From an uncultured Victivallales bacterium (GTDB lineage Bacteria > Verrucomicrobiota > Lentisphaeria > Victivallales > UBA1829): DNA of 64,000 nt. The notes under the pieces are model-generated. The model was not told the DNA's origin, searched no databases, and saw only the letters and a program-made list of their open reading frames with translations. The number at the start of each line of letters is the position of its first letter. Within the stretch, counting starts at the first letter, position 1. Both the position numbers and the translations under genes were made by a program. Shown one piece after another: positions 1-64,000 of the stretch. Location of the stretch: positions 1 through 64,000 of the forward strand of contig CALXRI010000015.1 in assembly GCA_944390795.1 (NCBI GenBank), in the 5' to 3' direction.

Positions 1-1224
1 TCCGTTCCCGTGAAGTCCGGCTTGAAACCGGCGGTCAGGGCCTCCGTGAAGACGGAGTCGAAGGCTTCGGGGAAGAATGCTTCGGGGGTTCCTGAAAAAA
101 AGATGTCATTGAAGCCCGAGGGGAAGCCCGTTCCCGTGAAGCCCGAGGGGAAACCCGTTCCCGTGAAGCCCGAGGGGAAGCCCGTCGCAAAGACGGAGTC
201 GAGGCTGTCGGAAAAGAAAGAATCGAAAGTTCAAGGGAAAAAACCGGGAAAGGTTGATTATACCCCTTCCACTCTGCAGGTTCTTCCCGAACAGGAAGTC
301 CCGGAGGCATCCGAGTCTGTGGAAAGCGATTCCGAACTTGACGAGGAGAAAAAAGAGCTTCTGCCGGGCGGGAAAGTCGGCGTCGTTTCCAAAAACGACA
401 CCATGAAGGTCTATATGCAGGATATCGGTCAGATTTCCCTCGTGACGAAGGAGCAGGAGGTGGATCTCGCCGCAAAGATTCATGGCAGTGACAACATGGC
501 GCATGACGAGGCGCGCGCCACTCTGATCAAGGCGAATCTCCGTCTGGTTGTCAAAATTGCGCATGATTTCAAAGGGCTCGGGCTTCCGCTGCTGGATCTG
601 ATTTCCGAGGGGAATATCGGTCTGATGCGCGCCGTGGAGAAATTCGATCCGGCCAAAGGTGCGAAATTCAGTTCTTATGCCGCATGGTGGATCAAGCAGT
701 CGATGCGCCGTGCGCTTGCCAACCAGAGCCGCATCATCCGCATTCCGGTGCAGTCGGCGGGGAAGATCAACAAGATCAAGTCCATCCGCCTGAAACTGGC
801 GGAAAAGCTCGGTCGTGAACCCACGGATGCGGAGATTGCCAAGGATCTGGACTACAGCGAGAGAACCGTGGCCGGGCTGCGCCTGGCGGATCTGCGGACC
901 TTTTCGCTGCATGATCCGATTCAGCAGGGCGAGGACGGCGAATTTCAGGACATCATTCCGGACCGCGGCGCGATGACGCCCGACCGGATTCTGAGCGATG
1001 TTGAATCCGTCGGACGCCTGGTTGATCTGCTCGGGGAACTGGATGAACGCGAGCGTATGATCCTGAAGATGCGCTTCGGCCTTGACGGGACCCGTTCCAG
1101 GACGCTGGAAGAGGTCAGTCAGGAAATCGGAAGAACCCGGGAACGCGTCCGGCAGATTCAGAATCAGGCGCTCAGCAAACTGCGCGACCTGCTGGTGGAC
1201 GAGGCCGGTTTTGCAAATGAATGA
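1..1224 (+). CDS. RNA polymerase sigma-70 family factor (RpoD-like), 5' end outside the window
   Basis: This is a promoter-recognition subunit of RNA polymerase. The reading frame is open to base 1 and its Lys/Pro-rich head already runs at the edge, so the true start lies upstream. Counting from the GTG at base 10: a low-complexity basic head (about 1-80) with a tandem KPEGKPVPV repeat, an acidic linker (100-115), region 1.2 (130-158), region 2 (175-245, with the core-binding and -10 recognition block EGNIGLMRAVEKFDP and AAWWIKQ), region 3 (250-320), and region 4 with a C-terminal helix-turn-helix (340-395, RTRERVRQIQNQALSKLR). Region order fits a group 1/2 sigma; which one cannot be settled without the N-terminus. 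rpsU starts 42 bases downstream on the same strand, so co-transcription is likely. Confidence 0.9.
   Translation, partial: SVPVKSGLKPAVRASVKTESKASGKNASGVPEKKMSLKPEGKPVPVKPEGKPVPVKPEGKPVAKTESRLSEKKESKVQGKKPGKVDYTPSTLQVLPEQEVPEASESVESDSELDEEKKELLPGGKVGVVSKNDTMKVYMQDIGQISLVTKEQEVDLAAKIHGSDNMAHDEARATLIKANLRLVVKIAHDFKGLGLPLLDLISEGNIGLMRAVEKFDPAKGAKFSSYAAWWIKQSMRRALANQSRIIRIPVQSAGKINKIKSIRLKLAEKLGREPTDAEIAKDLDYSERTVAGLRLADLRTFSLHDPIQQGEDGEFQDIIPDRGAMTPDRILSDVESVGRLVDLLGELDERERMILKMRFGLDGTRSRTLEEVSQEIGRTRERVRQIQNQALSKLRDLLVDEAGFANE
112..192 (+). repeat. Three tandem 27-bp in-frame repeats in the sigma factor head
   Basis: Copies start at 112, 139 and 166 and encode KPEGKPVPV, KPEGKPVPV and KPEGKPVAK. 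They are nearly identical at DNA level, pointing to recent slippage or expansion. The first in-window codons (SVPVK) suggest related sequence continues upstream. Confidence 0.9.
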
Positions 1225-1266
1225 AAAAACAGTTCTGATACTTTATCACGAAAGGGGGTGAACACA

Positions 1267-1434
1267 ATGGAAGCAACCGAAATCCGCATGAAGAAAGGCG
1301 AACCGATCGACAGAGCGCTCCGCCGCCTCAAGAAGAAACTTGACAAGGAAGGCACCCTCAAGGAGCTTCGCAACAGGAGACACTTCGAAAAGCCCAGCGA
1401 AAAGAAGCGCCGGACGGCGCGCCGCCGCGGCTGA
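1267..1434 (+). CDS. rpsU: 30S ribosomal protein S21
   Basis: A 55-aa basic protein of the small ribosomal subunit. The sequence begins [20 protein letters not shown] and ends in an Arg/Lys-rich helix ([10 protein letters not shown]), the normal S21 length and pattern including the RxLKKKLxKEG core. A strong ribosome-binding site (AAAGGGGGTG, about 1250-1259) precedes the ATG. The gene sits directly after the sigma factor gene and is closed by a strong intrinsic terminator at 1456, so sigma-rpsU probably forms one unit. Confidence 0.95.
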
Positions 1435-1455
1435 AGTCCGTTTCCCGGACTTTGG

Positions 1456-1490
1456 AAAGCAGTATCCGGCAAGAGGGATACTGCTTTTTT
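1456..1490 (+). terminator. Intrinsic terminator after rpsU
   Basis: Perfect 10-bp stem AGCAGTATCC (1458-1467) / GGATACTGCT (1476-1485) with an 8-base loop and a run of T. It ends the sigma-rpsU unit and rules out a start for the next gene at 1452. Confidence 0.92.
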
Positions 1491-1553
1491 CATTTTCCAC
1501 AGCATGGACGGGACATCGTCCGGCAGGAACGAATGATTTCAGAAGGAAATTTG

Positions 1554-2708
1554 ATGATGAGAAACGATTTTCTCCCGTTTTCCAAGCCATCCATTACGGA
1601 AGAGGACATAGCCGCGGTTGCGGATGTCCTTCGCTCCGGCTGGATCACCACCGGCCCCCGGGCGGCACAGTTCGAGGAGGCGTTCAAGCGTTACACTTCC
1701 TGCGGCGAGGCGGTCGCCATGACCTCGGAAACCTCTGTCATGCATGTCCTGCTGCGCGCGCTTGGAATCGGTCCGGGCGATGAAGTCATCACACCTTCGA
1801 TGACATGGGTGTCGCTGCCGAACACGGTTCTGCTTTTCGGCGCGAAGGTGGTGTTCGTCGATGTGGACCGCGATACGCTGATGGTCACTCCGGAGGCGCT
1901 TGAGGAGAAAATCACGCCGCGGACAAAACTGATCGTTCCCGTTCACTTCGCCGGTGCCGCCCTGAACATGGGACCGCTCCGCGCCGTTGCGGAGAAGCAC
2001 GGCATTCCTCTGGTGGAGGACGCCGCCCACGCGCTCGGAACCGAATGGAACGGCGAGCGCATCGGCTCAAAAGGCACCTGCATGTTCTCCTTCCATCCGA
2101 TCAAGAACATCACAACCGGCGAAGGAGGAATGTTCACGACGTTTGATCCGGAACTTGCCGCACGTGTCCGCAGTTTGAAATTCCATGGTCTCGGCGTGGA
2201 CGCCTATGACCGCCAGACGCACGGACGCGCCCCCCAGGCGCAGGTTGTGGAGCCCGGATTCAAGTTCAATATGCCGGACATGCAGGCGGTGCTCGGGCTG
2301 CGCCAGCTTGCCCGTGTCGAGGAACTCAATTCGAAACGCGAAGCGCTGGCGCTCCGCTACCGTGAAAAGTTCAGCGGAATCGGGGAAATCATGCCGCTCC
2401 GCGATCCGGATTATAAGTTCAAGCATTCCTGGCATCTTTTCGTTGTCCGCGTGACCGAAAAGGCAAGGGTGACGCGCGACGAATTCATGGCGGAACTCAA
2501 AAGACGCAATATCGGGACGGGACTTCATTTCCGCTGCACACACCTGCAGAAATACTACCGCGAGGCGCTCGGGTATCGGGAAGGCATGTATCCGAACACG
2601 GAATGGAACTCCGACAGGATCTGTTCGCTTCCGCTGTTCCCGGACATGACGGAACGCGACCAGGATGATGTCGTCGATGCCGTCAAGGTGGTTCTTGCCC
2701 GCCGCTGA
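1554..2708 (+). CDS. arnB: ArnB-like UDP-4-amino-4-deoxy-L-arabinose aminotransferase (DegT/DnrJ/EryC1 family)
   Basis: A PLP enzyme expected to transaminate a UDP-4-keto-pentose to the 4-amino sugar used to modify lipid A. Similarity to enterobacterial ArnB, recalled from memory, is strong along the full 384 aa: SGWITTGP near the N-terminus, VDVDRDTLMVTPEA, EDAAHALGT, FSFHPIKNIT with the PLP lysine at about residue 184, KFHGLGVDAYDRQT, and the tail NTEWNSDRICSLPLFPDMT. The ATG at 1554 is chosen because AGAAGGAAA lies just upstream; the more 5' in-frame start falls before the rpsU terminator. No arnA, arnC or arnT neighbours are adjacent, so the actual sugar could be another 4-keto nucleotide sugar. 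Confidence 0.85.
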   Translation: MMRNDFLPFSKPSITEEDIAAVADVLRSGWITTGPRAAQFEEAFKRYTSCGEAVAMTSETSVMHVLLRALGIGPGDEVITPSMTWVSLPNTVLLFGAKVVFVDVDRDTLMVTPEALEEKITPRTKLIVPVHFAGAALNMGPLRAVAEKHGIPLVEDAAHALGTEWNGERIGSKGTCMFSFHPIKNITTGEGGMFTTFDPELAARVRSLKFHGLGVDAYDRQTHGRAPQAQVVEPGFKFNMPDMQAVLGLRQLARVEELNSKREALALRYREKFSGIGEIMPLRDPDYKFKHSWHLFVVRVTEKARVTRDEFMAELKRRNIGTGLHFRCTHLQKYYREALGYREGMYPNTEWNSDRICSLPLFPDMTERDQDDVVDAVKVVLARR

Positions 2709-2808
2709 TCCGTTCCGCGGAGAAGGCTGCCTGTGCCGGAGCCGTTCATTTCCGCGGAAACGGCAGTGGGGAAGCTCCGGCAGCGGAATCATGACACCCT
2801 GCGATGTT

Positions 2809-5800
2809 TCAGCGCCGTCCCTCCGCGGAGCTGAGTTCAAGCTCCAGGCATGTGCCCGCGCTGTGCAGATCCAGGACGCGCACTTCGCGCCTTCCATTCT
2901 TCCAGTGAATGACCAGATTCCGCACGCCGGTGCCGTGGAAACGGAGTTTCGCATGGTCCGGGCCGGCGGAAAGGATTTCGATATGAATGTCGGGATCCGG
3001 CTCCAGCGCGGCAAACGGCAGAAGCGTCAGGATCAGCGGAATCCTTTCGCGCACCAGTGTCTTCAGGGCATAATCCGGCGTGTGGACGCGGACTGTTTTC
3101 TCATTGGGTCCGGTCCAGTCCGTGTTCAGAAGCATCAGACGTGAACAGGCGTTTTCCTCCTCCCAGCGGGTCCAGAACACCTCGCGTGATGGATCTTCCA
3201 CATGAATTGCGCCGCGTTTTTCGGCTGCGAGCTTGGCAATCCACGCCGCGGAAAAGTTCTGCAGACGCTCGTGTCCGGGATAGGCCCATGCCGTGAGCAG
3301 ATAGACACATCCCCTGCCGACATTGTATCGGACCATCATCGGTTTTCCTGTGGAAGCATCCCAGGCGACGATTTCCGCTCCCGAAAGTTCCGCCTCGGCG
3401 AGACGGCAGGGCCCGTCCTCGTCCGCGGAGCGGCTCGGCAGCGCGGAAAGTTCGGGCTCGGGGAAGGATTCGCGTCCTGCGGCGTTCCATTGTCCGCTGT
3501 ATTCCTCTCCCGGACCGGTGATTCTCACCCCGCAGAGTTCGGTGAAATCTCCGCCGTTCCAGAGTGCGAGATCCTGCCAGGAGCGCAGAAAATCACGTCT
3601 GACATGCGTGCTGAACTGCGGCAGGCCGGTCAGGAGCGTCCCGCCGTTTCTGACATAATCGAGCAGTTTTGCATAATCTTCGGGGATCATTGTGTTCCAG
3701 CCGAGATTGAGCAGCAGGGCATACTGATGGAAATAAGAACTTTCCGCCTCGACAGGCACTTCGTCGAAGTCGCCGTACGGTGTGCCGGAGAAAAAGAAGC
3801 GCCTCCGGTCGTAACGCTGGCGCAGGGGATGCGTGCTTGCCCCGGGCATCAGGACATCAAGGAGCTGGCGGCATTTTTCCGGCTGGCCGTGTCCCCATGC
3901 CGGATCGGGATTTCCGAACAGGCCCCAGACGGAGTATTCCGGGGTTTGCTCCACATCACAGATGAATCCGTTGAAAGGCGCCGCATAACGTCCTTCCAGA
4001 AACGCGATGGCGCGCTTGTTCTTTCCTCTGCGCGGATGGGTTTTGACAAAGCGGAAGAAGCTGCGTGTCATATCCCGTTTCCCCTTGGTCAGCGCGTCGT
4101 CCCAGCTCTGACGCTCCTCCTTGAAAAGCTGAAAGAGGGAATCTTCCTCGTAGATCATGGAAGCGCCCATCATCCATGGCTGGAAGAGCGAAAGGAAATA
4201 CATCCCGAGATGGGTCTTGAAATAGGGCTGAACGGCGTGCTGGATGGCGATGTGAACGCCCCATTCGCCGGAACCCAGCGCCTCGGCGGCGGGACGTGCC
4301 TGCGAACAGAGGTGCTGGGTATGCGGCACCATCGTTTCCGTCCGGATGAAATCGACGCCCGCAAGATAGCAGTAGCGGTGTCCGCCGGACGCGTCGCCGA
4401 ACGCCGCGCGCGGTGCGGCGCGATGGGCGCGGTCGATCTCGATTTTCAGGTAGTTGAGATAGTGATCCATCGCCTCCTTCATGTCGGAGGAACTCCAGGG
4501 TTCCTTCGGGTCGAACGCGTAGACAGCTCCCGGCCATTCGTGGCGGCCGACGCTGTGGAGCGCTTCTCCGGCGGCCGCCACGAGTGCGCCGTCATCAAAA
4601 TCGGTGGCGGCCTCGACGGAGATGCCGTGTTTCCGGCAGAAAGCACCCCAGCGGGAGAGAAGTTCCGGATCCACGGGTAGCGTTTCCGCGGTTTCCGGGC
4701 TCTTCCGCAGGAAGGAGCGGAACACGACGAGATTGCCGAGCCGGGTCCGCCAGGTATAGTCGAGAAGCCAGTCCATGAAACCGCTGCTGTCGTGCGGAAC
4801 CACGGTCATATCGTAACCGACTGTGACCGGAGGCGTCTCTTCCGCGAGCGCGTAGACCGCCGGAATCACGCCCGAGGAATGTTCCGCTTCAACAGGGACA
4901 TTTACACCGGGAGCGGCGAGCGTGAAGGCGAAATCGTTCCAGCCGGGCTGAAGACTGAGCTCCGTCGAACCGCCGGGCCAGCGGATCGTGACATTGTCCG
5001 GGCAGGCTGCGAAAATCCTTCCGGTCAGCGGTTCGTTGACAAGCGCCCACGCGGGGAGCGAGAACTCCAGATGGTTGTGCATGCTCTGCTGGAGCGTGAT
5101 ACGGCTGAAAAGGAGGAAAAAGCGTTTGCTGCCGTTCCGGATGCCGATGCGGTGTCTGCCGGGGGATGCCTGGAAACGGATCCAGACATCCTCAAGCATC
5201 TGCATGAATGTGTCATGTTCGCGGAAGTAATGGGTGAAATGCGCGGTCTCGGTTCCGTCAAGCAGGAGTGTCATCGGGAAGGTATCGTGTGTCTGTTTCT
5301 CCCTGCCTGGCGTGTATTCGGGCGCGGCCATGGCGACGAGGTGCAGAATGTTCTCGGCAAAGTCGCTTTTCCATTTCGGAATCTCCGCCTCCACCTCCAG
5401 CGTTTCACCGGGGGCCAGCCATGCCGTGCGCATCCGCGCCCAGTCGTGAACCGGGAGCGGAAGATCGTCCGCCTCCCAGACCTGCTGGTCTGCCTTCGGT
5501 GCGGGGCGGAACCAGAGATATCCGGTGCGGGTTGCGGCTGCATGGCAGCCGAGATATTTCGGGCCGACGGGAAAGACGATCCTGCCTTTTTCCAGGATCT
5601 CCTTCGCGGAAAAGGAAAAGTCGCCCGAGAGGGTATGCAGATGAAACGTTGTGCCGTCGCCGACTTCCGCGACGAAGCGGATGCCGGAAAGACCTCTGCG
5701 GGTTCGGCTCTTCCACTCCGGAGCGGGAAGGCGCGTTTCATGCGCACAGTGTCCGGGACCGTACCAGATGACAGGATAATCAAGCTGATATGTTTCCTCA

Positions 5801-5910
5801 ACCGTGCCGTTGCGGCATTCCAGAAAACCGTCCCACAGATACACGGGATGGTAATGGCGGCGTGAATACAGATACTGGTAGCCCCAGTCAATACGGAAAT
5901 CAAGTCTCAT
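2809..5910 (-). CDS. Large putative glycan-active protein with a glutamine-amidotransferase-like fold segment
   Basis: A 1033-aa protein I cannot assign to a named family. Seen: no signal peptide; an N-terminal beta-rich half (about 1-370); a central region (about 390-650) with Trp/Tyr-rich barrel-like blocks such as YAFDPKEPW, SGEWGVHIAIQHAV and GASMIYEEDSLF; and a C-terminal segment with LLDYVRNGGTLLTGLPQFS and GRGCVYLLTAWAYPGH, which resembles the amidotransferase-like trimerisation domain of GH42 enzymes. A cytoplasmic glycoside hydrolase-like role is an inference. The ATG at 5910 is used because GGAGAGG precedes it by five bases. It is the last gene of a three-gene minus-strand operon, 61 bases after the GT-C gene. 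Confidence 0.7.
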   Translation of the reverse strand: MRLDFRIDWGYQYLYSRRHYHPVYLWDGFLECRNGTVEETYQLDYPVIWYGPGHCAHETRLPAPEWKSRTRRGLSGIRFVAEVGDGTTFHLHTLSGDFSFSAKEILEKGRIVFPVGPKYLGCHAAATRTGYLWFRPAPKADQQVWEADDLPLPVHDWARMRTAWLAPGETLEVEAEIPKWKSDFAENILHLVAMAAPEYTPGREKQTHDTFPMTLLLDGTETAHFTHYFREHDTFMQMLEDVWIRFQASPGRHRIGIRNGSKRFFLLFSRITLQQSMHNHLEFSLPAWALVNEPLTGRIFAACPDNVTIRWPGGSTELSLQPGWNDFAFTLAAPGVNVPVEAEHSSGVIPAVYALAEETPPVTVGYDMTVVPHDSSGFMDWLLDYTWRTRLGNLVVFRSFLRKSPETAETLPVDPELLSRWGAFCRKHGISVEAATDFDDGALVAAAGEALHSVGRHEWPGAVYAFDPKEPWSSSDMKEAMDHYLNYLKIEIDRAHRAAPRAAFGDASGGHRYCYLAGVDFIRTETMVPHTQHLCSQARPAAEALGSGEWGVHIAIQHAVQPYFKTHLGMYFLSLFQPWMMGASMIYEEDSLFQLFKEERQSWDDALTKGKRDMTRSFFRFVKTHPRRGKNKRAIAFLEGRYAAPFNGFICDVEQTPEYSVWGLFGNPDPAWGHGQPEKCRQLLDVLMPGASTHPLRQRYDRRRFFFSGTPYGDFDEVPVEAESSYFHQYALLLNLGWNTMIPEDYAKLLDYVRNGGTLLTGLPQFSTHVRRDFLRSWQDLALWNGGDFTELCGVRITGPGEEYSGQWNAAGRESFPEPELSALPSRSADEDGPCRLAEAELSGAEIVAWDASTGKPMMVRYNVGRGCVYLLTAWAYPGHERLQNFSAAWIAKLAAEKRGAIHVEDPSREVFWTRWEEENACSRLMLLNTDWTGPNEKTVRVHTPDYALKTLVRERIPLILTLLPFAALEPDPDIHIEILSAGPDHAKLRFHGTGVRNLVIHWKNGRREVRVLDLHSAGTCLELELSSAEGRR

Positions 5911-5971
5911 AAACACCTCTCCTGTCTGCTGTCATGTTCAAATCTGCTGATTCCGGCAGTTTCCCGGCGCC

Positions 5972-7435
5972 TCATCTGCTGACCTTGTCAAGCCGCTGAT
6001 AGGGTCCGGTCCATACCGGAACGGCGCTTGTGAAGCCGAATCGGCGCATTGCCCGTTTCAGGTCTTCCCCGCCCGCCGTGACCAGATAGACGGTTCCTCC
6101 ACGGGGGAGGTCCAGATCCGCGACCGGCGGTCTCTTCGGAAGATCCGCAATAAACGTGTCTTCCGGCAGCTCCGTGCAGGATGCGGAAAACAGGATGGAC
6201 GGATAATCCGCGTCAAACGTGATGAAAACCAGCGGGCGTTCCCCCGTCCGGGCCTTATCCTGAATCAGAGAGACTATTTTCTGCGGATCGAATCCGTTTC
6301 TGGCATAATAGGGCATTGTCAGGTCGTCGCGCCGTCCGCTTTGGAACAGAAAATCGCTTGCAAAGTCCCCCGCGTTCGCCAGAAGCGCAGTGCAGAGAAG
6401 CTGCAGAACGAGAGGCAGGGCGCACAGCATCCTGTTCCGCTTCAGAATTTGCGCTTTCAGATATCCGCGGAGCGCATAGCCGGCCAGAAGAAGCCAGACG
6501 GGAAACAGCGGAAAAAAGACGCGCGGAAACACCGGTGCGCGGAATACGAAAAACGCCGGAAGCGGAAGAAGGAGGATGAGAATCCCCGCGGCGCATGCCG
6601 TCCGCAGCCGGGGAATACGTTTCCACAGACGGGCTGTGCCTATGACGCAGAACGGCAGGATTCCAACAAGCGTCAGCGCGAAGGAGAGATAAAGATTTGC
6701 CATTGCGCTTTCCGGCGAAAACCAGCCCTCTCCAAGTCTCATGCACCGGAAAAATTTCTCATGGATGGGTGCGTAGAAGAGAACCAGTGCCGCGACGGGG
6801 GCGGTGAAGAAAAAAAGAATCGATTTGTATCGTCTGCGGCGCATCAGCGCGGGCATGTAGAAGAGCGCCGCGCCGTAGAGTGCGGCTAGATTGCTCGGCG
6901 TTGTGCCGACGGAAAGAAAACAGACAAGGAAATAGAGAAGATGGCTCCATCCGTTTGGACGCTTCAGAAGTTTTTCTCCAAGCGCCAGAAGCAGAACCGT
7001 GAACAGGAATCCGAGCATGTAGCCGCGGATTCCGGTCATGAAAACGCCGCATGCGGAACTTGCCGCGAATGCGAGAGCCGTCAGTCCGCCCGCATACATC
7101 CCGCAGGAGCGCACCATGCGTTTTGTCAGAAGGAATACGGCGGACGCGCCGGCGAGAACGGAGAGTCCGCGGAACAGAAAGAACGGCGTATTGTCCGAAA
7201 AAAGCGCGAGAAAACCGATCCAGATTTTTTCCAGCATCGAAAAGACAATGTGGTTGTTCGGAATTTCATAGAGAAAATAGATGCGGGAAAGCGGCGGATA
7301 CAATACGAAGTTGTCCAGCGTGATGACTTCGTCGAACCAGAACGCGCGGAAGAGATGCGCAAAGGCGGAAAGCAGGCAGAGCAGCAGCGCGAAATACGCA
7401 ATGCGTTTTCTCCGGAGCGTCTGCCCGCCGTTCAT
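5972..7435 (-). CDS. Polytopic membrane glycosyltransferase-like protein (GT-C fold, PMT/ArnT-like)
   Basis: A 487-aa protein with about 11-12 hydrophobic segments starting at residue 11. The first periplasmic loop carries FWFDEVITLDN, the acidic motif expected of GT-C enzymes that use polyprenyl-phosphate sugars (PMT, ArnT families). The C-terminal 130 residues are a soluble domain. A role in transferring a sugar to lipid or protein on the outer face of the inner membrane is inferred. It starts 2 bases after the solute-binding protein gene, so the two are surely co-transcribed. The nearby ArnB and GT2 genes would fit a lipid or envelope glycosylation pathway, but they lie on the other strand. 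Confidence 0.75.
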   Translation of the reverse strand: MNGGQTLRRKRIAYFALLLCLLSAFAHLFRAFWFDEVITLDNFVLYPPLSRIYFLYEIPNNHIVFSMLEKIWIGFLALFSDNTPFFLFRGLSVLAGASAVFLLTKRMVRSCGMYAGGLTALAFAASSACGVFMTGIRGYMLGFLFTVLLLALGEKLLKRPNGWSHLLYFLVCFLSVGTTPSNLAALYGAALFYMPALMRRRRYKSILFFFTAPVAALVLFYAPIHEKFFRCMRLGEGWFSPESAMANLYLSFALTLVGILPFCVIGTARLWKRIPRLRTACAAGILILLLPLPAFFVFRAPVFPRVFFPLFPVWLLLAGYALRGYLKAQILKRNRMLCALPLVLQLLCTALLANAGDFASDFLFQSGRRDDLTMPYYARNGFDPQKIVSLIQDKARTGERPLVFITFDADYPSILFSASCTELPEDTFIADLPKRPPVADLDLPRGGTVYLVTAGGEDLKRAMRRFGFTSAVPVWTGPYQRLDKVSR

Positions 7436-7437
7436 GC

Positions 7438-9297
7438 TCAGTACCCCGGAACGCGCATCTGCTGATCGCGTTTCACCCAGAGGATATTGGTCTTGAGCCC
7501 GTCATGAAACACTCTGCGGTTGTTGTAGCGCTTGTTGACCGCGACCAGACTGTGCGGCGCGAAGAGAAAGAGATAAGGCTCCTCCTCATGAATCAGCCGG
7601 TGGAATTCATGATAGAGTCTGTTGCGTTCGGCGCTGTCGAAGCAGACGCGGATCTTTTCGATCAGCTCATCCGCCTTCGGATTGGCGAAGGCAATGTGAT
7701 TGCTCGAAGCGTTCACGTCTGCAAGCGAGGAGTGCCACAGCTGATAGGGATCGGGTTTCAGCGTGCCGGTCCATGCGAGCGAGCACGCGTCGAACTGCTT
7801 TTTCTCCAGACGCTGGACCAGAACGGACCATTCGATTCCCAGAAGCTCCATCTGGACACCGGCCTTCGCCATGTCCTCCTTGATGATCGGAAGCATTTTC
7901 TGATAGGTCACGGAGACGTTCGGATAGATCAGCGTGAAACGGAAGGGTTTTCCGTCCCTGTCCAGAATGCCGTCGCCGTCGGTATCTTTCCATCCCGCTT
8001 CGGCAAGAAGCTTTTTTGCCGAAGCGATGTCGAACGCATATGGCTTGACGCTCTGATCGTAGGCCGCGCTGGTCTTCGGGAAGGGACCGGAGACCATTTC
8101 AGCGAGATTGAAAAACACATCCTTCAGAATTTTCTCCCGGTTGACCAGATGGCTTAATGCCTGGCGCACCTTCCTGTCGCGGAAGATCGGATTGTTCTGG
8201 TTGAGGCCGATGTAGGAATACATGCCGGTCGGATATTCGATTTTTTCCAGAAAGCCGTCCGGTTTGAATGCGGCGGAGTTTGTGCGGTTGATCCACTGGT
8301 CGGGAGAGAGCGCGTCCAGATCAAGCTCTCCGGAGAGCAGCGCCTGGAGCCGGGTGTTCGGATGCTGAATGATGTCGAACGAGATCGTTTCGATCGGGGG
8401 CCGGATACCGAGGCGCGCGCCGTAATAGTTGTCGAATCTGCGGAGAACGATTCTCCTGCCCTTTTCCCATTTGTCGAAGCGGTAGGGGCCGCAGCCGACG
8501 ATCATGCGGTTGCGTTCATGGTCGTCGTTGAACCGTTTGCCGTCGAACGGGCCGTCGTAGGCGTGGTAGAGGTGCCGCGGAAGCGGAATCAGTCCCAGGG
8601 AAATGTCCTCGGCGAGAAAGTAGGGCTTGCTCCAGATCACTTCGAACTCATGGTCATTGAGAACGTCAATCCGGTCGATGTCCTTGAGGTATCCGCGAAG
8701 CGGGGCGCAGTCCACCGTTTCGTTTTTCACGACGTCCAGATAGAATTTGAAGTCGTGCGCGGTGACTTCGCGGTTTTTCCACTCTTTTCCAGTGACCGGG
8801 TCCGTGAAATCGTGCCAGAGAACGCCTTTGCGCAGCCTGACGCGGTATTTCCGCCTGTCCGGTGAGACCGTCCAGGATTCCGCCAGCATCGGCTTGAGTT
8901 CGCCGGAGCCGTCGTCGGCATAGTCGCGTTCCGCGAGGGAGTCCATGGTCTTCGCCCAGATTTCGGAAACGTACGCGTCGTTGGTGATAAGCATGTTCAT
9001 GTTGCCGACGTCCGCTCCGAACGCGGTGATGAGGCGTCCGCCGCTCTCCGCATCCGGGTCGTAATAACGGCGGTTTGCGACCTCCGCGGCATTATGGTTT
9101 TCCGCGGCGGACGGCGTTGTCTGAGCGGGAGCGATGCGCAGATTGGCGATGCGCGATTCCAGATTCTTCACGGTGCGGCTCATTTCCTCCATGGAGAAGC
9201 GCAGCTGGTCGAGCGCCTTGACGACGACAAAGCCGGCCAGCAGCATGACAAGGAAAATCCCCGTTGCAAGCACATTGAGGTATGTATTTTTATTCAT
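7438..9297 (-). CDS. Membrane-anchored family 5 (oligopeptide-type) solute-binding protein
   Basis: A 619-aa protein. Residues about 8-31 form one transmembrane anchor without a cleavage site or lipobox; residues about 32-53 look like a short coiled coil; the rest is a full SBP_bac_5 domain with the usual markers (LAESWTVSPDRRKYRVRLRKGV, VGCGPYRF, FRDRKVRQALSHLVNREKI, GWKDTDGDGILDRDG). Known members bind peptides, nickel or oligosaccharides for ABC transporters. No permease or ATPase gene is adjacent, so the ligand is unknown. The ATG at 9297 is preferred over the in-frame start at 9372, which would add a hydrophilic stretch before the membrane segment. First gene of the three-gene operon. 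Confidence 0.85.
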   Translation of the reverse strand: MNKNTYLNVLATGIFLVMLLAGFVVVKALDQLRFSMEEMSRTVKNLESRIANLRIAPAQTTPSAAENHNAAEVANRRYYDPDAESGGRLITAFGADVGNMNMLITNDAYVSEIWAKTMDSLAERDYADDGSGELKPMLAESWTVSPDRRKYRVRLRKGVLWHDFTDPVTGKEWKNREVTAHDFKFYLDVVKNETVDCAPLRGYLKDIDRIDVLNDHEFEVIWSKPYFLAEDISLGLIPLPRHLYHAYDGPFDGKRFNDDHERNRMIVGCGPYRFDKWEKGRRIVLRRFDNYYGARLGIRPPIETISFDIIQHPNTRLQALLSGELDLDALSPDQWINRTNSAAFKPDGFLEKIEYPTGMYSYIGLNQNNPIFRDRKVRQALSHLVNREKILKDVFFNLAEMVSGPFPKTSAAYDQSVKPYAFDIASAKKLLAEAGWKDTDGDGILDRDGKPFRFTLIYPNVSVTYQKMLPIIKEDMAKAGVQMELLGIEWSVLVQRLEKKQFDACSLAWTGTLKPDPYQLWHSSLADVNASSNHIAFANPKADELIEKIRVCFDSAERNRLYHEFHRLIHEEEPYLFLFAPHSLVAVNKRYNNRRVFHDGLKTNILWVKRDQQMRVPGY

Positions 9298-9383
9298 CGT
9301 TCTTCTTCCGTCATTTTCCATTCCGCGCCGGAACTGTCTTTCCAGACGTGGCGCAATTTTGCCGAATTCCATTACATTATTAC

Positions 9384-9412
9384 TTGAAAAACAACTTTTC
9401 CAGTCGTAAAGT
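9384..9412 (+). promoter_or_regulatory. Candidate sigma-70 promoter for the GT2 gene
   Basis: TTGAAA (9384-9389), 17-base spacer, TAAAGT (9407-9412), about 30 bases before the start at 9444. It lies in the AT-rich divergent region between the solute-binding protein and GT2 genes. Confidence 0.5.
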
Positions 9413-9443
9413 TCCCTTTGTTCAATGAAAAATGGTGAGAAAC

Positions 9444-10148
9444 ATGAAACTTTCTATTGTAATTCCGGTTTACAACGAGGAGAAATTCATCGACGCGGTT
9501 CTGGAGCGGGTGAGGAACGTCCGTTTTCAGGACGGGGTCGAAGTGGAACTGGTCGCCGTGGACGACTGCTCGAAGGACGGCACATTCGAGAAGCTCAAGG
9601 CGTGGGAGGCGCGCGGCGTGAAGGTCTGCCGGCATGAAAGGAACGGCGGAAAGGGCGCTGCGCTTCATACCGGATTCAAACTCGCCACGGGCGACGTCAT
9701 CACGGTGCAGGACTCCGATTTCGAGTACAATCCTGACGAGCTGCCGCGCCTGCTTGCCCCGATTCTGGAAAACAAGGCCGATTTCGTGTTCGGCGCGCGG
9801 GAGGCGTTTGTAAAAGGGCTTCCGCACCGTGTCATGTACTTCTGGCATCTGAAGATCAATGCCTTCCTGACCTCGTTCTGCAACATGTTCTCGAATCTCG
9901 CGCTCAGCGACATGGAGTGCTGCTACAAGATGTTCCGGCGTTCCGTGCTTGAGAAAATCGAACTGCGCGAGCGGCGTTTCGGATTCGAGCCGGAAATCAC
10001 GCTGAAGGCATCGCGGCAGGACATTCTGTTCTATGAAGTTCCGGTCTCCTATTCCTGCCGGACCTATGCCGAAGGCAAGAAAATCTCCTGGAAGGACGGC
10101 GTCTCCGCCCTCCGCTGCATCCTCAAATACGGTCTTTTCCGGATGTGA
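9444..10148 (+). CDS. Family 2 glycosyltransferase (DPM1-like)
   Basis: A 234-aa cytoplasmic GT-A enzyme. It opens with LSIVIPVYNEEKFI, has the nucleotide-binding VDDCSKDGT block and the metal-binding QDSDFEYNPDEL, and has the GRxEFxxE-like RRFGFEPEITLK near the C-terminus, the pattern of dolichol/undecaprenyl-phosphate sugar synthases. There is no C-terminal membrane domain. The likely product is a polyprenyl-phosphate sugar that a GT-C enzyme (such as the one at 5972) could use. The start at 9444 is chosen over 9432 because GGTGAG sits just before it. It converges with the M24 peptidase gene with 21 bases between them. Confidence 0.85.
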   Translation: MKLSIVIPVYNEEKFIDAVLERVRNVRFQDGVEVELVAVDDCSKDGTFEKLKAWEARGVKVCRHERNGGKGAALHTGFKLATGDVITVQDSDFEYNPDELPRLLAPILENKADFVFGAREAFVKGLPHRVMYFWHLKINAFLTSFCNMFSNLALSDMECCYKMFRRSVLEKIELRERRFGFEPEITLKASRQDILFYEVPVSYSCRTYAEGKKISWKDGVSALRCILKYGLFRM

Positions 10149-10169
10149 CGTTTTTTTCTTCCGCCGCCC

Positions 10170-11324
10170 TTACGGAATTTCGAGTTCCTTTTCCATCGTA
10201 TTGAAGTTCCGGCACCCCGTTCCGGTAACGGCGACCAGATCCTCCAGGCGGATTCCGCCCCAGTCCGGATCGTAGAGCCCGGGTTCGACGCTGACGACAT
10301 TTCCTCTGCGGAGAGGGCGCGTATTGAGCGGCGAGACGCGCGGCCCTTCATGAATTTCGAGTCCGACACCGTGTCCGAGGCCGTGAATGAACCCGCACGG
10401 CATCCCGCCGCGCTTCCTGCCGGTCCGGAATCCGAGCTCCTCCATGGTCTTCGCCGCCGCGATGTGCACTTCGGAGGCGGCGACGCCGGCGCGGATCATG
10501 CCGAGCGCCGTTTCAGAGGCCTTCCGCACGGCGCGATAGGCGCGCAGAACGTGTTTCGGCGCGCGGCCCTTGAGGAATGTGCGGGTCATGTCGCCCCAGT
10601 AGCCTGTCGCGTCGCTGCGCGGGAAAATGTCTGCCACCAGCACTTCGCCGGCGCGGACCGGGCCGCTTCCGATGTTGTGCGGCGCGGCGCTCTGCACGCC
10701 GCAGGCGATGATCGTCCGGGAAGCCGTGTATCCCATCCGCTTGAAGTTTCCCTCGATTTCCGCGCGGAGACGTTCGCAGGTGACAACCCGTCCGGCAAGT
10801 TCAAGACATCCCTGCGCATTGACCTTCGATTCGGCGAGCATCGCATGGAGCAGTCTCATCATCTCTTCCGTCGCCCTGACGGATTTTGCGATTGCGGCGA
10901 TCTCTTCTCTTGTCTTGCACTCCCGCGCGGGGAAGAACGGCGCTTTCACGCAGATGACTTCGATTCCCGCATCGGAGAGTTCAATCGCCGTTTTCAGCGG
11001 AAATCGTTCCGGCACGCACCAGCGCGGGACTCCGAGGCGTCTGCTGAAAAACGGAAGAAACGGCCGGTCGGTTCCGCACTCGCGCATCAGTGCGGAACGG
11101 TCGATCACCTCCACGCCTTCTTTCGCTTCCGCGCAGGCGCGGGAATATTCCAGAGGCGAGACTACGATTCCCCTGCGCTGTTCCGTTTCGAAATAAAGGA
11201 ATTCATCAGGAGCGTGAAATCCGCTCGCATACAGGATGTCCGCCGATTCGTCCGAGGAGGCGCAGATCAGTTTCGGTAAAAAAGTTTCCTGCTTTTCACT
11301 TGAAATTTTTCCATTTTGACGCAT
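10170..11324 (-). CDS. M24 family metallopeptidase (Xaa-Pro aminopeptidase-like)
   Basis: A 384-aa cytoplasmic dimetal peptidase of the creatinase/aminopeptidase P fold. The N-terminal non-catalytic domain (about 1-150) is followed by the pita-bread domain. Metal ligands are visible: Asp in VADIFPRSDATG, Asp in GDMTRTF, His in IHGLGHGVGLEIHE, Glu in VSVEPGLY and Glu in GIRLEDL. It probably removes N-terminal residues next to proline. The ATG at 11324 has GGAG seven bases upstream; the longer in-frame start at 11387 has none. It is transcribed away from plsY. Confidence 0.88.
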   Translation of the reverse strand: MRQNGKISSEKQETFLPKLICASSDESADILYASGFHAPDEFLYFETEQRRGIVVSPLEYSRACAEAKEGVEVIDRSALMRECGTDRPFLPFFSRRLGVPRWCVPERFPLKTAIELSDAGIEVICVKAPFFPARECKTREEIAAIAKSVRATEEMMRLLHAMLAESKVNAQGCLELAGRVVTCERLRAEIEGNFKRMGYTASRTIIACGVQSAAPHNIGSGPVRAGEVLVADIFPRSDATGYWGDMTRTFLKGRAPKHVLRAYRAVRKASETALGMIRAGVAASEVHIAAAKTMEELGFRTGRKRGGMPCGFIHGLGHGVGLEIHEGPRVSPLNTRPLRRGNVVSVEPGLYDPDWGGIRLEDLVAVTGTGCRNFNTMEKELEIP

Positions 11325-11403
11325 AATAATACTCCAGTCGTTTTCAGCCGCGGACAGCAATATAAATCCGGAATGGCGCGGACGCAAATCAAATGGAGAG
11401 AAA

Positions 11404-12081
11404 ATGGCGACACCTTTGGAAATGACGCTTTGCTATGGTGCGGCAGTCGTGCTGCCGTATCTGACCGGTTCCATTCCGTTCGGTTTTCTGATCGGAAGGA
11501 TCAAGGGAGTGGATATCCGGACGCAGGGCAGCGGCAACATCGGCGCAACGAACGTCGCGCGCGTCGTCGGGAAAAGCTGGGGCAGACTCTGTTTCGTCCT
11601 GGATTTTCTGAAAGGCATTCTTCCCGTTCTGGCTGCCGCGCTTCTTGTGAGATACCGGCATTGGGACGATCCGTATGGAGTCCTGCCGTCGCTGGCCGCG
11701 CTGTCCACCGTCTGCGGGCACATTTATCCGGTCTATCTCCGTTTTCACGGCGGAAAGGGGATCTCCACGGCCGCAGGGGCGATTCTTGCGCTGAATCCGC
11801 CGTCGCTGCTGTCCGCGGGCGTGATATGGGCTGCGGTGTTTTTTCTTTCCCGCTACGTTTCGCTGGCGAGCATTCTCGCGGCAGTTTCTCTTCCCGTGTT
11901 CGCCTGGATCATGAGACTCTCCGGCGTATGGATCTGCTCCGCGACGGAGATGGCGCTCTTCTGCGTGCTTGCTCTGCTTGCTCTGCTCCGGCACGCTTCC
12001 AATATCAAACGGCTGCTCAACGGGACGGAGAACCGTTTCTCAGACAAGGGGAAATCCCCTGAAAAAAAGGAGGGGAAATGA
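11404..12081 (+). CDS. plsY: Acyl-phosphate:glycerol-3-phosphate acyltransferase
   Basis: An inner-membrane enzyme that makes lysophosphatidic acid from acyl-phosphate and glycerol-3-phosphate, the first step of phospholipid synthesis. 225 aa with about five to six transmembrane segments. All three family motifs are visible: GSIPFGFLIGR with GSGNIGATNVAR, the glycine-rich FHGGKGIST, and the C-terminal cytoplasmic loop. GGAGAG precedes the ATG. The stop overlaps the start of gpsA by four bases (ATGA), so supply of glycerol-3-phosphate and its acylation are coupled. Confidence 0.95.
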   Translation: MATPLEMTLCYGAAVVLPYLTGSIPFGFLIGRIKGVDIRTQGSGNIGATNVARVVGKSWGRLCFVLDFLKGILPVLAAALLVRYRHWDDPYGVLPSLAALSTVCGHIYPVYLRFHGGKGISTAAGAILALNPPSLLSAGVIWAAVFFLSRYVSLASILAAVSLPVFAWIMRLSGVWICSATEMALFCVLALLALLRHASNIKRLLNGTENRFSDKGKSPEKKEGK

Positions 12082-13088
12082 ATCGCTCCATTTCAAAAAT
12101 CACGGTTCTCGGCGACGGCGCCTGGGGCACTTCTCTTGCGCTGGTTCTGCTCTGGAACGGGCATGACGTGACCCTCTGGGGGCCGTTCCGTGAAAACATC
12201 GAAGCCATCCGCGCGACCGGCGTGAATCAATTCCTCAAGGGTGTGACGCTGCCGGAAGAGCTGCGCGCGGAAGCGGATATCGTGAAAGCCGTCGCGGACG
12301 CCGATCTTCTGGTTCTCGCCTCGCCGTCGCAGTATATGCGCGGGACGCTGAAGGCGCTCAGACCCTGTTTCCGGAAGGAGCAGCACCGCCTGCTGGACAT
12401 CGCCAAGGGAATTGAGACCGGTTCGCTGAAGCGCATGAGCGAGATCTGTTCGGAGATTCTCGGAGAGAGCCGCTATGCGGCATTGTCGGGTCCGAGCCAT
12501 GCCGAGGAGGTGTCGCGCAAGGTTCCTACGGCCGTCGTAATCGCTTCGCCGGACATCGGGCTTGCCGTCGAACTGCAGAATCTGTTCATGAACGAGTTTT
12601 TCCGCGTTTACACCTCGGATGATCTGACCGGCGTGGAACTGGGAGGCGCGCTGAAGAACGTTTACGCCATTGCCTGCGGCATGATCGACGGCATGGGGCT
12701 CGGGGACAATCCGAAGGCCGCTCTGATGACCCGGGCGATCGCGGAGATGAGCCGTCTCGGCGTGACGCTAGGCGGCCGGGCGCAGACATTCTCCGGCCTG
12801 AGCGGTGTCGGGGACCTCATCGTAACCTGCATGAGCCGTCACAGCCGCAACCGATATGTCGGCGAGGAACTCGGAAAAGGACGGAGGATCGACGAAATCA
12901 TCCGCTCCATGGGAATGGTGGTCGCCGAAGGAGTGAAGACATCCGAATCCATGTATGAGCTGGCGCGGAAATGCGGGGTTGAAACTCCGGTGGCCAATGT
13001 CATTTACGGAATCCTCTATCAGGGGAAGGCCCCGGCGGACGCCGTGCGGGAGCTCATGACGCGCCGGGCGAAACACGAGAGCGAGTGA
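12078..13088 (+). CDS. gpsA: NAD(P)-dependent glycerol-3-phosphate dehydrogenase
   Basis: A cytoplasmic dehydrogenase reducing dihydroxyacetone phosphate to sn-glycerol-3-phosphate. 336 aa, the normal length. The Rossmann motif is VLGDGAWGTSLALVL; other signatures are ALSGPSHAEEV, ELGGALKNVYAIACG with the catalytic lysine, and FSGLSGVGDLIVTC with HSRNR. It overlaps plsY by four bases and forms a two-gene phospholipid-precursor operon. GGAGGGGAA lies inside the end of plsY as its ribosome-binding site. Confidence 0.96.
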   Translation: MNRSISKITVLGDGAWGTSLALVLLWNGHDVTLWGPFRENIEAIRATGVNQFLKGVTLPEELRAEADIVKAVADADLLVLASPSQYMRGTLKALRPCFRKEQHRLLDIAKGIETGSLKRMSEICSEILGESRYAALSGPSHAEEVSRKVPTAVVIASPDIGLAVELQNLFMNEFFRVYTSDDLTGVELGGALKNVYAIACGMIDGMGLGDNPKAALMTRAIAEMSRLGVTLGGRAQTFSGLSGVGDLIVTCMSRHSRNRYVGEELGKGRRIDEIIRSMGMVVAEGVKTSESMYELARKCGVETPVANVIYGILYQGKAPADAVRELMTRRAKHESE

Positions 13089-13101
13089 GCCGCAGTGCCG
13101 C

Positions 13102-13449
13102 TTACGGACGGATCATCGCAAGCATCATCCTGAAGGCGGTCACCGCCTCCAGCGCATGCGGAACGTCTGCCGGCATGACAATGCAGTCTCCGCGTTTCAG
13201 ATGGTGCGGGATGCCGCCGATTGTGATTCTGACCTCTCCGTCCAGCACGCTGACCAGTGCATCGAACGGAGCGGAGTGTTCGCTGAGTCCCTGATTCGCA
13301 TCGAAGGCGAAAAGTGTCACGGTGCCTCCGCTGTTTTCCAGTATGGTGCGGCTGACAACGGCGTTTTCCGCGTATGCGACCGCCTTTTCCGCATTGAAAA
13401 CCTCCGATTTTTTCTGTCCGGCATGATTGGAGATTGAACAATTTCCCAT
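13102..13449 (-). CDS. Cupin-domain protein
   Basis: A 115-aa single-domain cupin. The first cupin motif is degenerate (GLSEHSAPFDALVSVLDGEV) but keeps a His and a Glu; the second is HHLKRGDCIVMPADVPHALEA with its metal-type His. The function is unknown; small cupins of this kind often bind metals or small ligands. GGGAGGA precedes the ATG. It converges with gpsA and is divergent from the DUF1275 gene. Confidence 0.8.
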   Translation of the reverse strand: MGNCSISNHAGQKKSEVFNAEKAVAYAENAVVSRTILENSGGTVTLFAFDANQGLSEHSAPFDALVSVLDGEVRITIGGIPHHLKRGDCIVMPADVPHALEAVTAFRMMLAMIRP

Positions 13450-13536
13450 TTCGTCCTCCCTGTGATTTTGTTCTTGTGTTTTCGCATGGAAAAAGACCCC
13501 TGCAAAAACGGAATGTTCCGGTGCGGGAAATATTTT

Positions 13537-13564
13537 TTGCTATATTTCCACGGCATGGTATATT
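13537..13564 (+). promoter_or_regulatory. Candidate promoter for the DUF1275 gene
   Basis: TTGCTA (13537-13542), 16-base spacer, TATATT (13559-13564). A start site near 13571 would make the GTG at 13574 almost leaderless, which favours the ATG at 13607. Confidence 0.55.
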
Positions 13565-13606
13565 ATCCGTCTGGTGTCAATTCACGGAACAGCTGTGGAA
13601 TCGTTT

Positions 13607-14335
13607 ATGAATCCTATGAACTCAGCACAGAACCCCGGCGCGGAGCGTCTGGCGGCGGCATGTCTCCTGAGCATGACCGGCGGTTTTCTGGATATTTACA
13701 CTTATCTTTACCGGGGAAAGGTCTTTGCCAACGCCGTCACCGGAAACATGGTGCTTTTCGGTTTCAATCTGGCAAATCTGGAATGGTTTTCCGCGGCAAA
13801 ATACCTCCTGGCGATCTGTTTCTATGCGCTGGGCGTGTTTACCGCCGAGGCCATTCACAGAGTGCTGCCCCGTGCCCGGCGGATCGGCTGGCACCAGTCC
13901 GTGCTGCTTCTTGAGACTTTCTGTCTGGCGCCGATCGTTCTGATTCCTTTCGGAGATCTGGATTTCGCGGTCAACTCCCTGATCTCTTTTGTCTGCGCAC
14001 TTCAGGTTCAAACTTTCCGCCGGGTTCATGGACTGCCTTTTGCTTCCACGATGTGCACGGGCAATCTGAGAAGCGGCACGGAGGCGCTGTTCCGTCATTT
14101 CAGCGGGGAGGATCAGGCGGAACTGCAGAAGTGTTTCCGCTATTTTCTCGTGATCGCCTGTTTCGTCGCGGGAGCGGCATCCGGCGCGGTTCTGCTGCGG
14201 GAGTTCGGACATGCCGTATTTCTTCTCGCCCCGGTCAGTCTGGCGGTTGTATTCTTCCTGGTCACAACAAAACGGCAGCTTGCCGGAATCCGCAGTTCAA
14301 TACGGAAAGTAATTGGGAAGAGCAGGGGAAAATGA
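13607..14335 (+). CDS. DUF1275 (YoaK-like) family membrane protein
   Basis: A 242-aa inner-membrane protein with six to seven predicted helices. Family features visible: the first helix LLSMTGGFLDIYTYLYRGKVFANAVTGNM, the central QVQTFRRVHGLPFASTMCTGNLRSG, and basic loops. Function is unknown for the family; transport is often assumed. The start is uncertain: ATG at 13607, ATG at 13616 or GTG at 13574 all lack a strong ribosome-binding site. No operon partner. Confidence 0.8.
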   Translation: MNPMNSAQNPGAERLAAACLLSMTGGFLDIYTYLYRGKVFANAVTGNMVLFGFNLANLEWFSAAKYLLAICFYALGVFTAEAIHRVLPRARRIGWHQSVLLLETFCLAPIVLIPFGDLDFAVNSLISFVCALQVQTFRRVHGLPFASTMCTGNLRSGTEALFRHFSGEDQAELQKCFRYFLVIACFVAGAASGAVLLREFGHAVFLLAPVSLAVVFFLVTTKRQLAGIRSSIRKVIGKSRGK

Positions 14336-14355
14336 TCCCGTGACGGCAAGCCGGA

Positions 14356-14393
14356 TCCGTCATTTCCCTCCGTCATTTCCCTCCGTCATTTGT
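14356..14393. repeat. Short 13-bp tandem repeat
   Basis: Three copies of TCCGTCATTTCCC, the third incomplete, starting at 14356, 14369 and 14382, in the non-coding stretch between the DUF1275 and 14614 genes. Probably slippage; no function seen. Confidence 0.85.
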
Positions 14394-14613
14394 TCGTCAT
14401 ATCAGACGCTGTGCAGTTTTGTTTCAGTTTTTTTCCTGTTTTCTCCTTTTCCGAAGCAAGTGCGGACGGAGAGTGTTCGTCCCGAAATCTTTTTTACCGG
14501 AAAAGTTCCGGCATTGCACAATATTTTCTTTTTTTCTCCGTTTCCCGGTTATGAAAATGGCTTCTGCAGAGTCCGAGACAAAAACCATCCTGTAAAGAAA
14601 AGGAGCTGACACA

Positions 14614-15084
14614 ATGAAGGCGAAATACCTGATTACGGCATTCCTGACGGCGGCTATGACCGCACCTGTGCTTTATGCTGCGGAAGAGGAACCGGAGCCG
14701 AAGCCTCCTGTGGAAAGGAAGGAAATGAGGCGCCGTCCGCGTCCCCCGATGCGTGGTCCGCGTGACGCCCGCAGACCTTCCAAAGAACTGCGTGACGCCG
14801 TCAGAACCTACAGGGAAAATCCAACGGAAGAGAACAAGGCCAGGGTACGTGCCGTCGTGGAAAAGGATTTTGACGCAACCATTCAGCGGGAAGAGAAACG
14901 GATTGCCGAAATGAAATCCAGAAAAGCCGAACATATTGACAGACGGCTGGAGCTGTTCTCAAAAGAGGGGAGAAACGCGGTCGCCCCGGCCCGGACGGTC
15001 CCGCCCCCGGCGGACCGGAAAAACCGCTTCCCCGTCCTCCTGAAAAATAACCCGGACCTGGACATCCGCTTTTTCCGGAAGTGA
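14614..15084 (+). CDS. Small secreted basic protein of unknown function
   Basis: 156 aa. It has a clear signal peptide (MKAKYLITAFLTAAMTAPVLYAAEE) cut near residue 23, followed by a Pro/Arg-rich linker (about 24-55) and a charged, probably alpha-helical middle (about 55-120), then a Pro/Arg tail. I do not recognise a family. A good ribosome-binding site (AAAGGAG) supports the start. Periplasmic location is inferred. It stands alone between the DUF1275 gene and a convergent thioredoxin gene. Confidence 0.7.
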   Translation: MKAKYLITAFLTAAMTAPVLYAAEEEPEPKPPVERKEMRRRPRPPMRGPRDARRPSKELRDAVRTYRENPTEENKARVRAVVEKDFDATIQREEKRIAEMKSRKAEHIDRRLELFSKEGRNAVAPARTVPPPADRKNRFPVLLKNNPDLDIRFFRK

Positions 15085-15342
15085 AAGCTTCCGTCCGGAT
15101 CGGAAATCCTGCCCCGGTCCGGAAAAATCGGATGCGGGACCAGGTTTTCCAGTCATCCGGTGTCCGACGGCTCCCATCTCCGGAGGGCATCGGATGACGT
15201 CTTTTCCGATAGAAGGCATATTCTCCGGGAAGGAGCCTTATTCAGTGGGGGACCGTTCCGCCCTCAGGGCGGCTTTGCGGCACGGGGTTCACTCTTTCTT
15301 TTCGGGCGCTGTCCGGCGGCTTATGAAACCGGATGCAGCAGA

Positions 15343-15891
15343 TCAGCGGTCCGTTCCATTCGATTTTGGATTTCCGTCGTCGCCTCCGCGGCGTTCCGTT
15401 TTCCGCTGCCCGGGCTGAGCCGATTTGCCGGCTTTTTCGGTTTTGGCATTGAAGTATTCCAGGAATTTCTGCGGGCCGATACCGGGAGGGAATCCGGTTT
15501 CCCTTGCAAGAACCCGGCCGCTTGCCGCGTCCAGAACGATCACGGTCGGATAACTGTATACGCTGTAGCGGCCGGCAAGGGATTTATTCTGAGATTCCAG
15601 CTGCTGCCCGAGCGTTCTGCCGCGGGGAAAATCCGCCTTGAACAGAATATACTTCCTCGATGCTTCCGCGATAAAGCTTCTTTTGTTCAGCACGTTGCGT
15701 TCCAGATGAATGCACGGCCGGCACCAGTCCGATCCGGAGAAAACCATCAGAAGCGGCATTTTTCTGGACCGGCCTTCCTGACGCGCCTTCTTGAAGTCGG
15801 TATTCCAGGCTTCCGCGCCTGTCAGGATGGCAGACATGCCGATTGTGATGAATGAAAGGAAGAGAGTTTTCCATAGGATCTTCCGCATCAT
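15343..15891 (-). CDS. Secreted thioredoxin-fold protein
   Basis: 182 aa with an N-terminal signal peptide (about 1-27), then a thioredoxin-like domain with active site WCRPC preceded by MPLLMVFSGSD, and cis-Pro region SYPTVIVLD. A 40-residue charged tail follows. Expected to be a periplasmic disulfide reductase of the thioredoxin_7/DUF255 type. Its ATGATG start overlaps the stop of the CYTH gene by four bases, making it the last gene of the TM2-CYTH-thioredoxin operon. GGAGACGGC precedes the start. Confidence 0.85.
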   Translation of the reverse strand: MMRKILWKTLFLSFITIGMSAILTGAEAWNTDFKKARQEGRSRKMPLLMVFSGSDWCRPCIHLERNVLNKRSFIAEASRKYILFKADFPRGRTLGQQLESQNKSLAGRYSVYSYPTVIVLDAASGRVLARETGFPPGIGPQKFLEYFNAKTEKAGKSAQPGQRKTERRGGDDGNPKSNGTDR

Positions 15892-16397
15892 GCCGTCTCC
15901 TCCGGATGGATTGATCCTGAAGCTTTCCAGGTTCCGTAAGGATGACGGGCGAGATAGGAGTTGCTGTACTTCATGTCGCCCGTGACTTCCATTCCCAGCC
16001 AGGACGGATGTTCAAAGACAGCTGATTCGGAATTCAATTCCAGTTCCGCGAGAACCAGCCCGCTGTTTTCACCGAGAAATTCATCGATTTCCCAGCGGTC
16101 CGCTCCGTTCATGACAATGTTTCTGTATTTCTCCACCGCGGGGCCTGCACAGAACTTGTCGATCAGTTCATTAGCATCGTCAAGAGGAATTTCATACTCA
16201 TATTCGCTCCTTGAGCATCCGTGATGAGCGCCCTTGAGCGTGAGAAAACCTTTCTCTCCGGCAGTCCGGACCCGGAATATCCCGTGTTCCCGCTCCTGAA
16301 AATGAAGATACGCCTGACGGTAAAGCGTCCGGGCGGAAACCCGGGTGCGCCAGGAATTATCCCGCAGGAGGAATTTGCGTTCTATTTCGATTCCCAT
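15888..16397 (-). CDS. CYTH-domain protein (triphosphate tunnel enzyme)
   Basis: A 169-aa cytoplasmic protein. It begins MGIEIERKFLL, the signature EIERKFL of CYTH proteins, with further tunnel residues in RVRTAGEKGFLTLKG, SEYEYEIP, WEIDEFLGENSG and LAELELNSE. Known members hydrolyse inorganic triphosphate or make cAMP; bacterial stand-alone forms of this size are mostly triphosphatases. It lies 10 bases after the TM2 gene and overlaps the thioredoxin gene. Confidence 0.9.
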   Translation of the reverse strand: MGIEIERKFLLRDNSWRTRVSARTLYRQAYLHFQEREHGIFRVRTAGEKGFLTLKGAHHGCSRSEYEYEIPLDDANELIDKFCAGPAVEKYRNIVMNGADRWEIDEFLGENSGLVLAELELNSESAVFEHPSWLGMEVTGDMKYSNSYLARHPYGTWKASGSIHPEETA

Positions 16398-16407
16398 TGT
16401 GCCTGGA

Positions 16408-16674
16408 TCAGAACCAGCCCCTCTTGTTCACGATATAGGTTTCATAGAATCTGTCATCCGGTGTCGTAAGATAAATGATGCCTTCAATCAGTCTGACAAT
16501 TCCCATGACGGTGCCGGCCAGGCCGCATGTCAGCAGCGAGACGAGCAGCATGATGATTCCTTCGACGTGATAGCCGAGCACGAACTTGTGAATCCCCAGA
16601 GATCCCAGAAGGATGCCGAGAATTCCGGCGATCAGTTTTTTCTGAGCGACATCGGACGGGACTTGATTTTCCAT
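16408..16674 (-). CDS. TM2-domain membrane protein
   Basis: 88 aa. Two hydrophobic helices separated by a short turn, with the family motif LLGSLGIHKFVLGYHVEGI and a C-terminal GIVRLIEGIIYL. The function of TM2 proteins is unknown; the domain is common in small bacterial membrane proteins. First gene of a three-gene operon with the CYTH and thioredoxin genes. Confidence 0.85.
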   Translation of the reverse strand: MENQVPSDVAQKKLIAGILGILLGSLGIHKFVLGYHVEGIIMLLVSLLTCGLAGTVMGIVRLIEGIIYLTTPDDRFYETYIVNKRGWF

Positions 16675-16875
16675 GACCGGGTTCCTTTGTGTTGTTAAGT
16701 TCTGATAAAATGATCCTGCAGCACGGGAAAGTCAACCGGGATTCCGCTTTTTTTATGAAATAATCCGCTCCTTTCCTGCAGGGGGCCGGAGGGCAGGGCC
16801 TCTTCTCCGTCAGGAATGAAAAGACCGTCTGCGAAACGGAAACAGCATTCCTGCCGGATGCCGCGGAACAGAACG

Positions 16876-16911
16876 GAAAAATCCGGAACCGCCGGAGAAC
16901 GGCGATTCCGG
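16876..16911 (-). terminator. Intrinsic terminator of the antiporter gene
   Basis: Stem CCGGAA (16883-16888) / TTCCGG (16906-16911) with an inner CGCC/GGCG pair, followed on the minus strand by ATTTTT. It starts 14 bases after the antiporter stop codon. Confidence 0.8.
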
Positions 16912-16925
16912 TCCGTGCCTCAGAA

Positions 16926-19055
16926 CTATTCGTGGGCAATCATGATTTTGCGGATTTCTCCCGCGCTGGAGGCTTTCAGAATATCCGCAATGTTTTCCTT
17001 GCTGTTCAGGACGGCCGCAACCTGCGACATGAACTGGAGGAAGGGTTCGCTGGAATCCTTCGGACAGAGGGACAGAATGATGATCCTGGTGACCTCTTTG
17101 TCCGGAGCATCGAAGGAATAGCCTTCCTTTTTTATGCCGATTGCGCAGGCGAGATCCGTGACACCGTCTGTTCTTCCATGGGGAAGCGCCAGACCGCCCG
17201 GCAGACATGTGGAGACGGTATTCTCCCGTTCCAGCACGGCGGAAAGGCATTTCTCACGATCGACAAGGCGTTTGTTCCGGTCGAGAACGTCAATCAGCTC
17301 TTCAATGACGCCTTCCTTGGTCGTGGCTTTCAGTTCCGTTACAATGCAGTCGGAAAGGATGATCCGCTCGATTGGAATCATGTATTTTCCGATGTCGTTT
17401 TTATTCAGACTCTTTCCGTCGAAGAGCTGTTTGCGTATTTCCTCTGGGCGGGAGAGTTCCTTGAGCTTGTTCAGACACTGGTGAAGTTCGACGAATGTCT
17501 CATACATCACGGCCTTGATCAGAAAGACTTCATCCGGATTGGAGTCGAAAACGATCTGGCAGTCATGAAACGTCATCGCAAACACCATGTCGTTTCTCCG
17601 GAGGTGGATGATTCCGGCCTCCTTGTCAAGGGCGGAATGACGGAAGCCTTCCCTGCGGAAGTTTTCCATGACCCCCTGCAGGACAAAGTCCGCGACGACT
17701 TCGGAGGGGAAACTGAATGCGGTATGCACCGTCGACATGTCCTTGACCTCCTTCCTGACTCCCTTGCCTTTCATGCTCAGCATGATGTTGAGCAGCGGCG
17801 GCGCAACCAGTGTCGTGACCAGTGTCATGATAATGCCGACACCGAAGAGTCTGGAGTCGAGAATCGGAACCTTCTGCCCGTTGAGCGTCATCATTGTCGT
17901 AACACCGATGCCGCCGATAATCAGGGCGACTTCTCCGCGGGGAATCATTCCGGTTCCGATGCGAAGCGCGCCGAGCAGGTTGAAATTCATGAAGTATGCA
18001 GGCAGCGCGCAGCCGAGAATCTTGGCGAGAACCGCCACCGCGGAGTAGATCAGGCCGAGCGTCAGCACTTCGGTATCCGTCATAACACGGACGTCCACAA
18101 GCATGCCCATGACGACGAAGAAGACCGGCACAAGGAAATTGTAGATGGGATGCAGGTTCGACTGGATGGAAAAGGAGATATCCGTTTTGGAAAGACTCAG
18201 TCCCATGATGTACGCGCCGATAATCATGGCAAGTCCGGCCTGTTCGAACAGACCCGCGAGCAGCAGCGCCAGCCCCAGTGCGAGAATGGAAAAAGTCGCT
18301 GCGGATTTAAACCATTTCAGGAATGCGGCGATTTTGTGGGCGAGCACCAGCCCGAGCAGAGTGACGCCGAGCCAGATCCCGAAACTCTTGATGGCAATCC
18401 AGCCGATTCCGGCCCAGTCCACATGACCGCCGGCGGACGCACTGACCGTCACGATGCCCATCACGATCGCAAGGCAGATGATGCCGAGCACGTCGTCGAT
18501 CACGGCTGCGGCAAGGATTGTGACGCCCTCCGGTGAATCGATGCTCTTCTTTTCCGACAGGATGCGGGCGGTGATTCCCACGGAGGTCGCGGTGCAGAGG
18601 ATGCCGAGGAAGAGACAGCGCGGATCCATGAAGGAGGTCTTCAGCGCGATCATGCCGATCACGTCACCAAAGACAAAAGAGAAAATCACGCCGCCGAGTC
18701 CGACCACGCTTCCGACGACGGAATATTTGAAGAACATGCGCAGATCGGTTTCCAGGCCGGACATGAACAGCAGGACGATCGAACCGAGGGTTGCGATCGC
18801 ATAGAGCGGTGTGGAAACCGGCACGGAGGAGCCTGCCACCAGAGGAAACAGCCCGTTGTGAAATCCGTGCATGTCGAATCCGATTCCGCCGAGCAGATAC
18901 GGCCCGATGATGATGCCGGCGACCAGCTCGCCGAGAACCGAGGGGACTTTCAGTTTTTTCGCCAGATCGCCGAAGAAACGCGCAGCAAAGAGAATGATTC
19001 CCAACTGCAGCGTGAGGATCGCGATCTGCGCCGTCAAAGACAAACTTTCATTCAT
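16926..19055 (-). CDS. CPA2-type cation:proton antiporter with C-terminal PTS EIIA-like domain
   Basis: 709 aa. Residues about 1-410 form a Na+/H+ exchanger membrane domain with 11-13 helices (LGELVAGIIIGPYLLGG, LLFMSGLETDLR, DDVLGIICLAI with the two ion-site Asp, MIPRGEVALIIGGIG). Residues about 420-540 are a soluble linker domain. Residues about 563-709 match the fructose/nitrogen-type EIIA fold, with the phospho-acceptor His at about 626 in LALPHGRTDGV. This suggests ion exchange controlled by phosphorylation or ligand binding. The stop is followed by a strong terminator; no operon partner. Confidence 0.88.
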   Translation of the reverse strand: MNESLSLTAQIAILTLQLGIILFAARFFGDLAKKLKVPSVLGELVAGIIIGPYLLGGIGFDMHGFHNGLFPLVAGSSVPVSTPLYAIATLGSIVLLFMSGLETDLRMFFKYSVVGSVVGLGGVIFSFVFGDVIGMIALKTSFMDPRCLFLGILCTATSVGITARILSEKKSIDSPEGVTILAAAVIDDVLGIICLAIVMGIVTVSASAGGHVDWAGIGWIAIKSFGIWLGVTLLGLVLAHKIAAFLKWFKSAATFSILALGLALLLAGLFEQAGLAMIIGAYIMGLSLSKTDISFSIQSNLHPIYNFLVPVFFVVMGMLVDVRVMTDTEVLTLGLIYSAVAVLAKILGCALPAYFMNFNLLGALRIGTGMIPRGEVALIIGGIGVTTMMTLNGQKVPILDSRLFGVGIIMTLVTTLVAPPLLNIMLSMKGKGVRKEVKDMSTVHTAFSFPSEVVADFVLQGVMENFRREGFRHSALDKEAGIIHLRRNDMVFAMTFHDCQIVFDSNPDEVFLIKAVMYETFVELHQCLNKLKELSRPEEIRKQLFDGKSLNKNDIGKYMIPIERIILSDCIVTELKATTKEGVIEELIDVLDRNKRLVDREKCLSAVLERENTVSTCLPGGLALPHGRTDGVTDLACAIGIKKEGYSFDAPDKEVTRIIILSLCPKDSSEPFLQFMSQVAAVLNSKENIADILKASSAGEIRKIMIAHE

Positions 19056-19172
19056 AGGATCAACTTCTTTCCGTCAATATTGCTTGCATTCACACTTCTC
19101 CCGGGATTGTCCCGGCTTTCACTCTGAATCTATGCTTTTCCTGGCTTTCCGGACAGCTCCTTCCCTGATTGC

Positions 19173-19709
19173 TTATGATTGTATGCTTTCGTGTTTTTCC
19201 TTCAGCTTCTGCAGTCGTCTCGCTTTCAGTTTTTCGCGGAGATTCCGGTATCGGACGACCGCAAATTTGACGCCGTAATAGGTCAGCGGCGTCATAAGAA
19301 CCGTCAGAAGAAGCCCCCCGATGAAGAATGCCTCAATCAGGTCCCAGCCGATGCCGAGCAGCGAGTCCATGTCCTGCCGATGCAGAACATCCCGGAGCGC
19401 CTCCTTGACGCCGGGATAGGTCAGGTCGCTTCCCATGAGGCGGCTCCCCACATAGCACTGAAGCGGATAGATGAAGAAAATCGTGACCTGATTTGTGAGA
19501 AGCGTTCCGAACGTCGCCCCGATTTTGCTCCCTTTCAGCAGGAACGCGGCGGGAAGCGAACAGATCAGCTGGAATCCGAACGGAATCAGGCAGCCGAAAA
19601 ACATGCCGATCGCCCAGCCTCTTGCAATATATTCCGGAGAGGCTTTTTCCCGGACGATTTTCATGTAGAGAAAAAGGCATTTTCTTTTGAGCCGGTGTTT
19701 CAAAGTCAT
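19173..19709 (-). CDS. DUF2062 membrane protein
   Basis: 178 aa with two long hydrophobic regions (about 28-95 and 125-150) and a highly basic C-terminus. The family pattern is visible: ASPEYIARGWAIGMFFGCLIPFGFQ and LLTNQVTIFFIYPLQCYVGS. The function of DUF2062 is unknown; it is sometimes fused or linked to glycosyltransferases. No close operon partner here. Confidence 0.82.
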   Translation of the reverse strand: MTLKHRLKRKCLFLYMKIVREKASPEYIARGWAIGMFFGCLIPFGFQLICSLPAAFLLKGSKIGATFGTLLTNQVTIFFIYPLQCYVGSRLMGSDLTYPGVKEALRDVLHRQDMDSLLGIGWDLIEAFFIGGLLLTVLMTPLTYYGVKFAVVRYRNLREKLKARRLQKLKEKHESIQS

Positions 19710-19802
19710 CAGGCGTTCCTTGCTTTATCACGGTATTGGCATTCCGTCAGAACATGGGGGATCGGAATCGAGGCGCCGGTCGTGCCATGCTGCCGGCGCG
19801 GT

Positions 19803-20189
19803 TCAGGAAGACATGAGAGGCCCCGCTCTTGTCGGAGAAGCGGCAAATAAAAAAACACGTGTCCGGGAACAATGTTCCGTCCGGCCGGAAAACCGCGCGG
19901 GAATCGCCGCCGGAGACAATGTTCCCGGATGGGAAGGCGCACGGAACGGAATATGCTGCTGGGAAAGGCGTTTCCAGGAACAGCTGATCTGGGTAGTTCC
20001 CTCCGGCTGAATCATATCCTGCAGAAACGGATGCGAAACGGAAACTCCCGGAATGCCGACAGCAGGGGAACCCGCCCGGAGAACGGCTGGCGGGGCGGGG
20101 GCCGGATATTTCCGGGAAGGCTCCTGCCCGGCGATGGAAATTCCAGCCGCCGAACAAAGCAGCATCACTGTTAGCAGGCGCAGTCTCAT
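19803..20189 (-). CDS. Small secreted protein, unknown function
   Basis: 128 aa, no recognised family. It starts with a convincing signal peptide (MRLRLLTVMLLCSAAGISIAGQ) followed by a Pro/Ala/Ser-rich, low-complexity remainder. The coding call rests on three independent signals: GGAGACGG six bases before the ATG, a near-consensus promoter at 20221-20249, and the signal peptide. The C-terminal half could be out of true frame if there is a sequencing error. Confidence 0.5.
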   Translation of the reverse strand: MRLRLLTVMLLCSAAGISIAGQEPSRKYPAPAPPAVLRAGSPAVGIPGVSVSHPFLQDMIQPEGTTQISCSWKRLSQQHIPFRAPSHPGTLSPAAIPARFSGRTEHCSRTRVFLFAASPTRAGPLMSS

Positions 20190-20220
20190 AATATTCCGTC
20201 TCCAAAATTCTGAAGCCGTT

Positions 20221-20249
20221 ACTATACAGGAAATTTGTATTTTTTACAA
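20221..20249 (-). promoter_or_regulatory. Sigma-70 promoter for the 20189 gene
   Basis: On the minus strand: TTGTAA (20249-20244), 17-base spacer, TATAGT (20226-20221); expected start near 20214, about 25 bases before the ATG. Confidence 0.65.
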
Positions 20250-20342
20250 CCCGCCCGGCTTTTTTTTTCAAAGCTTTTTCATTGGTGCGGGCAAAGGAAC
20301 ATCCTTTCCCCGGGGAAAGCATTGAAAAAAAATGGTTGCCGA

Positions 20343-20370
20343 TTGTATTTTTCCTCAGTTCCGCTATATT
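20343..20370 (+). promoter_or_regulatory. Candidate promoter for the kinase at 20402
   Basis: TTGTAT (20343-20348), 16-base spacer, TATATT (20365-20370), about 30 bases before the kinase start. Confidence 0.55.
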
Positions 20371-20401
20371 GACTTGAAGATGACAGGGGGAGCAGAAGCG
20401 T

Positions 20402-22102
20402 ATGAAAATTATCTGTCCGCACTGTAAACGCGTTACGGAACTGGAACATGTTTCTCATGGATGCAACGTGGAATGCGTCTGTTCCCGGGAATTCAAGGTG
20501 GATGATTCCAGCATTCTTGAGGAATATTCCGAAATCGACAGTATCATTCCCGAACGGATCGGACAGTATGAAATCACGGAATTCATCGGTTACGGCGGCA
20601 TGGGGAAGCTCTACAAGGGAATCCATCCGAATCTGGGGATTCCGGTCGCGCTCAAGGCGCTCCGCATGGAATACGTGACGGACAAGGCTTCCTGCGAGCG
20701 TTTTCTCAAGTCTGCCAGAATCTGCGCAAAACTGAACCATCCGAATATCGTCCGGGTTTACGACTGCGGCTATGACAAGGACAATGTGTACCTCGTCATG
20801 GAATTCATCAGCGGAGGCAGCGCGCAGGATCTGCTGGAGCGCGAGGGGGCGCTCGACCAGCATCGTGCCGCACAGATCGCCCATGACGTCTGTCTCGGGC
20901 TCATGGCCGCCGAATATCATGGAATCGTGCATCGGGACATCAAGCCGGAAAACATCATGTTCGCGGATGACGGCACCGTGAAAGTGCTGGACATGGGTCT
21001 TGCCAAAATCAGCGGGGATCCGCGCATCAGCTCCTATTCCCCGACCATTTCCTTCACCTCGCTGGGCACGGAACAGTACATGCCGCCGGAACAGGCCATC
21101 GATGCAAGCTCCTGCGATTCCAGAGCCGATGTTTATTCCCTGGGAATCACCCTGTACCAGCTCTGTACGGGCAGACTTCCCTTTGAGTCGAACAATCCGC
21201 AGGAACTCCGGAGAATGCATGCGCTGGAACCGCCGCGGCCTCCGCGCGAACTCAGGCCTGATCTGCATCCGGATCTGGAATACATCATTCTGAAATGCAT
21301 CCGGAAAAACAGGGACGACCGTTACCAGTCGATCGATGAACTGGAACTGGATCTGGACGCGTTTCTCGAAAGCCGTATCCTGCCGTCCAAACTCGTCTAT
21401 GACACCAGGGGGCAGTCCGTCTCTTTTTTTCAGCGCCTGGAACATGTCAGATGGAGATATGCCTTGCTTTTTCTCGGCGCGGCCGCCCTTCTTTCCATCT
21501 CCACATTCTACTGTTTTTTCAGTTGTCTCAGGGAGTGGAAACGGGCGAACTCCAATCTGCAGACCGCCGTGCAGATGCGCAATGAGCGTGACCGCCTGCA
21601 TGTCCGGCAGATGTTATCCTCAATCGCGCCGATGGTTTTTTCCGGACATTTTTCAATGGCGTTTGAATATTACAGTTTGCGCAACGGCAGAGAACTTCTC
21701 CCGGAACTGGAAAATGTGTTTTCCGCCCTGCAGGACATTCCCTATTTCTTTGCAAGGCAATGGAGGAAACAAATCGGCAAAACCGCTGTGCTTTCCTTCC
21801 GGAAAGATCCCTCCAGACGACTTACGCTGCATATCAATGATGTCATCGGGAATACGGTTTATGCCACAGACACGAAGACGCGCCAGGCTTATTCCTTTAC
21901 CGTTCACGATCTGGTTCCGGAAGACCAGCGCCGCTGTCTGCGCGGAGTCAATCCGATTGCCCTTTCCGCCTGGCTTGGGCGCGAGTACGCATCATGCGGC
22001 CGGAGGAAGGAGGCGGAAGCTGTGTTCAAATCTCTGGATCTCTTCGGGGAATATCTGATTCAGGAGATGAAAAGAGACGGCGAAGCTGGGAAAACTCCCT
22101 GA
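20402..22102 (+). CDS. Transmembrane Ser/Thr protein kinase with N-terminal zinc-ribbon-like motif
   Basis: 566 aa. Residues 5-27 hold CPHC and CNVECVC, a short zinc-ribbon-like element. The kinase domain (about 56-320) has the glycine loop GYGGMG (63-68), VALK with the ATP lysine at 85, HRDIKPEN with the catalytic Asp at 179, and DMG (197) in place of DFG. The alpha-C glutamate usual in REAR-type sequences reads KSAR, so Ser104 is where Glu is expected. One membrane helix (about 353-375) leads to a 190-residue outer domain of unknown fold. GGGGGAG precedes the start. It converges on the LacI-family gene. Confidence 0.9.
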   Translation: MKIICPHCKRVTELEHVSHGCNVECVCSREFKVDDSSILEEYSEIDSIIPERIGQYEITEFIGYGGMGKLYKGIHPNLGIPVALKALRMEYVTDKASCERFLKSARICAKLNHPNIVRVYDCGYDKDNVYLVMEFISGGSAQDLLEREGALDQHRAAQIAHDVCLGLMAAEYHGIVHRDIKPENIMFADDGTVKVLDMGLAKISGDPRISSYSPTISFTSLGTEQYMPPEQAIDASSCDSRADVYSLGITLYQLCTGRLPFESNNPQELRRMHALEPPRPPRELRPDLHPDLEYIILKCIRKNRDDRYQSIDELELDLDAFLESRILPSKLVYDTRGQSVSFFQRLEHVRWRYALLFLGAAALLSISTFYCFFSCLREWKRANSNLQTAVQMRNERDRLHVRQMLSSIAPMVFSGHFSMAFEYYSLRNGRELLPELENVFSALQDIPYFFARQWRKQIGKTAVLSFRKDPSRRLTLHINDVIGNTVYATDTKTRQAYSFTVHDLVPEDQRRCLRGVNPIALSAWLGREYASCGRRKEAEAVFKSLDLFGEYLIQEMKRDGEAGKTP

Positions 22103-22105
22103 ATC

Positions 22106-22119
22106 CGGGAACGTTCCCG
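22106..22119. other. 14-bp perfect palindrome between convergent genes
   Basis: CGGGAACGTTCCCG lies between the kinase stop and the LacI-family stop. It may form the stem of a weak two-way terminator, though no T-run follows. The central CG also resembles LacI-type operators, but the position (3' of both genes) makes this less likely. Confidence 0.4.
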
Positions 22120-22129
22120 CGGATTTCCG

Positions 22130-23104
22130 TCAACAGCGGTTCCTGCCCCGGATTTCAACGATTTCAGTCGGTGGAATTTCCAGAATCCGCTTTTCCGCCT
22201 GTTTTCCCTGAAGCATCTTCAGAATGAGTTCCGCGCAGGTTCTTCCGATTGCGGGAAAATCCTGCAGACAGAGAAAAATCCGGTCGTAGAAGTCAGGCGG
22301 ATAGTTGTCCCAGGGATCGAACATGGCGCCGATGCAGCGTTTTATTTCCGGGATGCCGGCAAGAAGACCGGGCAGGCCGGAAGGAATCCATGGAGAATCG
22401 GCGAACACTGCCAGTGTCCGGATTTTCCGGCGCCGCACAAACGACCGGACGGCGCCGGGATTGTCCGTCCATGGAATGTTCCGTTCCGAAAGGAGGCGGC
22501 TTGCCCAGAGAAAACGTGAACGGCCCACCGTGTTGTGCGCGGACTGATAGAGCAGGGCGCCGTCCGCTTCTTCCCGCAGCACACACTCCATGAGTCCGCG
22601 GATCGAGCGTTCGGCATCGGTCGTGACCGCCGGACGGTTCACCGCTTCCAGCCAGCGGTCCACGAAACAAAGCGGCATATGCAGACAATTCAAACGGGCG
22701 GTCAGTTCCGAGTCGAACAATTCTTCGGACGGCGGAATTATGACGGCCGCATCGCAGATTTTCTGTTCCAGTTTCGCAACGCAGTCCGACAGCGACCGGC
22801 GCGTTCCGTTGTGGAGCAGGATCATCAGCGTGTAGCCGTTTGCCGCCAGCGTCTCATTCATGGCGGCCGCCGGAAGGTGCTGATGACGGCTTTCCGGCGA
22901 ACTCATAATCAGAGTGACAAGTCCCGTTTTTCCGGCGGCAAGATTGCGTGCGGCGAAATTCATGACATAACCGAGTTCTTCCGCGGCGCGGTTCACCCGC
23001 AGCACGGTCGGCTCCGAGATGCGCGGATCACGGCGCAGCGCCCGTGAAACCGTGGAGGCGTTGAGTCCCGTCAGCTTTGCAATATCGTGAATCGTCACAC
23101 TCAT
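22130..23104 (-). CDS. LacI-family transcriptional repressor of the mannosidase operon
   Basis: 324 aa. The N-terminal helix-turn-helix is typical (TIHDIAKLTGLNASTVSRALR, then the hinge helix region NFAARNLAAGKTGLV), followed by a periplasmic-binding-protein-like sensor domain. The start at 23104 puts the DNA-binding domain at the N-terminus. The gene is 4 bases downstream of the GH38 gene in the same operon. A perfect palindrome of LacI type lies upstream of GH38 (26213), so this protein very likely represses its own operon, with a mannose-containing sugar as probable inducer. Confidence 0.9.
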   Translation of the reverse strand: MSVTIHDIAKLTGLNASTVSRALRRDPRISEPTVLRVNRAAEELGYVMNFAARNLAAGKTGLVTLIMSSPESRHQHLPAAAMNETLAANGYTLMILLHNGTRRSLSDCVAKLEQKICDAAVIIPPSEELFDSELTARLNCLHMPLCFVDRWLEAVNRPAVTTDAERSIRGLMECVLREEADGALLYQSAHNTVGRSRFLWASRLLSERNIPWTDNPGAVRSFVRRRKIRTLAVFADSPWIPSGLPGLLAGIPEIKRCIGAMFDPWDNYPPDFYDRIFLCLQDFPAIGRTCAELILKMLQGKQAEKRILEIPPTEIVEIRGRNRC

Positions 23105-23108
23105 CTCT

Positions 23109-26100
23109 TCACCTGATTCTGAAAGTCCGGATCTCAAACGGTTTCAGTTTCAGCCGGTATCCGCCGTTTCCGCCTTTCATTTCCGGACCCTCCTCCCATT
23201 CGATGAGATTGGTTTGCGAAAGCGAGGCATGCTTGTCGCGCAGGATGAGAACCCCTTCGGATTCCTCTCCTTTTGTTTCGACGATCCGGACAATCAGGCT
23301 TGCCTCCTTTTCCGCCTTCTTGACGACTTCCAGGGAAAGCCCTTCGGATTCCAGACGGCAGACGGGCTTCGCGCCGTCCGCCTCGCATCCGTCAAACAGG
23401 AGCGGCGCGCGGTTGAGCGCGGCGGCTTCCGCCTGAACAGGGGATTCGTTCAGAGAGCCGTTGTGCGGCAGGAAACTGTAGGCGAATTCATGATGTCCCA
23501 TGTCCGCATCAAAATCCGGATATTTCGGCGCACGGAGCAGCGCGAGATCCAGCACGCCCTCCTTGACCTTGTACCCGTATTTGCAGTCGTTGAGAAGCGC
23601 GGCGCCGTAATGTGCGTCCGAAAGGTCCGCATAGCGCTGGCCTGCGGTCTCGAACTTTGCAACATCCCAGCTGGTGTTGTCGTGCGTGGCGCGGCGGAGT
23701 GTTCCATACTGGATGTCGAAAGCCGCCTCTGCCGCATGAATTTCCACGGGAAACGCGACCCGGAGAAGCCGGTGCGCCTCGTGCCACTCGACCTCTGTCA
23801 TGAAGTCCAGACGCTTGGAATCGTGCGTGAGAACGACAGTCTGGCGAAGCCGTGATTTCTTCCCGAAATCATACGTGAACTCCAGCGTTGACAGGACCTT
23901 TCCCGCGAGAGAGCGGACGGGGTTTCCCGCGTGAAGCGTCTCCACAAGCTCTCTGGTGTAATAGAGGTCGATGTCCCAGGCGTCGTAACTGTTCGGGCGG
24001 TCGTGATAGAGCGAGAGCACATTGCCGGGAGCGGAGAGCACTTCCCGCCGCATCTCCTTGTCAAAGGCTTTCAGAAGCGTGCCGTCCGCTGCGAACTCGT
24101 AACGGATCAGATCATTTTCCAGAACGGTGTTCCCGCCTGCCTTGGCAGAGGCCTTCCGGCATTTCGCCCCTTTCCGCAGTGTCGTGAAGGAGGTGCCAGG
24201 CAGTGTCACGGAAGCATACACATGCCCGTTGAATTCCTGTGTCGGGACCGCATTTCCTGAACTGTCGGTCACACGACAGGCGCTCCAGGATGCGGGCAGT
24301 TCCACAGCTCCCCGCCAGACGCCGGAAAGCGAATTGACCAGCACCAGCGATCCGGAACATTTCCGGAAGAGACATGCCGCCGTTTCCGTCAGAATTTTCC
24401 GGCAGGACCTTGCGATTTCCGCATGTTCCTTCTCCGTGGTTTCGTAAACAAGGCGGATCGATGAACCCGGAATGATGTCGTGGAACTGATTCAGAAGCAG
24501 TTTCTTCCAGTTTCCGTCGAGTTCCGCGGCCGGATATTTCTCCAGCGGAAGATGGGAAGTCAGGAACTCCGTGGCGGAAAGAAGCTGTTCGTTTTTTCTG
24601 TTCCAGCGCTTCGTGCGCGCCTGCGTCGTCAGCGTGCCGCGGTGGAATTCCAGATAGAGTTCCCCGACCCATTTTTCCAGGCGGCTGCGGTCTTTTTCCA
24701 GATCCCGGAAGAACGCATCCGCGCGGCGGCATGCGATTTTCGGAGTGAATTCCAGATTTTTCTGCCGTTCGATGTATTCCAGATGTTCGGGCGCCGGTCC
24801 TCCTCCGCCGTCGCCGACCCCGAAAAGGGAGAGAAACTTGTCAAGGAATCCGTTTTCCCGGAAGCGGTTTGCCGCCGCGGCATATCCGTCGGGCAGGGCA
24901 TTGGAATTGTAGTTGTTTTCCGGCGGGAAATGAGTCAGAACCTCGCTTCCGTCAATGCCGACCCAGCGGAAGGTGTTGTGCGGGAACGTGTTGATCTGGC
25001 TCCAGGAAAGTTTCTGCGTCAGGAAAAAGTCGCATCCGGATTTGCGGATGATCTGCGGCATCGCGGCGGAGTAGCCGAACACGTCCGGCAGCCAGAGGTT
25101 CTTCACATCGAAGCCGAATTCGTCCATGAAGAAATTCTTGCCGTGGAGAAACTGGCGCACCATGGATTCCCCGCTGATGATATTGCAGTCGGCCTCCACC
25201 CACATTCCCCCCTGGGGTTCCCAGCGGCCCGCCTTCACCTGTTCCCGGATCTTCGCATAGAGTTCCGGATAGCTGTCTTTGACGAACTGATAAAGCTGCG
25301 GCTGCGAGGCGCCGAAGATGTAGTCCGGATACAGCTCCATCAGCCGGAGCTGGTTCGAGAAGGTCCGCGCGGCTTTGCGGATGCTCTCCCGGACCGGCCA
25401 GAGCCAGCCGACATCGATATGCGCATGTCCGACCGCATAGACGTGCAATGCGGACGCGGCCGCCGGATGGGAGAGAATTTCCCTGAGTTCTGCGCGTGCG
25501 CATGCGGCGTTTTCCGCATTGTCCCGGTAAGCGCAGACCGCGTTGTTGAGCGCATGGAGAATCTTCATGGCGCGATAGTCGTTTTCCGGAATCGCGCATA
25601 ACGCGCGGTAGAGCACCTTGACATCGTTCAGAAGCTGCCAGACCTCCCGGTTGAAGAGGGCCAGACGCATGGAATTCGCATATGCCTCGAAATGCCCGTA
25701 CGGACGGGAGGTGTCCGGGCGCGGTTCCGTGTCCAGATGGACGCCGAACAGAAGATTTGCCGCCGCTTCCACCCAGAGGTCCAGATGCTCCCCCCCCTCG
25801 GCCGTCTTCGGGAAGACATAACGCTCCCGCACAAACAAAGTGTCGAATGCCGATCCGGCGGAAAACGCATACACCGGAACGCCCTGCGCGTCAAACAGCA
25901 TGGATTCTCCGGAAAGATTGAGGTGCAGCGCGATTTCCCGGCCTTTCCAGGCTTTCGGGACAACGCCCTGCATGTGAAACCATGCGCTTTCCCATTCATG
26001 TCCCCAGAGTTCTCCCTCCCCGATCTTTTTATAACGGAGTTTCCGGCGGTCCCTGAATTTCACCGGCTCTCTGCTGACGGCGTATTCCGCCTGAAGCGGA

Positions 26101-26186
26101 ACGGTCTCCGCGTAAAGATCCTCCCGGATCCGGCTGATGAATTTTTCGATGTGGCCCTTATGAATTCCGTATATCTTCTCATGCAT
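23109..26186 (-). CDS. Alpha-mannosidase, glycoside hydrolase family 38
   Basis: 1025 aa, cytoplasmic (no signal peptide), normal length for bacterial GH38. The order is an N-terminal beta domain (about 1-240), catalytic barrel with the zinc site GHAHIDVGWLWP (His254, His256, Asp258) and nucleophile Asp368 in LWLPDVFGYSAAMPQI, the middle helical domain with NQFHDIIPGSS (a zinc His), and the C-terminal beta-sandwich domains (NSYDAWDIDLYY). It releases terminal alpha-mannose, likely from imported oligosaccharides. AAAGGA precedes the ATG by seven bases. Controlled by the LacI-type gene that follows it. Confidence 0.95.
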   Translation of the reverse strand: MHEKIYGIHKGHIEKFISRIREDLYAETVPLQAEYAVSREPVKFRDRRKLRYKKIGEGELWGHEWESAWFHMQGVVPKAWKGREIALHLNLSGESMLFDAQGVPVYAFSAGSAFDTLFVRERYVFPKTAEGGEHLDLWVEAAANLLFGVHLDTEPRPDTSRPYGHFEAYANSMRLALFNREVWQLLNDVKVLYRALCAIPENDYRAMKILHALNNAVCAYRDNAENAACARAELREILSHPAAASALHVYAVGHAHIDVGWLWPVRESIRKAARTFSNQLRLMELYPDYIFGASQPQLYQFVKDSYPELYAKIREQVKAGRWEPQGGMWVEADCNIISGESMVRQFLHGKNFFMDEFGFDVKNLWLPDVFGYSAAMPQIIRKSGCDFFLTQKLSWSQINTFPHNTFRWVGIDGSEVLTHFPPENNYNSNALPDGYAAAANRFRENGFLDKFLSLFGVGDGGGGPAPEHLEYIERQKNLEFTPKIACRRADAFFRDLEKDRSRLEKWVGELYLEFHRGTLTTQARTKRWNRKNEQLLSATEFLTSHLPLEKYPAAELDGNWKKLLLNQFHDIIPGSSIRLVYETTEKEHAEIARSCRKILTETAACLFRKCSGSLVLVNSLSGVWRGAVELPASWSACRVTDSSGNAVPTQEFNGHVYASVTLPGTSFTTLRKGAKCRKASAKAGGNTVLENDLIRYEFAADGTLLKAFDKEMRREVLSAPGNVLSLYHDRPNSYDAWDIDLYYTRELVETLHAGNPVRSLAGKVLSTLEFTYDFGKKSRLRQTVVLTHDSKRLDFMTEVEWHEAHRLLRVAFPVEIHAAEAAFDIQYGTLRRATHDNTSWDVAKFETAGQRYADLSDAHYGAALLNDCKYGYKVKEGVLDLALLRAPKYPDFDADMGHHEFAYSFLPHNGSLNESPVQAEAAALNRAPLLFDGCEADGAKPVCRLESEGLSLEVVKKAEKEASLIVRIVETKGEESEGVLILRDKHASLSQTNLIEWEEGPEMKGGNGGYRLKLKPFEIRTFRIR

Positions 26187-26212
26187 AAAGACATCCTTTC
26201 ATGATAGCATAA

Positions 26213-26234
26213 TTAATGCAACCGGTTGCATTAA
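26213..26234. promoter_or_regulatory. LacI-family operator upstream of GH38
   Basis: A perfect 22-bp palindrome with arms TTAATGCAACC / GGTTGCATTAA and a central CG step, as in LacI/GalR operators. It ends 27 bases before the GH38 start and covers the start site predicted from the promoter at 26240-26267, so binding should block initiation. Confidence 0.85.
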
Positions 26235-26239
26235 AAACT

Positions 26240-26267
26240 AATATGCATGATGACAGAGAAAAAGCAA
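26240..26267 (-). promoter_or_regulatory. Candidate promoter of the GH38-lacI operon
   Basis: On the minus strand: TTGCTT (26267-26262), 16-base spacer, CATATT (26245-26240). The predicted start, near 26233, falls in the operator. Confidence 0.5.
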
Positions 26268-26374
26268 CCGTTTTTTTCCGGAAAAACTGTTTTTTCGATG
26301 ATTTTTTCCGGATGTCGCGGAAAGATTGGGAATGGAAAATTTTCTCAGGATTCCGCTTCCGGCGTGTGTTCCGG

Positions 26375-27313
26375 TTATTTCCCTTCGGATTGTTCCAGCT
26401 CGTGCATCCGGAAGGTCCGGTCCGCCGCTTTGAGTTTTGCATAGGTTTTTTTCATGGAGGCAAGCCCGGCTTCGCGCATGTCCTGACAGACATTCCGCTC
26501 CAGCTGGGCGCGGATATTCCCTCCCATGAACGAGGAAAGCAGAAGACTGAGGTATTTCTTTTCCTTCGCCGTGCCGTTTACGGTTTTCGGCAGCCAGGGG
26601 AAATCCGATTCCCGCACCATGACAAACACATCCCGGCTGTCGTCCGCGAATTTGCGGATTGCCTGCGCCGCCGCGCCGCCGGCGTCAAGCGGATTTTCCT
26701 CCAGGAGCTTTACCGCGCGTGCGATGGTGTCTTTCGTCCTCTGCGGAACATTTGTTCTTTCCCCGTGGTAAAAGTTGGATTTCGCCTGTTCGAGAAACAG
26801 CCGGAACAGCTTTTCCTGAGGAGCGGCCTGGAGCGGAATGCCGGGCGAGAATTCGATTTTGAGAAGATTTCCGCGGTAAGGCGCAAGGAAAAGGCAGATG
26901 TGAGACTCCCTGCCGCTGTCCGTGCCGGTCAGAAAGGCGAACAGACCGGTCAATTCCTTTCCCGCAAGACAGGAAAGAGTCAGAGTCCCGGTCTTTTTCA
27001 CGGCAAGACTTTCATGCCGGCGCTTCTCCGCCCCGACGGCCTGCGTGAAAGCCTGTTTCAGCTCCGGAGCCGATACGCCGCCGGTGATATCCTTCCGCGC
27101 GGGATTCAGGACGGATACCGTGAAAAAGAGAGGGGAAGGTCCCGTGTAGCGGACGGATTTCGTGTTCGCCTTGTCGTTTTTGACTTCGACAGCGCCTTTC
27201 CGGAAAACCGAGATCGCGGGAAACATTTTTTCCAGCGTATCCTGTTCCGCCGCATTCAGGCAGAAACAAATGACGCTGAGCATCACGGCAGGCGCGGAGG
27301 AATGTTTCTTCAT
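26375..27313 (-). CDS. Secreted protein of unknown function
   Basis: 312 aa. A weak signal peptide (MKKHSSAPAVMLSVICFCLNAAEQ) precedes a soluble domain with no family I recognise. The remainder is mixed alpha/beta with few cysteines and an acidic/basic helical C-terminus (about 270-312). The start at 27313 is chosen over 27361 because AGAGGA lies in front of it and it places the hydrophobic segment at the N-terminus. It follows the TPR lipoprotein gene by 44 bases on the same strand, so the two may be co-transcribed from the promoter at 28191. Confidence 0.65.
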   Translation of the reverse strand: MKKHSSAPAVMLSVICFCLNAAEQDTLEKMFPAISVFRKGAVEVKNDKANTKSVRYTGPSPLFFTVSVLNPARKDITGGVSAPELKQAFTQAVGAEKRRHESLAVKKTGTLTLSCLAGKELTGLFAFLTGTDSGRESHICLFLAPYRGNLLKIEFSPGIPLQAAPQEKLFRLFLEQAKSNFYHGERTNVPQRTKDTIARAVKLLEENPLDAGGAAAQAIRKFADDSRDVFVMVRESDFPWLPKTVNGTAKEKKYLSLLLSSFMGGNIRAQLERNVCQDMREAGLASMKKTYAKLKAADRTFRMHELEQSEGK

Positions 27314-27357
27314 CGTTTTTATCCTCTGTTTCCCGGAAAGCGAAGTCTTTCCGGGCG

Positions 27358-28167
27358 TCACTGGATCCAGAGCAGGCGTTCCGCCGGCTGCGGAAGACGG
27401 GAAATGCGGTAAAAGCGGAGCGCATTCACGAGCGTGTTCCGGTAACTGTCATACGGCTCTCCCTGCGGCAGTCCGGCTGCGTGGCGGATGGCGTTTTCCT
27501 GCGTCCGGACCGCATCCTGCCATTTTCCGTTGACGGCCTGCGCGTAGGCGAGTGTCTCCAGCGTTACGGCGGAGGGGTAGAACTCCGCCGCGCTTTCAGC
27601 CATGACAAGAGCCTTGTCCGTGTCCTTTCCCGCATGGGCGAGCAGCCAGGAATAGGTGTCGAGAACACGCACGTCGCGGGTGTTCAGCTTGTAGCGGTCG
27701 TCCAGCAGACTCAATGCGGGCTGCTGCTGATTCTTCTTGTAGTAGAGGAGCCTGGCAAGCGCGCATATGGTGCGTGTCTGCGCCAGATCGGGATTCTTCA
27801 TTTCAAAGCTGAGCTTCAATGCGCTCTGGTAGTCGGCGATGGCGCCGTCATAGTCGCCGGACTGTTCCCGGAGCATGCCGCGGATCAGTCTTGCCGCTGC
27901 AAGTTCCGGCTCATTTTTCACCGCCGTGTCCGCATCGGCAAGCGCCTCCTTCTGTCTGCCCTGCTGATAATACGCCTGGGCGCGCTGCAGGTAGAGCCAC
28001 GGATCTTTTTCCCCTTTTTCCATGCCTTCGGTGGCGGCGCGCGCCGCGGCATCGTAATTTCCTTCCGCATTGTAGCGGGAAGCCAGCTCCTTGCCTGACG
28101 GGGTTGTGCAGGCGGAGAAAAACGACAGGGCGGGAATGACTAAGCAGGGCAACAGTTTTCTGATCAT
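27358..28167 (-). CDS. TPR-repeat lipoprotein
   Basis: 269 aa. A lipoprotein signal with Cys20 (ALSFFSAC) is followed by four to six tetratricopeptide repeats (about 25-130 are the clearest: YNAEGNYDAAARAATEGME, LQRAQAYYQQGRQKEALADAD, IRGMLREQSGDYDGAIADYQSAL). Anchored in the outer membrane or outer face of the inner membrane; probably a scaffold. A near-consensus promoter lies at 28191-28219. No specific partner can be named. Confidence 0.82.
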   Translation of the reverse strand: MIRKLLPCLVIPALSFFSACTTPSGKELASRYNAEGNYDAAARAATEGMEKGEKDPWLYLQRAQAYYQQGRQKEALADADTAVKNEPELAAARLIRGMLREQSGDYDGAIADYQSALKLSFEMKNPDLAQTRTICALARLLYYKKNQQQPALSLLDDRYKLNTRDVRVLDTYSWLLAHAGKDTDKALVMAESAAEFYPSAVTLETLAYAQAVNGKWQDAVRTQENAIRHAAGLPQGEPYDSYRNTLVNALRFYRISRLPQPAERLLWIQ

Positions 28168-28190
28168 GATGCGGTTCTCCTTACGGCGGC

Positions 28191-28219
28191 AATATAACTG
28201 TGTTTTCTGGAAAAATCAA
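28191..28219 (-). promoter_or_regulatory. Sigma-70 promoter for the TPR lipoprotein gene
   Basis: On the minus strand: TTGATT (28219-28214), 17-base spacer, TATATT (28196-28191). The same hexamers and spacing occur at 40784-40812. Confidence 0.7.
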
Positions 28220-28241
28220 ATTTGCGCAGATGACGCTTCTC

Positions 28242-28814
28242 TCAGGGCTTGCAGGCAACCGAGACCGTGCCGAGCATGCTGCTGTGGCTGGACGACTTTA
28301 CCGAATACTGCGGCATGGCGCGGACGGTGGACGGCTCTTTTCCGAGCGTGATATTTGCAGTATAAAGAACCCGGCTTTTCCAGTAGAGAGTTCCCTCGAC
28401 GAAAATCCGGTATCTGCCGGGCGGAACGGTTTTCCCGTCCGCGCCGGTGCAGTCCCATACATAGTTCTGCGTGCCGGTCGCCGGCGTTGCGCCCGATACC
28501 GCATCCAGTTCCGCCTTTGCGGCCGTCGCCGCACCGGAACGGCGCACCCAGGTCGGGAGACAGTCTTTCCGGATGCGGAATCCCCCCTGTCCGGTATAAT
28601 TTGTCACATAGAGCGTCCGGATGAAGTTTCCTTTTGCGTCCTCCACCCAGACGGCAAACTGATTGCTCGCGCGTCCCGGCTGTCTGACATACGGCAGGGA
28701 GACCGTTACCGACGGAGACGTCTTTTTATCCGGAGCATCCGCCGCGGACATCGCTCCCGCAGCGGCGAAAATACCGGCGGCCAGAAAAAACTTCAGTTCA
28801 TGAAACCAGTGCAT
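28242..28814 (-). CDS. DUF2271-type secreted protein
   Basis: 190 aa. A signal peptide (about 1-25, AAAGAMSAADA) leads into a beta-rich domain with SNQFAVWVEDAKGNFIRTLYVTNYTGQGGFRIRKDCLPTWVR, the pattern of the DUF2271 family, whose members often sit next to FMN-transferring or iron-related periplasmic proteins. The function is unknown. GGAAGGAGG precedes the start and a strong promoter lies at 28844. It is transcribed divergently from the RHH-metal transporter operon. Confidence 0.78.
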   Translation of the reverse strand: MHWFHELKFFLAAGIFAAAGAMSAADAPDKKTSPSVTVSLPYVRQPGRASNQFAVWVEDAKGNFIRTLYVTNYTGQGGFRIRKDCLPTWVRRSGAATAAKAELDAVSGATPATGTQNYVWDCTGADGKTVPPGRYRIFVEGTLYWKSRVLYTANITLGKEPSTVRAMPQYSVKSSSHSSMLGTVSVACKP

Positions 28815-28843
28815 GGCGAACCTCCTTCCTGTGAATCCGGAAT

Positions 28844-28872
28844 ACTTTACAATCCTCTTTCCGCCCTGTCAA
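28844..28872 (-). promoter_or_regulatory. Sigma-70 promoter for the DUF2271 gene
   Basis: On the minus strand: TTGACA (28872-28867), 17-base spacer, TAAAGT (28849-28844); about 30 bases before the ATG. Confidence 0.75.
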
Positions 28873-29000
28873 CCTCTTTTGCCGCTGATTCGGAAAAATT
28901 GCCGGTTCAGCGGCCCAGGAGAACGGAGCCTGATGTCTTCGGAAATCCGGATGGTCTGAGGAAAGAAGCCCTCTTTCCGGAAAAAATTGGATCAGGCCGC

Positions 29001-29029
29001 TTGACAAATGTATTACTTTGTATTACTTT
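29001..29029 (+). promoter_or_regulatory. Promoter of the RHH-metal transporter operon with tandem 10-bp operator repeats
   Basis: TTGACA (29001-29006) and a weak -10 TACTTT (29024-29029) at 17-base spacing. Two exact 10-bp direct repeats TGTATTACTT (29009-29018 and 29019-29028) fill the spacer and reach into the -10. Each holds a small dyad GTA-T-TAC, and the copies are one helical turn apart, the layout used by ribbon-helix-helix regulators. Confidence 0.7.
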
Positions 29030-29056
29030 TAATGTTTTTGAAACACGGAGGATGCC

Positions 29057-29344
29057 ATGAGCGAAAAAAAACAGGCTGTCATCACCTTCAAGGCGGAGGG
29101 GGAAATGCTTGCCGCGCTGAACAGGATTCCGAACAAGTCGGAGTTCATCCGCGCGGCTGTGCTGAACGCCCTGGACGAGACTTGTCCCTTCTGCGGCGGC
29201 GCCGGATTCCTGAATGAAAAACAGCGCAGGCACTGGAAAACCTTTGCAAAGTTTCATACCCTGAAGCGGTGCGGGAAGTGCAATGCCCTTGAAATCGAGT
29301 GCATCGAACATGAACACGGCAGGGAAAAGGAGTGTTGCCGATGA
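29057..29344 (+). CDS. Ribbon-helix-helix protein with Cys/His-rich C-terminus, candidate metal-responsive regulator
   Basis: 95 aa. Residues 6-40 (QAVITFKAEGEMLAALNRIPNKSEFIRAAVLNAL) match a CopG/RHH DNA-binding fold. Residues 43-94 carry CPFC (43/46), His59, His67, CGKC (72/75), Cys82, His85, His87 and CC (93/94), enough for one or two metal sites. It heads the zinc/manganese ABC operon and its stop overlaps the start of the binding-protein gene by four bases (ATGA). CGGAGGA precedes the ATG. Repression when metal is plentiful, through the repeats at 29009-29028, is an inference. Confidence 0.75.
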   Translation: MSEKKQAVITFKAEGEMLAALNRIPNKSEFIRAAVLNALDETCPFCGGAGFLNEKQRRHWKTFAKFHTLKRCGKCNALEIECIEHEHGREKECCR

Positions 29345-30255
29345 AAAAAGTTTTTCTTTTCTCTTTGCTGCTTTCCGCCGTTTTCGTTTCCTTTGCGGAG
29401 GAGACGCGGACCATCTGCTGCACCACCTTTCCGCTCTATCTCTTTACGCGGAACATCACGGAAGGCTGCGGAAATGTCAGGACGGAGCTTGTCATTCCGC
29501 CCGGAACCGGATGCCCGCATGATTACGCTCTGACGCCGCGCGACATGCGCAAACTCGGAACGGAAAATCTGATTCTCGTCCGCAACGGGCTCGGGCTGGA
29601 CGATTTCATTCTTGCGCCTCTCCGGAAAATGAATCCGAAGGCGGTTGTGATTGACACGTCGCGCGGAATCGACACACTCGCGCTTGATATTCCCTGCAGA
29701 CATGAACACGGGCATGCTCACAGTCATGCGGCACGGAATCCGCATTTGTTTGCCAGTCCGTTTGAAGCAATCCGGATTGTCGGCAACATTGCGGAGGGGC
29801 TTGCGGAGGCCGATCCGGCGAATGCGGCGCGTTACAGGTCCAACGCCGCCGCCTATGCCGCAAAACTCCGCAGGCTTTGCGAGGCGTTCACGGAAAGCGC
29901 GCGCAAATATCAGTTTGAAAAGCGGAAGATCGTGACGCAGCACGGCGTGTTCGACTATCTTGCGCGCAACCTGAAGCTTCCGGTTTTTGCGACAATCACT
30001 TCCGAACCCGAGTCCGGGATCACGGCATCGGAAATGACCGCTCTTGCCGCAAAATTAAAGGGGAAGAACATCGACGCCATCTATACGGAACCGCAGTATT
30101 CCTCGCGTGTCGCGCAGACCATCGCAAGAGAGTGCGGCATTCCGCTGGCCAGTCTTGATCCGGTCGCGAACGGTCCGGCGGACGCGCCGATGGATTATTA
30201 CGAATCGACGATGCGGAAAAATCTGGAAGTGCTTGGAAAGACCCTGAAAAAATGA
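29341..30255 (+). CDS. znuA: Zinc/manganese ABC transporter substrate-binding protein (ZnuA-like)
   Basis: A 304-aa periplasmic metal-binding protein of cluster A-I. Signal peptide about 1-18. Typical blocks: CCTTFPLYLFTRNITEG, PHDYALTPRDMRKL with a ligand His, a His-rich loop (HEHGHAHSHAARNPHLFASP) typical of zinc binders, HGVFDYLARNLKLP with a ligand His, and SEPESGITASEM. The start at 29341 overlaps the previous stop and has AGGAG upstream. Zinc is more likely than manganese because of the His-rich loop. Confidence 0.9.
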   Translation: MKKVFLFSLLLSAVFVSFAEETRTICCTTFPLYLFTRNITEGCGNVRTELVIPPGTGCPHDYALTPRDMRKLGTENLILVRNGLGLDDFILAPLRKMNPKAVVIDTSRGIDTLALDIPCRHEHGHAHSHAARNPHLFASPFEAIRIVGNIAEGLAEADPANAARYRSNAAAYAAKLRRLCEAFTESARKYQFEKRKIVTQHGVFDYLARNLKLPVFATITSEPESGITASEMTALAAKLKGKNIDAIYTEPQYSSRVAQTIARECGIPLASLDPVANGPADAPMDYYESTMRKNLEVLGKTLKK

Positions 30256-31058
30256 AAGATGCTGAACAGAGATGCTGCTGCGGGGGCCATGCGGCGATCC
30301 GTATCCGTGACCTGAATGTGAAAATCGGTGCGGTTTCCATTCTGGAGCATGTTTCCGCAGTGGTGCCGCGCGGCATGTGCACGGCGGTTGTCGGTCCGAA
30401 CGGCGCGGGCAAAACCACGCTTACAAGAGCGATCCTTGACGACATTCCCTACCGCGGGGAGATTGAGTTCGGGGATTCGTCCGGCGCGTTTTCCCGGAAA
30501 AAGCCGCGTTTCGGCTACGTGCCTCAGAAACTGAACTTCGACCGTGACATGCCGCTGACCGTCACGGAGTTCCTGGCGGGCGGACTGGTCCGGCGCCCGG
30601 TTTTCTTCGGCATATCGGGGAAATTCCGGAAACTGTGTCTGGATTATCTGACCGAGGTTGAGTGCGGGCATCTTGCCGGACGCAGTCTCGGCGCTCTCTC
30701 CGGCGGAGAACTGCAGCGTGTTCTGCTGGCGCAGGCGCTGATGCAGAATCCCGAGATCCTGATCCTTGACGAACCGGCGGCCGGCGTGGATTTCAAGGGG
30801 GAACAGCTCTGCTGCGAGCTTCTCGAGAAATTCCGGCGGAAACTCGGGTTCACGCAGCTGATGATCAGCCATGATCTGTCGATGGTCGCCGCGCATGCGG
30901 AGCATGTGATCTGCATCAACCGGACGGTCTACGCGGAAGGAGTCCCCTCCGAGGTGCTGACCTCCGACGCGCTTTCCGCAACATTCGGACTTCATATGGG
31001 AATGGTGAAATACGACAAACACGGAGTGGGGTGCAAATCATGTTCGAAACAGTCCTAG
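30252..31058 (+). CDS. znuC: Zinc/manganese ABC transporter ATP-binding protein (ZnuC-like)
   Basis: A 268-aa ABC ATPase: Walker A GPNGAGKTT, Q-loop YVPQKLNF, signature LSGGELQRVLLAQAL, Walker B LILDEPAAGVD and the switch His in MISHDLSMV. Unusually it has Cys-rich ends: RCCCGGH near residue 10 and GVGCKSCSK at the C-terminus, which might bind the transported metal. It overlaps both neighbours (4 bases with the binding protein, 19 with the permease), so translation is coupled. Confidence 0.92.
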   Translation: MKDAEQRCCCGGHAAIRIRDLNVKIGAVSILEHVSAVVPRGMCTAVVGPNGAGKTTLTRAILDDIPYRGEIEFGDSSGAFSRKKPRFGYVPQKLNFDRDMPLTVTEFLAGGLVRRPVFFGISGKFRKLCLDYLTEVECGHLAGRSLGALSGGELQRVLLAQALMQNPEILILDEPAAGVDFKGEQLCCELLEKFRRKLGFTQLMISHDLSMVAAHAEHVICINRTVYAEGVPSEVLTSDALSATFGLHMGMVKYDKHGVGCKSCSKQS

Positions 31059-31906
31059 ATTTCTTCTGCTCTCTTGCCGGCGCGCTTCCGTTCGAATGCA
31101 TGAAGCTGCGGTTCATGCAGGAGGCGTTTCTCTGCGTGCTCCTGACCGCGCCTCTGGCCGCCGCCGCGGGGATTCAGGTGGTGAATTTCCGCATGTCGTT
31201 CTTTTCGGATGCGATCGGGCACTCGGCGTTTGCGGGCGTGGCGCTCGGGCTGATCTTCGGAATCAGCCCCGACTGGACCATGCCGCTGCTGGCGCTGGTG
31301 ATCGGCGTCGGGATCATGGCGATGAAGCAGCGTTCCGCGCTTTCCTCGGATACTGTGATCGGGGTTTTCTTCTCGGCGGTCGTGGCGTTCGGACTGGCGC
31401 TTGTGAGCCGCAATCCGAATGTGTCGCGGGATATGCAGATGTTTCTCTACGGCGATATTCTCACCGTAACCCGGAACGATCTTCTTCTTCTTTTTCTTCT
31501 CTTCTGCGTGTTTTTCGCCTTTCAGATTTTCGCCTACAACCGCCTGAACGCGATCGGGCTGCACGAGCAGCTCGCGCGCACTCACCGGATTCACACCGCG
31601 TTTTACCAGTATGTCTATGTGGCGCTGCTGTCTCTCGTCGTGATTTTCTCGGTCAAGTCCGCCGGCGTGCTTCTGGTGACGGCGCTTCTGATCGTTCCGG
31701 CCGCCGCCGCGCGCAATTTTTCGAAAAGTTCCGGAATGATGTTCTGGATTTCCATTGCAATCGGTGTATGTTCCGGAATAGCGGGACTTCTGATTTCCGC
31801 CCAGCCTTGGGCGGAAACGGCCTCCGGCGCGACGATTGTGCTGTGCGCATGCGCTGTGTTCTGCGCCAGTCTGCTGCCCGGCGCATGGAAAGGGAGAAAA
31901 TCTTAA
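31040..31906 (+). CDS. znuB: Zinc/manganese ABC transporter permease (ZnuB-like)
   Basis: A 288-aa polytopic permease of the ABC-3 family with eight to nine helices. Family blocks are visible: FFSDAIGHSAFAGVALG, GVFFSAVVAFGLAL, FLYGDILTV, and VVIFSVKSAGVLLVTALLIVPAAAARNFSKS. The ATG at 31040 is preferred (GGAGTGGGG upstream) over the GTG at 31031. It overlaps the ATPase gene and is followed 15 bases later by the Sel1/TPR lipoprotein gene. Confidence 0.92.
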   Translation: MFETVLDFFCSLAGALPFECMKLRFMQEAFLCVLLTAPLAAAAGIQVVNFRMSFFSDAIGHSAFAGVALGLIFGISPDWTMPLLALVIGVGIMAMKQRSALSSDTVIGVFFSAVVAFGLALVSRNPNVSRDMQMFLYGDILTVTRNDLLLLFLLFCVFFAFQIFAYNRLNAIGLHEQLARTHRIHTAFYQYVYVALLSLVVIFSVKSAGVLLVTALLIVPAAAARNFSKSSGMMFWISIAIGVCSGIAGLLISAQPWAETASGATIVLCACAVFCASLLPGAWKGRKS

Positions 31907-31921
31907 CCACGGAGTATTGCC

Positions 31922-33454
31922 ATGTTTGAAAAACTGTTGCTGACCGGCGGCGCGATTCTGGCGCTGGGTGTCTGCGCATCCTGCGCGTCCACGGAAAACG
32001 AACCGGAAACAATCCGCCAGAAACATGCCGTCCAGGAAAAAAAGCCTTCCGGAAGCGTGCTCTATGCGCAGGCCCTGAATTCACGCGGCGAAGCGAAGCG
32101 CGCACAGCTTCTGAAGGAGGCGTTTGCACTGCTGAAGAAGGAGGCCGACGGCGGCAATCCCGAATCCGCGCTTCATCTTGCTTATATGTATGATCTGGGG
32201 CATGGCGTGAAACCGGACGGTATCTCCGCCGCGAAATATTACCGGATTGCCGCGGACAGCGGTTTGAAAAAAGGGAAAATCGCGCTGGCCCGGTTCTGGC
32301 TCCGCAACGAGATGTTTCTTGACGATGCCGCAAAACTGATTGAGAGCATTCCCGATTACCGGAAGGATCCGGACTGTCTGCTTGCGCTCGGCACGATCCG
32401 TTACGCGCAGTATCAGTATGCGCAGGGATTTCAGGATCTTTTCGCGGCCTACCGGAGCGCGGGAAGAAATTTCATGATCCGTGACAGTGTCTGGAAAATC
32501 GTGCATGCGGCGTTTTTCGATCTCTACAGGAACGGCAATTACGATGCCGCGCTTGCGGAACTGGACAAGGCGGCAGTGCTGAATCCGAAACATCCCGCAA
32601 TTCCCTACTGCCGCGGTCTGGTCGCCGTGAAGAGGGGACAGAACAAAGAGGCCCTGGCCTTTTTCAATCAGGCGCTTAAACTGGATCCGGCCGATCCGTT
32701 CTTTTACCGGGAGCGGGCGTTTCTTCATGCGAGAAACGGAAAAAAGGAAGCGGCGCTTGACGACATCAAAGTGGCGGTTGCCGTATCCGGCAACGCACCC
32801 GAGTTTGTCCATGCCCGGATCGAGCTCTACTACCTGCTCAGGGACATTGACGGCCTGATTGCCTGCACGTCGGAACTCCTCAAAGCGGATGAAAAAGACG
32901 TCTACGCCCGTGTGACCCGCGCCGGCGCCTATATGCTCAAACGCAATTACGCGAAGGCATACGGCGACTACCGGAAACTTTCTGAAATGCCGCTGACGGC
33001 GGACATCCCCGACGTTCAGGAGGGACTTGCGCTTGTGAGCTCCCATGTCGGCAGACTGGACGAGGCGGAAAAAGCCTATGAGAAACTGCTGGGGAAAAAT
33101 GCGACTCCGATTACCCGGATCAACCTTGCGGAACTGTATATCGTAAGGGGAAAATATGAAAAGGCGCTGAAGCTTCTGGATTCGGATCAGCTGCTCCGTT
33201 CCGCGGACAGATTCATGAAATGCATCTCCAGCTATCTCGCCGCCTCGGCGCTTCTTGCCTCCGGAAAAAACGCCGAGGCCCCGATGAAGGTCTTCTATGA
33301 ACTGCTTCCGCAGTTCAAGGAAAAATCGGAGGAAACCGACTGGGACACGGCCCTCTTTGAAAACTGGCTCAAAAATGCGGAACTTCCCTCCGGTGCAAAG
33401 GAGAAAATCGCCGACATGACCGGACGGGCAGGTGAAACTTTCCGTGTCAAGTAA
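31922..33454 (+). CDS. Sel1/TPR-repeat lipoprotein
   Basis: 510 aa. A lipoprotein signal (Cys21 in GVCASCAS) is followed by Sel1-like units (about 60-120, NPESALHLAYMYDLGHGVKPDGISAAKYYRIAADSG) and then TPR units (about 205-430, e.g. YDAALAELDKAAVLNPKHPAIPYCRG and EALAFFNQALKLDPADPFFYRERAFLHARNG). Likely a periplasm-facing scaffold in the envelope. It is 15 bases after the permease gene, so it is probably part of the metal operon; whether its role concerns metals is unknown. Confidence 0.82.
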   Translation: MFEKLLLTGGAILALGVCASCASTENEPETIRQKHAVQEKKPSGSVLYAQALNSRGEAKRAQLLKEAFALLKKEADGGNPESALHLAYMYDLGHGVKPDGISAAKYYRIAADSGLKKGKIALARFWLRNEMFLDDAAKLIESIPDYRKDPDCLLALGTIRYAQYQYAQGFQDLFAAYRSAGRNFMIRDSVWKIVHAAFFDLYRNGNYDAALAELDKAAVLNPKHPAIPYCRGLVAVKRGQNKEALAFFNQALKLDPADPFFYRERAFLHARNGKKEAALDDIKVAVAVSGNAPEFVHARIELYYLLRDIDGLIACTSELLKADEKDVYARVTRAGAYMLKRNYAKAYGDYRKLSEMPLTADIPDVQEGLALVSSHVGRLDEAEKAYEKLLGKNATPITRINLAELYIVRGKYEKALKLLDSDQLLRSADRFMKCISSYLAASALLASGKNAEAPMKVFYELLPQFKEKSEETDWDTALFENWLKNAELPSGAKEKIADMTGRAGETFRVK

Positions 33455-33462
33455 GTGCGGCC

Positions 33463-35283
33463 ATGTTCAGAATCACGACATTCCGCGATTACCGGGAATA
33501 TTCCCCGGCGGCCCGGGGGAGGGTTCTCGCGCGCATCCGCGACGCTTCCTTCCACGCGGTCCGTTTCCGGCTTGACCGTGCCGTGACGGAGAGTGCGTTT
33601 CACCGCTACGATGATTCCTTCGCGGATTCCTTTTTCGAAGACATTGCCGCTGCGGGACTCAAAGCGGTTCCCGTTCTTTCGTTTCATACGCCGCCCTGGG
33701 CGCGCGACTCGGAACCATCGTTCAATGATCCCGGGACGTGGCGGAATGTCCGTCTCTTTCTGGAACATGTCGTGACCCGTTACCGGAACCGCCCGGAACT
33801 GGCGTTTTTCCAGGTGATCTTCAAACCTTCCGCAATTCCGGATTCCGATCCGGCCTTCCGGGAGTATCTGATGCGCAGATATCCTTCCCTGAAAGAGTTG
33901 AACCGTTCGCTCAATACATGTTACTCCGCACTGGAGGATATTTCGCTGAAGGACTGTGCCGTATTCGGTATCCGGATGGCGATGGAGCGGCGGCTTTTCC
34001 GCCGTCGGGCCTACGAACGGAAACTGGCCGATCTGAAGGAGACGATCCGCGCCGTTTCTCCGCATACGCTTTCCGGCACGGTTTTCCTTTCGCGCCGTGT
34101 TGCCTGTTCCGACTGTCTCTCGGCGCTGGCGCAGTTCCAGGAGACCGCGGACCGGTGCGCGGGTCCGTATCTGATTCACTGGAATCCGTCTCCCGGAACA
34201 CCTGTGCAGGAAGTGGAGCTCTGCGCCTGCGCAAGCGGGGCGTGCGGAATGGTTTTCCCTGATGTCTGCGGAACTTCCGTCCCGTTTTCTGAAACGGCCC
34301 ATGCGCATCCGGATCCGGACGCAGTCCGGCGGCTTCCGAGTGTGTTTCTGGAAAAATGCCGCCGCCTGTGCACCGGATTTTCCAATCCCGCGGAAGTCGG
34401 ACTGCTCCACAGCCGCCGCACCGGCCGTCTGTCTGAAGTCCGCAAGCAGAATGAAAACATCCACAAGCGTTCCCTCCGTGCCTGGTGCAGAGCGTTGACG
34501 GCCGCCTCTCTTCCGTTTCACATTGTGGAGGAGGATGCGGAACTTCCGCAGAACCTGAAACTGATGATTCTTCCGGCCGTCGCCGCGCTGGATGATGCCG
34601 ATGCCGAACGTCTTCTTTCCTTCGCCTGGGAGGGCGGAACGCTGTTCTGCGAAGGCGGATGCGGTCATTACAACGGACTTGGCGCCTGTCTGGATCCCGA
34701 ACACAGATTCCTGGCGGAGGCAACCGGTGTCATGGAATGCCCGGAATGCGTAACCCCGGGGAACTTTCGTATAAAATACGGTTTTGGAGCGGGAACTTTT
34801 CTCCTGAGCGCCGGAGAAGTCTTCACGCCATGGCTGCCTGTTCCGAAATTTTCGGAAACGCTTGTCCCGCTGGATGGAAAACGCGATCTTCTCTGCCGCG
34901 TTCCGTACGGGAAGGGGAAAATCATACTCTGCGCTCCCAGTTTCGGCGCGTACTGCCGGGAGAAACGGAATACCGGGTTCGAGGGGTTTGTGCGGAATGT
35001 CTGTTCTTCGGCTGGCGTCCATCCGCCGGTCAGGATCCTGAAGCCTGCCGGCAGCGCGGCCCCGCTTTTGAAGGTTCTGGAGAATGCGGAGCGCCGGATG
35101 GTGTTTGTGTTTTTCTCTTCGGCGGCATCCGGCTGCGAACTGGAATTTCCTGCCGGATTCTGGAAAAAGCAGCTGGTCGGCGACATGCTGCGCGGCGGAA
35201 CGGTGCGGATCGTGCGGCGGGACCGTGTGCAGAGGATGAAGCTGAAGGCGTCTCCGGGAAAAGCTGCTGTGCTGTATGAATGA
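33463..35283 (+). CDS. GH42-like protein with altered catalytic site (probable non-hydrolase)
   Basis: 606 aa, no signal peptide. The N-terminal half (about 1-270) aligns by eye with a GH42 beta-galactosidase barrel, e.g. FREYLMRRYPSLKELNRSLNT matching the segment after the acid/base Glu. At the expected Q-I-D-N-E-F/Y site it reads QVIFKP (117-122), so the acid/base Glu is Lys121. The C-terminal part (about 345-520) looks like the amidotransferase-like domain (LLSFAWEGGTLFCEGGCG, PYGKGKIILCAPSFG). It starts 8 bases after the lipoprotein gene and so appears to end the metal operon. A binding or regulatory role is possible. Confidence 0.65.
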   Translation: MFRITTFRDYREYSPAARGRVLARIRDASFHAVRFRLDRAVTESAFHRYDDSFADSFFEDIAAAGLKAVPVLSFHTPPWARDSEPSFNDPGTWRNVRLFLEHVVTRYRNRPELAFFQVIFKPSAIPDSDPAFREYLMRRYPSLKELNRSLNTCYSALEDISLKDCAVFGIRMAMERRLFRRRAYERKLADLKETIRAVSPHTLSGTVFLSRRVACSDCLSALAQFQETADRCAGPYLIHWNPSPGTPVQEVELCACASGACGMVFPDVCGTSVPFSETAHAHPDPDAVRRLPSVFLEKCRRLCTGFSNPAEVGLLHSRRTGRLSEVRKQNENIHKRSLRAWCRALTAASLPFHIVEEDAELPQNLKLMILPAVAALDDADAERLLSFAWEGGTLFCEGGCGHYNGLGACLDPEHRFLAEATGVMECPECVTPGNFRIKYGFGAGTFLLSAGEVFTPWLPVPKFSETLVPLDGKRDLLCRVPYGKGKIILCAPSFGAYCREKRNTGFEGFVRNVCSSAGVHPPVRILKPAGSAAPLLKVLENAERRMVFVFFSSAASGCELEFPAGFWKKQLVGDMLRGGTVRIVRRDRVQRMKLKASPGKAAVLYE

Positions 35284-35353
35284 CTCCCGGGTTTCCGGCT
35301 CGTCATGGCATTTTCCGCTTCGTTTCCTGCGTTTTTCCGCGTTCACGCATCCG

Positions 35354-38335
35354 CTAGAACTCCTCCGGCGACTGGGTGGTCGAGTGTTTCATGACGGACG
35401 ATTCATTGTCAGTGAGGACGCGCAGGAACGGCATCTGCCGCAAAGGCTCGATATCCTTCAGATTCTTCGGAATGTTCAGATATTCGAGAGGTTCGATCAG
35501 ATAAACCGGCGAGATATCCCTGAGTTTCGTGCAGTTGCCGAGATCCAGCATTAAGAGCGGCATGTCCTTCAGCAGTCCGATGTCGGAAATCTCCGTGGAG
35601 TCAATCAGCAGCATTTCCAATGCGAGTCCCCGCAACGGCTCAATGTCCTTCAGCGGATTTTTTCCGACGTCCAGCACTTTCAGCGTTTCCATGCCGAACA
35701 GCGGCTGAAGAGAGGAGATGCTGTTGCCGCGCAGATGCAGTTTTTCCACTGTGGCGGAACGGAGCGCGTCGATTGCCGAAATCCGGTTGTTCGAGGCGTT
35801 CAGGGACACCAGAAGCATGCCGCGAAGCGGAGTGAGATCCCTGACACGGTTGTCCGCGCAGTTCAGACTGGTCAGCATCATGCCGCGCAGCGGGGTCAGA
35901 TCGGCGATTTCGTTGTTGTGGCAGCTCAGAACTTCCAGCGGCATCTTTTCGATTCCCTTGAGGGAGGTCAGTTTGTTGTTCGAACAGTCCAGATAGACAA
36001 GGGGAAGCGAGGCGATCGGCTCCAGGGAACGCAGTCCGAATCCGGAAATGTCCAGGCGCTTCAGGTTTTTCGTCCGGGCGATCAGCGTCATCAGCGCATC
36101 GGCGGCGTCTCCGGGGAGTTCATGATGAGGCAGCTGAAGGATCCGGGTGACAATATTGGTATTCGGATTCAGTTCAAAAACCTCGCGCATCAGCTGAAGC
36201 GCCTGTGCGTAATCGCCGCTGCGCCAGAGAAGAGCCGCATCCAGTTCCAGGATCCGGTCGCGGTAGCGGAATTTCGTAAACTGCGCGGCGATGCGTTTTT
36301 TGATTTCGACCAGCGCGCTGGTCCGCTGCCCGGGATCGGAGAGTTTCGAAGCCGCGGTCATATAGGCCTTGACCAGCGCCATTTCAGCAAGCTGCGTTCT
36401 GGCGTAGCTGTCCGCGATCTGGAGATATTTTCCGACGGCGGCTTCTGCAAGGCCTGCCTCAAGCAGAGTGTCTCCGGCGATCAGCGGTGTTGTTTTTTCC
36501 GGGATTGCCAGACGGTAAACGGCCAGCGAGCGGATCACGGTGCCGTTTGCAAAGGCCCGGATTCCCACTCTGGCAAGCCCTTCTCCGGTTGGCGGGAAAT
36601 AATCAATGGCGCTGACGGAATGCGTCTTGCCGATTGTCAGGGAAAGCCGGTCGTCCCGCCGGACTGCGGTGATTGTGACATTCTCTCCGGGTGCGAGCTT
36701 CGTTTCCCCGGAACTGACGTATTCGACGGAATACGGGTCGTTGACCTTTGCAATCACATCCTTCGTGCCGCCGAATCCGCTGACGATGAATGTATATCCG
36801 TGCGGAATCTGCCACCATTCCCGGCGCGGGGAAATATGGCTGTTGACGGCAATTTCGAACGCCTCCAGAACTTGCGGTGCGGATACGGTAAGCACTACTT
36901 TGACGTTGCCGTGCGTCTTGGCATTCAGCCAGAGCCAGGTGCCTTTGGACGTTTCAAGCCCCGCGGGTGTAAGCTGCCATTCCGGTGCGGGCTTGTTCAG
37001 ATTGGCGTCCATGAAGGAGAGCCCTTCCAGCGTCGCATCCGGATCGGTGAACGTCTGCTGATAAACGGGAATCCAGTCGCTCTGCCAGCGGGAAATTTCA
37101 AAGTATGCGTAGAGAGAAAGAAAAACGGCCAGGCAGAGGGTTGTCGCGATGGAGGCGACCAGAAGGCGGTGACGTCTGACCAGAAGCAGGAATTTCCGGA
37201 TCATGCCGGCCTTTTCGGCTTTGGTGTCGAATCCGTCGATGTAGGCAATTACTTCGTCCCGAAGTTCCTTGACCGAGGCATAGCGGTTGGCCGGATTTAC
37301 GCTCATCGCCTTCAGAATCACCGCTTCGATGCCGTGCGGAATCTCCCGCCCCGGAACCCGTTCGCTCGGTTTTACGATGTTTCCGTAGATGGTGTCGTGA
37401 AGCATGCTTTTCAGATCCCCCGGTTCGAGCGGATCCTTGTAGGTCACCATCGCGTAGAGAATTGCGCCGAGCGCGTAGACGTCGGTGCGGACGTCACTTT
37501 TGCTGTTTTTTCCGGCGGCCTGTTCGGGAGCCATATAGCCGGGCGTGCCGTTCATGACGCCGTCGAGCGTCAGCTTGAAGTCGGTATAGCCTTTTTCATG
37601 GGCGGTTCGTCTGGAACCGGGAGCGCTCGGCGGATTCTGCCTGGCGGAGACGGGGCGTGCCAGCCCCCAGTCGAGAATCAGCACTTCTCCGAATTCCCCG
37701 ATCTGCACGTTTTCCGGTTTCAGGTCAAGATGAATGATTCCCTTGGAGTGGGCGAATGCCGCGCCGTTGCAGATCCGGAGATAGAGACGCATCAGCGCTT
37801 CAAAGGTGTAGTTTTTCAGATAGGCCGGATTGCCTTCATCCATTTTTTTCAGGAGCGAGGCAAGTGACTCGCCGCTCAGGAGCTTCATTGTGAAGTAAGG
37901 CGATCCGGAGGAATCGATTCCGATGTCGTGGACAGGTACGATGTTCGGATGTTCGAGGCTGGCCGTGACGCGCGCTTCCTGAATGAAACGGAGGATTTCC
38001 GCGCGGGAGCGATGTTCGAAATCCGGCATCAGGGCCATTGCCACATCGCGCATCGTGTCATTGTCGTGGACCTGCAGCACCATTTTCATTCCGCCGCGCC
38101 CGATGCTTCTGCGGAACTTGTATTTATCCGGCGGTTTGACGGAAAGTTTCGCGGTTACAAAGTCGTCGATGTCCAGCGAACTCGGATCGAGCTTTACCGT
38201 CGCCTCCATATCGGATTTTCGCATTCGTTCCCGCGCCCTGATTTCGTGAATTTCATTCCGCACGTTGTCGATGGCCTGCGATCCGGAGGTTCCGGTCACG
38301 GGCGGACGGGAGTCGATGTCATTTCTGTCAGTCAT
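35354..38335 (-). CDS. Transmembrane Ser/Thr kinase with leucine-rich repeats and a WNK-like ATP site
   Basis: 993 aa. The kinase domain (about 72-370) has the glycine loop GRGGMK (79-84), with Lys84 where the third Gly is expected. The beta-3 motif reads VAMAL (98-102), so the usual lysine is Ala101. The alpha-C Glu120, HLDLKPEN (202-209, catalytic Asp204) and DWG (222-224) are kept, as is APE. One membrane helix (about 390-411) leads to a beta-rich domain (about 420-610), a helical repeat region (about 625-740) and about ten leucine-rich repeats (about 755-970, e.g. LDCSNNKLTSLKGIEKMP). It follows the radical SAM gene by 7 bases. Confidence 0.9.
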   Translation of the reverse strand: MTDRNDIDSRPPVTGTSGSQAIDNVRNEIHEIRARERMRKSDMEATVKLDPSSLDIDDFVTAKLSVKPPDKYKFRRSIGRGGMKMVLQVHDNDTMRDVAMALMPDFEHRSRAEILRFIQEARVTASLEHPNIVPVHDIGIDSSGSPYFTMKLLSGESLASLLKKMDEGNPAYLKNYTFEALMRLYLRICNGAAFAHSKGIIHLDLKPENVQIGEFGEVLILDWGLARPVSARQNPPSAPGSRRTAHEKGYTDFKLTLDGVMNGTPGYMAPEQAAGKNSKSDVRTDVYALGAILYAMVTYKDPLEPGDLKSMLHDTIYGNIVKPSERVPGREIPHGIEAVILKAMSVNPANRYASVKELRDEVIAYIDGFDTKAEKAGMIRKFLLLVRRHRLLVASIATTLCLAVFLSLYAYFEISRWQSDWIPVYQQTFTDPDATLEGLSFMDANLNKPAPEWQLTPAGLETSKGTWLWLNAKTHGNVKVVLTVSAPQVLEAFEIAVNSHISPRREWWQIPHGYTFIVSGFGGTKDVIAKVNDPYSVEYVSSGETKLAPGENVTITAVRRDDRLSLTIGKTHSVSAIDYFPPTGEGLARVGIRAFANGTVIRSLAVYRLAIPEKTTPLIAGDTLLEAGLAEAAVGKYLQIADSYARTQLAEMALVKAYMTAASKLSDPGQRTSALVEIKKRIAAQFTKFRYRDRILELDAALLWRSGDYAQALQLMREVFELNPNTNIVTRILQLPHHELPGDAADALMTLIARTKNLKRLDISGFGLRSLEPIASLPLVYLDCSNNKLTSLKGIEKMPLEVLSCHNNEIADLTPLRGMMLTSLNCADNRVRDLTPLRGMLLVSLNASNNRISAIDALRSATVEKLHLRGNSISSLQPLFGMETLKVLDVGKNPLKDIEPLRGLALEMLLIDSTEISDIGLLKDMPLLMLDLGNCTKLRDISPVYLIEPLEYLNIPKNLKDIEPLRQMPFLRVLTDNESSVMKHSTTQSPEEF

Positions 38336-38342
38336 GCGTCAC

Positions 38343-39215
38343 CTATAAAAACAGCGGGACATGTCCCGGTCCTTTCCTGTCGAGATTTCCTTCTTCCAGC
38401 ACGCGGTCCAGAAGCGCGCTCATCCGTTCCCGGTCCTTTGGCAGGCGCCCTTCCAGCGGAAAGGGAACCGATGCATGGTTTGCCCGGAATACCGTGGATT
38501 TCAGTTCCAGTCCTGCGATCAGAGCGCGCATTTCCGCCACGGATTCATATTCCGTCAGCGGTTCGTAGGAATTGTACATCCGCAGTCCGGGCACTTCGAT
38601 GAAGCGCAGGAGCGAAAGAATTTCCGGCTGCATTGCGTTCAGCGCGGCAATCGTGTCCCTGACATGAACCGTGCCGTGACGGCGTCCTCCGATTCCCCCG
38701 AGCACCATGACCGAGGTCCGGATTCCGGCATTGCGGAGACGGCGCACCGCTTCCGTCATATGCGCTGCGGTATCGTCCTTGCGGACCAGTCTCAGCACTT
38801 CCTCGCTTCCGCTTTCGAGTCCCATGTAGACGATTGCCAGTTTTAATTTGCGCAGACGCGCGAGCGCCTCTTCCGTTTTTGCGAGCGCCGAGGAGCCGTT
38901 CGCATACATGGTGACCCGGGCAAGGCGCGGAAATTTCTCATTCAGATATTCCAGAATCCGGCAGAGTGTCCCGAAGGGCAGGAACATCGCGTCGCCGTCC
39001 GCAAGGAAAATTCTTCTGACGGACGTCCCGGAGAACTCCGCGGCACGGTCGATTTCCCGGAAGATTTCAAGAAGACTGCGCGTGCGGTAGGGAACGGTCT
39101 TGTACATGCCGCAAAAGCAGCAGGTGTTGTGCGGACATCCCCGCGACACCTGAAAGATCAGACTGTCCGCCTCTGCGGGCGGTCTGAACAGCGGTTCCTC
39201 CAGCCAGTCCATCAT
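38343..39215 (-). CDS. Radical SAM protein
   Basis: 290 aa. The cluster motif is GCPHNTCCFC, i.e. Cys-x4-Cys-x2-Cys, with a preceding SLIFQVSRG and a following GMYKTVPYR. A partial TIM barrel follows (RIFLADGDAMFLPFG, VTMYANGSS, IVYMGLESGSEEVLRLVRK, SVMVLGGIGG). The GLESG block is typical of the Elp3/MiaB-like branch. The substrate is unknown. The ATG at 39215 has AGGAAC upstream; a TTG at 39230 is also possible. It sits between trmH-like and kinase genes in one operon. Confidence 0.85.
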   Translation of the reverse strand: MMDWLEEPLFRPPAEADSLIFQVSRGCPHNTCCFCGMYKTVPYRTRSLLEIFREIDRAAEFSGTSVRRIFLADGDAMFLPFGTLCRILEYLNEKFPRLARVTMYANGSSALAKTEEALARLRKLKLAIVYMGLESGSEEVLRLVRKDDTAAHMTEAVRRLRNAGIRTSVMVLGGIGGRRHGTVHVRDTIAALNAMQPEILSLLRFIEVPGLRMYNSYEPLTEYESVAEMRALIAGLELKSTVFRANHASVPFPLEGRLPKDRERMSALLDRVLEEGNLDRKGPGHVPLFL

Positions 39216-39230
39216 GTTCCTGTTCCTCAA

Positions 39231-39998
39231 TCAGACCGCGGCGGCGCAGGTCCGCCGGACATGTTCAAACAGAATCACCGTCGCCGCCTGTGCCACATTC
39301 AGGGATTCCGTATCTCCGGGCATCGGAATCAGAACGTTGACCGCACCGGGGATTTCACCTGCTCCGGCGCCCTCGTTTCCGAGCACGACCACGCTGTCCG
39401 TGAAAAGCTCCGGCTCGGTGAAAACATTTCTTCCGCCGCCGGGAGCGGTCCGGAAAATGCGGCGAAACCCTTTGGCGCGGAGCAGGGCGACAACCTCGTC
39501 AAGCGTGCCATGCTCTCTTACGGAGAGGGCGAATTGCGCGCCCGAGGCGGAACGCAAGACTTTGTCGGAATAGGGATCCGCAGATCCGCGGGTCACCCAG
39601 ACTTCCCGGAGTCCGGCGGCGCGCGCCGTACGGAGGATGGTTCCGACATTTCCCGGATCTCCGACCCGGTCGAGAAGCAGGACAAATGGTCCGGAAACCG
39701 GAGCTTCGGGCGGAACCGTCTCCGGACGCCGTGCGACGACGATGATTCCCTGTGAACTTACGACTGTTCTGGAAACACGTTCAAACTCCTGTCCGGACAG
39801 GATCACAGGTTCAACAGGGGATTCCTCCGGCACCCCGACTCCGTCGCGCAGAATCAGAATTTCCACCAGATCGGGGCGCAGACGCAGAATTTCACGCGAG
39901 GAGCGCAGTCCGTCGCAAATGCAGAATTCACTGCCTCTGCGTCCATGTCGCGAGGACAGCGAACGGATCAATGCCTCCTGACGTTTCGTTAGCTGCAA
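39231..39998 (-). CDS. SpoU/TrmH-family RNA 2'-O-methyltransferase
   Basis: A 255-aa SPOUT enzyme that methylates rRNA or tRNA ribose. Motifs: motif 1 LLLDRVGDPGNVGTILRTARAAG, motif 2 VVVLGNEGAGAGE, and motif 3 IPMPGDTESLNVAQAATVILFE, which form the knotted SAM site. An N-terminal substrate-binding domain of about 90 residues is present (SpoU_sub_bind-like). The start is taken as TTG at 39998, with AAGGA seven bases upstream; the only ATG in frame lies inside the previous gene. It is preceded by the TPR membrane gene with a 10-base gap. Confidence 0.9.
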   Translation of the reverse strand: MQLTKRQEALIRSLSSRHGRRGSEFCICDGLRSSREILRLRPDLVEILILRDGVGVPEESPVEPVILSGQEFERVSRTVVSSQGIIVVARRPETVPPEAPVSGPFVLLLDRVGDPGNVGTILRTARAAGLREVWVTRGSADPYSDKVLRSASGAQFALSVREHGTLDEVVALLRAKGFRRIFRTAPGGGRNVFTEPELFTDSVVVLGNEGAGAGEIPGAVNVLIPMPGDTESLNVAQAATVILFEHVRRTCAAAV

Positions 39999-40008
39999 GA
40001 CGGAATCC

Positions 40009-40725
40009 TTACTTTTTCTCCTGAGACGCTGCTGCGGATGCGGGTGTTTTCTGCGGAGCTGCTGCCGGTGCGGCGGGAATCTGCCGGAGAAGCGCCGCGG
40101 CATAGGTTCCCCATACGCCGCTTACGGTACCCTGGTCGGCCCGGAAGCGGGAAAGATAGGATCTCGCGCGTTCAAAGTTTTTCTGATCGAAGCAGATCCG
40201 TCCTGCGGCATAAGCGGCTTCCGCCCTGAGATCGGGCTGTGTCTGAACATTGTCGGCGAGTCCCGCGAAGAGTTTCAGAGCATCTTCCTTCTTGCCGGTC
40301 AGCTCGTCGAGATAACCCATGGCAAGAGTCGCCTTGGCGGCAAGAAATGTGTTGGATGTTTCTCTGGAAACCTGTTCAAGGCTGGTTCTTGCCGCGGCAT
40401 AGTCTTTTTTCTCAAGATACAGGGAGGCGAGGCGGAAGCGCGCCTCCTGCGCGGACAGTGCGGACGGCGCCTTCTCCAGCGCGGCATTGATTTCCTCAAT
40501 CGTCTTTGCCTTGGCGAACATTTCGGCGTTTCTGCGCGCGGCGGAACTGCGGACCACAATCACAGTGAAGACGATTGCGACAAGAAGAACCAGAACGACA
40601 CAGCCTGCGACCAGATATTTTCCATTCTCAATCACCCAGGCTTCAAAACGGTCGAAATCCTCGCTGATCTCGTCTACAAAACTGTCGCTTCCCTTCGGGG
40701 CGGCCTTTTTCAAATCTTTCGCCAT
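40009..40725 (-). CDS. YfgM-like TPR membrane protein
   Basis: 238 aa. A short cytoplasmic head, one transmembrane helix (about 38-60), and TPR-like repeats in the periplasm (about 75-205: AQEARFRLASLYLEKKDYAAARTSLEQV, AKATLAMGYLDELTGKKEDALKLF, AEAAYAAGRICFDQKNFERARSYL). A Pro/Ala-rich tail ends it. This matches the YfgM/TPR_21 type, known in E. coli as an ancillary SecYEG partner. First gene of the TPR-trmH-radical SAM-kinase operon with a good promoter at 40784. Confidence 0.82.
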   Translation of the reverse strand: MAKDLKKAAPKGSDSFVDEISEDFDRFEAWVIENGKYLVAGCVVLVLLVAIVFTVIVVRSSAARRNAEMFAKAKTIEEINAALEKAPSALSAQEARFRLASLYLEKKDYAAARTSLEQVSRETSNTFLAAKATLAMGYLDELTGKKEDALKLFAGLADNVQTQPDLRAEAAYAAGRICFDQKNFERARSYLSRFRADQGTVSGVWGTYAAALLRQIPAAPAAAPQKTPASAAASQEKK

Positions 40726-40783
40726 GGTCGCATCATATCCTTATGTTGTTGCTCTTGCTTGTCTTTCATGCCGTATCCTGCTA

Positions 40784-40812
40784 AATATAACCGCTCTTCG
40801 CACTTAAATCAA
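40784..40812 (-). promoter_or_regulatory. Sigma-70 promoter of the TPR-trmH-radical SAM-kinase operon
   Basis: On the minus strand: TTGATT (40812-40807), 17-base spacer, TATATT (40789-40784), about 60 bases before the start. Confidence 0.7.
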
Positions 40813-40896
40813 TTCGGAAGACTTTCTTTTTTTGCAAATCACGCTATATTTCCCTGAAAAATAAGAGCAGAACAAACCGGAACACGGGGGATCACG

Positions 40897-41550
40897 ATGA
40901 GCGAACTGAAGAAGAGGCGCATGGAGAAATTCCGCAGGGCGGATCTTTATCTGGTCATAACGGAGGAATTCACAGCGGGGCGCGGCACCCTGCGCGTCCT
41001 GGAGGAAGCCGCCGATGCGGGGATCCGCCTGGTTCAGCTCCGGGAAAAGAGCATGACGAAAAAAAGTCTCTTTCGTCTTGCGGAGCAGTTCCGGCGCATC
41101 TGCGACCGTTATGACATTGCGATGATTATGAACGACCATGTTGACATCGCCCTTCTGACCGGAGCGGACGGCGTTCACCTCGGACAGGATGACCTCCCCC
41201 TGAAAGAGGCCGTGAAACTTGCGCCTGATCTCATCATCGGCCGGTCGACGCACTCCCGCGAACAGGCGCTGGAGGCGGAAGCGCAGGGCGCTTCGTACCT
41301 GAATCTCGGGCCGATTTATCCGACGCAGACCAAGAACACGCCGGTTCATCCGCTCGGCATCGAAATTGTGAAGGAAGTCGGACCGCTGCTTCATATTCCC
41401 TTTACCGTGATGGGGGGCATCAAGGAGAGGCATATTCCCGGACTTCTCGCCGCCGGGGCGAAATACATTGCAATGGTTACGGAAATCACGCAGGCTCCCT
41501 GTGTCGGGGAGCGTGTCCGGCATCTCCGTTCCTTCTGGGGAAGGGAATAG
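40897..41550 (+). CDS. thiE: Thiamine-phosphate synthase
   Basis: A 217-aa TIM-barrel enzyme that joins HMP-pyrophosphate and the thiazole phosphate to give thiamine phosphate. Motifs: LVQLREKSMTKKSL, IMNDHVDIALLTGADGVHLGQDDLP (with Mg-binding Asp), IIGRSTHSREQALEAEAQGASYLNLGPIYPTQTK and VMGGIKERHIPGLLAAGAKYIAMV. GGGGGA precedes the ATG. It stands alone; no other thi genes are adjacent and I see no THI-box riboswitch. A terminator follows at 41618. Confidence 0.95.
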   Translation: MSELKKRRMEKFRRADLYLVITEEFTAGRGTLRVLEEAADAGIRLVQLREKSMTKKSLFRLAEQFRRICDRYDIAMIMNDHVDIALLTGADGVHLGQDDLPLKEAVKLAPDLIIGRSTHSREQALEAEAQGASYLNLGPIYPTQTKNTPVHPLGIEIVKEVGPLLHIPFTVMGGIKERHIPGLLAAGAKYIAMVTEITQAPCVGERVRHLRSFWGRE

Positions 41551-41617
41551 AACAGAAGTTCCTCATCTTCCGTATCGGGAGTGATATATGCCGGGAGGGG
41601 GGAGCTTTCCTTCCGGA

Positions 41618-41643
41618 AAACAGGCGTTTCCCTGTTTCTTTTT
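41618..41643 (+). terminator. Probable intrinsic terminator after thiE
   Basis: Stem AAACAGG (41618-41624) / CCTGTTT (41631-41637), six-base loop, then CTTTTT. Confidence 0.6.
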
Positions 41644-41803
41644 CAGAAAAAAACGTCCGTTTTGCGGGAAAAAAGTTTTGCAAGACGGAAAAAGCGAGTT
41701 AAATTACCGATTGTGGACTAGACATGACGGACAGGTTGTCCAGGCGGAAAACGCTCCGGGACGTCCTGCATAACAGTTAAGTTTGAGAATGACGGGGTTT
41801 GGC

Positions 41804-42622
41804 ATGGACGTTTCAGAGTTGCGGGATAAACTTTGCAATCCGCCGATTCTGGGCGAGAAGGATCAATACAGAATCAAATTTGCGGATACGCCGGAGGAGA
41901 TCCGGGCGGCTTTCAAATTGAGATATGAGATCTTCAATCTGGAACAGGGCAAGGGGCTTGAAAACGCCGCAAGGGACGGAATCGACCGGGATGAATTCGA
42001 TGATTACTGTCTGCATCTCGTCGTGGAAGAGAAGACACAGCATAAAATCGTGGGAACCTACCGTATTCATCTCGGAGCGATTGCCTCGAAAGCGCTTGGC
42101 TTCTATTCGGAACGGGAATTCCGGATCACGGGTCTGGACCGGATTGCCGAAGACGCGATCGAAGTGGGGCGCTCCTGCGTTTCCCCGGAACACAGGGACG
42201 GGACGGTCGTCGCCCTTCTCTGGGGCGGCATCGCCGAAATCATCTACCGGTCGCGTCTCCGCTACATGTTCGGCTGCGTCAGTCTGGAAGACACCAATCC
42301 CGCTTCCGGATGGGCGATTTACGAGCATCTCAAGGCGACCGGGAAGATTTCCGACTGTCTGTTTGCCGAGGGGCTTCCCCAATGCGTCATGCCGCGTCCC
42401 CCGCAGGAGGAGATTGATGCGATTCTCAACGACCGCGCACATCTCCGGGAGCTGATCCCCCCGCTTTTCAAGGGATATCTCAGGCTCGGCTCCAAAATCT
42501 GCGGGGAACCCGTCTTCGATCATGAATTCGGAACGATTGATTTCCTGATTCTGCTGGATGTCAACGGCCTTCCGGAGCGCTATCTCAAGCATTTCAATGT
42601 TGCGAACCTGGGTGTCAGATGA
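41804..42622 (+). CDS. OlsB-like N-acyltransferase (GNAT fold, COG3176 'hemolysin-like' type)
   Basis: 272 aa. A GNAT-type core with RYEIFNLEQGKGLEN, DEFDDYCLHLVVEE, IVGTYRIHL, FYSEREFRI, EVGRSCVSPEHR and LLWGGIAEIIYRSRLRYMFGCVS, the pattern of ornithine-lipid N-acyltransferase OlsB and relatives that acylate an amino acid with acyl-ACP. The C-terminal part (PPLFKGYLRLGSKICGEPVFDHEFGTIDFLILLD) is also family-typical. The start is uncertain (ATG at 41804 or 41789, TTG at 41783). It overlaps the PlsC-like gene by four bases, giving an OlsB-OlsA pair. Confidence 0.8.
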   Translation: MDVSELRDKLCNPPILGEKDQYRIKFADTPEEIRAAFKLRYEIFNLEQGKGLENAARDGIDRDEFDDYCLHLVVEEKTQHKIVGTYRIHLGAIASKALGFYSEREFRITGLDRIAEDAIEVGRSCVSPEHRDGTVVALLWGGIAEIIYRSRLRYMFGCVSLEDTNPASGWAIYEHLKATGKISDCLFAEGLPQCVMPRPPQEEIDAILNDRAHLRELIPPLFKGYLRLGSKICGEPVFDHEFGTIDFLILLDVNGLPERYLKHFNVANLGVR

Positions 42623-43395
42623 GGGTTTTTTTCCGGAAAATCTTCCGTTTGTCGCTTCTTCTTCCGTGGCTGGTCTGCATGGGAATCGTTTCCATTCCCG
42701 TCACCCTGCGGCGCGATCGCTGGTCCGCAATCGCCGGAATGGCGAAAATGACGAAATACTGGGGGCGCGGCCTTCTTCGCATTTTCAACATCCGGCTTCA
42801 TGTGAAGGGCGATCCCGGCGGATATGACGGCGGACTGGTTGTTTCCAACCACATGGGCTACATTGACATTTTTGTGCATGCCGCAGTATTCGGGCTGCGT
42901 TTTGCTCCGAAAAAGGAAATCCGCTCCTGGCCGGTGCTCGGCTGGTACACCTCTTTTGTCCATCCCGTCTGGGTGGACCGCTCCTCCCGTCTCAAGTCGC
43001 AGAAGACGCTGGAGGAGTTCCGGGAAACTCTGGAGCACAAGGTTCCGCTGATCGTTTATCCGGAGGGGACAAGCACGGACGGGAACACGATTCTGCCGTT
43101 CAAGAGCGCACCATTCGAACTGGCGGCGTCCGGAAACTTTGACATTCAGCCGATTCTGACCGTCTACCGGGTTCCGGAGGGAGCGGACACTCCGTGCTGG
43201 TTCGGCGACATGGAACTTCTTCCGCATCTCTGGAGTCTGCTCGGCATTCCCTGGATCGATGCCGATGTTTACATCCTGCCGAAAATCACGGCGGACGGCA
43301 GAGGGCGGAAGGAACTGGCGGAAGCGGTCCATGAGGTGATCCGCGCCGCTCACGCTGCAAACGTCTTGAATAAGGAGCCTCCTGAACATGCCTGA
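42619..43395 (+). CDS. PlsC-family lysophospholipid acyltransferase (OlsA-like)
   Basis: 258 aa with an N-terminal membrane segment (about 8-28). The acyltransferase motifs are NHMGYID (H-x4-D catalytic pair, about 75-80) and YPEGTSTDG (about 149-157). It would add a second acyl chain in ester linkage, here most likely to the product of the upstream N-acyltransferase. ATGA overlap with that gene and a ten-odd-base overlap with the CobS-like gene indicate a tightly coupled operon. Confidence 0.88.
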   Translation: MRVFFRKIFRLSLLLPWLVCMGIVSIPVTLRRDRWSAIAGMAKMTKYWGRGLLRIFNIRLHVKGDPGGYDGGLVVSNHMGYIDIFVHAAVFGLRFAPKKEIRSWPVLGWYTSFVHPVWVDRSSRLKSQKTLEEFRETLEHKVPLIVYPEGTSTDGNTILPFKSAPFELAASGNFDIQPILTVYRVPEGADTPCWFGDMELLPHLWSLLGIPWIDADVYILPKITADGRGRKELAEAVHEVIRAAHAANVLNKEPPEHA

Positions 43396-44209
43396 CATCA
43401 GTGCGTATCTCGCCCAGTTTGCCGAAACATGGAATCTGTTCATCAAGTGGAGGCTGCCCGCTTTTCTTGACGATGACAATGAGGATACGCGCTTCGGGCT
43501 GATTGACGGGAAGCCGGCTCTTGCGCGGATCATGATGCCGCTGGTCGGTGCGCTTGCCGGCGTCTGCCTTTATCTCCCATTCTGGGGAATGTCCCTGGTT
43601 TTCGGACATGTGGCCGGCGGTATCGCGGCGGCTGTTCTGGCTCCCGCCGCAATCGAATTTGCAACCGGCTGGAGGGGGCTTTCCGCCCTGACAACCTATT
43701 TTCAGCTCCGCAGGGCGGGAGCTTCGCATGAAGAGGCATTTCTTGCGAGGCCGCAGTCCATGACGGAACCGCTTCCCCCGGTTTCCATGATCGGAATGCT
43801 TGTCATTTATGCTCTGCGGATGCTGATGTTCGGCGTGCTTGCCTCCGTTTACTGTTCCTTCTGGTTCATCATTGTGCTGACGGGAGGGTATCTTGTGCGG
43901 ATGCATCTCTGCGGCATGAATGAACCGGGGGGGTCCGTGGAAGACCACTGGTATCCCCTTCCGGACGAGAGAATGCAGAAATACGGATGGTGGATCGGTT
44001 TCGTCGTCATGCTGATTGCGGGCGTCTTCCACATCCCCGCCGCGCTGACCGGGTTTCTTTTCGCGGGATGCATGGCATGGCTGGCGAAGCAGCTCTGTCT
44101 GGATTCGATTTCCGGCATCAACCGCCAGGCTGTGGATGTGTTCGGCTACATGGCGGAAATCATTCTTCTCTTTGTCGGCGTTCTGCTGTTCACAGGTCCC
44201 GCTCTGTAA
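43388..44209 (+). CDS. Polytopic membrane protein, weakly CobS-like
   Basis: 273 aa with about six transmembrane segments. Two regions recall cobalamin synthase CobS: EFATGWRGLSALTTYFQLRRAGA in the first part and the C-terminal SISGINRQAVDVFGYMAEIILL, which parallels the GGITGDxLGAxxxxxE motif but has Asn in place of the Asp. No other cobalamin genes are near. Its place directly after two acyltransferases suggests it could act on a lipid headgroup instead, but this is inference. CobS identity is not certain. Confidence 0.6.
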   Translation: MPDISAYLAQFAETWNLFIKWRLPAFLDDDNEDTRFGLIDGKPALARIMMPLVGALAGVCLYLPFWGMSLVFGHVAGGIAAAVLAPAAIEFATGWRGLSALTTYFQLRRAGASHEEAFLARPQSMTEPLPPVSMIGMLVIYALRMLMFGVLASVYCSFWFIIVLTGGYLVRMHLCGMNEPGGSVEDHWYPLPDERMQKYGWWIGFVVMLIAGVFHIPAALTGFLFAGCMAWLAKQLCLDSISGINRQAVDVFGYMAEIILLFVGVLLFTGPAL

Positions 44210-44272
44210 TTGAATACGACCGGAGCCGTCTTTTGCCGTTCTGCCGGAAAGCTCCCCGCATGTTTTCCGCGC

Positions 44273-45061
44273 CTACATGTATTTCCTGAAATCCCGCGGC
44301 GCAAACCCGGATCGTTTCCGGATGAACTGTGTGAAGAGTCTGTGGACGGGAAAGCCGCAGCGGTCGCCGATTTCTCCGACGGGAAGTTCCGTTTCCCGCA
44401 GCAGGCGTATGGCAAGCGCATAGCGCTGCGAGAGCTGGAATTCATGCGGGGAGATTCCATTGACCTGTTTGAAGCAGTGACGCAGATAATCCACGCTGAC
44501 CGCGTATTTCGCGGCCTCCTGTTCCAGATCCAGCGCCGCGGCCGGCGAGCGGACGATACGGGTCGTCAAATGCATGACGGCTTTTTCCATCCGGCTTGAG
44601 ACAAGTTCATTTGTTTCCAGCGCGTCGGCAAGGTGCACCATCAGTTCCTCGAGATACAGCGGAAGGCGCCGCCGGTGGAATGCGGTATCGCGTTCAAAAC
44701 ACTCCCTCATTCGTTCAAAGGTATTGATCAGCATTTCCGTTTTCTTCAGAAAGAGATACCGTCTGTGCGGGCTGATCCTGTCAAGCGCGCCGAGCATGCG
44801 TTCGAATCGTGTTCCGGAAGCGGAGACCCACAGATTCTCCCTGATTTCCCCGGGCGGCGTTTTCCAGCAGTAGCTTTCCCCGGGATACGACCAGTAGAGA
44901 AATGGCGCCTCCAGTTCAAACTCCCCGTTCCCGATGCACAGGATCGCCTTTCCTCCGGCCATGATGCCGATCGCACCGTAGAGCGCGGCGCTTCTGGTGC
45001 CGTTTCTGGACGTTATCATCTTGGAAACGCTCCGGAACCAGATATCGTTGAAATAGTCCAT
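44273..45061 (-). CDS. AraC-family transcriptional regulator
   Basis: 262 aa. The C-terminal part (about 160-262) has two helix-turn-helix motifs: AAKYAVSVDYLRHCFKQVNGISPHEFQ and VGEIGDRCGFPVHRLFTQFIRKRSGFAPRDFRKY. The N-terminal 140 residues look like a cupin-type sensor. The start at 45061 has GGAG five bases upstream. It is divergent from the DUF4838 gene and the shared region carries phased repeats that are its likely binding site. Confidence 0.9.
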   Translation of the reverse strand: MDYFNDIWFRSVSKMITSRNGTRSAALYGAIGIMAGGKAILCIGNGEFELEAPFLYWSYPGESYCWKTPPGEIRENLWVSASGTRFERMLGALDRISPHRRYLFLKKTEMLINTFERMRECFERDTAFHRRRLPLYLEELMVHLADALETNELVSSRMEKAVMHLTTRIVRSPAAALDLEQEAAKYAVSVDYLRHCFKQVNGISPHEFQLSQRYALAIRLLRETELPVGEIGDRCGFPVHRLFTQFIRKRSGFAPRDFRKYM

Positions 45062-45073
45062 ATAATCTCCGGA

Positions 45074-45103
45074 TTTATGAAATTTTAGCAAATTTTATGA
45101 AAT
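45074..45103. promoter_or_regulatory. Three phased 10-bp repeats, candidate AraC-family operator
   Basis: TTTATGAAAT (45074-45083), TTTAGCAAAT (45084-45093, 8 of 10 matching) and TTTATGAAAT (45094-45103) stand head to tail, each one helical turn apart. They end 9 bases before the -35 of the DUF4838 promoter, the position for an activator site, and lie between two divergent genes. Confidence 0.72.
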
Positions 45104-45112
45104 GAAATGATC

Positions 45113-45140
45113 TTGCAAAAATCAGCATTTTCATTATAAT
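45113..45140 (+). promoter_or_regulatory. Sigma-70 promoter of the DUF4838 gene
   Basis: TTGCAA (45113-45118), 16-base spacer, consensus TATAAT (45135-45140). Because TTGCAA is self-complementary, the same hexamer could serve a divergent promoter. Confidence 0.72.
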
Positions 45141-45212
45141 AGTAGATGGTTGCGTTCTTTTCAAGAGATTCCTTTCTGATATCCGTAAAAATGAAAAATG
45201 GATGCGGGGACA

Positions 45213-48134
45213 ATGAAGATTCTTTTTTCATGCCTGATTGCCGGTCTGCTTTGCGGACCTCTCTTTTCCGCGGAGCACGATGTCTGCCTGGTGAAGGACG
45301 GGAAAGCCGCTGTTTCCATCGTCACCACGGAAAAACCTTCTCCCGCGGAACGGAAGGCGGCTTCCGAACTGGCATTCTTTCTGGACCGGATGACGGGATG
45401 CGGGCCGATTCCGGTTTCCGCGGCGCGTGTTCCGGGAAAGTCCGCCGTCGTGTTCCGGCGTTCCGCGTCAGGGGAGATTCAGCCGGAGGGCTTCGCGCTG
45501 GAGGCGCGGAATGACGGGACGGTAAGCATTTCGGCTCCCGCGGACATCGGATTCCTTTACGGCGCGTATGAAATCCTGAAACGTTACGGAAACGTCCGTT
45601 TTCTGGTGCCCGGGGATGACGGGACTTACGTCCCGAAGCGGAAAGATTTCCGCATTCCGCTGGAAAAAATCATCTGCAACCCCTCTTTTGCCGTCCGTTC
45701 CGGAAACAACCTTTACAACTCTCAGGCGGGGAGGGACTGGCTGGTGCGCAACAACATGCGCGTGGTGACAACCGGTGCGAGGGAGGACCGTTACGCGGAA
45801 TACGCCCCTCTCCGCGTGGAAGGAGGGCAGTGCTACTGGCGCATGCTTTCCGGCATGTATCTCGATACGTTCAGCCGCAGGGAGGCGCTGGCGAAACTCG
45901 ATGAGATGTTCCGGAAACATCCGGAGCGTTTTCCGCTCATTGACGGCAGGCGCATGCCGCTGACGGATGGAAAGGGAAAGATCGTCCGGCAGTTCTGCAC
46001 TTCGAATCCGGATGTGATCCGCATCTGCTCCGATTACATTCTGCGCATGGTCGGACGCTGGACGCCCGATGCGTCGCGGGGATTCTTCTGGCTTGCGCCG
46101 AACGATGTCACGGTCTGGTGCGAATGCGACGCGTGCCGGAAGCTTGACACGCCGGAGGACAGGAAGACGCATTCCCGGGGAACCCGCGCATGGACATTCG
46201 CCAACGCGGTGACGCGCCAGGCGCTGGACAGGTATCCCGGCTGCGCGATTTTCGGCATGGCGTATCAGAACTTCCAGAAAATGCCTTCTTTTGTGAAGAT
46301 CGATCCGCGCCTGAAGGTGTTTCTGGCCTTCAACCGGCGCTGCTGGCGTCACAACATCGACGATCCGGACTGTCCGACAAACCGGAAATTCCGGGACTAC
46401 TACAGCGCCTGGAGCAATGCCGGATTCGATTTTCTGGCCTGGGAGCAGACGGACCATGCGGGAGCTGCCTTCCTTCCGATCGAGGACAATGTCTGTCATA
46501 CCCTGCGGTTTTATCACGGCCTCCGCTGCCGGGGATCCTATCCGGAGTGTTTTCCTCCGGGAATGCGCCTCAATCCCGAAGTGTTTCCCCGCCGCGCCCG
46601 CGAGGCATGGTTCGGCATGTGGCAGGCGATGTATGTCTTTGCCGCGTTTCAGTGGGATCTGTCGCGGGATTACGGGAAGACGCTCGAGGAAATCAATTCC
46701 CTGTATTACGGCAGAGCCTGGGCGGGCGGCATGCGTGATTTCCGGCGTCTGCTGGCCGAGACCTCCCGGGAGACGCCCGGCTGCTTCGGGCACGGTCACA
46801 GTTCTCCGCTCGGGCGCCTGCTGGAAAAACCGGGCGTGCACGAACGGCTTCTCCGGTATCTGGACGCGGCGGAAAAAGCCGCTGCGGCGGATCCTGATCC
46901 CCGCGCGCTGGCTCATGTGAAATATGACCGCGAACTTTTTGCCGATACCTGGGAAAAGGCCCGCCGCGAGTATGCCGCGTCCAGGCGGGAACTCTCCGTT
47001 CTGCGCAGAACGCGGCCGGTGAGGATTGACGGAAATCTGGAGGAAGCCGACTGGAAAAACGCGTCCGTCGCCACGGATTTCCGGCAGACGAAGAGCGGCG
47101 CGAAGGCCGCGCAGCAGACTTTTGTGCGCATGCTTTATGACGATGACGCCTTCTATTTCGGAATGGAAGCCATGGAACCGGAAGTGGGAAACATGAGGAA
47201 CACTGTCCGCAGGCATGACGGGGAGGTCTGGAACGACAGCACGCTGGAACTTTTTCTCAGTTCCCCCTCCATGGCGCCGCGCTATGCGCAGATCATCGTG
47301 AATCCCTCCGGAACGGTGTTCGACCAGCTTGTCCACGGCAGCGGCGACATGAGTTTTGAGTCCGGCATTCAGTGCGCGGTGCGCATTCGCGCCGACCGCT
47401 GGACGCTGGAGGCACGCGTTCCCGCCGCTCCTCTGGGAATCTCCGGGCTGTCGGACGGACAGATCTGGCTGATGAATGTCATGCGCACCCGGCGCCTGCA
47501 CGATCATCCGTCGGAAGCCTCCACGCTGAGCGGGGGTTCCCCGCATGACACCGGAACCTTTCTCCCGGTCAATCTCGCCGGAAAACGCGGGACCGGAAGC
47601 AGCGGCGCGGAAGTGGACAGGAGGGCGTTCCGCAACGGCAATTTCAGTGAAACGCGCAAGGCGCGCCCGAAGGAATACGGAAACTGGACGCTGGGGCCCG
47701 GACGTCTGATCCCCAGATACTGGTCGCTTGCCTCCGCCGGAGGAGCTCTTGAAATGCGCAGGAATTCCGCCGGCGATGCGTCCGTCCTGCTGAAAAAGGG
47801 GTTCATCTTCCAGATGAACCGTCTCGACTGCGACGCTTTTGCGATCGCCGGCCGGGTGCGGGGAAAAGGCGTTTTGAACGTGTTCCTGATCCATTATCCC
47901 CGGAAAGCCGGAACCTGCGAAGTTGACCGCGAGGCGCGGAAAACGGTGAAATTTTCCAACACCGTTCTGGGCGGTGTCGCATGCGAGTCCGGCGCATGGA
48001 AGGATTTCCGTTTCACCTTCCGGAAAGATCCTCCGCTCTCCGGATGCATTTCCGCCCTGGCGCTTTCCGCCGGACCGGGCACGGAGGAGATCGAGATCGG
48101 CAACGTGTACATGACCCCCGTGAATGAAAAATAA
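45213..48134 (+). CDS. Secreted DUF4838 protein with C-terminal CBM9-like domain
   Basis: 973 aa. A signal peptide (MKILFSCLIAGLLCGPLFSAE) is followed by an alpha-glucuronidase N-like domain (about 25-150, PSPAERKAASELAFFLDRMTG ... GFLYGAYEILKRYGNVRFLVPGDDG), then the DUF4838 region (about 150-560; FWLAPNDVTVWCECDACRKLD), then a CBM9-like sandwich (about 590-790, RPVRIDGNLEEADWKNA ... RMLYDDDAFYFGMEA) and a further beta domain. Probably acts on or binds polysaccharide outside the cell. The start at 45213 has GCGGGGA upstream. It leads the downstream genes in the glycan island and is likely activated by the AraC protein. Confidence 0.85.
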   Translation: MKILFSCLIAGLLCGPLFSAEHDVCLVKDGKAAVSIVTTEKPSPAERKAASELAFFLDRMTGCGPIPVSAARVPGKSAVVFRRSASGEIQPEGFALEARNDGTVSISAPADIGFLYGAYEILKRYGNVRFLVPGDDGTYVPKRKDFRIPLEKIICNPSFAVRSGNNLYNSQAGRDWLVRNNMRVVTTGAREDRYAEYAPLRVEGGQCYWRMLSGMYLDTFSRREALAKLDEMFRKHPERFPLIDGRRMPLTDGKGKIVRQFCTSNPDVIRICSDYILRMVGRWTPDASRGFFWLAPNDVTVWCECDACRKLDTPEDRKTHSRGTRAWTFANAVTRQALDRYPGCAIFGMAYQNFQKMPSFVKIDPRLKVFLAFNRRCWRHNIDDPDCPTNRKFRDYYSAWSNAGFDFLAWEQTDHAGAAFLPIEDNVCHTLRFYHGLRCRGSYPECFPPGMRLNPEVFPRRAREAWFGMWQAMYVFAAFQWDLSRDYGKTLEEINSLYYGRAWAGGMRDFRRLLAETSRETPGCFGHGHSSPLGRLLEKPGVHERLLRYLDAAEKAAAADPDPRALAHVKYDRELFADTWEKARREYAASRRELSVLRRTRPVRIDGNLEEADWKNASVATDFRQTKSGAKAAQQTFVRMLYDDDAFYFGMEAMEPEVGNMRNTVRRHDGEVWNDSTLELFLSSPSMAPRYAQIIVNPSGTVFDQLVHGSGDMSFESGIQCAVRIRADRWTLEARVPAAPLGISGLSDGQIWLMNVMRTRRLHDHPSEASTLSGGSPHDTGTFLPVNLAGKRGTGSSGAEVDRRAFRNGNFSETRKARPKEYGNWTLGPGRLIPRYWSLASAGGALEMRRNSAGDASVLLKKGFIFQMNRLDCDAFAIAGRVRGKGVLNVFLIHYPRKAGTCEVDREARKTVKFSNTVLGGVACESGAWKDFRFTFRKDPPLSGCISALALSAGPGTEEIEIGNVYMTPVNEK

Positions 48135-48147
48135 GGATGTTGGGAAT

Positions 48148-48933
48148 ATGCGTGAACGGAAAACATTTCAGGAACACTGCGAATTTGTGGAGGAGCTGAG
48201 CCGCCTCTCCTTTTTCCTCGCCTTCCGTCTTCAGGACCGTCTGCCGGAACTGTCGCTGGAGGAGATCATCCGGAAGCAAACCCCGTTTTTCTACCATGCG
48301 CTGGATCTGGAAAACAACGTGATTCTGCCGGGGTTCCGGATCGAGGAAGCTAGCGACGCCGCGGAATTCGAGGAGAAAATGTGGGCGCAGGTCCGGAAAC
48401 TTGCGCTGGACCGGGCCGCGCGGTTTTACCGCTCCAGCGTCGGAATGGCGGTTCCCGAGACCTACAATGCCGGATCGCTGAAATATGATCCGCCACTGCC
48501 GGGGCTTCCGCCGAATTTCTGCAATTTCCATATTGCGAACGCCGTTGCGCCGAATTCGATCTTCGACGATCCGGAATATCTTGCGGGCTGTCTGACGACG
48601 CTGATGGAGAAGAGCGCCGCGGAATACGGATTCGACACCCTGCGCACCTCCTCCTGGCTGAACGGCAATGAACGGTTCCTTGCGTATTTTCCCCCGGAAT
48701 GGCGTGACGGCCGTGTGCTGCAGCCCTGTTACGATGACAAGCCGGACATTCCCGGCTGGACTTTCGGCAACTGGGGGCAGCTGGTCACCGCACGCGGCAC
48801 TTTCAACAGGCGGATGGGGGCATACGTGCGGGAGCATCTCACCATGCGTTACGGCTGCTATATCGCAAGCTGTTCGTTTGCAAGTTTGAAACGGCATCTG
48901 AAGGAGAGACGTTATGTCCAGAAATCTTCATAA
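48148..48933 (+). CDS. Hypothetical protein in the glycan island
   Basis: 261 aa, no signal peptide, no family recognised. Contains an N-terminal helical part and a central block with PPLPGLPPNFCNFHIANAVAPNSIFDDPEYL, followed by an acidic/aromatic C-terminal region ending in a basic segment. It is 13 bases after the DUF4838 stop and its end overlaps the creatininase-like gene by 20 bases, so all three are co-transcribed. A role linked to the creatininase-like enzyme is likely but cannot be specified. The ATG at 48148 (AAGGATGTTGGGA upstream) is preferred over 48124. Confidence 0.7.
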   Translation: MRERKTFQEHCEFVEELSRLSFFLAFRLQDRLPELSLEEIIRKQTPFFYHALDLENNVILPGFRIEEASDAAEFEEKMWAQVRKLALDRAARFYRSSVGMAVPETYNAGSLKYDPPLPGLPPNFCNFHIANAVAPNSIFDDPEYLAGCLTTLMEKSAAEYGFDTLRTSSWLNGNERFLAYFPPEWRDGRVLQPCYDDKPDIPGWTFGNWGQLVTARGTFNRRMGAYVREHLTMRYGCYIASCSFASLKRHLKERRYVQKSS

Positions 48934-49771
48934 GTACGAGGAACTGACTCCGTACGAGTTCGCCCGGGAGAAGGAGCGCGCATCCATCATTTATCTGGCG
49001 TCCGGTCCGCTGGAGTTTCATGAGGGGTGCAATGCCATGGGCGTGGATGCGTTCAAAGGTTACGACTGGTGTCTGGCCGCCGCCGGAATAACCGGAGGGA
49101 TCGTATTTCCTCCCGTTCCGATTGGTCCGTGCACGGCGCCGCCTCGTTTCGAGGGAGACATCAATTTCCAGGAGCGCGGCGGGATCCGGGATGTCATGTC
49201 CGGAAAGACGCGTTTCCGCGGACGGTTCGGTCCGCCGTCGCTGTTCACGAGCTACAGCGTCTGCCATGCTTTTTTCAGCGAGCTTCTGGAAGCGTTTGCC
49301 CAGGATCTCAAATTCAAACTCTGCGTGTTTGTCGGGTCCCACGGTCCTTCCGGCGATCTTTGCCGCAAGATTGTCCGGGAATGCGGAGGAACGGTTTCCG
49401 GCATGGAGGTGATGCCGGTCGGTTCCCTGGATTACAATCGGGATGTCATTCAGGCGTATTATGCGGAAAAGGGATTGAAGCGCATTTCCCATGGCGGGCT
49501 CTGGGAAAGCGCATTCAATTATGCGATGAATCCGGATTATTTCCATCCGGAATATCTGAACGCCTCCGAATATCCGCAGAGTTACGGCGCGTTGACGGAG
49601 GAGTTTTACGAGGGATGCATCCGTCCGGTACTTTCGGAATACCGTCAGTTGACTCCTGAATTCGCGCGGGAGCTCCGGAGAATTACGATCGAACGTCTGG
49701 CGGAGGATGTCCTGAAACATTATCAGAAGCTGGAGCAGTCCGGTCCGACGCCGGAGAAGCGGGAAGAGTGA
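48914..49771 (+). CDS. Creatininase-family amidohydrolase
   Basis: 285 aa. The metal site of the creatininase fold is visible: GPLEFHEG (Glu34, His36), GVD (Asp45), GSHGPSG (His143, replacing NGHGGN) and HGGLWESA (Glu198). Known members hydrolyse creatinine or cyclic amides such as those in formamide-linked sugars and in pyrroloquinoline or mycofactocin biosynthesis. Its place next to a secreted glycan protein suggests a small-molecule or amide step in sugar use. It overlaps the hypothetical gene upstream. Confidence 0.85.
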
Positions 49772-49881
49772 CGGTGCACTCTCATGCCGGGCGGAAAGGG
49801 AGGAAATTGAATGGAAGAAAGGCGCTGCATGAAGAAGAAACAAGAGTTCCGCAAGTTTTCTTGCAGAAAGAGAGGAGTCCC

Positions 49882-50676
49882 ATGAAAAAACAGAACAGTA
49901 TCCTGCCCGTTTCCGCACGAACATGGAGTGGATTCACCTTGATAGAACTTCTCATCGTGATAGCGATCATCGCGATTCTGGCGTCCATGCTGCTTCCCGT
50001 GCTGTCTCAGGCCAGGGAAAAAGCATATTCCGCGCAGTGTGTTTCCAATCTCAGACAGCTTGTCATGGCGGGACTGCACCAGTATGCGGCGGATCATCAT
50101 GACTTTGCCTTCAATTTCAAGTATGCGTATTATAAAAGCGGAGATGTGAACGCGGAATTGTCATGGGCCGGAATTCTGGGAGACTTGAATCGGCGGCTTC
50201 CCGGCTATCCCCATTCCCTCGGCTACATCAAACTCCACAATATTCAGAAAAACAAACAGAGCGATATGGGGACCTGCATGACTTCCGTCCGTTACGCTGA
50301 AAGCAGTGACAGCGCTCTCAACTGGCTGGGAATCAACTACAGCATCAATGAATGGCTTTCGCTTTCCTCGAACACGATTGCCGGACTCCGGCGCATTGAG
50401 ATCACGGATGAAGCCGGTTACACCTTCAGGGGATTCAAGCTGTCCAGCCTCAAGTTCCCGACGTCCATTGCCTGGATTTACGATACGCCGCTGTGGAGCA
50501 TCTCTTCTCCGACCCTTCTCCATTCGGGCTGCAGTTTCAATGCCGGAATGATCGACGGACACGTCACAGCATACAAAAGAGGCATTTTCAAGGCGGGAAA
50601 TATTGACCTGGCATCCAGAACGGTGACCAACTACAACGCGTATTCCAAAATGGATATGGAACCGTTCAACAACTGA
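49882..50676 (+). CDS. Pseudopilin-like protein with prepilin N-terminus
   Basis: 264 aa. The N-terminus has a prepilin cleavage site, [21 protein letters not shown] (cut after Gly17, then methylation of Phe), with the usual Glu5 and a hydrophobic helix. The C-terminal domain carries a variant of the H-x9-DG motif, [15 protein letters not shown]. Such proteins are very numerous in Lentisphaerota and Planctomycetes and often lie by glycan-degrading genes; the function is unknown. The start at 49882 (AGAGGAG upstream) is used; the longer frame beginning at 49768 adds an unlikely hydrophilic leader. Confidence 0.88.
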
Positions 50677-50886
50677 CCGGATTCCTGAGCTGGAGACAGA
50701 AAGCCGTCCGCAGTGCCGGCAGAGAAGCGGATATTCCGGAATCAGGAATTGAAATTGCCAGCGTGCCTTCCGGAAGCGCAGGATTCCAAATGAATGGTCC
50801 CGGATGACTTTCCTTATTCGGCGGAAGAAACGGTCGTGAAAAAGCGGATTAACCGCAGCACGGCAGAACTTCTCTTCCGGGAGTGC

Positions 50887-51822
50887 TCAAGTTCCTTCCC
50901 CGGCAGGCGGTGAATTCCGCGTGGCGCTCTCCTTTTCCGCTTTCCGGAACATTCTGGATTTCCACTGTCGCTTATATTCGCGCGGACTGATTCCGTAACG
51001 GGCCCGGAACTGGCGCGTGAAATAGTTCGTGTCCGGAAAACCGGCCCGCATTCCAGCTTCGGAGACCGAATCGGAAAGACGGAGCAGGGCAGTCGCCTTT
51101 TCCAGCCGAAGACGGAGCAGATAGGTGACGGGGGGAACGCCCGTCATCACGCGGAACTGCTGGCGGAAACCGCTCCGGGACATCCGGACGAATCGAGCCA
51201 TGTCCGCCAGCGACCATTTTCTTGCAAAGTTCCGGTCCAGTTCCGCAAGAAGACGGCTGATCTGATATCCTGCCGTCTTTCCCGAAGCGCCGCCGATGTG
51301 CGCGTATCGTATGATGCAGGCGAGCAGATGCAGGAATTCGCCGAAAACAAGTGTCCGCCCGCCGGCTTCACGCTGGTTTTCCTCGCGGATGATCTCGTCC
51401 GCCAGCGTGACGGCCTGCGTGAAATGCCCGTGATCCAGCGCAAGCAGATCCGTTTTCGCCCTGAGGCTGGAAAAAAGCCCCGGCTGCACATGAAACAGCA
51501 TCTGGTAGTTCGGCGTGTTTGACAGATCGTGCTGAAACAGCTCCAGGATTTCTTCGGAAAACAGGATGTTGTAAATGCCGAGATGCTGTGCATCGCGGTA
51601 TCCGTGCATTTTTCCCGGGGGCACCAGAAAGATGTTGCCCGCACGGATCCGCGCCAGTTCCCCGTTCATGAAGTGCATCGCCTGCCCCTCGCGGACAAGC
51701 ACCAGTTCATAAAACGCGTGACAATGATCCGAAGGCATGGTTTCCTTCTCATGAACGTAGTAGAGAATGCTCAGGGAGAGATCCTGCCAGTGCAGATGCG
51801 GAAAAATCTCATTCTGTTTCAT
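50887..51822 (-). CDS. AraC-family transcriptional regulator with cupin sensor
   Basis: 311 aa. The N-terminal cupin-type sensor (about 15-130; MPSDHCHAFYELVLVREGQAMHFMNGE, IFLVPPGKMHGYRD) is of the kind that binds sugars in AraC relatives. The C-terminal double helix-turn-helix is WSLADMARFVRMSRSGFRQQFR and SVSEAGMRAGFPDTNYFTRQFRARYGISPREYKRQW. It is divergent from the GH106 gene and GGAGGG precedes the ATG. It probably activates that gene in response to a rhamnose-containing substrate. Confidence 0.92.
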   Translation of the reverse strand: MKQNEIFPHLHWQDLSLSILYYVHEKETMPSDHCHAFYELVLVREGQAMHFMNGELARIRAGNIFLVPPGKMHGYRDAQHLGIYNILFSEEILELFQHDLSNTPNYQMLFHVQPGLFSSLRAKTDLLALDHGHFTQAVTLADEIIREENQREAGGRTLVFGEFLHLLACIIRYAHIGGASGKTAGYQISRLLAELDRNFARKWSLADMARFVRMSRSGFRQQFRVMTGVPPVTYLLRLRLEKATALLRLSDSVSEAGMRAGFPDTNYFTRQFRARYGISPREYKRQWKSRMFRKAEKESATRNSPPAGEGT

Positions 51823-51996
51823 CGGATTGCCCTCCTTACTTCTGTTACTGTAGCTCCGGAAAATGCAATGAAAAGCAGGGAACGCGGTATTTTTGTCAGA
51901 TAATGCTGATTTTTATGAAAAAAGTCAAGGTTTGCGGACAGTTTCTCTCTATATTATCTCCCGGACCGAAACAACATGAGGGGAAAGGAAAGCCAA

Positions 51997-54900
51997 ATGC
52001 TGAACGAACAGATGAAGCAGTTCAAGGAACCCGGAGCGGATTTCCGCGGCATGCCGTTCTGGGCGTGGAATGCCGGACTGGAGCCCGGCGAACTGATCCG
52101 GCAGATCCGTGTCATGAAGGAAATGGGGCTGGGAGGTTTTTTCATGCATGCCCGCGTCGGCTTGAACACGAAGTATCTGGGGCCGGAGTGGTTTGAATGC
52201 GTCAGAACATGTGTTGCCGAGGCGGAAAAGCTTGGCATGAAGGCCTGGCTTTACGATGAGGACCGCTGGCCGTCTGGCGCGGCGGGCAGTCTTGTGACAA
52301 GAGAGGAGCGTTTCCGGCAGAAGATCCTGTATGCGGAGCTTTCGGAGAACGCCGCCTCCGCCGGCGGAAAAGGAGAGACTCTTGCATGGTATGCGGTCCG
52401 TTTCGAGGACGCTCTTCTCCGTTCCTTCCGCCGCCTGTCCGATCCCGCGGATTTTCCCCAGGAGAACGGGGAAAAACTGCTCCGCTGCTATTGGGTTTAC
52501 GCGCCTGAGTCGTCATGGTTCAACGGCGCGGCCTATCTGGACACAATGAGCGAGGAGGCCGTGAAACGGTTTGTGGAAGTCACGCACGAAGCCTATCGCC
52601 GCGAAATCGGCGGTGATTTCGGGAAGACCGTGCCGGGCATCTTCACCGACGAACCCTGTTACACGCAGTTCTACGGAGAGGAGCCGAAACTGCCGTGGAC
52701 AACTTCCGTTCCGGAAAAATTCCGGGAGAAATACGGTTATGATCTTCTGGATTTCCTGCCAGTGCTTTTTTATGAGACGGAAGAGGAGGTGTCTTGCGTC
52801 CGCTGGAATTTCCGCGATCTCCTGACAACATTGTTCGCCCGGGCTTTTTCCGGCGTCATCGGGGAATGGTGCGGAAAGAACCACATGAAAATGACAGGAC
52901 ATGTGCTTGCGGAAGATTCCCTGAGCAGCCAGACGACGTATGTCGGTTCCGCAATGCGCTTCTATGAACATATGCAGGCTCCCGGCATTGATCTTCTGAC
53001 GGAACACTGGAATATTTTCAATACCGCGAAGCAGTGTGTTTCCGTCGCGCATCAGCTCGGACGCCGGACACGCCTCAGCGAAACATACGGATGCACGGGA
53101 TGGGATTTCCCGTTCCTCGGCCACAAGGCGCTCGGTGACTGGCAGTTTGCGCTCGGCATCAATCTCCGCTGCCAGCATCTGGCCTGGTATTCCATGGCGG
53201 CGGAGGCGAAGCGCGATTATCCGGCGAGCATCTCCTTTCAGTCCCCGTGGTTCCGGAAATATCACGTTGTCGAGGATTATTTCGCCCGCATCGGCAGCGT
53301 GACCGCCGAAGGGGAGGAAATCCGCGATATTTTAATGATTCATCCGCTGGAGTCATGCTGGAGCATCACATGCGCCGTTTCCGGGGAGACCGCGCCGTCC
53401 GTCCGGAATCTGGACCGTGATTTCATCCTCGTGACAAACCGTCTTCTTGCTGAAAATCTGGATTTCGACTACGGCGACGAGGAACTTCTCTCCCGGCATG
53501 CGAAGGTGGGCGGGAACAGACTTCGGGTCGGCAGCGCGGAATATCAGGCCGTTCTGATTCCCGAACTCAGGACCATACGCTCCTCGACGCTTGCACTGCT
53601 TGACGCCTTTGCCGGAGAGGGGGGGCATGTCTTCCATCTCGGGCGTCCGCCGCGTTATGTGGATGCGGTCCGTTCCAACGAGGCGGAAAAGGTGTTCGGA
53701 AAATTTCATGCCGTCACGGAAAAGAATGACACGGCGGAACTTTCGAAGGTTGCAAGAAGGGTTTCGCTTGCCGTTCCCGGCGGCGCGCAGGCGCGGGGAC
53801 TGATCTACCGCCTGGCGGAAAGCCCGGATGCCGTATCGCTGTTCATCTGCAACACCGGAATGGAATTCTCTGACAACTATATGCACGAATGCCTGGTCCG
53901 CGACAGAAAGATTGTCTACCCGTCCGTGGATGTCGCCGTCAGTCTGCCGGATCGCGGGCCGGTTTATGAACTGGATCCTCTTTCCGGAACGGTCCACGCG
54001 ATTGATGCCGTTTACAGGAACGGGCAGTACCGCTTCCGGACATTTTTCGACGAACTGGGTTCCCGGCTTTTCCTTTTCACGCGTGAACCGATGCGGGATG
54101 TCCTGCCCGCGAAGAAACATTCTGAATACCGGCTTCTGAAAGAACTTCCCGCCACGGGCTGGAAGATCCGCAGGGAGGAACCCAATGTGCTTGTCCTGGA
54201 TCATGCGGCGTATTGTGCGGACGGTGAAAAAAAGAGCTCCCGCGCATATATTCTGAAAATTGACGACGAACTCCGGGAGATGCTTGGAAAACCTCCGCGC
54301 GGCGGTGCGATGGTGCAGCCGTGGCTGTGCGGAAAAAGCGCTCCGGAACGAACGCTCCATGTTGTGCTCGAATATGATTTCGAGTGTGAATCCCTGCCTG
54401 CGGAGGACTGTTTCCTCGCCGTGGAACATCCGGAGTTTTACCGCATTGAGGTGAACGGACATGAACTTGCGCGTTCCGGTGCGGACTGGTGGGTGGATCC
54501 CGTCCTGCGCAAACTTCCCGTGCCGGTTTCCTGTCTGAGACGGGGACGGAATGTTGTGACTGCCGTATCGGAATATCACGAAAATCTGCCAGGACTGGAG
54601 GCCATGTTCCTGCTCGGTGAATTCGGCGTCCGCGGGAATGTTCTGACAAGCGTTCCGGACATGCTTTCCCACGGAGACTGGTGCGGACAGGGACTGCCGT
54701 ATTATGCAGGCACTCTCAGCTGCGAAATCCCGCTCGGCGTTCTTCCCCCTGACAAACGGATCTTCATCCGCATTCCGGAATGGCGCGGAGTTGCGCTCGG
54801 GATCCGCGTCAATGGCGGCGATGAGATTTTCCTGCCGTGGGAACCGGCTCGGGCCGACATTACGGAGCAGCTCCGGAGAGACGGTTGCGACATGATTGCG

Positions 54901-55065
54901 GTTACGGTCTACGGTCATCGCAGAAATGCCTTCGGACCGTTCTATCTGAAGGAAAAATGGCCGGAGTGGACCGGTCCCGGACAGTTTAAGGCGTATGAAA
55001 ATGCGGAACGCCAGCTCGTTCCCTGCGGACTTATGCGTCCTCCGGTTATTGAAACGGAATCATGA
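51997..55065 (+). CDS. GH106-like glycoside hydrolase (putative alpha-L-rhamnosidase)
   Basis: 1022 aa, no signal peptide. The N-terminal barrel has the family hallmarks PFWAWNAGLEPGELIRQI, GGFFMHARVGLNT, WFECVRTCVAEAEKLGMKAWLYDEDRWPSG and FTDEPCYTQFYG, then GHVLAEDSLSSQTTYVG and LSETYGCTGWDFPF. C-terminal jelly-roll parts (e.g. HGDWCGQGLPYYAGTLSCEIPL) follow. Characterised GH106 enzymes cleave rhamnose from pectic rhamnogalacturonan, so plant glycan is a likely substrate. The ATG at 51997 has AAGGAA upstream. Transcribed divergently from the AraC gene; a terminator follows. Confidence 0.85.
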   Translation: MLNEQMKQFKEPGADFRGMPFWAWNAGLEPGELIRQIRVMKEMGLGGFFMHARVGLNTKYLGPEWFECVRTCVAEAEKLGMKAWLYDEDRWPSGAAGSLVTREERFRQKILYAELSENAASAGGKGETLAWYAVRFEDALLRSFRRLSDPADFPQENGEKLLRCYWVYAPESSWFNGAAYLDTMSEEAVKRFVEVTHEAYRREIGGDFGKTVPGIFTDEPCYTQFYGEEPKLPWTTSVPEKFREKYGYDLLDFLPVLFYETEEEVSCVRWNFRDLLTTLFARAFSGVIGEWCGKNHMKMTGHVLAEDSLSSQTTYVGSAMRFYEHMQAPGIDLLTEHWNIFNTAKQCVSVAHQLGRRTRLSETYGCTGWDFPFLGHKALGDWQFALGINLRCQHLAWYSMAAEAKRDYPASISFQSPWFRKYHVVEDYFARIGSVTAEGEEIRDILMIHPLESCWSITCAVSGETAPSVRNLDRDFILVTNRLLAENLDFDYGDEELLSRHAKVGGNRLRVGSAEYQAVLIPELRTIRSSTLALLDAFAGEGGHVFHLGRPPRYVDAVRSNEAEKVFGKFHAVTEKNDTAELSKVARRVSLAVPGGAQARGLIYRLAESPDAVSLFICNTGMEFSDNYMHECLVRDRKIVYPSVDVAVSLPDRGPVYELDPLSGTVHAIDAVYRNGQYRFRTFFDELGSRLFLFTREPMRDVLPAKKHSEYRLLKELPATGWKIRREEPNVLVLDHAAYCADGEKKSSRAYILKIDDELREMLGKPPRGGAMVQPWLCGKSAPERTLHVVLEYDFECESLPAEDCFLAVEHPEFYRIEVNGHELARSGADWWVDPVLRKLPVPVSCLRRGRNVVTAVSEYHENLPGLEAMFLLGEFGVRGNVLTSVPDMLSHGDWCGQGLPYYAGTLSCEIPLGVLPPDKRIFIRIPEWRGVALGIRVNGGDEIFLPWEPARADITEQLRRDGCDMIAVTVYGHRRNAFGPFYLKEKWPEWTGPGQFKAYENAERQLVPCGLMRPPVIETES

Positions 55066-55085
55066 CATTGGGTTCCGGCGGGATG

Positions 55086-55116
55086 CCGGAGCATGCGCTT
55101 TCCGGACATTTTTTTT
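55086..55116 (+). terminator. Intrinsic terminator after the GH106 gene
   Basis: Stem CCGGA (55086-55090, extended by GC) / TCCGG (55101-55105), followed by an eight-T run (55109-55116). Confidence 0.65.
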
Positions 55117-55139
55117 CGGCGAATTTTTGTTTTTCCCTC

Positions 55140-55176
55140 TTGCAGGAAAAATAAAATGGTATTATAATAGATACCA
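55140..55176 (+). promoter_or_regulatory. Promoter and dyad operator of the GntR/LacI-hybrid gene
   Basis: TTGCAG (55140-55145), 17-base spacer, consensus TATAAT (55163-55168). The inverted repeat TGGTAT (55157-55162) / ATACCA (55171-55176) encloses the -10, so binding here would shut the promoter; self-control by the next gene is likely. Confidence 0.7.
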
Positions 55177-55200
55177 AAATAAGAAAAGGAATGTCTGGAA

Positions 55201-56301
55201 ATGTCCTATCACAGAACCCTGCCGGCGACGGAACCCGTCCGGCGTTATCTGCTGCAGATGGTTGCGAAGAGCGGTTCAGAACCTGTCCGACTGCTTTCGG
55301 AGCGCGATCTTGCGGAAAAACTGCATCTGAGCAGGGTGACGGTCCGCCGCGCAATCGAGGAACTGGAGGCGCTCCGCTGCATCATCCGCCTTCCGGGACG
55401 CAAGGGCGCCTTCACAAATCCGGAAATGGCCTCGAAAGTGGAACATGCCGTCGGAATTGTCGTCTACCGGAATTACATCGGACAGCTGTTTTCGCAGTTT
55501 CTGAGCGGGATTTCCGAAGAGCTTTATTCGCAGGGGCATCCCTTCTGCCTCAGTCTGTTCCGGGGAGCCGGAAAGACGCCTGCGGAACAGGCGTTTGAGC
55601 TGGAGAACAGCGGTTATGACTGTGTGGTCTGGCATACGCAGACTCCGGAGGATCTTGCCGTGATCGACCTTCTGCTGCGGCACGACTTTCCCGTTCTGAC
55701 AATCTGCAATCCGAACTATCCCGAATGGGGGCGTCCCCGGCGCGCCTGGTACGGGTTCGATCTGGAGGATGCCGGAGACGCCGTCGCATCCCGTTTTCTC
55801 CGGTGCGGCTGCGGGAAGATTCTTTACTGTTCCAGAAATGCGGAGTTTCTTCTTCCTCTCAGGAGGGGGTTGTCGCGGCGCGGCGTTTCCCTGCCGGATG
55901 AAAACGTTCTCCTTGAGGAAAAGGATTTTTTCCAGCGGATTCCGCCGCTTCTCACGTCCGGGGCGGACGGCCTTTTCTGCCGGATGAACGAGGCCTCCAC
56001 CACGGCCCTTCTGGAGTTTCTTGCCGGCATGAAAAACAGCCGCGGATTGAAAATCATTCTTCCTCCCCGCATTTTTTCCGAGCGGTGCAGACGGGAATAT
56101 CCGCAGCTGGACATTGAATTTCCCGACACTGCATATTTCCAGCGTCAATGCATTGCCCTCGGACGCAGGGTCGCGCATGGAATCCTTGCCGGGAAAGGGC
56201 CTGCGGAGGGAGTCCTGCTGAAAAGCCATCGCTTTCGCAGCGCCGGAGAACATGATGACTCCGGAGTACCGGACGCCGGTCGGGGCGGCGGCGAACTGTG
56301 A
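55201..56301 (+). CDS. GntR-type winged-helix regulator with LacI-like sensor domain
   Basis: 366 aa. The N-terminal 75 residues form a GntR winged helix (VRLLSERDLAEKLHLSRVTVRRAIEELEALRCI). The rest (about 80-345) resembles a periplasmic-binding-protein/LacI sensor (GIVVYRNYIGQLFSQFLSGISEEL), the AraR-type architecture known in arabinose regulation. AAAAGGAA is its ribosome-binding site. It begins the run of beta-helix, pseudopilin and sugar isomerase genes and probably controls them; the ligand is unknown. Confidence 0.88.
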   Translation: MSYHRTLPATEPVRRYLLQMVAKSGSEPVRLLSERDLAEKLHLSRVTVRRAIEELEALRCIIRLPGRKGAFTNPEMASKVEHAVGIVVYRNYIGQLFSQFLSGISEELYSQGHPFCLSLFRGAGKTPAEQAFELENSGYDCVVWHTQTPEDLAVIDLLLRHDFPVLTICNPNYPEWGRPRRAWYGFDLEDAGDAVASRFLRCGCGKILYCSRNAEFLLPLRRGLSRRGVSLPDENVLLEEKDFFQRIPPLLTSGADGLFCRMNEASTTALLEFLAGMKNSRGLKIILPPRIFSERCRREYPQLDIEFPDTAYFQRQCIALGRRVAHGILAGKGPAEGVLLKSHRFRSAGEHDDSGVPDAGRGGGEL

Positions 56302-56322
56302 ACGGATAAGGGGAAATCTGTC

Positions 56323-58194
56323 ATGACAGGAAGATTTTTATTCGGTTTCGGATGCGCGGTTTTCCTGGGCGGCGCACTTTCCGCGGCGGAGTATTTCGTT
56401 TCTCCCGCCGGAAGTGATGCGGCCGCCGGCACCCGCGAGGCCCCGTTCGGCACCATTGCCAGGGCGATGGCGGGAATGAGTCCGGGAGACATTGTGACGC
56501 TTCTTCCCGGAGTCTACTTTGAATTCGTGCGTTTTTCCGGGGCGGGAGACGCCGCGCGGCCTTTGACGCTCCGCGCGGAAAAACCGCGGACGGTCATTGT
56601 CACCGGCGCACACCGGGAGATCCGGGAGAAACGCCGAGCATGGCGGGCCGCTGCCCCTGAAATCGGTCTTTACGAGATTGATTATGATCTTCCCCAGCCT
56701 TCGCGCGTGCTTTATGACAATGTGGATCTGTTTCCCTATAAAAGTCCGGAGGAGCTCAAATCGTTCACCATCCGGAGAGGCACTGTGAATTTTCCCGGTC
56801 CGCGGCACGGTTTTGCCGTTGATTCCCGCGCGGGAAAACTTTATGTCAGGCTCCGTCCCGACGGCAGGTACGGCGATCCCGATCCCAACTGCCATGTGAT
56901 GGCGGTGTCTCCGGCTCCGACCACGAAGTACGGGCCGCGCTACAGTCTTTCCGCATCGGATTCCCTGGCCTGCAATCTGCTTCTTTTCCGTCCCGGAGCC
57001 GGTTCCATGCATCTGATCGTCGACGGGATTGATTTTGAAACGCCCGGGCGGGCCGCCATTTCCATGATGGCAAGCGACGTCACCGTGCGCAACTGCCGTT
57101 TTCAGGGGTGCTGGCGCGGCGGGATCGAGCGCGTCGGCGACGCGGAGCGCATCGTTCTGGAAAACAGCGAATGGCACTGCTTCCCCATCTTTGACGATGT
57201 CAGGGAGCTGCTGATGACGCCCGAAGCCGGGAAGAACAGCGAGGTCGCCTGGCCGCACAAATCCGCCTTCCGCGGCGCGGTCGTTCCGTATGAGACCGGC
57301 ATCTGCACGAAAGTGGGGAAGGACTGGATCATACGCGGGAATTACATCCATGACTGTTTCGATGCGCTGTGCGGGCTGGGGTATTCCGGCGTCAATGTCC
57401 GGATAGAGAACAACCGTTTTGCACGCTGCATCGACAATGCCGTCGAACTGGAGGACCATGGAAAGAACATTGTGATTTCCGGCAATCTGTTTGAAGATGC
57501 GTTTCAGGCTGTTTCGTGGCAGCCGCTTGACGGGCCTCCTTGGCCGGGACCTGTTTACATCGTCAACAACTGTTTCCGCCGGACCTCCGCATACCGGGAA
57601 ATGTGGCGCCGCGGCATGACGCCCTTCAAAATCGGCGCGCCGCGCTACCAGTGGAAACGGAGCGCTTCCGACGGACGCCTGAAAGGGGAAAATGCGGATC
57701 ATATTGCCGCGCCGGGCGGAATCTGGATCTGCAACAATACGTTCATCGAACCGTCGGGCACGCTGATCTATGAACTGAACTGGTCTCACCAGCGCATTGA
57801 CAACATTCATTTCCGGAACAACATCGGCATCTTTGCGCAGCTGCGGCAGTATCCCGACAGCTGGACAGGGGGAGTTGCCGTTCATGCCGGCTACCGGAAC
57901 AACCGCTTCTTCTGGAGTCGGCAGAAGCCGCCGCTGGAAAGTCTTGCCTCCCAGTCCGTCGAAACTCCCGAAGAGCTGCTGCCCGGGTTTGCTTCGGGGG
58001 ATTTTGCGCCGAAGATCCGCCTGCCGTCGCTTCCCGTTCCCGAAGTGAAGGAAATTCTGCCGACATGCATCGGCGCGGAGAGAAAAACGGAAGGCGGAAC
58101 CGGAAAGGCGGCGGGACGCCAGCATGCGGGGATTCTGAAGAAAGTGTTTCCGGGAAATGACATATGGAATGGTAAACAAGGGGTGGCGCTGTGA
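56323..58194 (+). CDS. Secreted right-handed beta-helix protein
   Basis: 623 aa. A signal peptide (about 1-22, GGALSAAEYF) is followed by a DUF1565-like start (VSPAGSDAAAGTREAPFGTIARAMAGMSPGDIVTLLPGVY) and a beta-helix made of repeated N/D-rich turns (about 230-510: ITVRNCRFQG-like segments, VRIENNRFARC, IVISGNLFEDAF, IWICNNTF, IHFRNNIGIF). Typical of pectate lyase-like or polysaccharide-binding folds. It starts 21 bases after the GntR-type gene and its stop overlaps the pseudopilin start by four bases. Confidence 0.85.
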   Translation: MTGRFLFGFGCAVFLGGALSAAEYFVSPAGSDAAAGTREAPFGTIARAMAGMSPGDIVTLLPGVYFEFVRFSGAGDAARPLTLRAEKPRTVIVTGAHREIREKRRAWRAAAPEIGLYEIDYDLPQPSRVLYDNVDLFPYKSPEELKSFTIRRGTVNFPGPRHGFAVDSRAGKLYVRLRPDGRYGDPDPNCHVMAVSPAPTTKYGPRYSLSASDSLACNLLLFRPGAGSMHLIVDGIDFETPGRAAISMMASDVTVRNCRFQGCWRGGIERVGDAERIVLENSEWHCFPIFDDVRELLMTPEAGKNSEVAWPHKSAFRGAVVPYETGICTKVGKDWIIRGNYIHDCFDALCGLGYSGVNVRIENNRFARCIDNAVELEDHGKNIVISGNLFEDAFQAVSWQPLDGPPWPGPVYIVNNCFRRTSAYREMWRRGMTPFKIGAPRYQWKRSASDGRLKGENADHIAAPGGIWICNNTFIEPSGTLIYELNWSHQRIDNIHFRNNIGIFAQLRQYPDSWTGGVAVHAGYRNNRFFWSRQKPPLESLASQSVETPEELLPGFASGDFAPKIRLPSLPVPEVKEILPTCIGAERKTEGGTGKAAGRQHAGILKKVFPGNDIWNGKQGVAL

Positions 58195-58925
58195 AAGACA
58201 AAAATCTGAACGTTCGGAATACCGGTCTCCTGGTTCTGCCTCCGCACAGGGAAAACTGTTTCAGTCTGATAGAACTCCTGGTTGTCATTTCCACAATTGC
58301 TGTTCTGGCCGGGCTGCTGCTGCCGGCCCTGAACAGGGCGAGGGAGTCGGCGCATTTCATCACCTGTGTCAACAATACGGGCACCGTAGGAAAAGCAATG
58401 CTGATGTATGTGAACGATCACAGCGGATTCTTTCCGGCAGTTCCGGTTCCGAAAGATCTGTTTGATCCCGGCGCGTCTTCCAACGGAAACGGGCGGTACT
58501 GTCCGTTGAAGGACTATTTTGAGCCGGAGAATCAGCGTATCGGCGGCTGTCAGACGACTTATCGCCACAAGCTGGCCTGTCCGGTTCTCCGGGAAACGGG
58601 AAAGTTCACCTGGGGCGGCAACCTGTATCTGTTCAAATGGGATTCCTCCAAAAGCGGCGTCAAGGCGAGCCGCCTCAGATATCCGTCCCGTCTCTGTGTT
58701 GTCGGAGAGGGAGACGACGGGGTGATTGAATACTATGTCAAACAGCTGAATCCGTCTCGGAGCAGCGCCCTGAATCTCCGTCACGACAACCGGAAAGGCA
58801 ATGTCCTGTTCGGCGACATGCATGTGAGTTTTGTCACCTTGCAGACCGTGCCTGCCCAGAACAATCCGGTGGATCCGGCGTTCCCTTCCATGGATTCCAA
58901 TCCATTCTGGCAGCCGCGGCTTTAG
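58191..58925 (+). CDS. Pseudopilin-like protein with atypical cleavage residue
   Basis: 244 aa. A hydrophobic helix starts at ENC/FSLIELLVVISTIAVLAGLLLPAL, where the residue before the cut is Cys instead of the usual Gly. The H-x9-DG region is present in altered form (LRHDNRKGNVLFGDMHV). The GTG start overlaps the stop of the beta-helix gene (GTGA), with AAGGGGTGG upstream. As with the protein at 49882, its role in glycan loci is unknown. If cleavage fails it would stay as a membrane-anchored protein. Confidence 0.85.
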   Translation: MKDKNLNVRNTGLLVLPPHRENCFSLIELLVVISTIAVLAGLLLPALNRARESAHFITCVNNTGTVGKAMLMYVNDHSGFFPAVPVPKDLFDPGASSNGNGRYCPLKDYFEPENQRIGGCQTTYRHKLACPVLRETGKFTWGGNLYLFKWDSSKSGVKASRLRYPSRLCVVGEGDDGVIEYYVKQLNPSRSSALNLRHDNRKGNVLFGDMHVSFVTLQTVPAQNNPVDPAFPSMDSNPFWQPRL

Positions 58926-58979
58926 TCTGGCAGTGCAAGTCAATATTCTGAAATATCAAACAATGCAAAAGGTGAGAAC

Positions 58980-59522
58980 ATGAGGAAAACGATTCTTGCA
59001 GCGGGAATGCTGCTTGCGGCGGCGGTTCTGTCCGGCCGGGAACTGCAGGTGAACGGAAATTTCCGGAAAATCAACAAAACGACAAACACGCCGGGCGCCT
59101 GGAGCACCGAAGCGAAAAAAGATATCGTTGAAACGAAGATCCTTCCCGGAAGAAAACCAGGGGTGAACGCCTTTCAGATCAGGCCCCGGAAGGAAGTCTG
59201 CTACTATGCCGGGCCGCAGAACGTGGAAAAGGGAGAGAAAATCACATTTTCCGCCGATGTGAAGGGGAAGGGAAAAGCGTTTCTCCAGCTCAATTTCTTC
59301 GGTTCCGGCGGCAGCGGATTTGCTGGTTCCCGGCGTGTGGCGACCGCGGACGCGGCGGAGCAATGGTCGCGGATTGCTGGAAGCTGTCTCGTGGAGGGGG
59401 AATTCAACGGAAAGCCGGTCAGGACGGTTCGTCCGGCGTTCGGCGCTGAGGCAGGTTCCGAAGTGACATTTGAAAATATCCGCATTGCCGTTTCCAGAGA
59501 CACGCAGCCGGAGCGGAAGTAG
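58980..59522 (+). CDS. Small secreted beta-sandwich protein (CBM-like)
   Basis: 180 aa with a signal peptide (MRKTILAAGMLLAAAVLSGRE). The rest has alternating strands (LQVNGNFRKINKTTNTPGAW, NAFQIRPRKEVCYYAG, KITFSADVKGKGKAFLQLNFFG, VTFENIRIAV), the pattern of a CBM4/9-type carbohydrate-binding module. AAAAGGTGAG is the ribosome-binding site. Position in the glycan island supports a sugar-binding role, by inference. Confidence 0.7.
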   Translation: MRKTILAAGMLLAAAVLSGRELQVNGNFRKINKTTNTPGAWSTEAKKDIVETKILPGRKPGVNAFQIRPRKEVCYYAGPQNVEKGEKITFSADVKGKGKAFLQLNFFGSGGSGFAGSRRVATADAAEQWSRIAGSCLVEGEFNGKPVRTVRPAFGAEAGSEVTFENIRIAVSRDTQPERK

Positions 59523-59597
59523 GCGTGATGCCATGCTTCCGCGCGGCGGAACGGCAGTTCATTTTGACGATTCGGTTTCTGGAGCTTCAGAGATAAA

Positions 59598-60386
59598 ATG
59601 CAGGGGAAGACGCTTGTTCATTTTGTGGAATGGAAGAAAGTTCCGGACGAGGCCTTTGCATCCACACTGGCCCTGATCCGTTCCTTCGGCGTGACGGATA
59701 TCGTCGCCCATCCGGTCTGGGGACTGAGGGAACAGCGGGAGAAAGGCTATCTGGAAGCCGTTGCGGAACAAATCCGCTTTGCGGGACTGCGGACGCCCGC
59801 ATGTCATGCCTTCTGGGGAGAAGGGTTTGATCTGGGTTGCCGCGATGAGAAACGCCGCGGAGAAGCGATGCGGGAACATTGCCGCTTCCTTCGTCAGCTT
59901 GCCCCGATGGGTGTGAAGACCTATGCGCTGCATCTCGGCATCGGAGAAAAGAGCGGTGGCGCTTCCGCATGGGACCGGATCCGGAAAAGCCTGGACGAAC
60001 TTCTGCCCGCCGCCGAGGAGACATCCATTGCGCTTGCGCTGGAGAACGGCGGCGAGACGGAGGAGGATCTTCACAGGCTGTCTGCGCTGGCGGAGGAATA
60101 CGCCCATCCGCGGATCGGCTTCTGCTTCGACACCGGCCATGCGAACTGCTATGCTCCCGCGGGACTGTTTCCGACTCTGGAACTGATGAAAGCAAATATC
60201 GTGACATGCCACATGCATGACAATTACGGTTCGTTTGACGACCACAATCCGCCCGGCACGGGAAATATCGACTGGGCGCGGCTGATTCCCGCTCTTCGGT
60301 CCTGTCCACGTCTCCTTCATGCGGAAACGGAGGCGGGCGACTGGGGCTGGAGTTCCTGGCAACAGTTCCGGCGGGTCTGGAATTGA
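59598..60386 (+). CDS. Sugar phosphate isomerase/epimerase-like TIM-barrel protein
   Basis: 262 aa, cytoplasmic, of the xylose-isomerase-like barrel family. Typical blocks: YALHLGIGEKSGG, IALALENGGETEEDLHRL (metal Glu), IGFCFDTGHANCY (Asp and His), VTCHMHDNYGSFDDHNPPGTGNIDW (His, Asp) and LHAETEAGDWGWS (Glu). These correspond to the divalent-metal residues of the family. The substrate is unknown; an isomerase or epimerase step on a released sugar is plausible. Last plus-strand gene of the glycan island. Confidence 0.85.
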   Translation: MQGKTLVHFVEWKKVPDEAFASTLALIRSFGVTDIVAHPVWGLREQREKGYLEAVAEQIRFAGLRTPACHAFWGEGFDLGCRDEKRRGEAMREHCRFLRQLAPMGVKTYALHLGIGEKSGGASAWDRIRKSLDELLPAAEETSIALALENGGETEEDLHRLSALAEEYAHPRIGFCFDTGHANCYAPAGLFPTLELMKANIVTCHMHDNYGSFDDHNPPGTGNIDWARLIPALRSCPRLLHAETEAGDWGWSSWQQFRRVWN

Positions 60387-60601
60387 TTCAAAAAAATAGG
60401 TTCATACCGCGATGTTCTGCATCGTCAAAAATTGCTTCGTGCTCTCCAGGGAGTCCTGGTGCGGTCCAGCCGCGCAAGCGGGTCGCCGGAGACGAAATCC
60501 CCGATTCCGCGCATGCATGCATCGCGGTAATTTATCTCACGCGGTTCCGGCTTTGTCCTGCCGTTTCCTGGCGCCGGCATCCGGATTCCCGGAGAAATAA
60601 A

Positions 60602-60634
60602 AAAACGTGCCTGTTTTCAGTTCAGGCACGTTTT
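60602..60634. terminator. Bidirectional intrinsic terminator
   Basis: CGTGCCTG (60606-60613) / CAGGCACG (60623-60630) flanked by A-run and T-run (60599-60605, 60631-60634). On the minus strand it gives a strong terminator with a long U run for pal; it could also stop plus-strand transcription from the isomerase gene. Confidence 0.88.
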
Positions 60635-60654
60635 CAGAATTTCTGGAAGAATTT

Positions 60655-61287
60655 TTACGGATGGAGCAGTTTGACGGCGACAAAATCGTCGCGGCGGTTC
60701 TTCATGTGGTCCTCTTCCGTGTTGCCGAGCGCGACAAGTTTCTCCTTGCCGTAGCTGAGTGTCTTGATTCTGGAAGGATTGATTCCCTGTTCCAGCAGAT
60801 ATTCCTGCGCGGTCAGGGCGCGGCGTTCGCCGAGCGCGCGGTTGTATTCCTCGCTGCCGCGGACGTCGCAGTTGCCTTCGATCACGACGCCGGTGTCCGG
60901 GTTGCTCTTGAGGTAGTTTGCGATCGCGTCCAGTTTGGCGGTCTCGGTCGATTCGATGCGGGACTGGTCGAAGCGGAAATAGACGGTCTCGAACGTGACG
61001 CCGGGGATCGGCGTGCCGAAGTTGTCATAGGTGTTGGAAAGCCCGGGTCCTTCCTGGGAGGCTCCGGGAGCGTTGAGCAGCCCTTCCGCGCCGGGACCGC
61101 CGCCGGAAATATTGGCATTTCCGGAAGGGGCGGGGTCTTTCACATTGACCTTTTCCGAGCCGTCGAGCGGACGGTAGAACGGACCCTTGTCCTCCTCGTC
61201 GGAGGATTCGAAGATGCCGCATGCGCTGCCGGATACGGCAAGACCGAGTGCGAGAACGCCCAGCGAGAGAATTCTTCTGAATTTCAT
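60655..61287 (-). CDS. pal: Pal/OmpA-type peptidoglycan-associated lipoprotein
   Basis: 210 aa outer-membrane lipoprotein of the Tol-Pal system type. The lipobox puts Cys23 at the N-terminus (VSGSAC). A Gly/Pro-rich linker is followed by an OmpA domain (about 97-208) with VYFRFDQSRIES, IEGNCDVRGSEEYNRALGERRA and YGKEKLV, the peptidoglycan-binding Asp and Arg. ATAAGGAT lies before the start. A strong terminator follows. Divergent from ilvE; no tolB or ybgF is adjacent. Confidence 0.9.
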   Translation of the reverse strand: MKFRRILSLGVLALGLAVSGSACGIFESSDEEDKGPFYRPLDGSEKVNVKDPAPSGNANISGGGPGAEGLLNAPGASQEGPGLSNTYDNFGTPIPGVTFETVYFRFDQSRIESTETAKLDAIANYLKSNPDTGVVIEGNCDVRGSEEYNRALGERRALTAQEYLLEQGINPSRIKTLSYGKEKLVALGNTEEDHMKNRRDDFVAVKLLHP

Positions 61288-61373
61288 GTTGTTGATCCTT
61301 ATGTTATAATGATGAATTTCCAGCTGTCTCTATAAAATTACCCACTTTTCCGTAAAAATCAATAGTAATTAAA

Positions 61374-61401
61374 TTGACTATGCGAGAAATGCAAGTAGAT
61401 T
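61374..61401 (+). promoter_or_regulatory. Candidate promoter for ilvE
   Basis: TTGACT (61374-61379), 16-base spacer, TAGATT (61396-61401), about 70 bases before the start. Confidence 0.5.
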
Positions 61402-61472
61402 TTAAAAAATAAATGAACAAAACAACAGCTTTCGGCTGCTGCAAACCAAGATAACAGGATCGGAGTCAGAAA

Positions 61473-62510
61473 ATGGCAACACAGGAACAACTTGACAACA
61501 TCAGAACCGATATCGACTGGGGCAGTCTGGGATTCAGCTACATGCCGGTCCGCTCTCATATCCGCTGCTCGTACAAGGACGGGAAATGGAACTCCGGCGT
61601 CCTGCTGCAGGATCACACGATCACCATGACCATCGCGGCGACCTGCCTGCACTACGGGCAGGCGGCGTTCGAAGGACTCAAGGCGTTCCGCTGCCGGGAC
61701 GGAAAGGTCCGGGTCTTCCGGCCGGACGAAAATGCGCACCGTCTCAATCTTTCCGCCTCGCGCATTCTGGGACCGGAAATTCCGGTCGACCAGTTCTGCG
61801 ATCTTGTCCGGCGGGTTGTTCTGGACAACATCGACTATGTTCCGCCGTATGGTTCCGGAGGATCCCTCTACATCCGTCCGCTTTACATCGGAACCGGCCC
61901 GCAGATCGGGGTTGCGCCCAGCAAGGACTATGAACTTCTGATCATGGTCATGCCTGTCGGGCCGTATTACAAGGGCGGAATGAAGCCCGTCCGCGCCCTT
62001 GTGATCGAAGATTACGACCGGGCGGCTCCGCTCGGAACCGGCACGATCAAGCTCGGCGGAAACTACGGCGCCAGCCTCAAGCCCGCGAAGATCGCCAAGG
62101 AGAAAGGCTTCCCGATCCCGCTGTTCATGGATCCGAAAACGCATCAGTATGTCGATGAGTTCGGCACGAGCAACTTTTTCGGAATCACGAAGGCCGGCGT
62201 CTATGCCACGCCGGATTCCCCGTCGATTCTTGCGAGCATCACGAACAAATCGCTTCAGCAGATTGCAAAGGATCTCGGGATGAAGGTCGAATGCCGCCGC
62301 ATCCACCGGGACGAGCTCGGGGATTTCGTCGAGGTCGGCGCCTGCGGAACCGCGGTTGTCATCACGCCGATTTCGGAGATTGTCACGGCGGACAAGGTGT
62401 TCCGCTACGGCGAGGAGTGCGGACCGACGCTGCAGAAGCTCTATCATGCCATGACCGGCATTCAGTACGGCGAGCTGCCGGATACTCACGGCTGGATGTT
62501 TGAAGTCTGA
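61473..62510 (+). CDS. ilvE: Branched-chain amino acid aminotransferase
   Basis: A 345-aa class IV PLP enzyme interconverting branched-chain amino acids and 2-oxo acids. Family signatures are present: LHYGQAAFEGLKAFR, the lysine in GTIKLGGNYGASL, VDEFGTSNFFGI and EVGACGTAVVITPI. The length and the N-terminal extension fit the longer (eukaryote-like and some bacterial) branch. GGAG precedes the ATG. It is not in an ilv operon here. Confidence 0.93.
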   Translation: MATQEQLDNIRTDIDWGSLGFSYMPVRSHIRCSYKDGKWNSGVLLQDHTITMTIAATCLHYGQAAFEGLKAFRCRDGKVRVFRPDENAHRLNLSASRILGPEIPVDQFCDLVRRVVLDNIDYVPPYGSGGSLYIRPLYIGTGPQIGVAPSKDYELLIMVMPVGPYYKGGMKPVRALVIEDYDRAAPLGTGTIKLGGNYGASLKPAKIAKEKGFPIPLFMDPKTHQYVDEFGTSNFFGITKAGVYATPDSPSILASITNKSLQQIAKDLGMKVECRRIHRDELGDFVEVGACGTAVVITPISEIVTADKVFRYGEECGPTLQKLYHAMTGIQYGELPDTHGWMFEV

Positions 62511-62623
62511 GTCTGCCGTTGCCGGCGCATCTGCATGGCATCTTGCCGGGGGTATGGAAATGCTTTTTCATGAATTCTTGTTCCCTTTTGCTCCGCATGA
62601 CTTGAAAAATGAATCTTATGCAT

Positions 62624-62642
62624 TAATTTAAGAATCATTATC
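62624..62642. promoter_or_regulatory. Candidate Fur/PerR box
   Basis: The right half AATCATTATC (62633-62642) matches the Fur-box half-site exactly; over the full 19 bases 13 match the classical consensus. It lies 20 bases before the Fur-family gene, so autoregulation is expected. Confidence 0.55.
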
Positions 62643-62662
62643 AAAACACAGGATTCTGCATC

Positions 62663-63070
62663 ATGAAACTAAGCAGGACGGTTCAACGAAAAGTGATTGT
62701 GGATGAGCTGCGGAAGCTGAAATGCCATCCGACTGCCGACGAACTGTACGAGGTGGTTCGGAAACGACTTCCGCGGATCAGTCTCGGGACCGTCTACCGG
62801 AATCTGGAGGTGCTTTCCGCCAGCGGAGAAATTCTCCGGCTTGGTGTCGGCAAGAAGCAGATGTGCTTCGACGGGGATACGAGCCGTCATTATCATCTGG
62901 TCTGCCGCTGCTGCGGAGCGGTCGAGGATATCATGCCCGGTGACATGGGCGGCGTGGAGAAGGAGCTGGATTCGAAGCTGGCCGGCCGGATTCTGGAGGT
63001 CAGCGTCAATTTTTCCGGATACTGTGAAAAGTGCGCATCCCTGGTGAAACGGAATGCGCAATTGTCTTAA
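62663..63070 (+). CDS. Fur-family regulator (PerR-like)
   Basis: 135 aa. The winged helix (about 8-75; HPTADELYEVVRKRLPRISLGTVYRNLEVLSASGEI) is followed by a metal-binding part: CFDGDTSRHYHLVC-RCCG (His, His and Cys-x2-Cys) and a second Cys-x2-Cys, YCEKC. The FDxxxxxHxH spacing resembles PerR rather than Fur. Its neighbours, superoxide reductase and flavodiiron protein, support peroxide- or iron-responsive control of oxygen defence. AGGA precedes the start by nine bases. Confidence 0.88.
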   Translation: MKLSRTVQRKVIVDELRKLKCHPTADELYEVVRKRLPRISLGTVYRNLEVLSASGEILRLGVGKKQMCFDGDTSRHYHLVCRCCGAVEDIMPGDMGGVEKELDSKLAGRILEVSVNFSGYCEKCASLVKRNAQLS

Positions 63071-63093
63071 CCAAAACCTGAAGGGGGGCTGCG

Positions 63094-63495
63094 ATGTTGA
63101 AACAGAACACCGTTCTCAAGTGCGCCGACTGCGGATTCGTCACGGAAGTCGTCGCGGAATGCAAATGTGAAACGTGCGCGATTACCTGCTGCGGCAAGCC
63201 GATGGCCGTGCTGGAGGAGAAGACCGCCGATTCCAAGGGGGAGAAACATGTGCCGTTTCCGATGGACAACGGCAAAGGAGGCACGAAAGTTGTCGTCGGT
63301 GAAAACATGGCGCATCCGATGCTGCCGGAACACTACATTGTCTGGATCGAGATTCAGAACGGACCGTATGTCAACCGGAAGTATCTCAAGCCGGGCGAGG
63401 AGCCGTCCGCGGAGTTTTACGTCTCCCTGCAAAAAGGCATGATCGTCCGCGAGTACTGCAATCTGCACGGATTGTGGAAGTATGAAGTGAAGTAA
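63094..63495 (+). CDS. dfx: Desulfoferrodoxin, superoxide reductase
   Basis: A 133-aa cytoplasmic two-iron protein that reduces superoxide to peroxide. The desulforedoxin-like N-terminus has Cys10, Cys13, Cys32 and Cys33 for iron centre I, plus three extra Cys (23, 25, 28). The neelaredoxin part has the active-site lysine and His in GEKHVPF, His in MAHPMLPEHYIVWIEI, and Cys and His in REYCNLHG. It starts 23 bases after the Fur-family gene; AAGGGGGG is the ribosome-binding site. Typical of strict anaerobes. Confidence 0.95.
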   Translation: MLKQNTVLKCADCGFVTEVVAECKCETCAITCCGKPMAVLEEKTADSKGEKHVPFPMDNGKGGTKVVVGENMAHPMLPEHYIVWIEIQNGPYVNRKYLKPGEEPSAEFYVSLQKGMIVREYCNLHGLWKYEVK

Positions 63496-63547
63496 GCCGT
63501 TTCCGGCGGAGCGTCAAATTCTTAACAACAGGACATGTTTCAGGATT

Positions 63548-64000
63548 ATGGAAAGCCATCTGAAAGCCGTCAAGGTCACGGACCGCGTCTGGTGGGTAGG
63601 CGCGATCGACTGGGGACTCAAGGAGTTCCACGGTTACAAAACCGCAAGGGGAACCACTTACAACGCGTATCTTGTCCTTGCGGACAAAATCACGCTGATT
63701 GATACGGTCAAGGCGCCGTTCAAGGAGGAAATGTACCAGAGAATCGCCTCCGTCATCGGGGATCCCGCCAAAGTCGAGGTCGTCATCTCCAACCATGCGG
63801 AAATGGACCATTCCGGGGCACTGCCCGAGGTGATCCGCGATCTTGCTCCGGAAAAGACCTACGCGTCGCTGATGGGCGTCAAGGCGCTCGACGCGCACTT
63901 CCGGATCGGCGGGAAACTGACCGGCGTCAAAACCGGCGATTCCATCAGTCTGGGAAACATGACCGTGGCGTTTGTCGAGACCAAGATGCTTCACTGGCCG
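63548..64000 (+). CDS. Flavodiiron protein (FprA/ROO-like), 3' end outside the window
   Basis: Only 151 codons are in the window, frame still open at the edge. The visible part is the metallo-beta-lactamase-like domain with HAEMDHSG (His83, Glu85, Asp87, His88), the diiron ligands of O2 or NO reductases. The flavodoxin domain should follow beyond the window. It is 52 bases after dfx on the same strand, likely one operon for oxygen detoxification. The ATG at 63548 follows CAGGA. Confidence 0.9.
   Translation, partial: MESHLKAVKVTDRVWWVGAIDWGLKEFHGYKTARGTTYNAYLVLADKITLIDTVKAPFKEEMYQRIASVIGDPAKVEVVISNHAEMDHSGALPEVIRDLAPEKTYASLMGVKALDAHFRIGGKLTGVKTGDSISLGNMTVAFVETKMLHWP

Follow-up and report, generated by a model that had tools for sequence, protein, structure and literature searches.

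A WNK-like lysine swap in a putative receptor kinase family of PVC bacteria

Kinases without a beta-3 lysine

The closest described systems are the eukaryotic WNK kinases, in which a lysine stands at the third glycine of the glycine loop (K233 in WNK1), beta-3 has none, and the active site keeps its alpha-C Glu, HxD and DxG. Catalysis by WNK1 requires the lysine at this place (PMC1821047; PMC4718504), and in a 2007 survey Wnk was the only functional ePK family without a beta-3 lysine (PMC1821047). A positive charge was also proposed to have moved, from position 72 to 55, in the CAK-chloro ELKs (Kannan 2007, PMC1821047); unlike the present family, these are small-molecule kinases with Arg55 and Met72, and their alpha-C Glu is replaced by Phe. 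The bacterial pseudokinase families ActPs1-3, GLW, CP1, DLHK, and DYD (PMC12599244) likewise have a non-canonical VAIK site, but none was described there with the swap or from PVC bacteria, and HxD and DxG are intact in the kinases studied here. We found no description of a swap family in the literature, though the 42-family bacterial kinase atlas (PMC12233097) might contain one; an open review built on this atlas mentions neither PVC bacteria nor the swap.

The kinase gene investigated here (table 1) lies in a window of 64,000 nucleotides from an uncultured Victivallales bacterium. Its product shares the lysine position with the WNKs and differs from them in having beta-3 Ala instead of Cys, HLD instead of HRD, DWGL instead of DLGL, and other residues at the chloride site; moreover, it is a predicted LRR membrane receptor whose nearest kin are bacterial VAIK kinases. 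With PknB and the PASTA-type receptor kinases it shares the fold and the arrangement of a kinase, a single transmembrane helix and an outer domain, but the lysine is relocated, HLD and DWG are present, and a lectin-like, TPR-like, and LRR outer part replaces PASTA. The features of Hanks-type kinases were found (PF00069, kinase fold, alpha-C Glu, HxD Asp, Asn, and DxG Asp), with the VAIK lysine absent. The protein is most probably a PknB-like bacterial receptor kinase and not a WNK, and its mode of holding ATP is likely WNK-like.

Table 1. Features of the kinase gene, with positions in the window (residue numbers refer to the protein)
Feature	Positions	Strand	Basis
Transmembrane Ser/Thr kinase gene, 993 aa, relocated ATP lysine	35354..38335	-	ORF translation, Pfam
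Kinase domain (Pkinase PF00069), residues 72-353	37277..38122	-	Pfam E 1.3e-30; AF2 pLDDT 91.3, pTM 0.89
Glycine loop GRGGMK, residues 79-84	38084..38101	-	Translation and alignment
Lys84 (codon AAA), third loop glycine position, equivalent to WNK1 Lys233	38084..38086	-	Alignment, AF2
VAMA, residues 98-101; Ala101 where the VAIK lysine is expected	38033..38044	-	Alignment
Alpha-C Glu120	37976..37978	-	Alignment; Glu in 46/46 family rows
Catalytic loop HLDLKPEN, residues 202-209; Asp204 retained, HRD Arg replaced by Leu	37709..37732	-	
DWGLA, residues 222-226 (DFG position); Trp223 at WNK1 Leu369	37658..37672	-	Alignment
Predicted transmembrane helix, residues ~391-412	37100..37165	-	Kyte-Doolittle peak 2.2
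Beta-sandwich, galectin-like, residues ~421-609	36509..37075	-	AF2 and weak Foldseek matches
TPR-like helical region, residues ~618-754	36074..36484	-	AF2; sub-threshold TPR_2
Leucine-rich repeats, residues ~760-975	35411..36058	-	LRR_4 (Pfam); internalin and SDS22 folds

Alignment, predicted structure and gene neighbours

The WNK1 sequence was checked letter for letter against PDB chains before it was aligned with our kinase and PknB of Mycobacterium tuberculosis. In this alignment, Ala101 fell on Cys250, the site of the normal VAIK lysine, Lys84 fell on Lys233, and Glu120, Asp204, and Asp222 corresponded to Glu268, Asp349, and Asp368 of WNK1. The initial annotation had read a WNK-like exchange of the lysine in GRGGMK...VAMA, with the rest of the active site intact, and both readings held: the residues stand where it had placed them, at sites equivalent to those of WNK1. 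In the AF2 model of the kinase domain, Lys84 (model residue 25) is the first residue of beta-2, the element that also holds K233 in WNK1. The best match among solved structures was PknB, at Z 31.9 with an rmsd of 2.0 across 262 residues.

A second AF2 model, covering residues 412-993 (pLDDT 85.8), consisted of a beta-sandwich, TPR-like helices and LRR. Foldseek matched it to the LRR of internalin and SDS22 and, weakly, to the galectin-like 1oq1 and an AbnA domain. A transmembrane peak above 1.8 on the Kyte-Doolittle scale followed the kinase domain in 83 of 86 family members. A radical SAM gene ends 8 bases ahead of the kinase gene, and a SpoU methylase gene also lies upstream; this order is conserved within the genus, and in several other genera one or other of the two neighbours lies near the kinase. 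The convergent neighbour (33463-35283, plus strand) encodes a beta-galactosidase trimerisation domain (Glyco_hydro_42M). Another kinase of the window (L002, 20567-21328, plus strand) has the loop Gly and VALK, with Ser at the position aligned with the alpha-C Glu.

Conservation and distribution of the swap

When 61 related genomes were searched at the protein level without use of the motif, homologues at 29-94% identity were recovered. Lys84 and Ala101 were both kept in all of the best 30, one of which is split by a stop codon. With 60 additional homologues and the kinases of the window's own genome, 103 kinase rows were collected independently of the motif. Lys84 and Ala101 occurred together in 46 of them. 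A beta-3 lysine was present in 53 rows (52 in the Fisher table), and the loop position was Gly in 44 of the 53. No row had both lysines, and a single degenerate kinase had neither. The two sites therefore swap together: 46 rows combined Lys with Ala (K/A rows), none had Lys at both sites, 52 had the beta-3 lysine alone and 1 had neither (Fisher p = 1e-27, phylogeny ignored). For the initial annotation, a VAIK lysine kept in close homologues would have refuted the reading, and no such case was found: all homologues above 44% identity were K/A; VAIK relatives start at about 44% identity, as a separate group. Judged from the aligned sequences, the Lys84/Ala101 swap is a conserved family trait and not a quirk of one protein.

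The alpha-C Glu, the HxD Asp, and the DxG Asp were each present in 46/46 K/A rows. The beta-3 position was Ala in every K/A row, and Cys, a feature of WNK, was absent. HLD was found in 43 of the 46, the remainder having HMD or HFD; other rows mostly had HRD or HCD. The replacement of HRD by HLD in this family had gone unmentioned in the initial annotation. Eight positions were specific to the family (M83, K84, M100, A101, D137, P146, L203, and G266), of which K84 was the sole gain of a basic residue. In an alignment of members chosen by the motif, K84 and A101 were invariant against a mean column identity of 44%. Within the genus, dN/dS was 0.01-0.03, at partly saturated synonymous sites.

The family occurs in Lentisphaerota, Kiritimatiellota, and Verrucomicrobiota, and is patchy in Planctomycetota. 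Counts obtained with exact DNA patterns are lower bounds, because such patterns overlook other codons and letters (e.g., IAMA); with this limit, 72 of the 388 genomes in the phylum-level group carried GGMK-x13-VA[ML]A and none its reversed control, which is more than chance would give. Among the matches listed, the kinases on named genome contigs were nearly all from Lentisphaerota, Kiritimatiellota, Verrucomicrobiota, and, in a few cases, Planctomycetota. A stricter pattern was found in at least 2 of the 199 Planctomycetota genomes searched, and in at least 1 of 189 from Myxococcota. In Acidobacteriota (149 genomes) and Actinomycetota (149), a broad swap pattern gave 40 matches with loci, none of them a kinase, and a few further matches without a locus. 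The viral contigs searched contained no relative. One genus of the same class as the window genome had 4-8 K/A kinases in each of 3 sampled genomes (G228, G244, and G343). Some members are marine (Lentisphaera, Pontiella, and Rubritalea), and many others come from gut samples.

The swap was also found in a Myxococcales kinase (L234) and its two orthologues (L235 and L236, 71-72% identity), which read GxGGMK...VALA with HRD and DFG intact. The next relatives of L234, at 34-44% identity, had the canonical loop Gly and VAIK in 8/8 cases with a readable motif. In tree tests, a single swap lineage joining the PVC and myxobacterial groups was rejected (p-AU 0.021); at least two bacterial origins of the swap are therefore probable, separate from that in WNK. 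Inside PVC, with the trait columns masked, a tree with all K/A kinases as one clade had a higher likelihood than the free quick tree. Several origins within PVC were also considered, with at most three changes on free quick trees with weak branches, and were set aside in favor of the likelier one-clade tree. The initial annotation had asked whether the swap was a convergence or a common bacterial subfamily, and our results point to both, namely a large bacterial family and a separate myxobacterial case.

Activity, chloride sensing and ancestry

We consider it quite probable that the protein is an active Ser/Thr receptor kinase, transmembrane and PknB-like, from a PVC family with a WNK-type pocket. 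Its lectin-like, TPR-like, and LRR regions, on the other side of the membrane, would receive a signal. Lys84, at the start of beta-2, would contact the ATP phosphates and pair with Glu120 of helix C in place of the missing beta-3 lysine, Ala101 providing the space that Lys84 needs, and phosphotransfer would proceed from this relocated-lysine pocket. With HLD the kinase would be non-RD, and its regulation would not depend on a contact between the HRD Arg and a phosphorylated activation loop. We counted the loss of this Arg against this explanation, and also the fixed Trp in DWG, both being unusual; DWG is shared with the VAIK relatives, so the Trp did not arrive with the swap.

Under the common rule, a kinase without a beta-3 Lys is a pseudokinase (PMC12599244), and the K/A family has lost the HRD Arg as well. 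Lys84 and Glu120 might then aid ATP binding or keep the fold rigid, with signalling but no phosphotransfer. We regard this as unlikely: the beta-3 lysine is lost, but Lys84 has been relocated, and the catalytic HxD and DxG Asp and the alpha-C Glu persist throughout the K/A rows. Moreover, members without catalytic residues are also without Lys84. In two kinases of one relative genome (L198 and L200, G039), the glycine loop is gone, together with Lys84 and catalytic residues; L198 reads NLN and EWG, and L200 reads NLD and NWT, keeping the catalytic Asp but lacking the His and the DxG Asp. They are decayed at both places, and therefore Lys84 was lost jointly with catalytic residues. L198 and L200 look like true pseudokinases derived from the K/A family. 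Both have a beta-3 lysine, regained or retained, which we also counted against an active family. The initial annotation had said only that the kinase may be active, and the conservation of its residues makes activity likely.

Its hint at chloride or osmotic sensing fared worse. A swap that opens a halide site behind ATP would make these kinases sensors like WNK; the lysine position is identical, it was proposed to create room for the halide in WNK1 (PMC4718504), and some members live in the sea, though many are from the gut. In WNK1, L369 and L371 are at the chloride site, and the L369F mutant is chloride-insensitive (PMC13397483). In our kinase, V135, F148, W223, and L225 stand at the positions of WNK1 F283, L299, L369, and L371, so only one of the four (L225) matches. 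The chloride site of WNK1 is lined by all four of these residues. A WNK-like chloride sensor is very unlikely, because three of the four residues differ and Trp223 occupies the L369 position; the Trp was, as noted above, not part of the swap. Common descent with eukaryotic WNK, by horizontal transfer or from a shared ancestor, would explain the identical swap and the similar GRGxxK text without convergence. We give it hardly any credence: PknB heads both the sequence and the fold matches, the nearest relatives are canonical bacterial kinases, and WNK1 fell outside the K/A family in the tree, though as a single WNK on a long branch.

Returning to the active receptor kinase, we incline to the view that the WNK swap is a repeatedly reachable and fully working alternative ATP pocket, which arose at least twice in bacteria in addition to eukaryotes and founded a large, active, non-RD receptor family in PVC bacteria that residue rules would call dead. 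If the family is active, Wnk would no longer be the sole functional ePK family without a beta-3 lysine, the swap would be convergent, and the move of the lysine could be separated from WNK's chloride sensing. The VAIK lysine alone would be a poor ground for calling kinases dead, and the standard rule would misjudge this family. Finally, three canonical HRD kinases (L183, L184, and L201) read GGMG...VAMK, and this combination, at a weak placement in the tree, perhaps represents the stage before the lysine swap.
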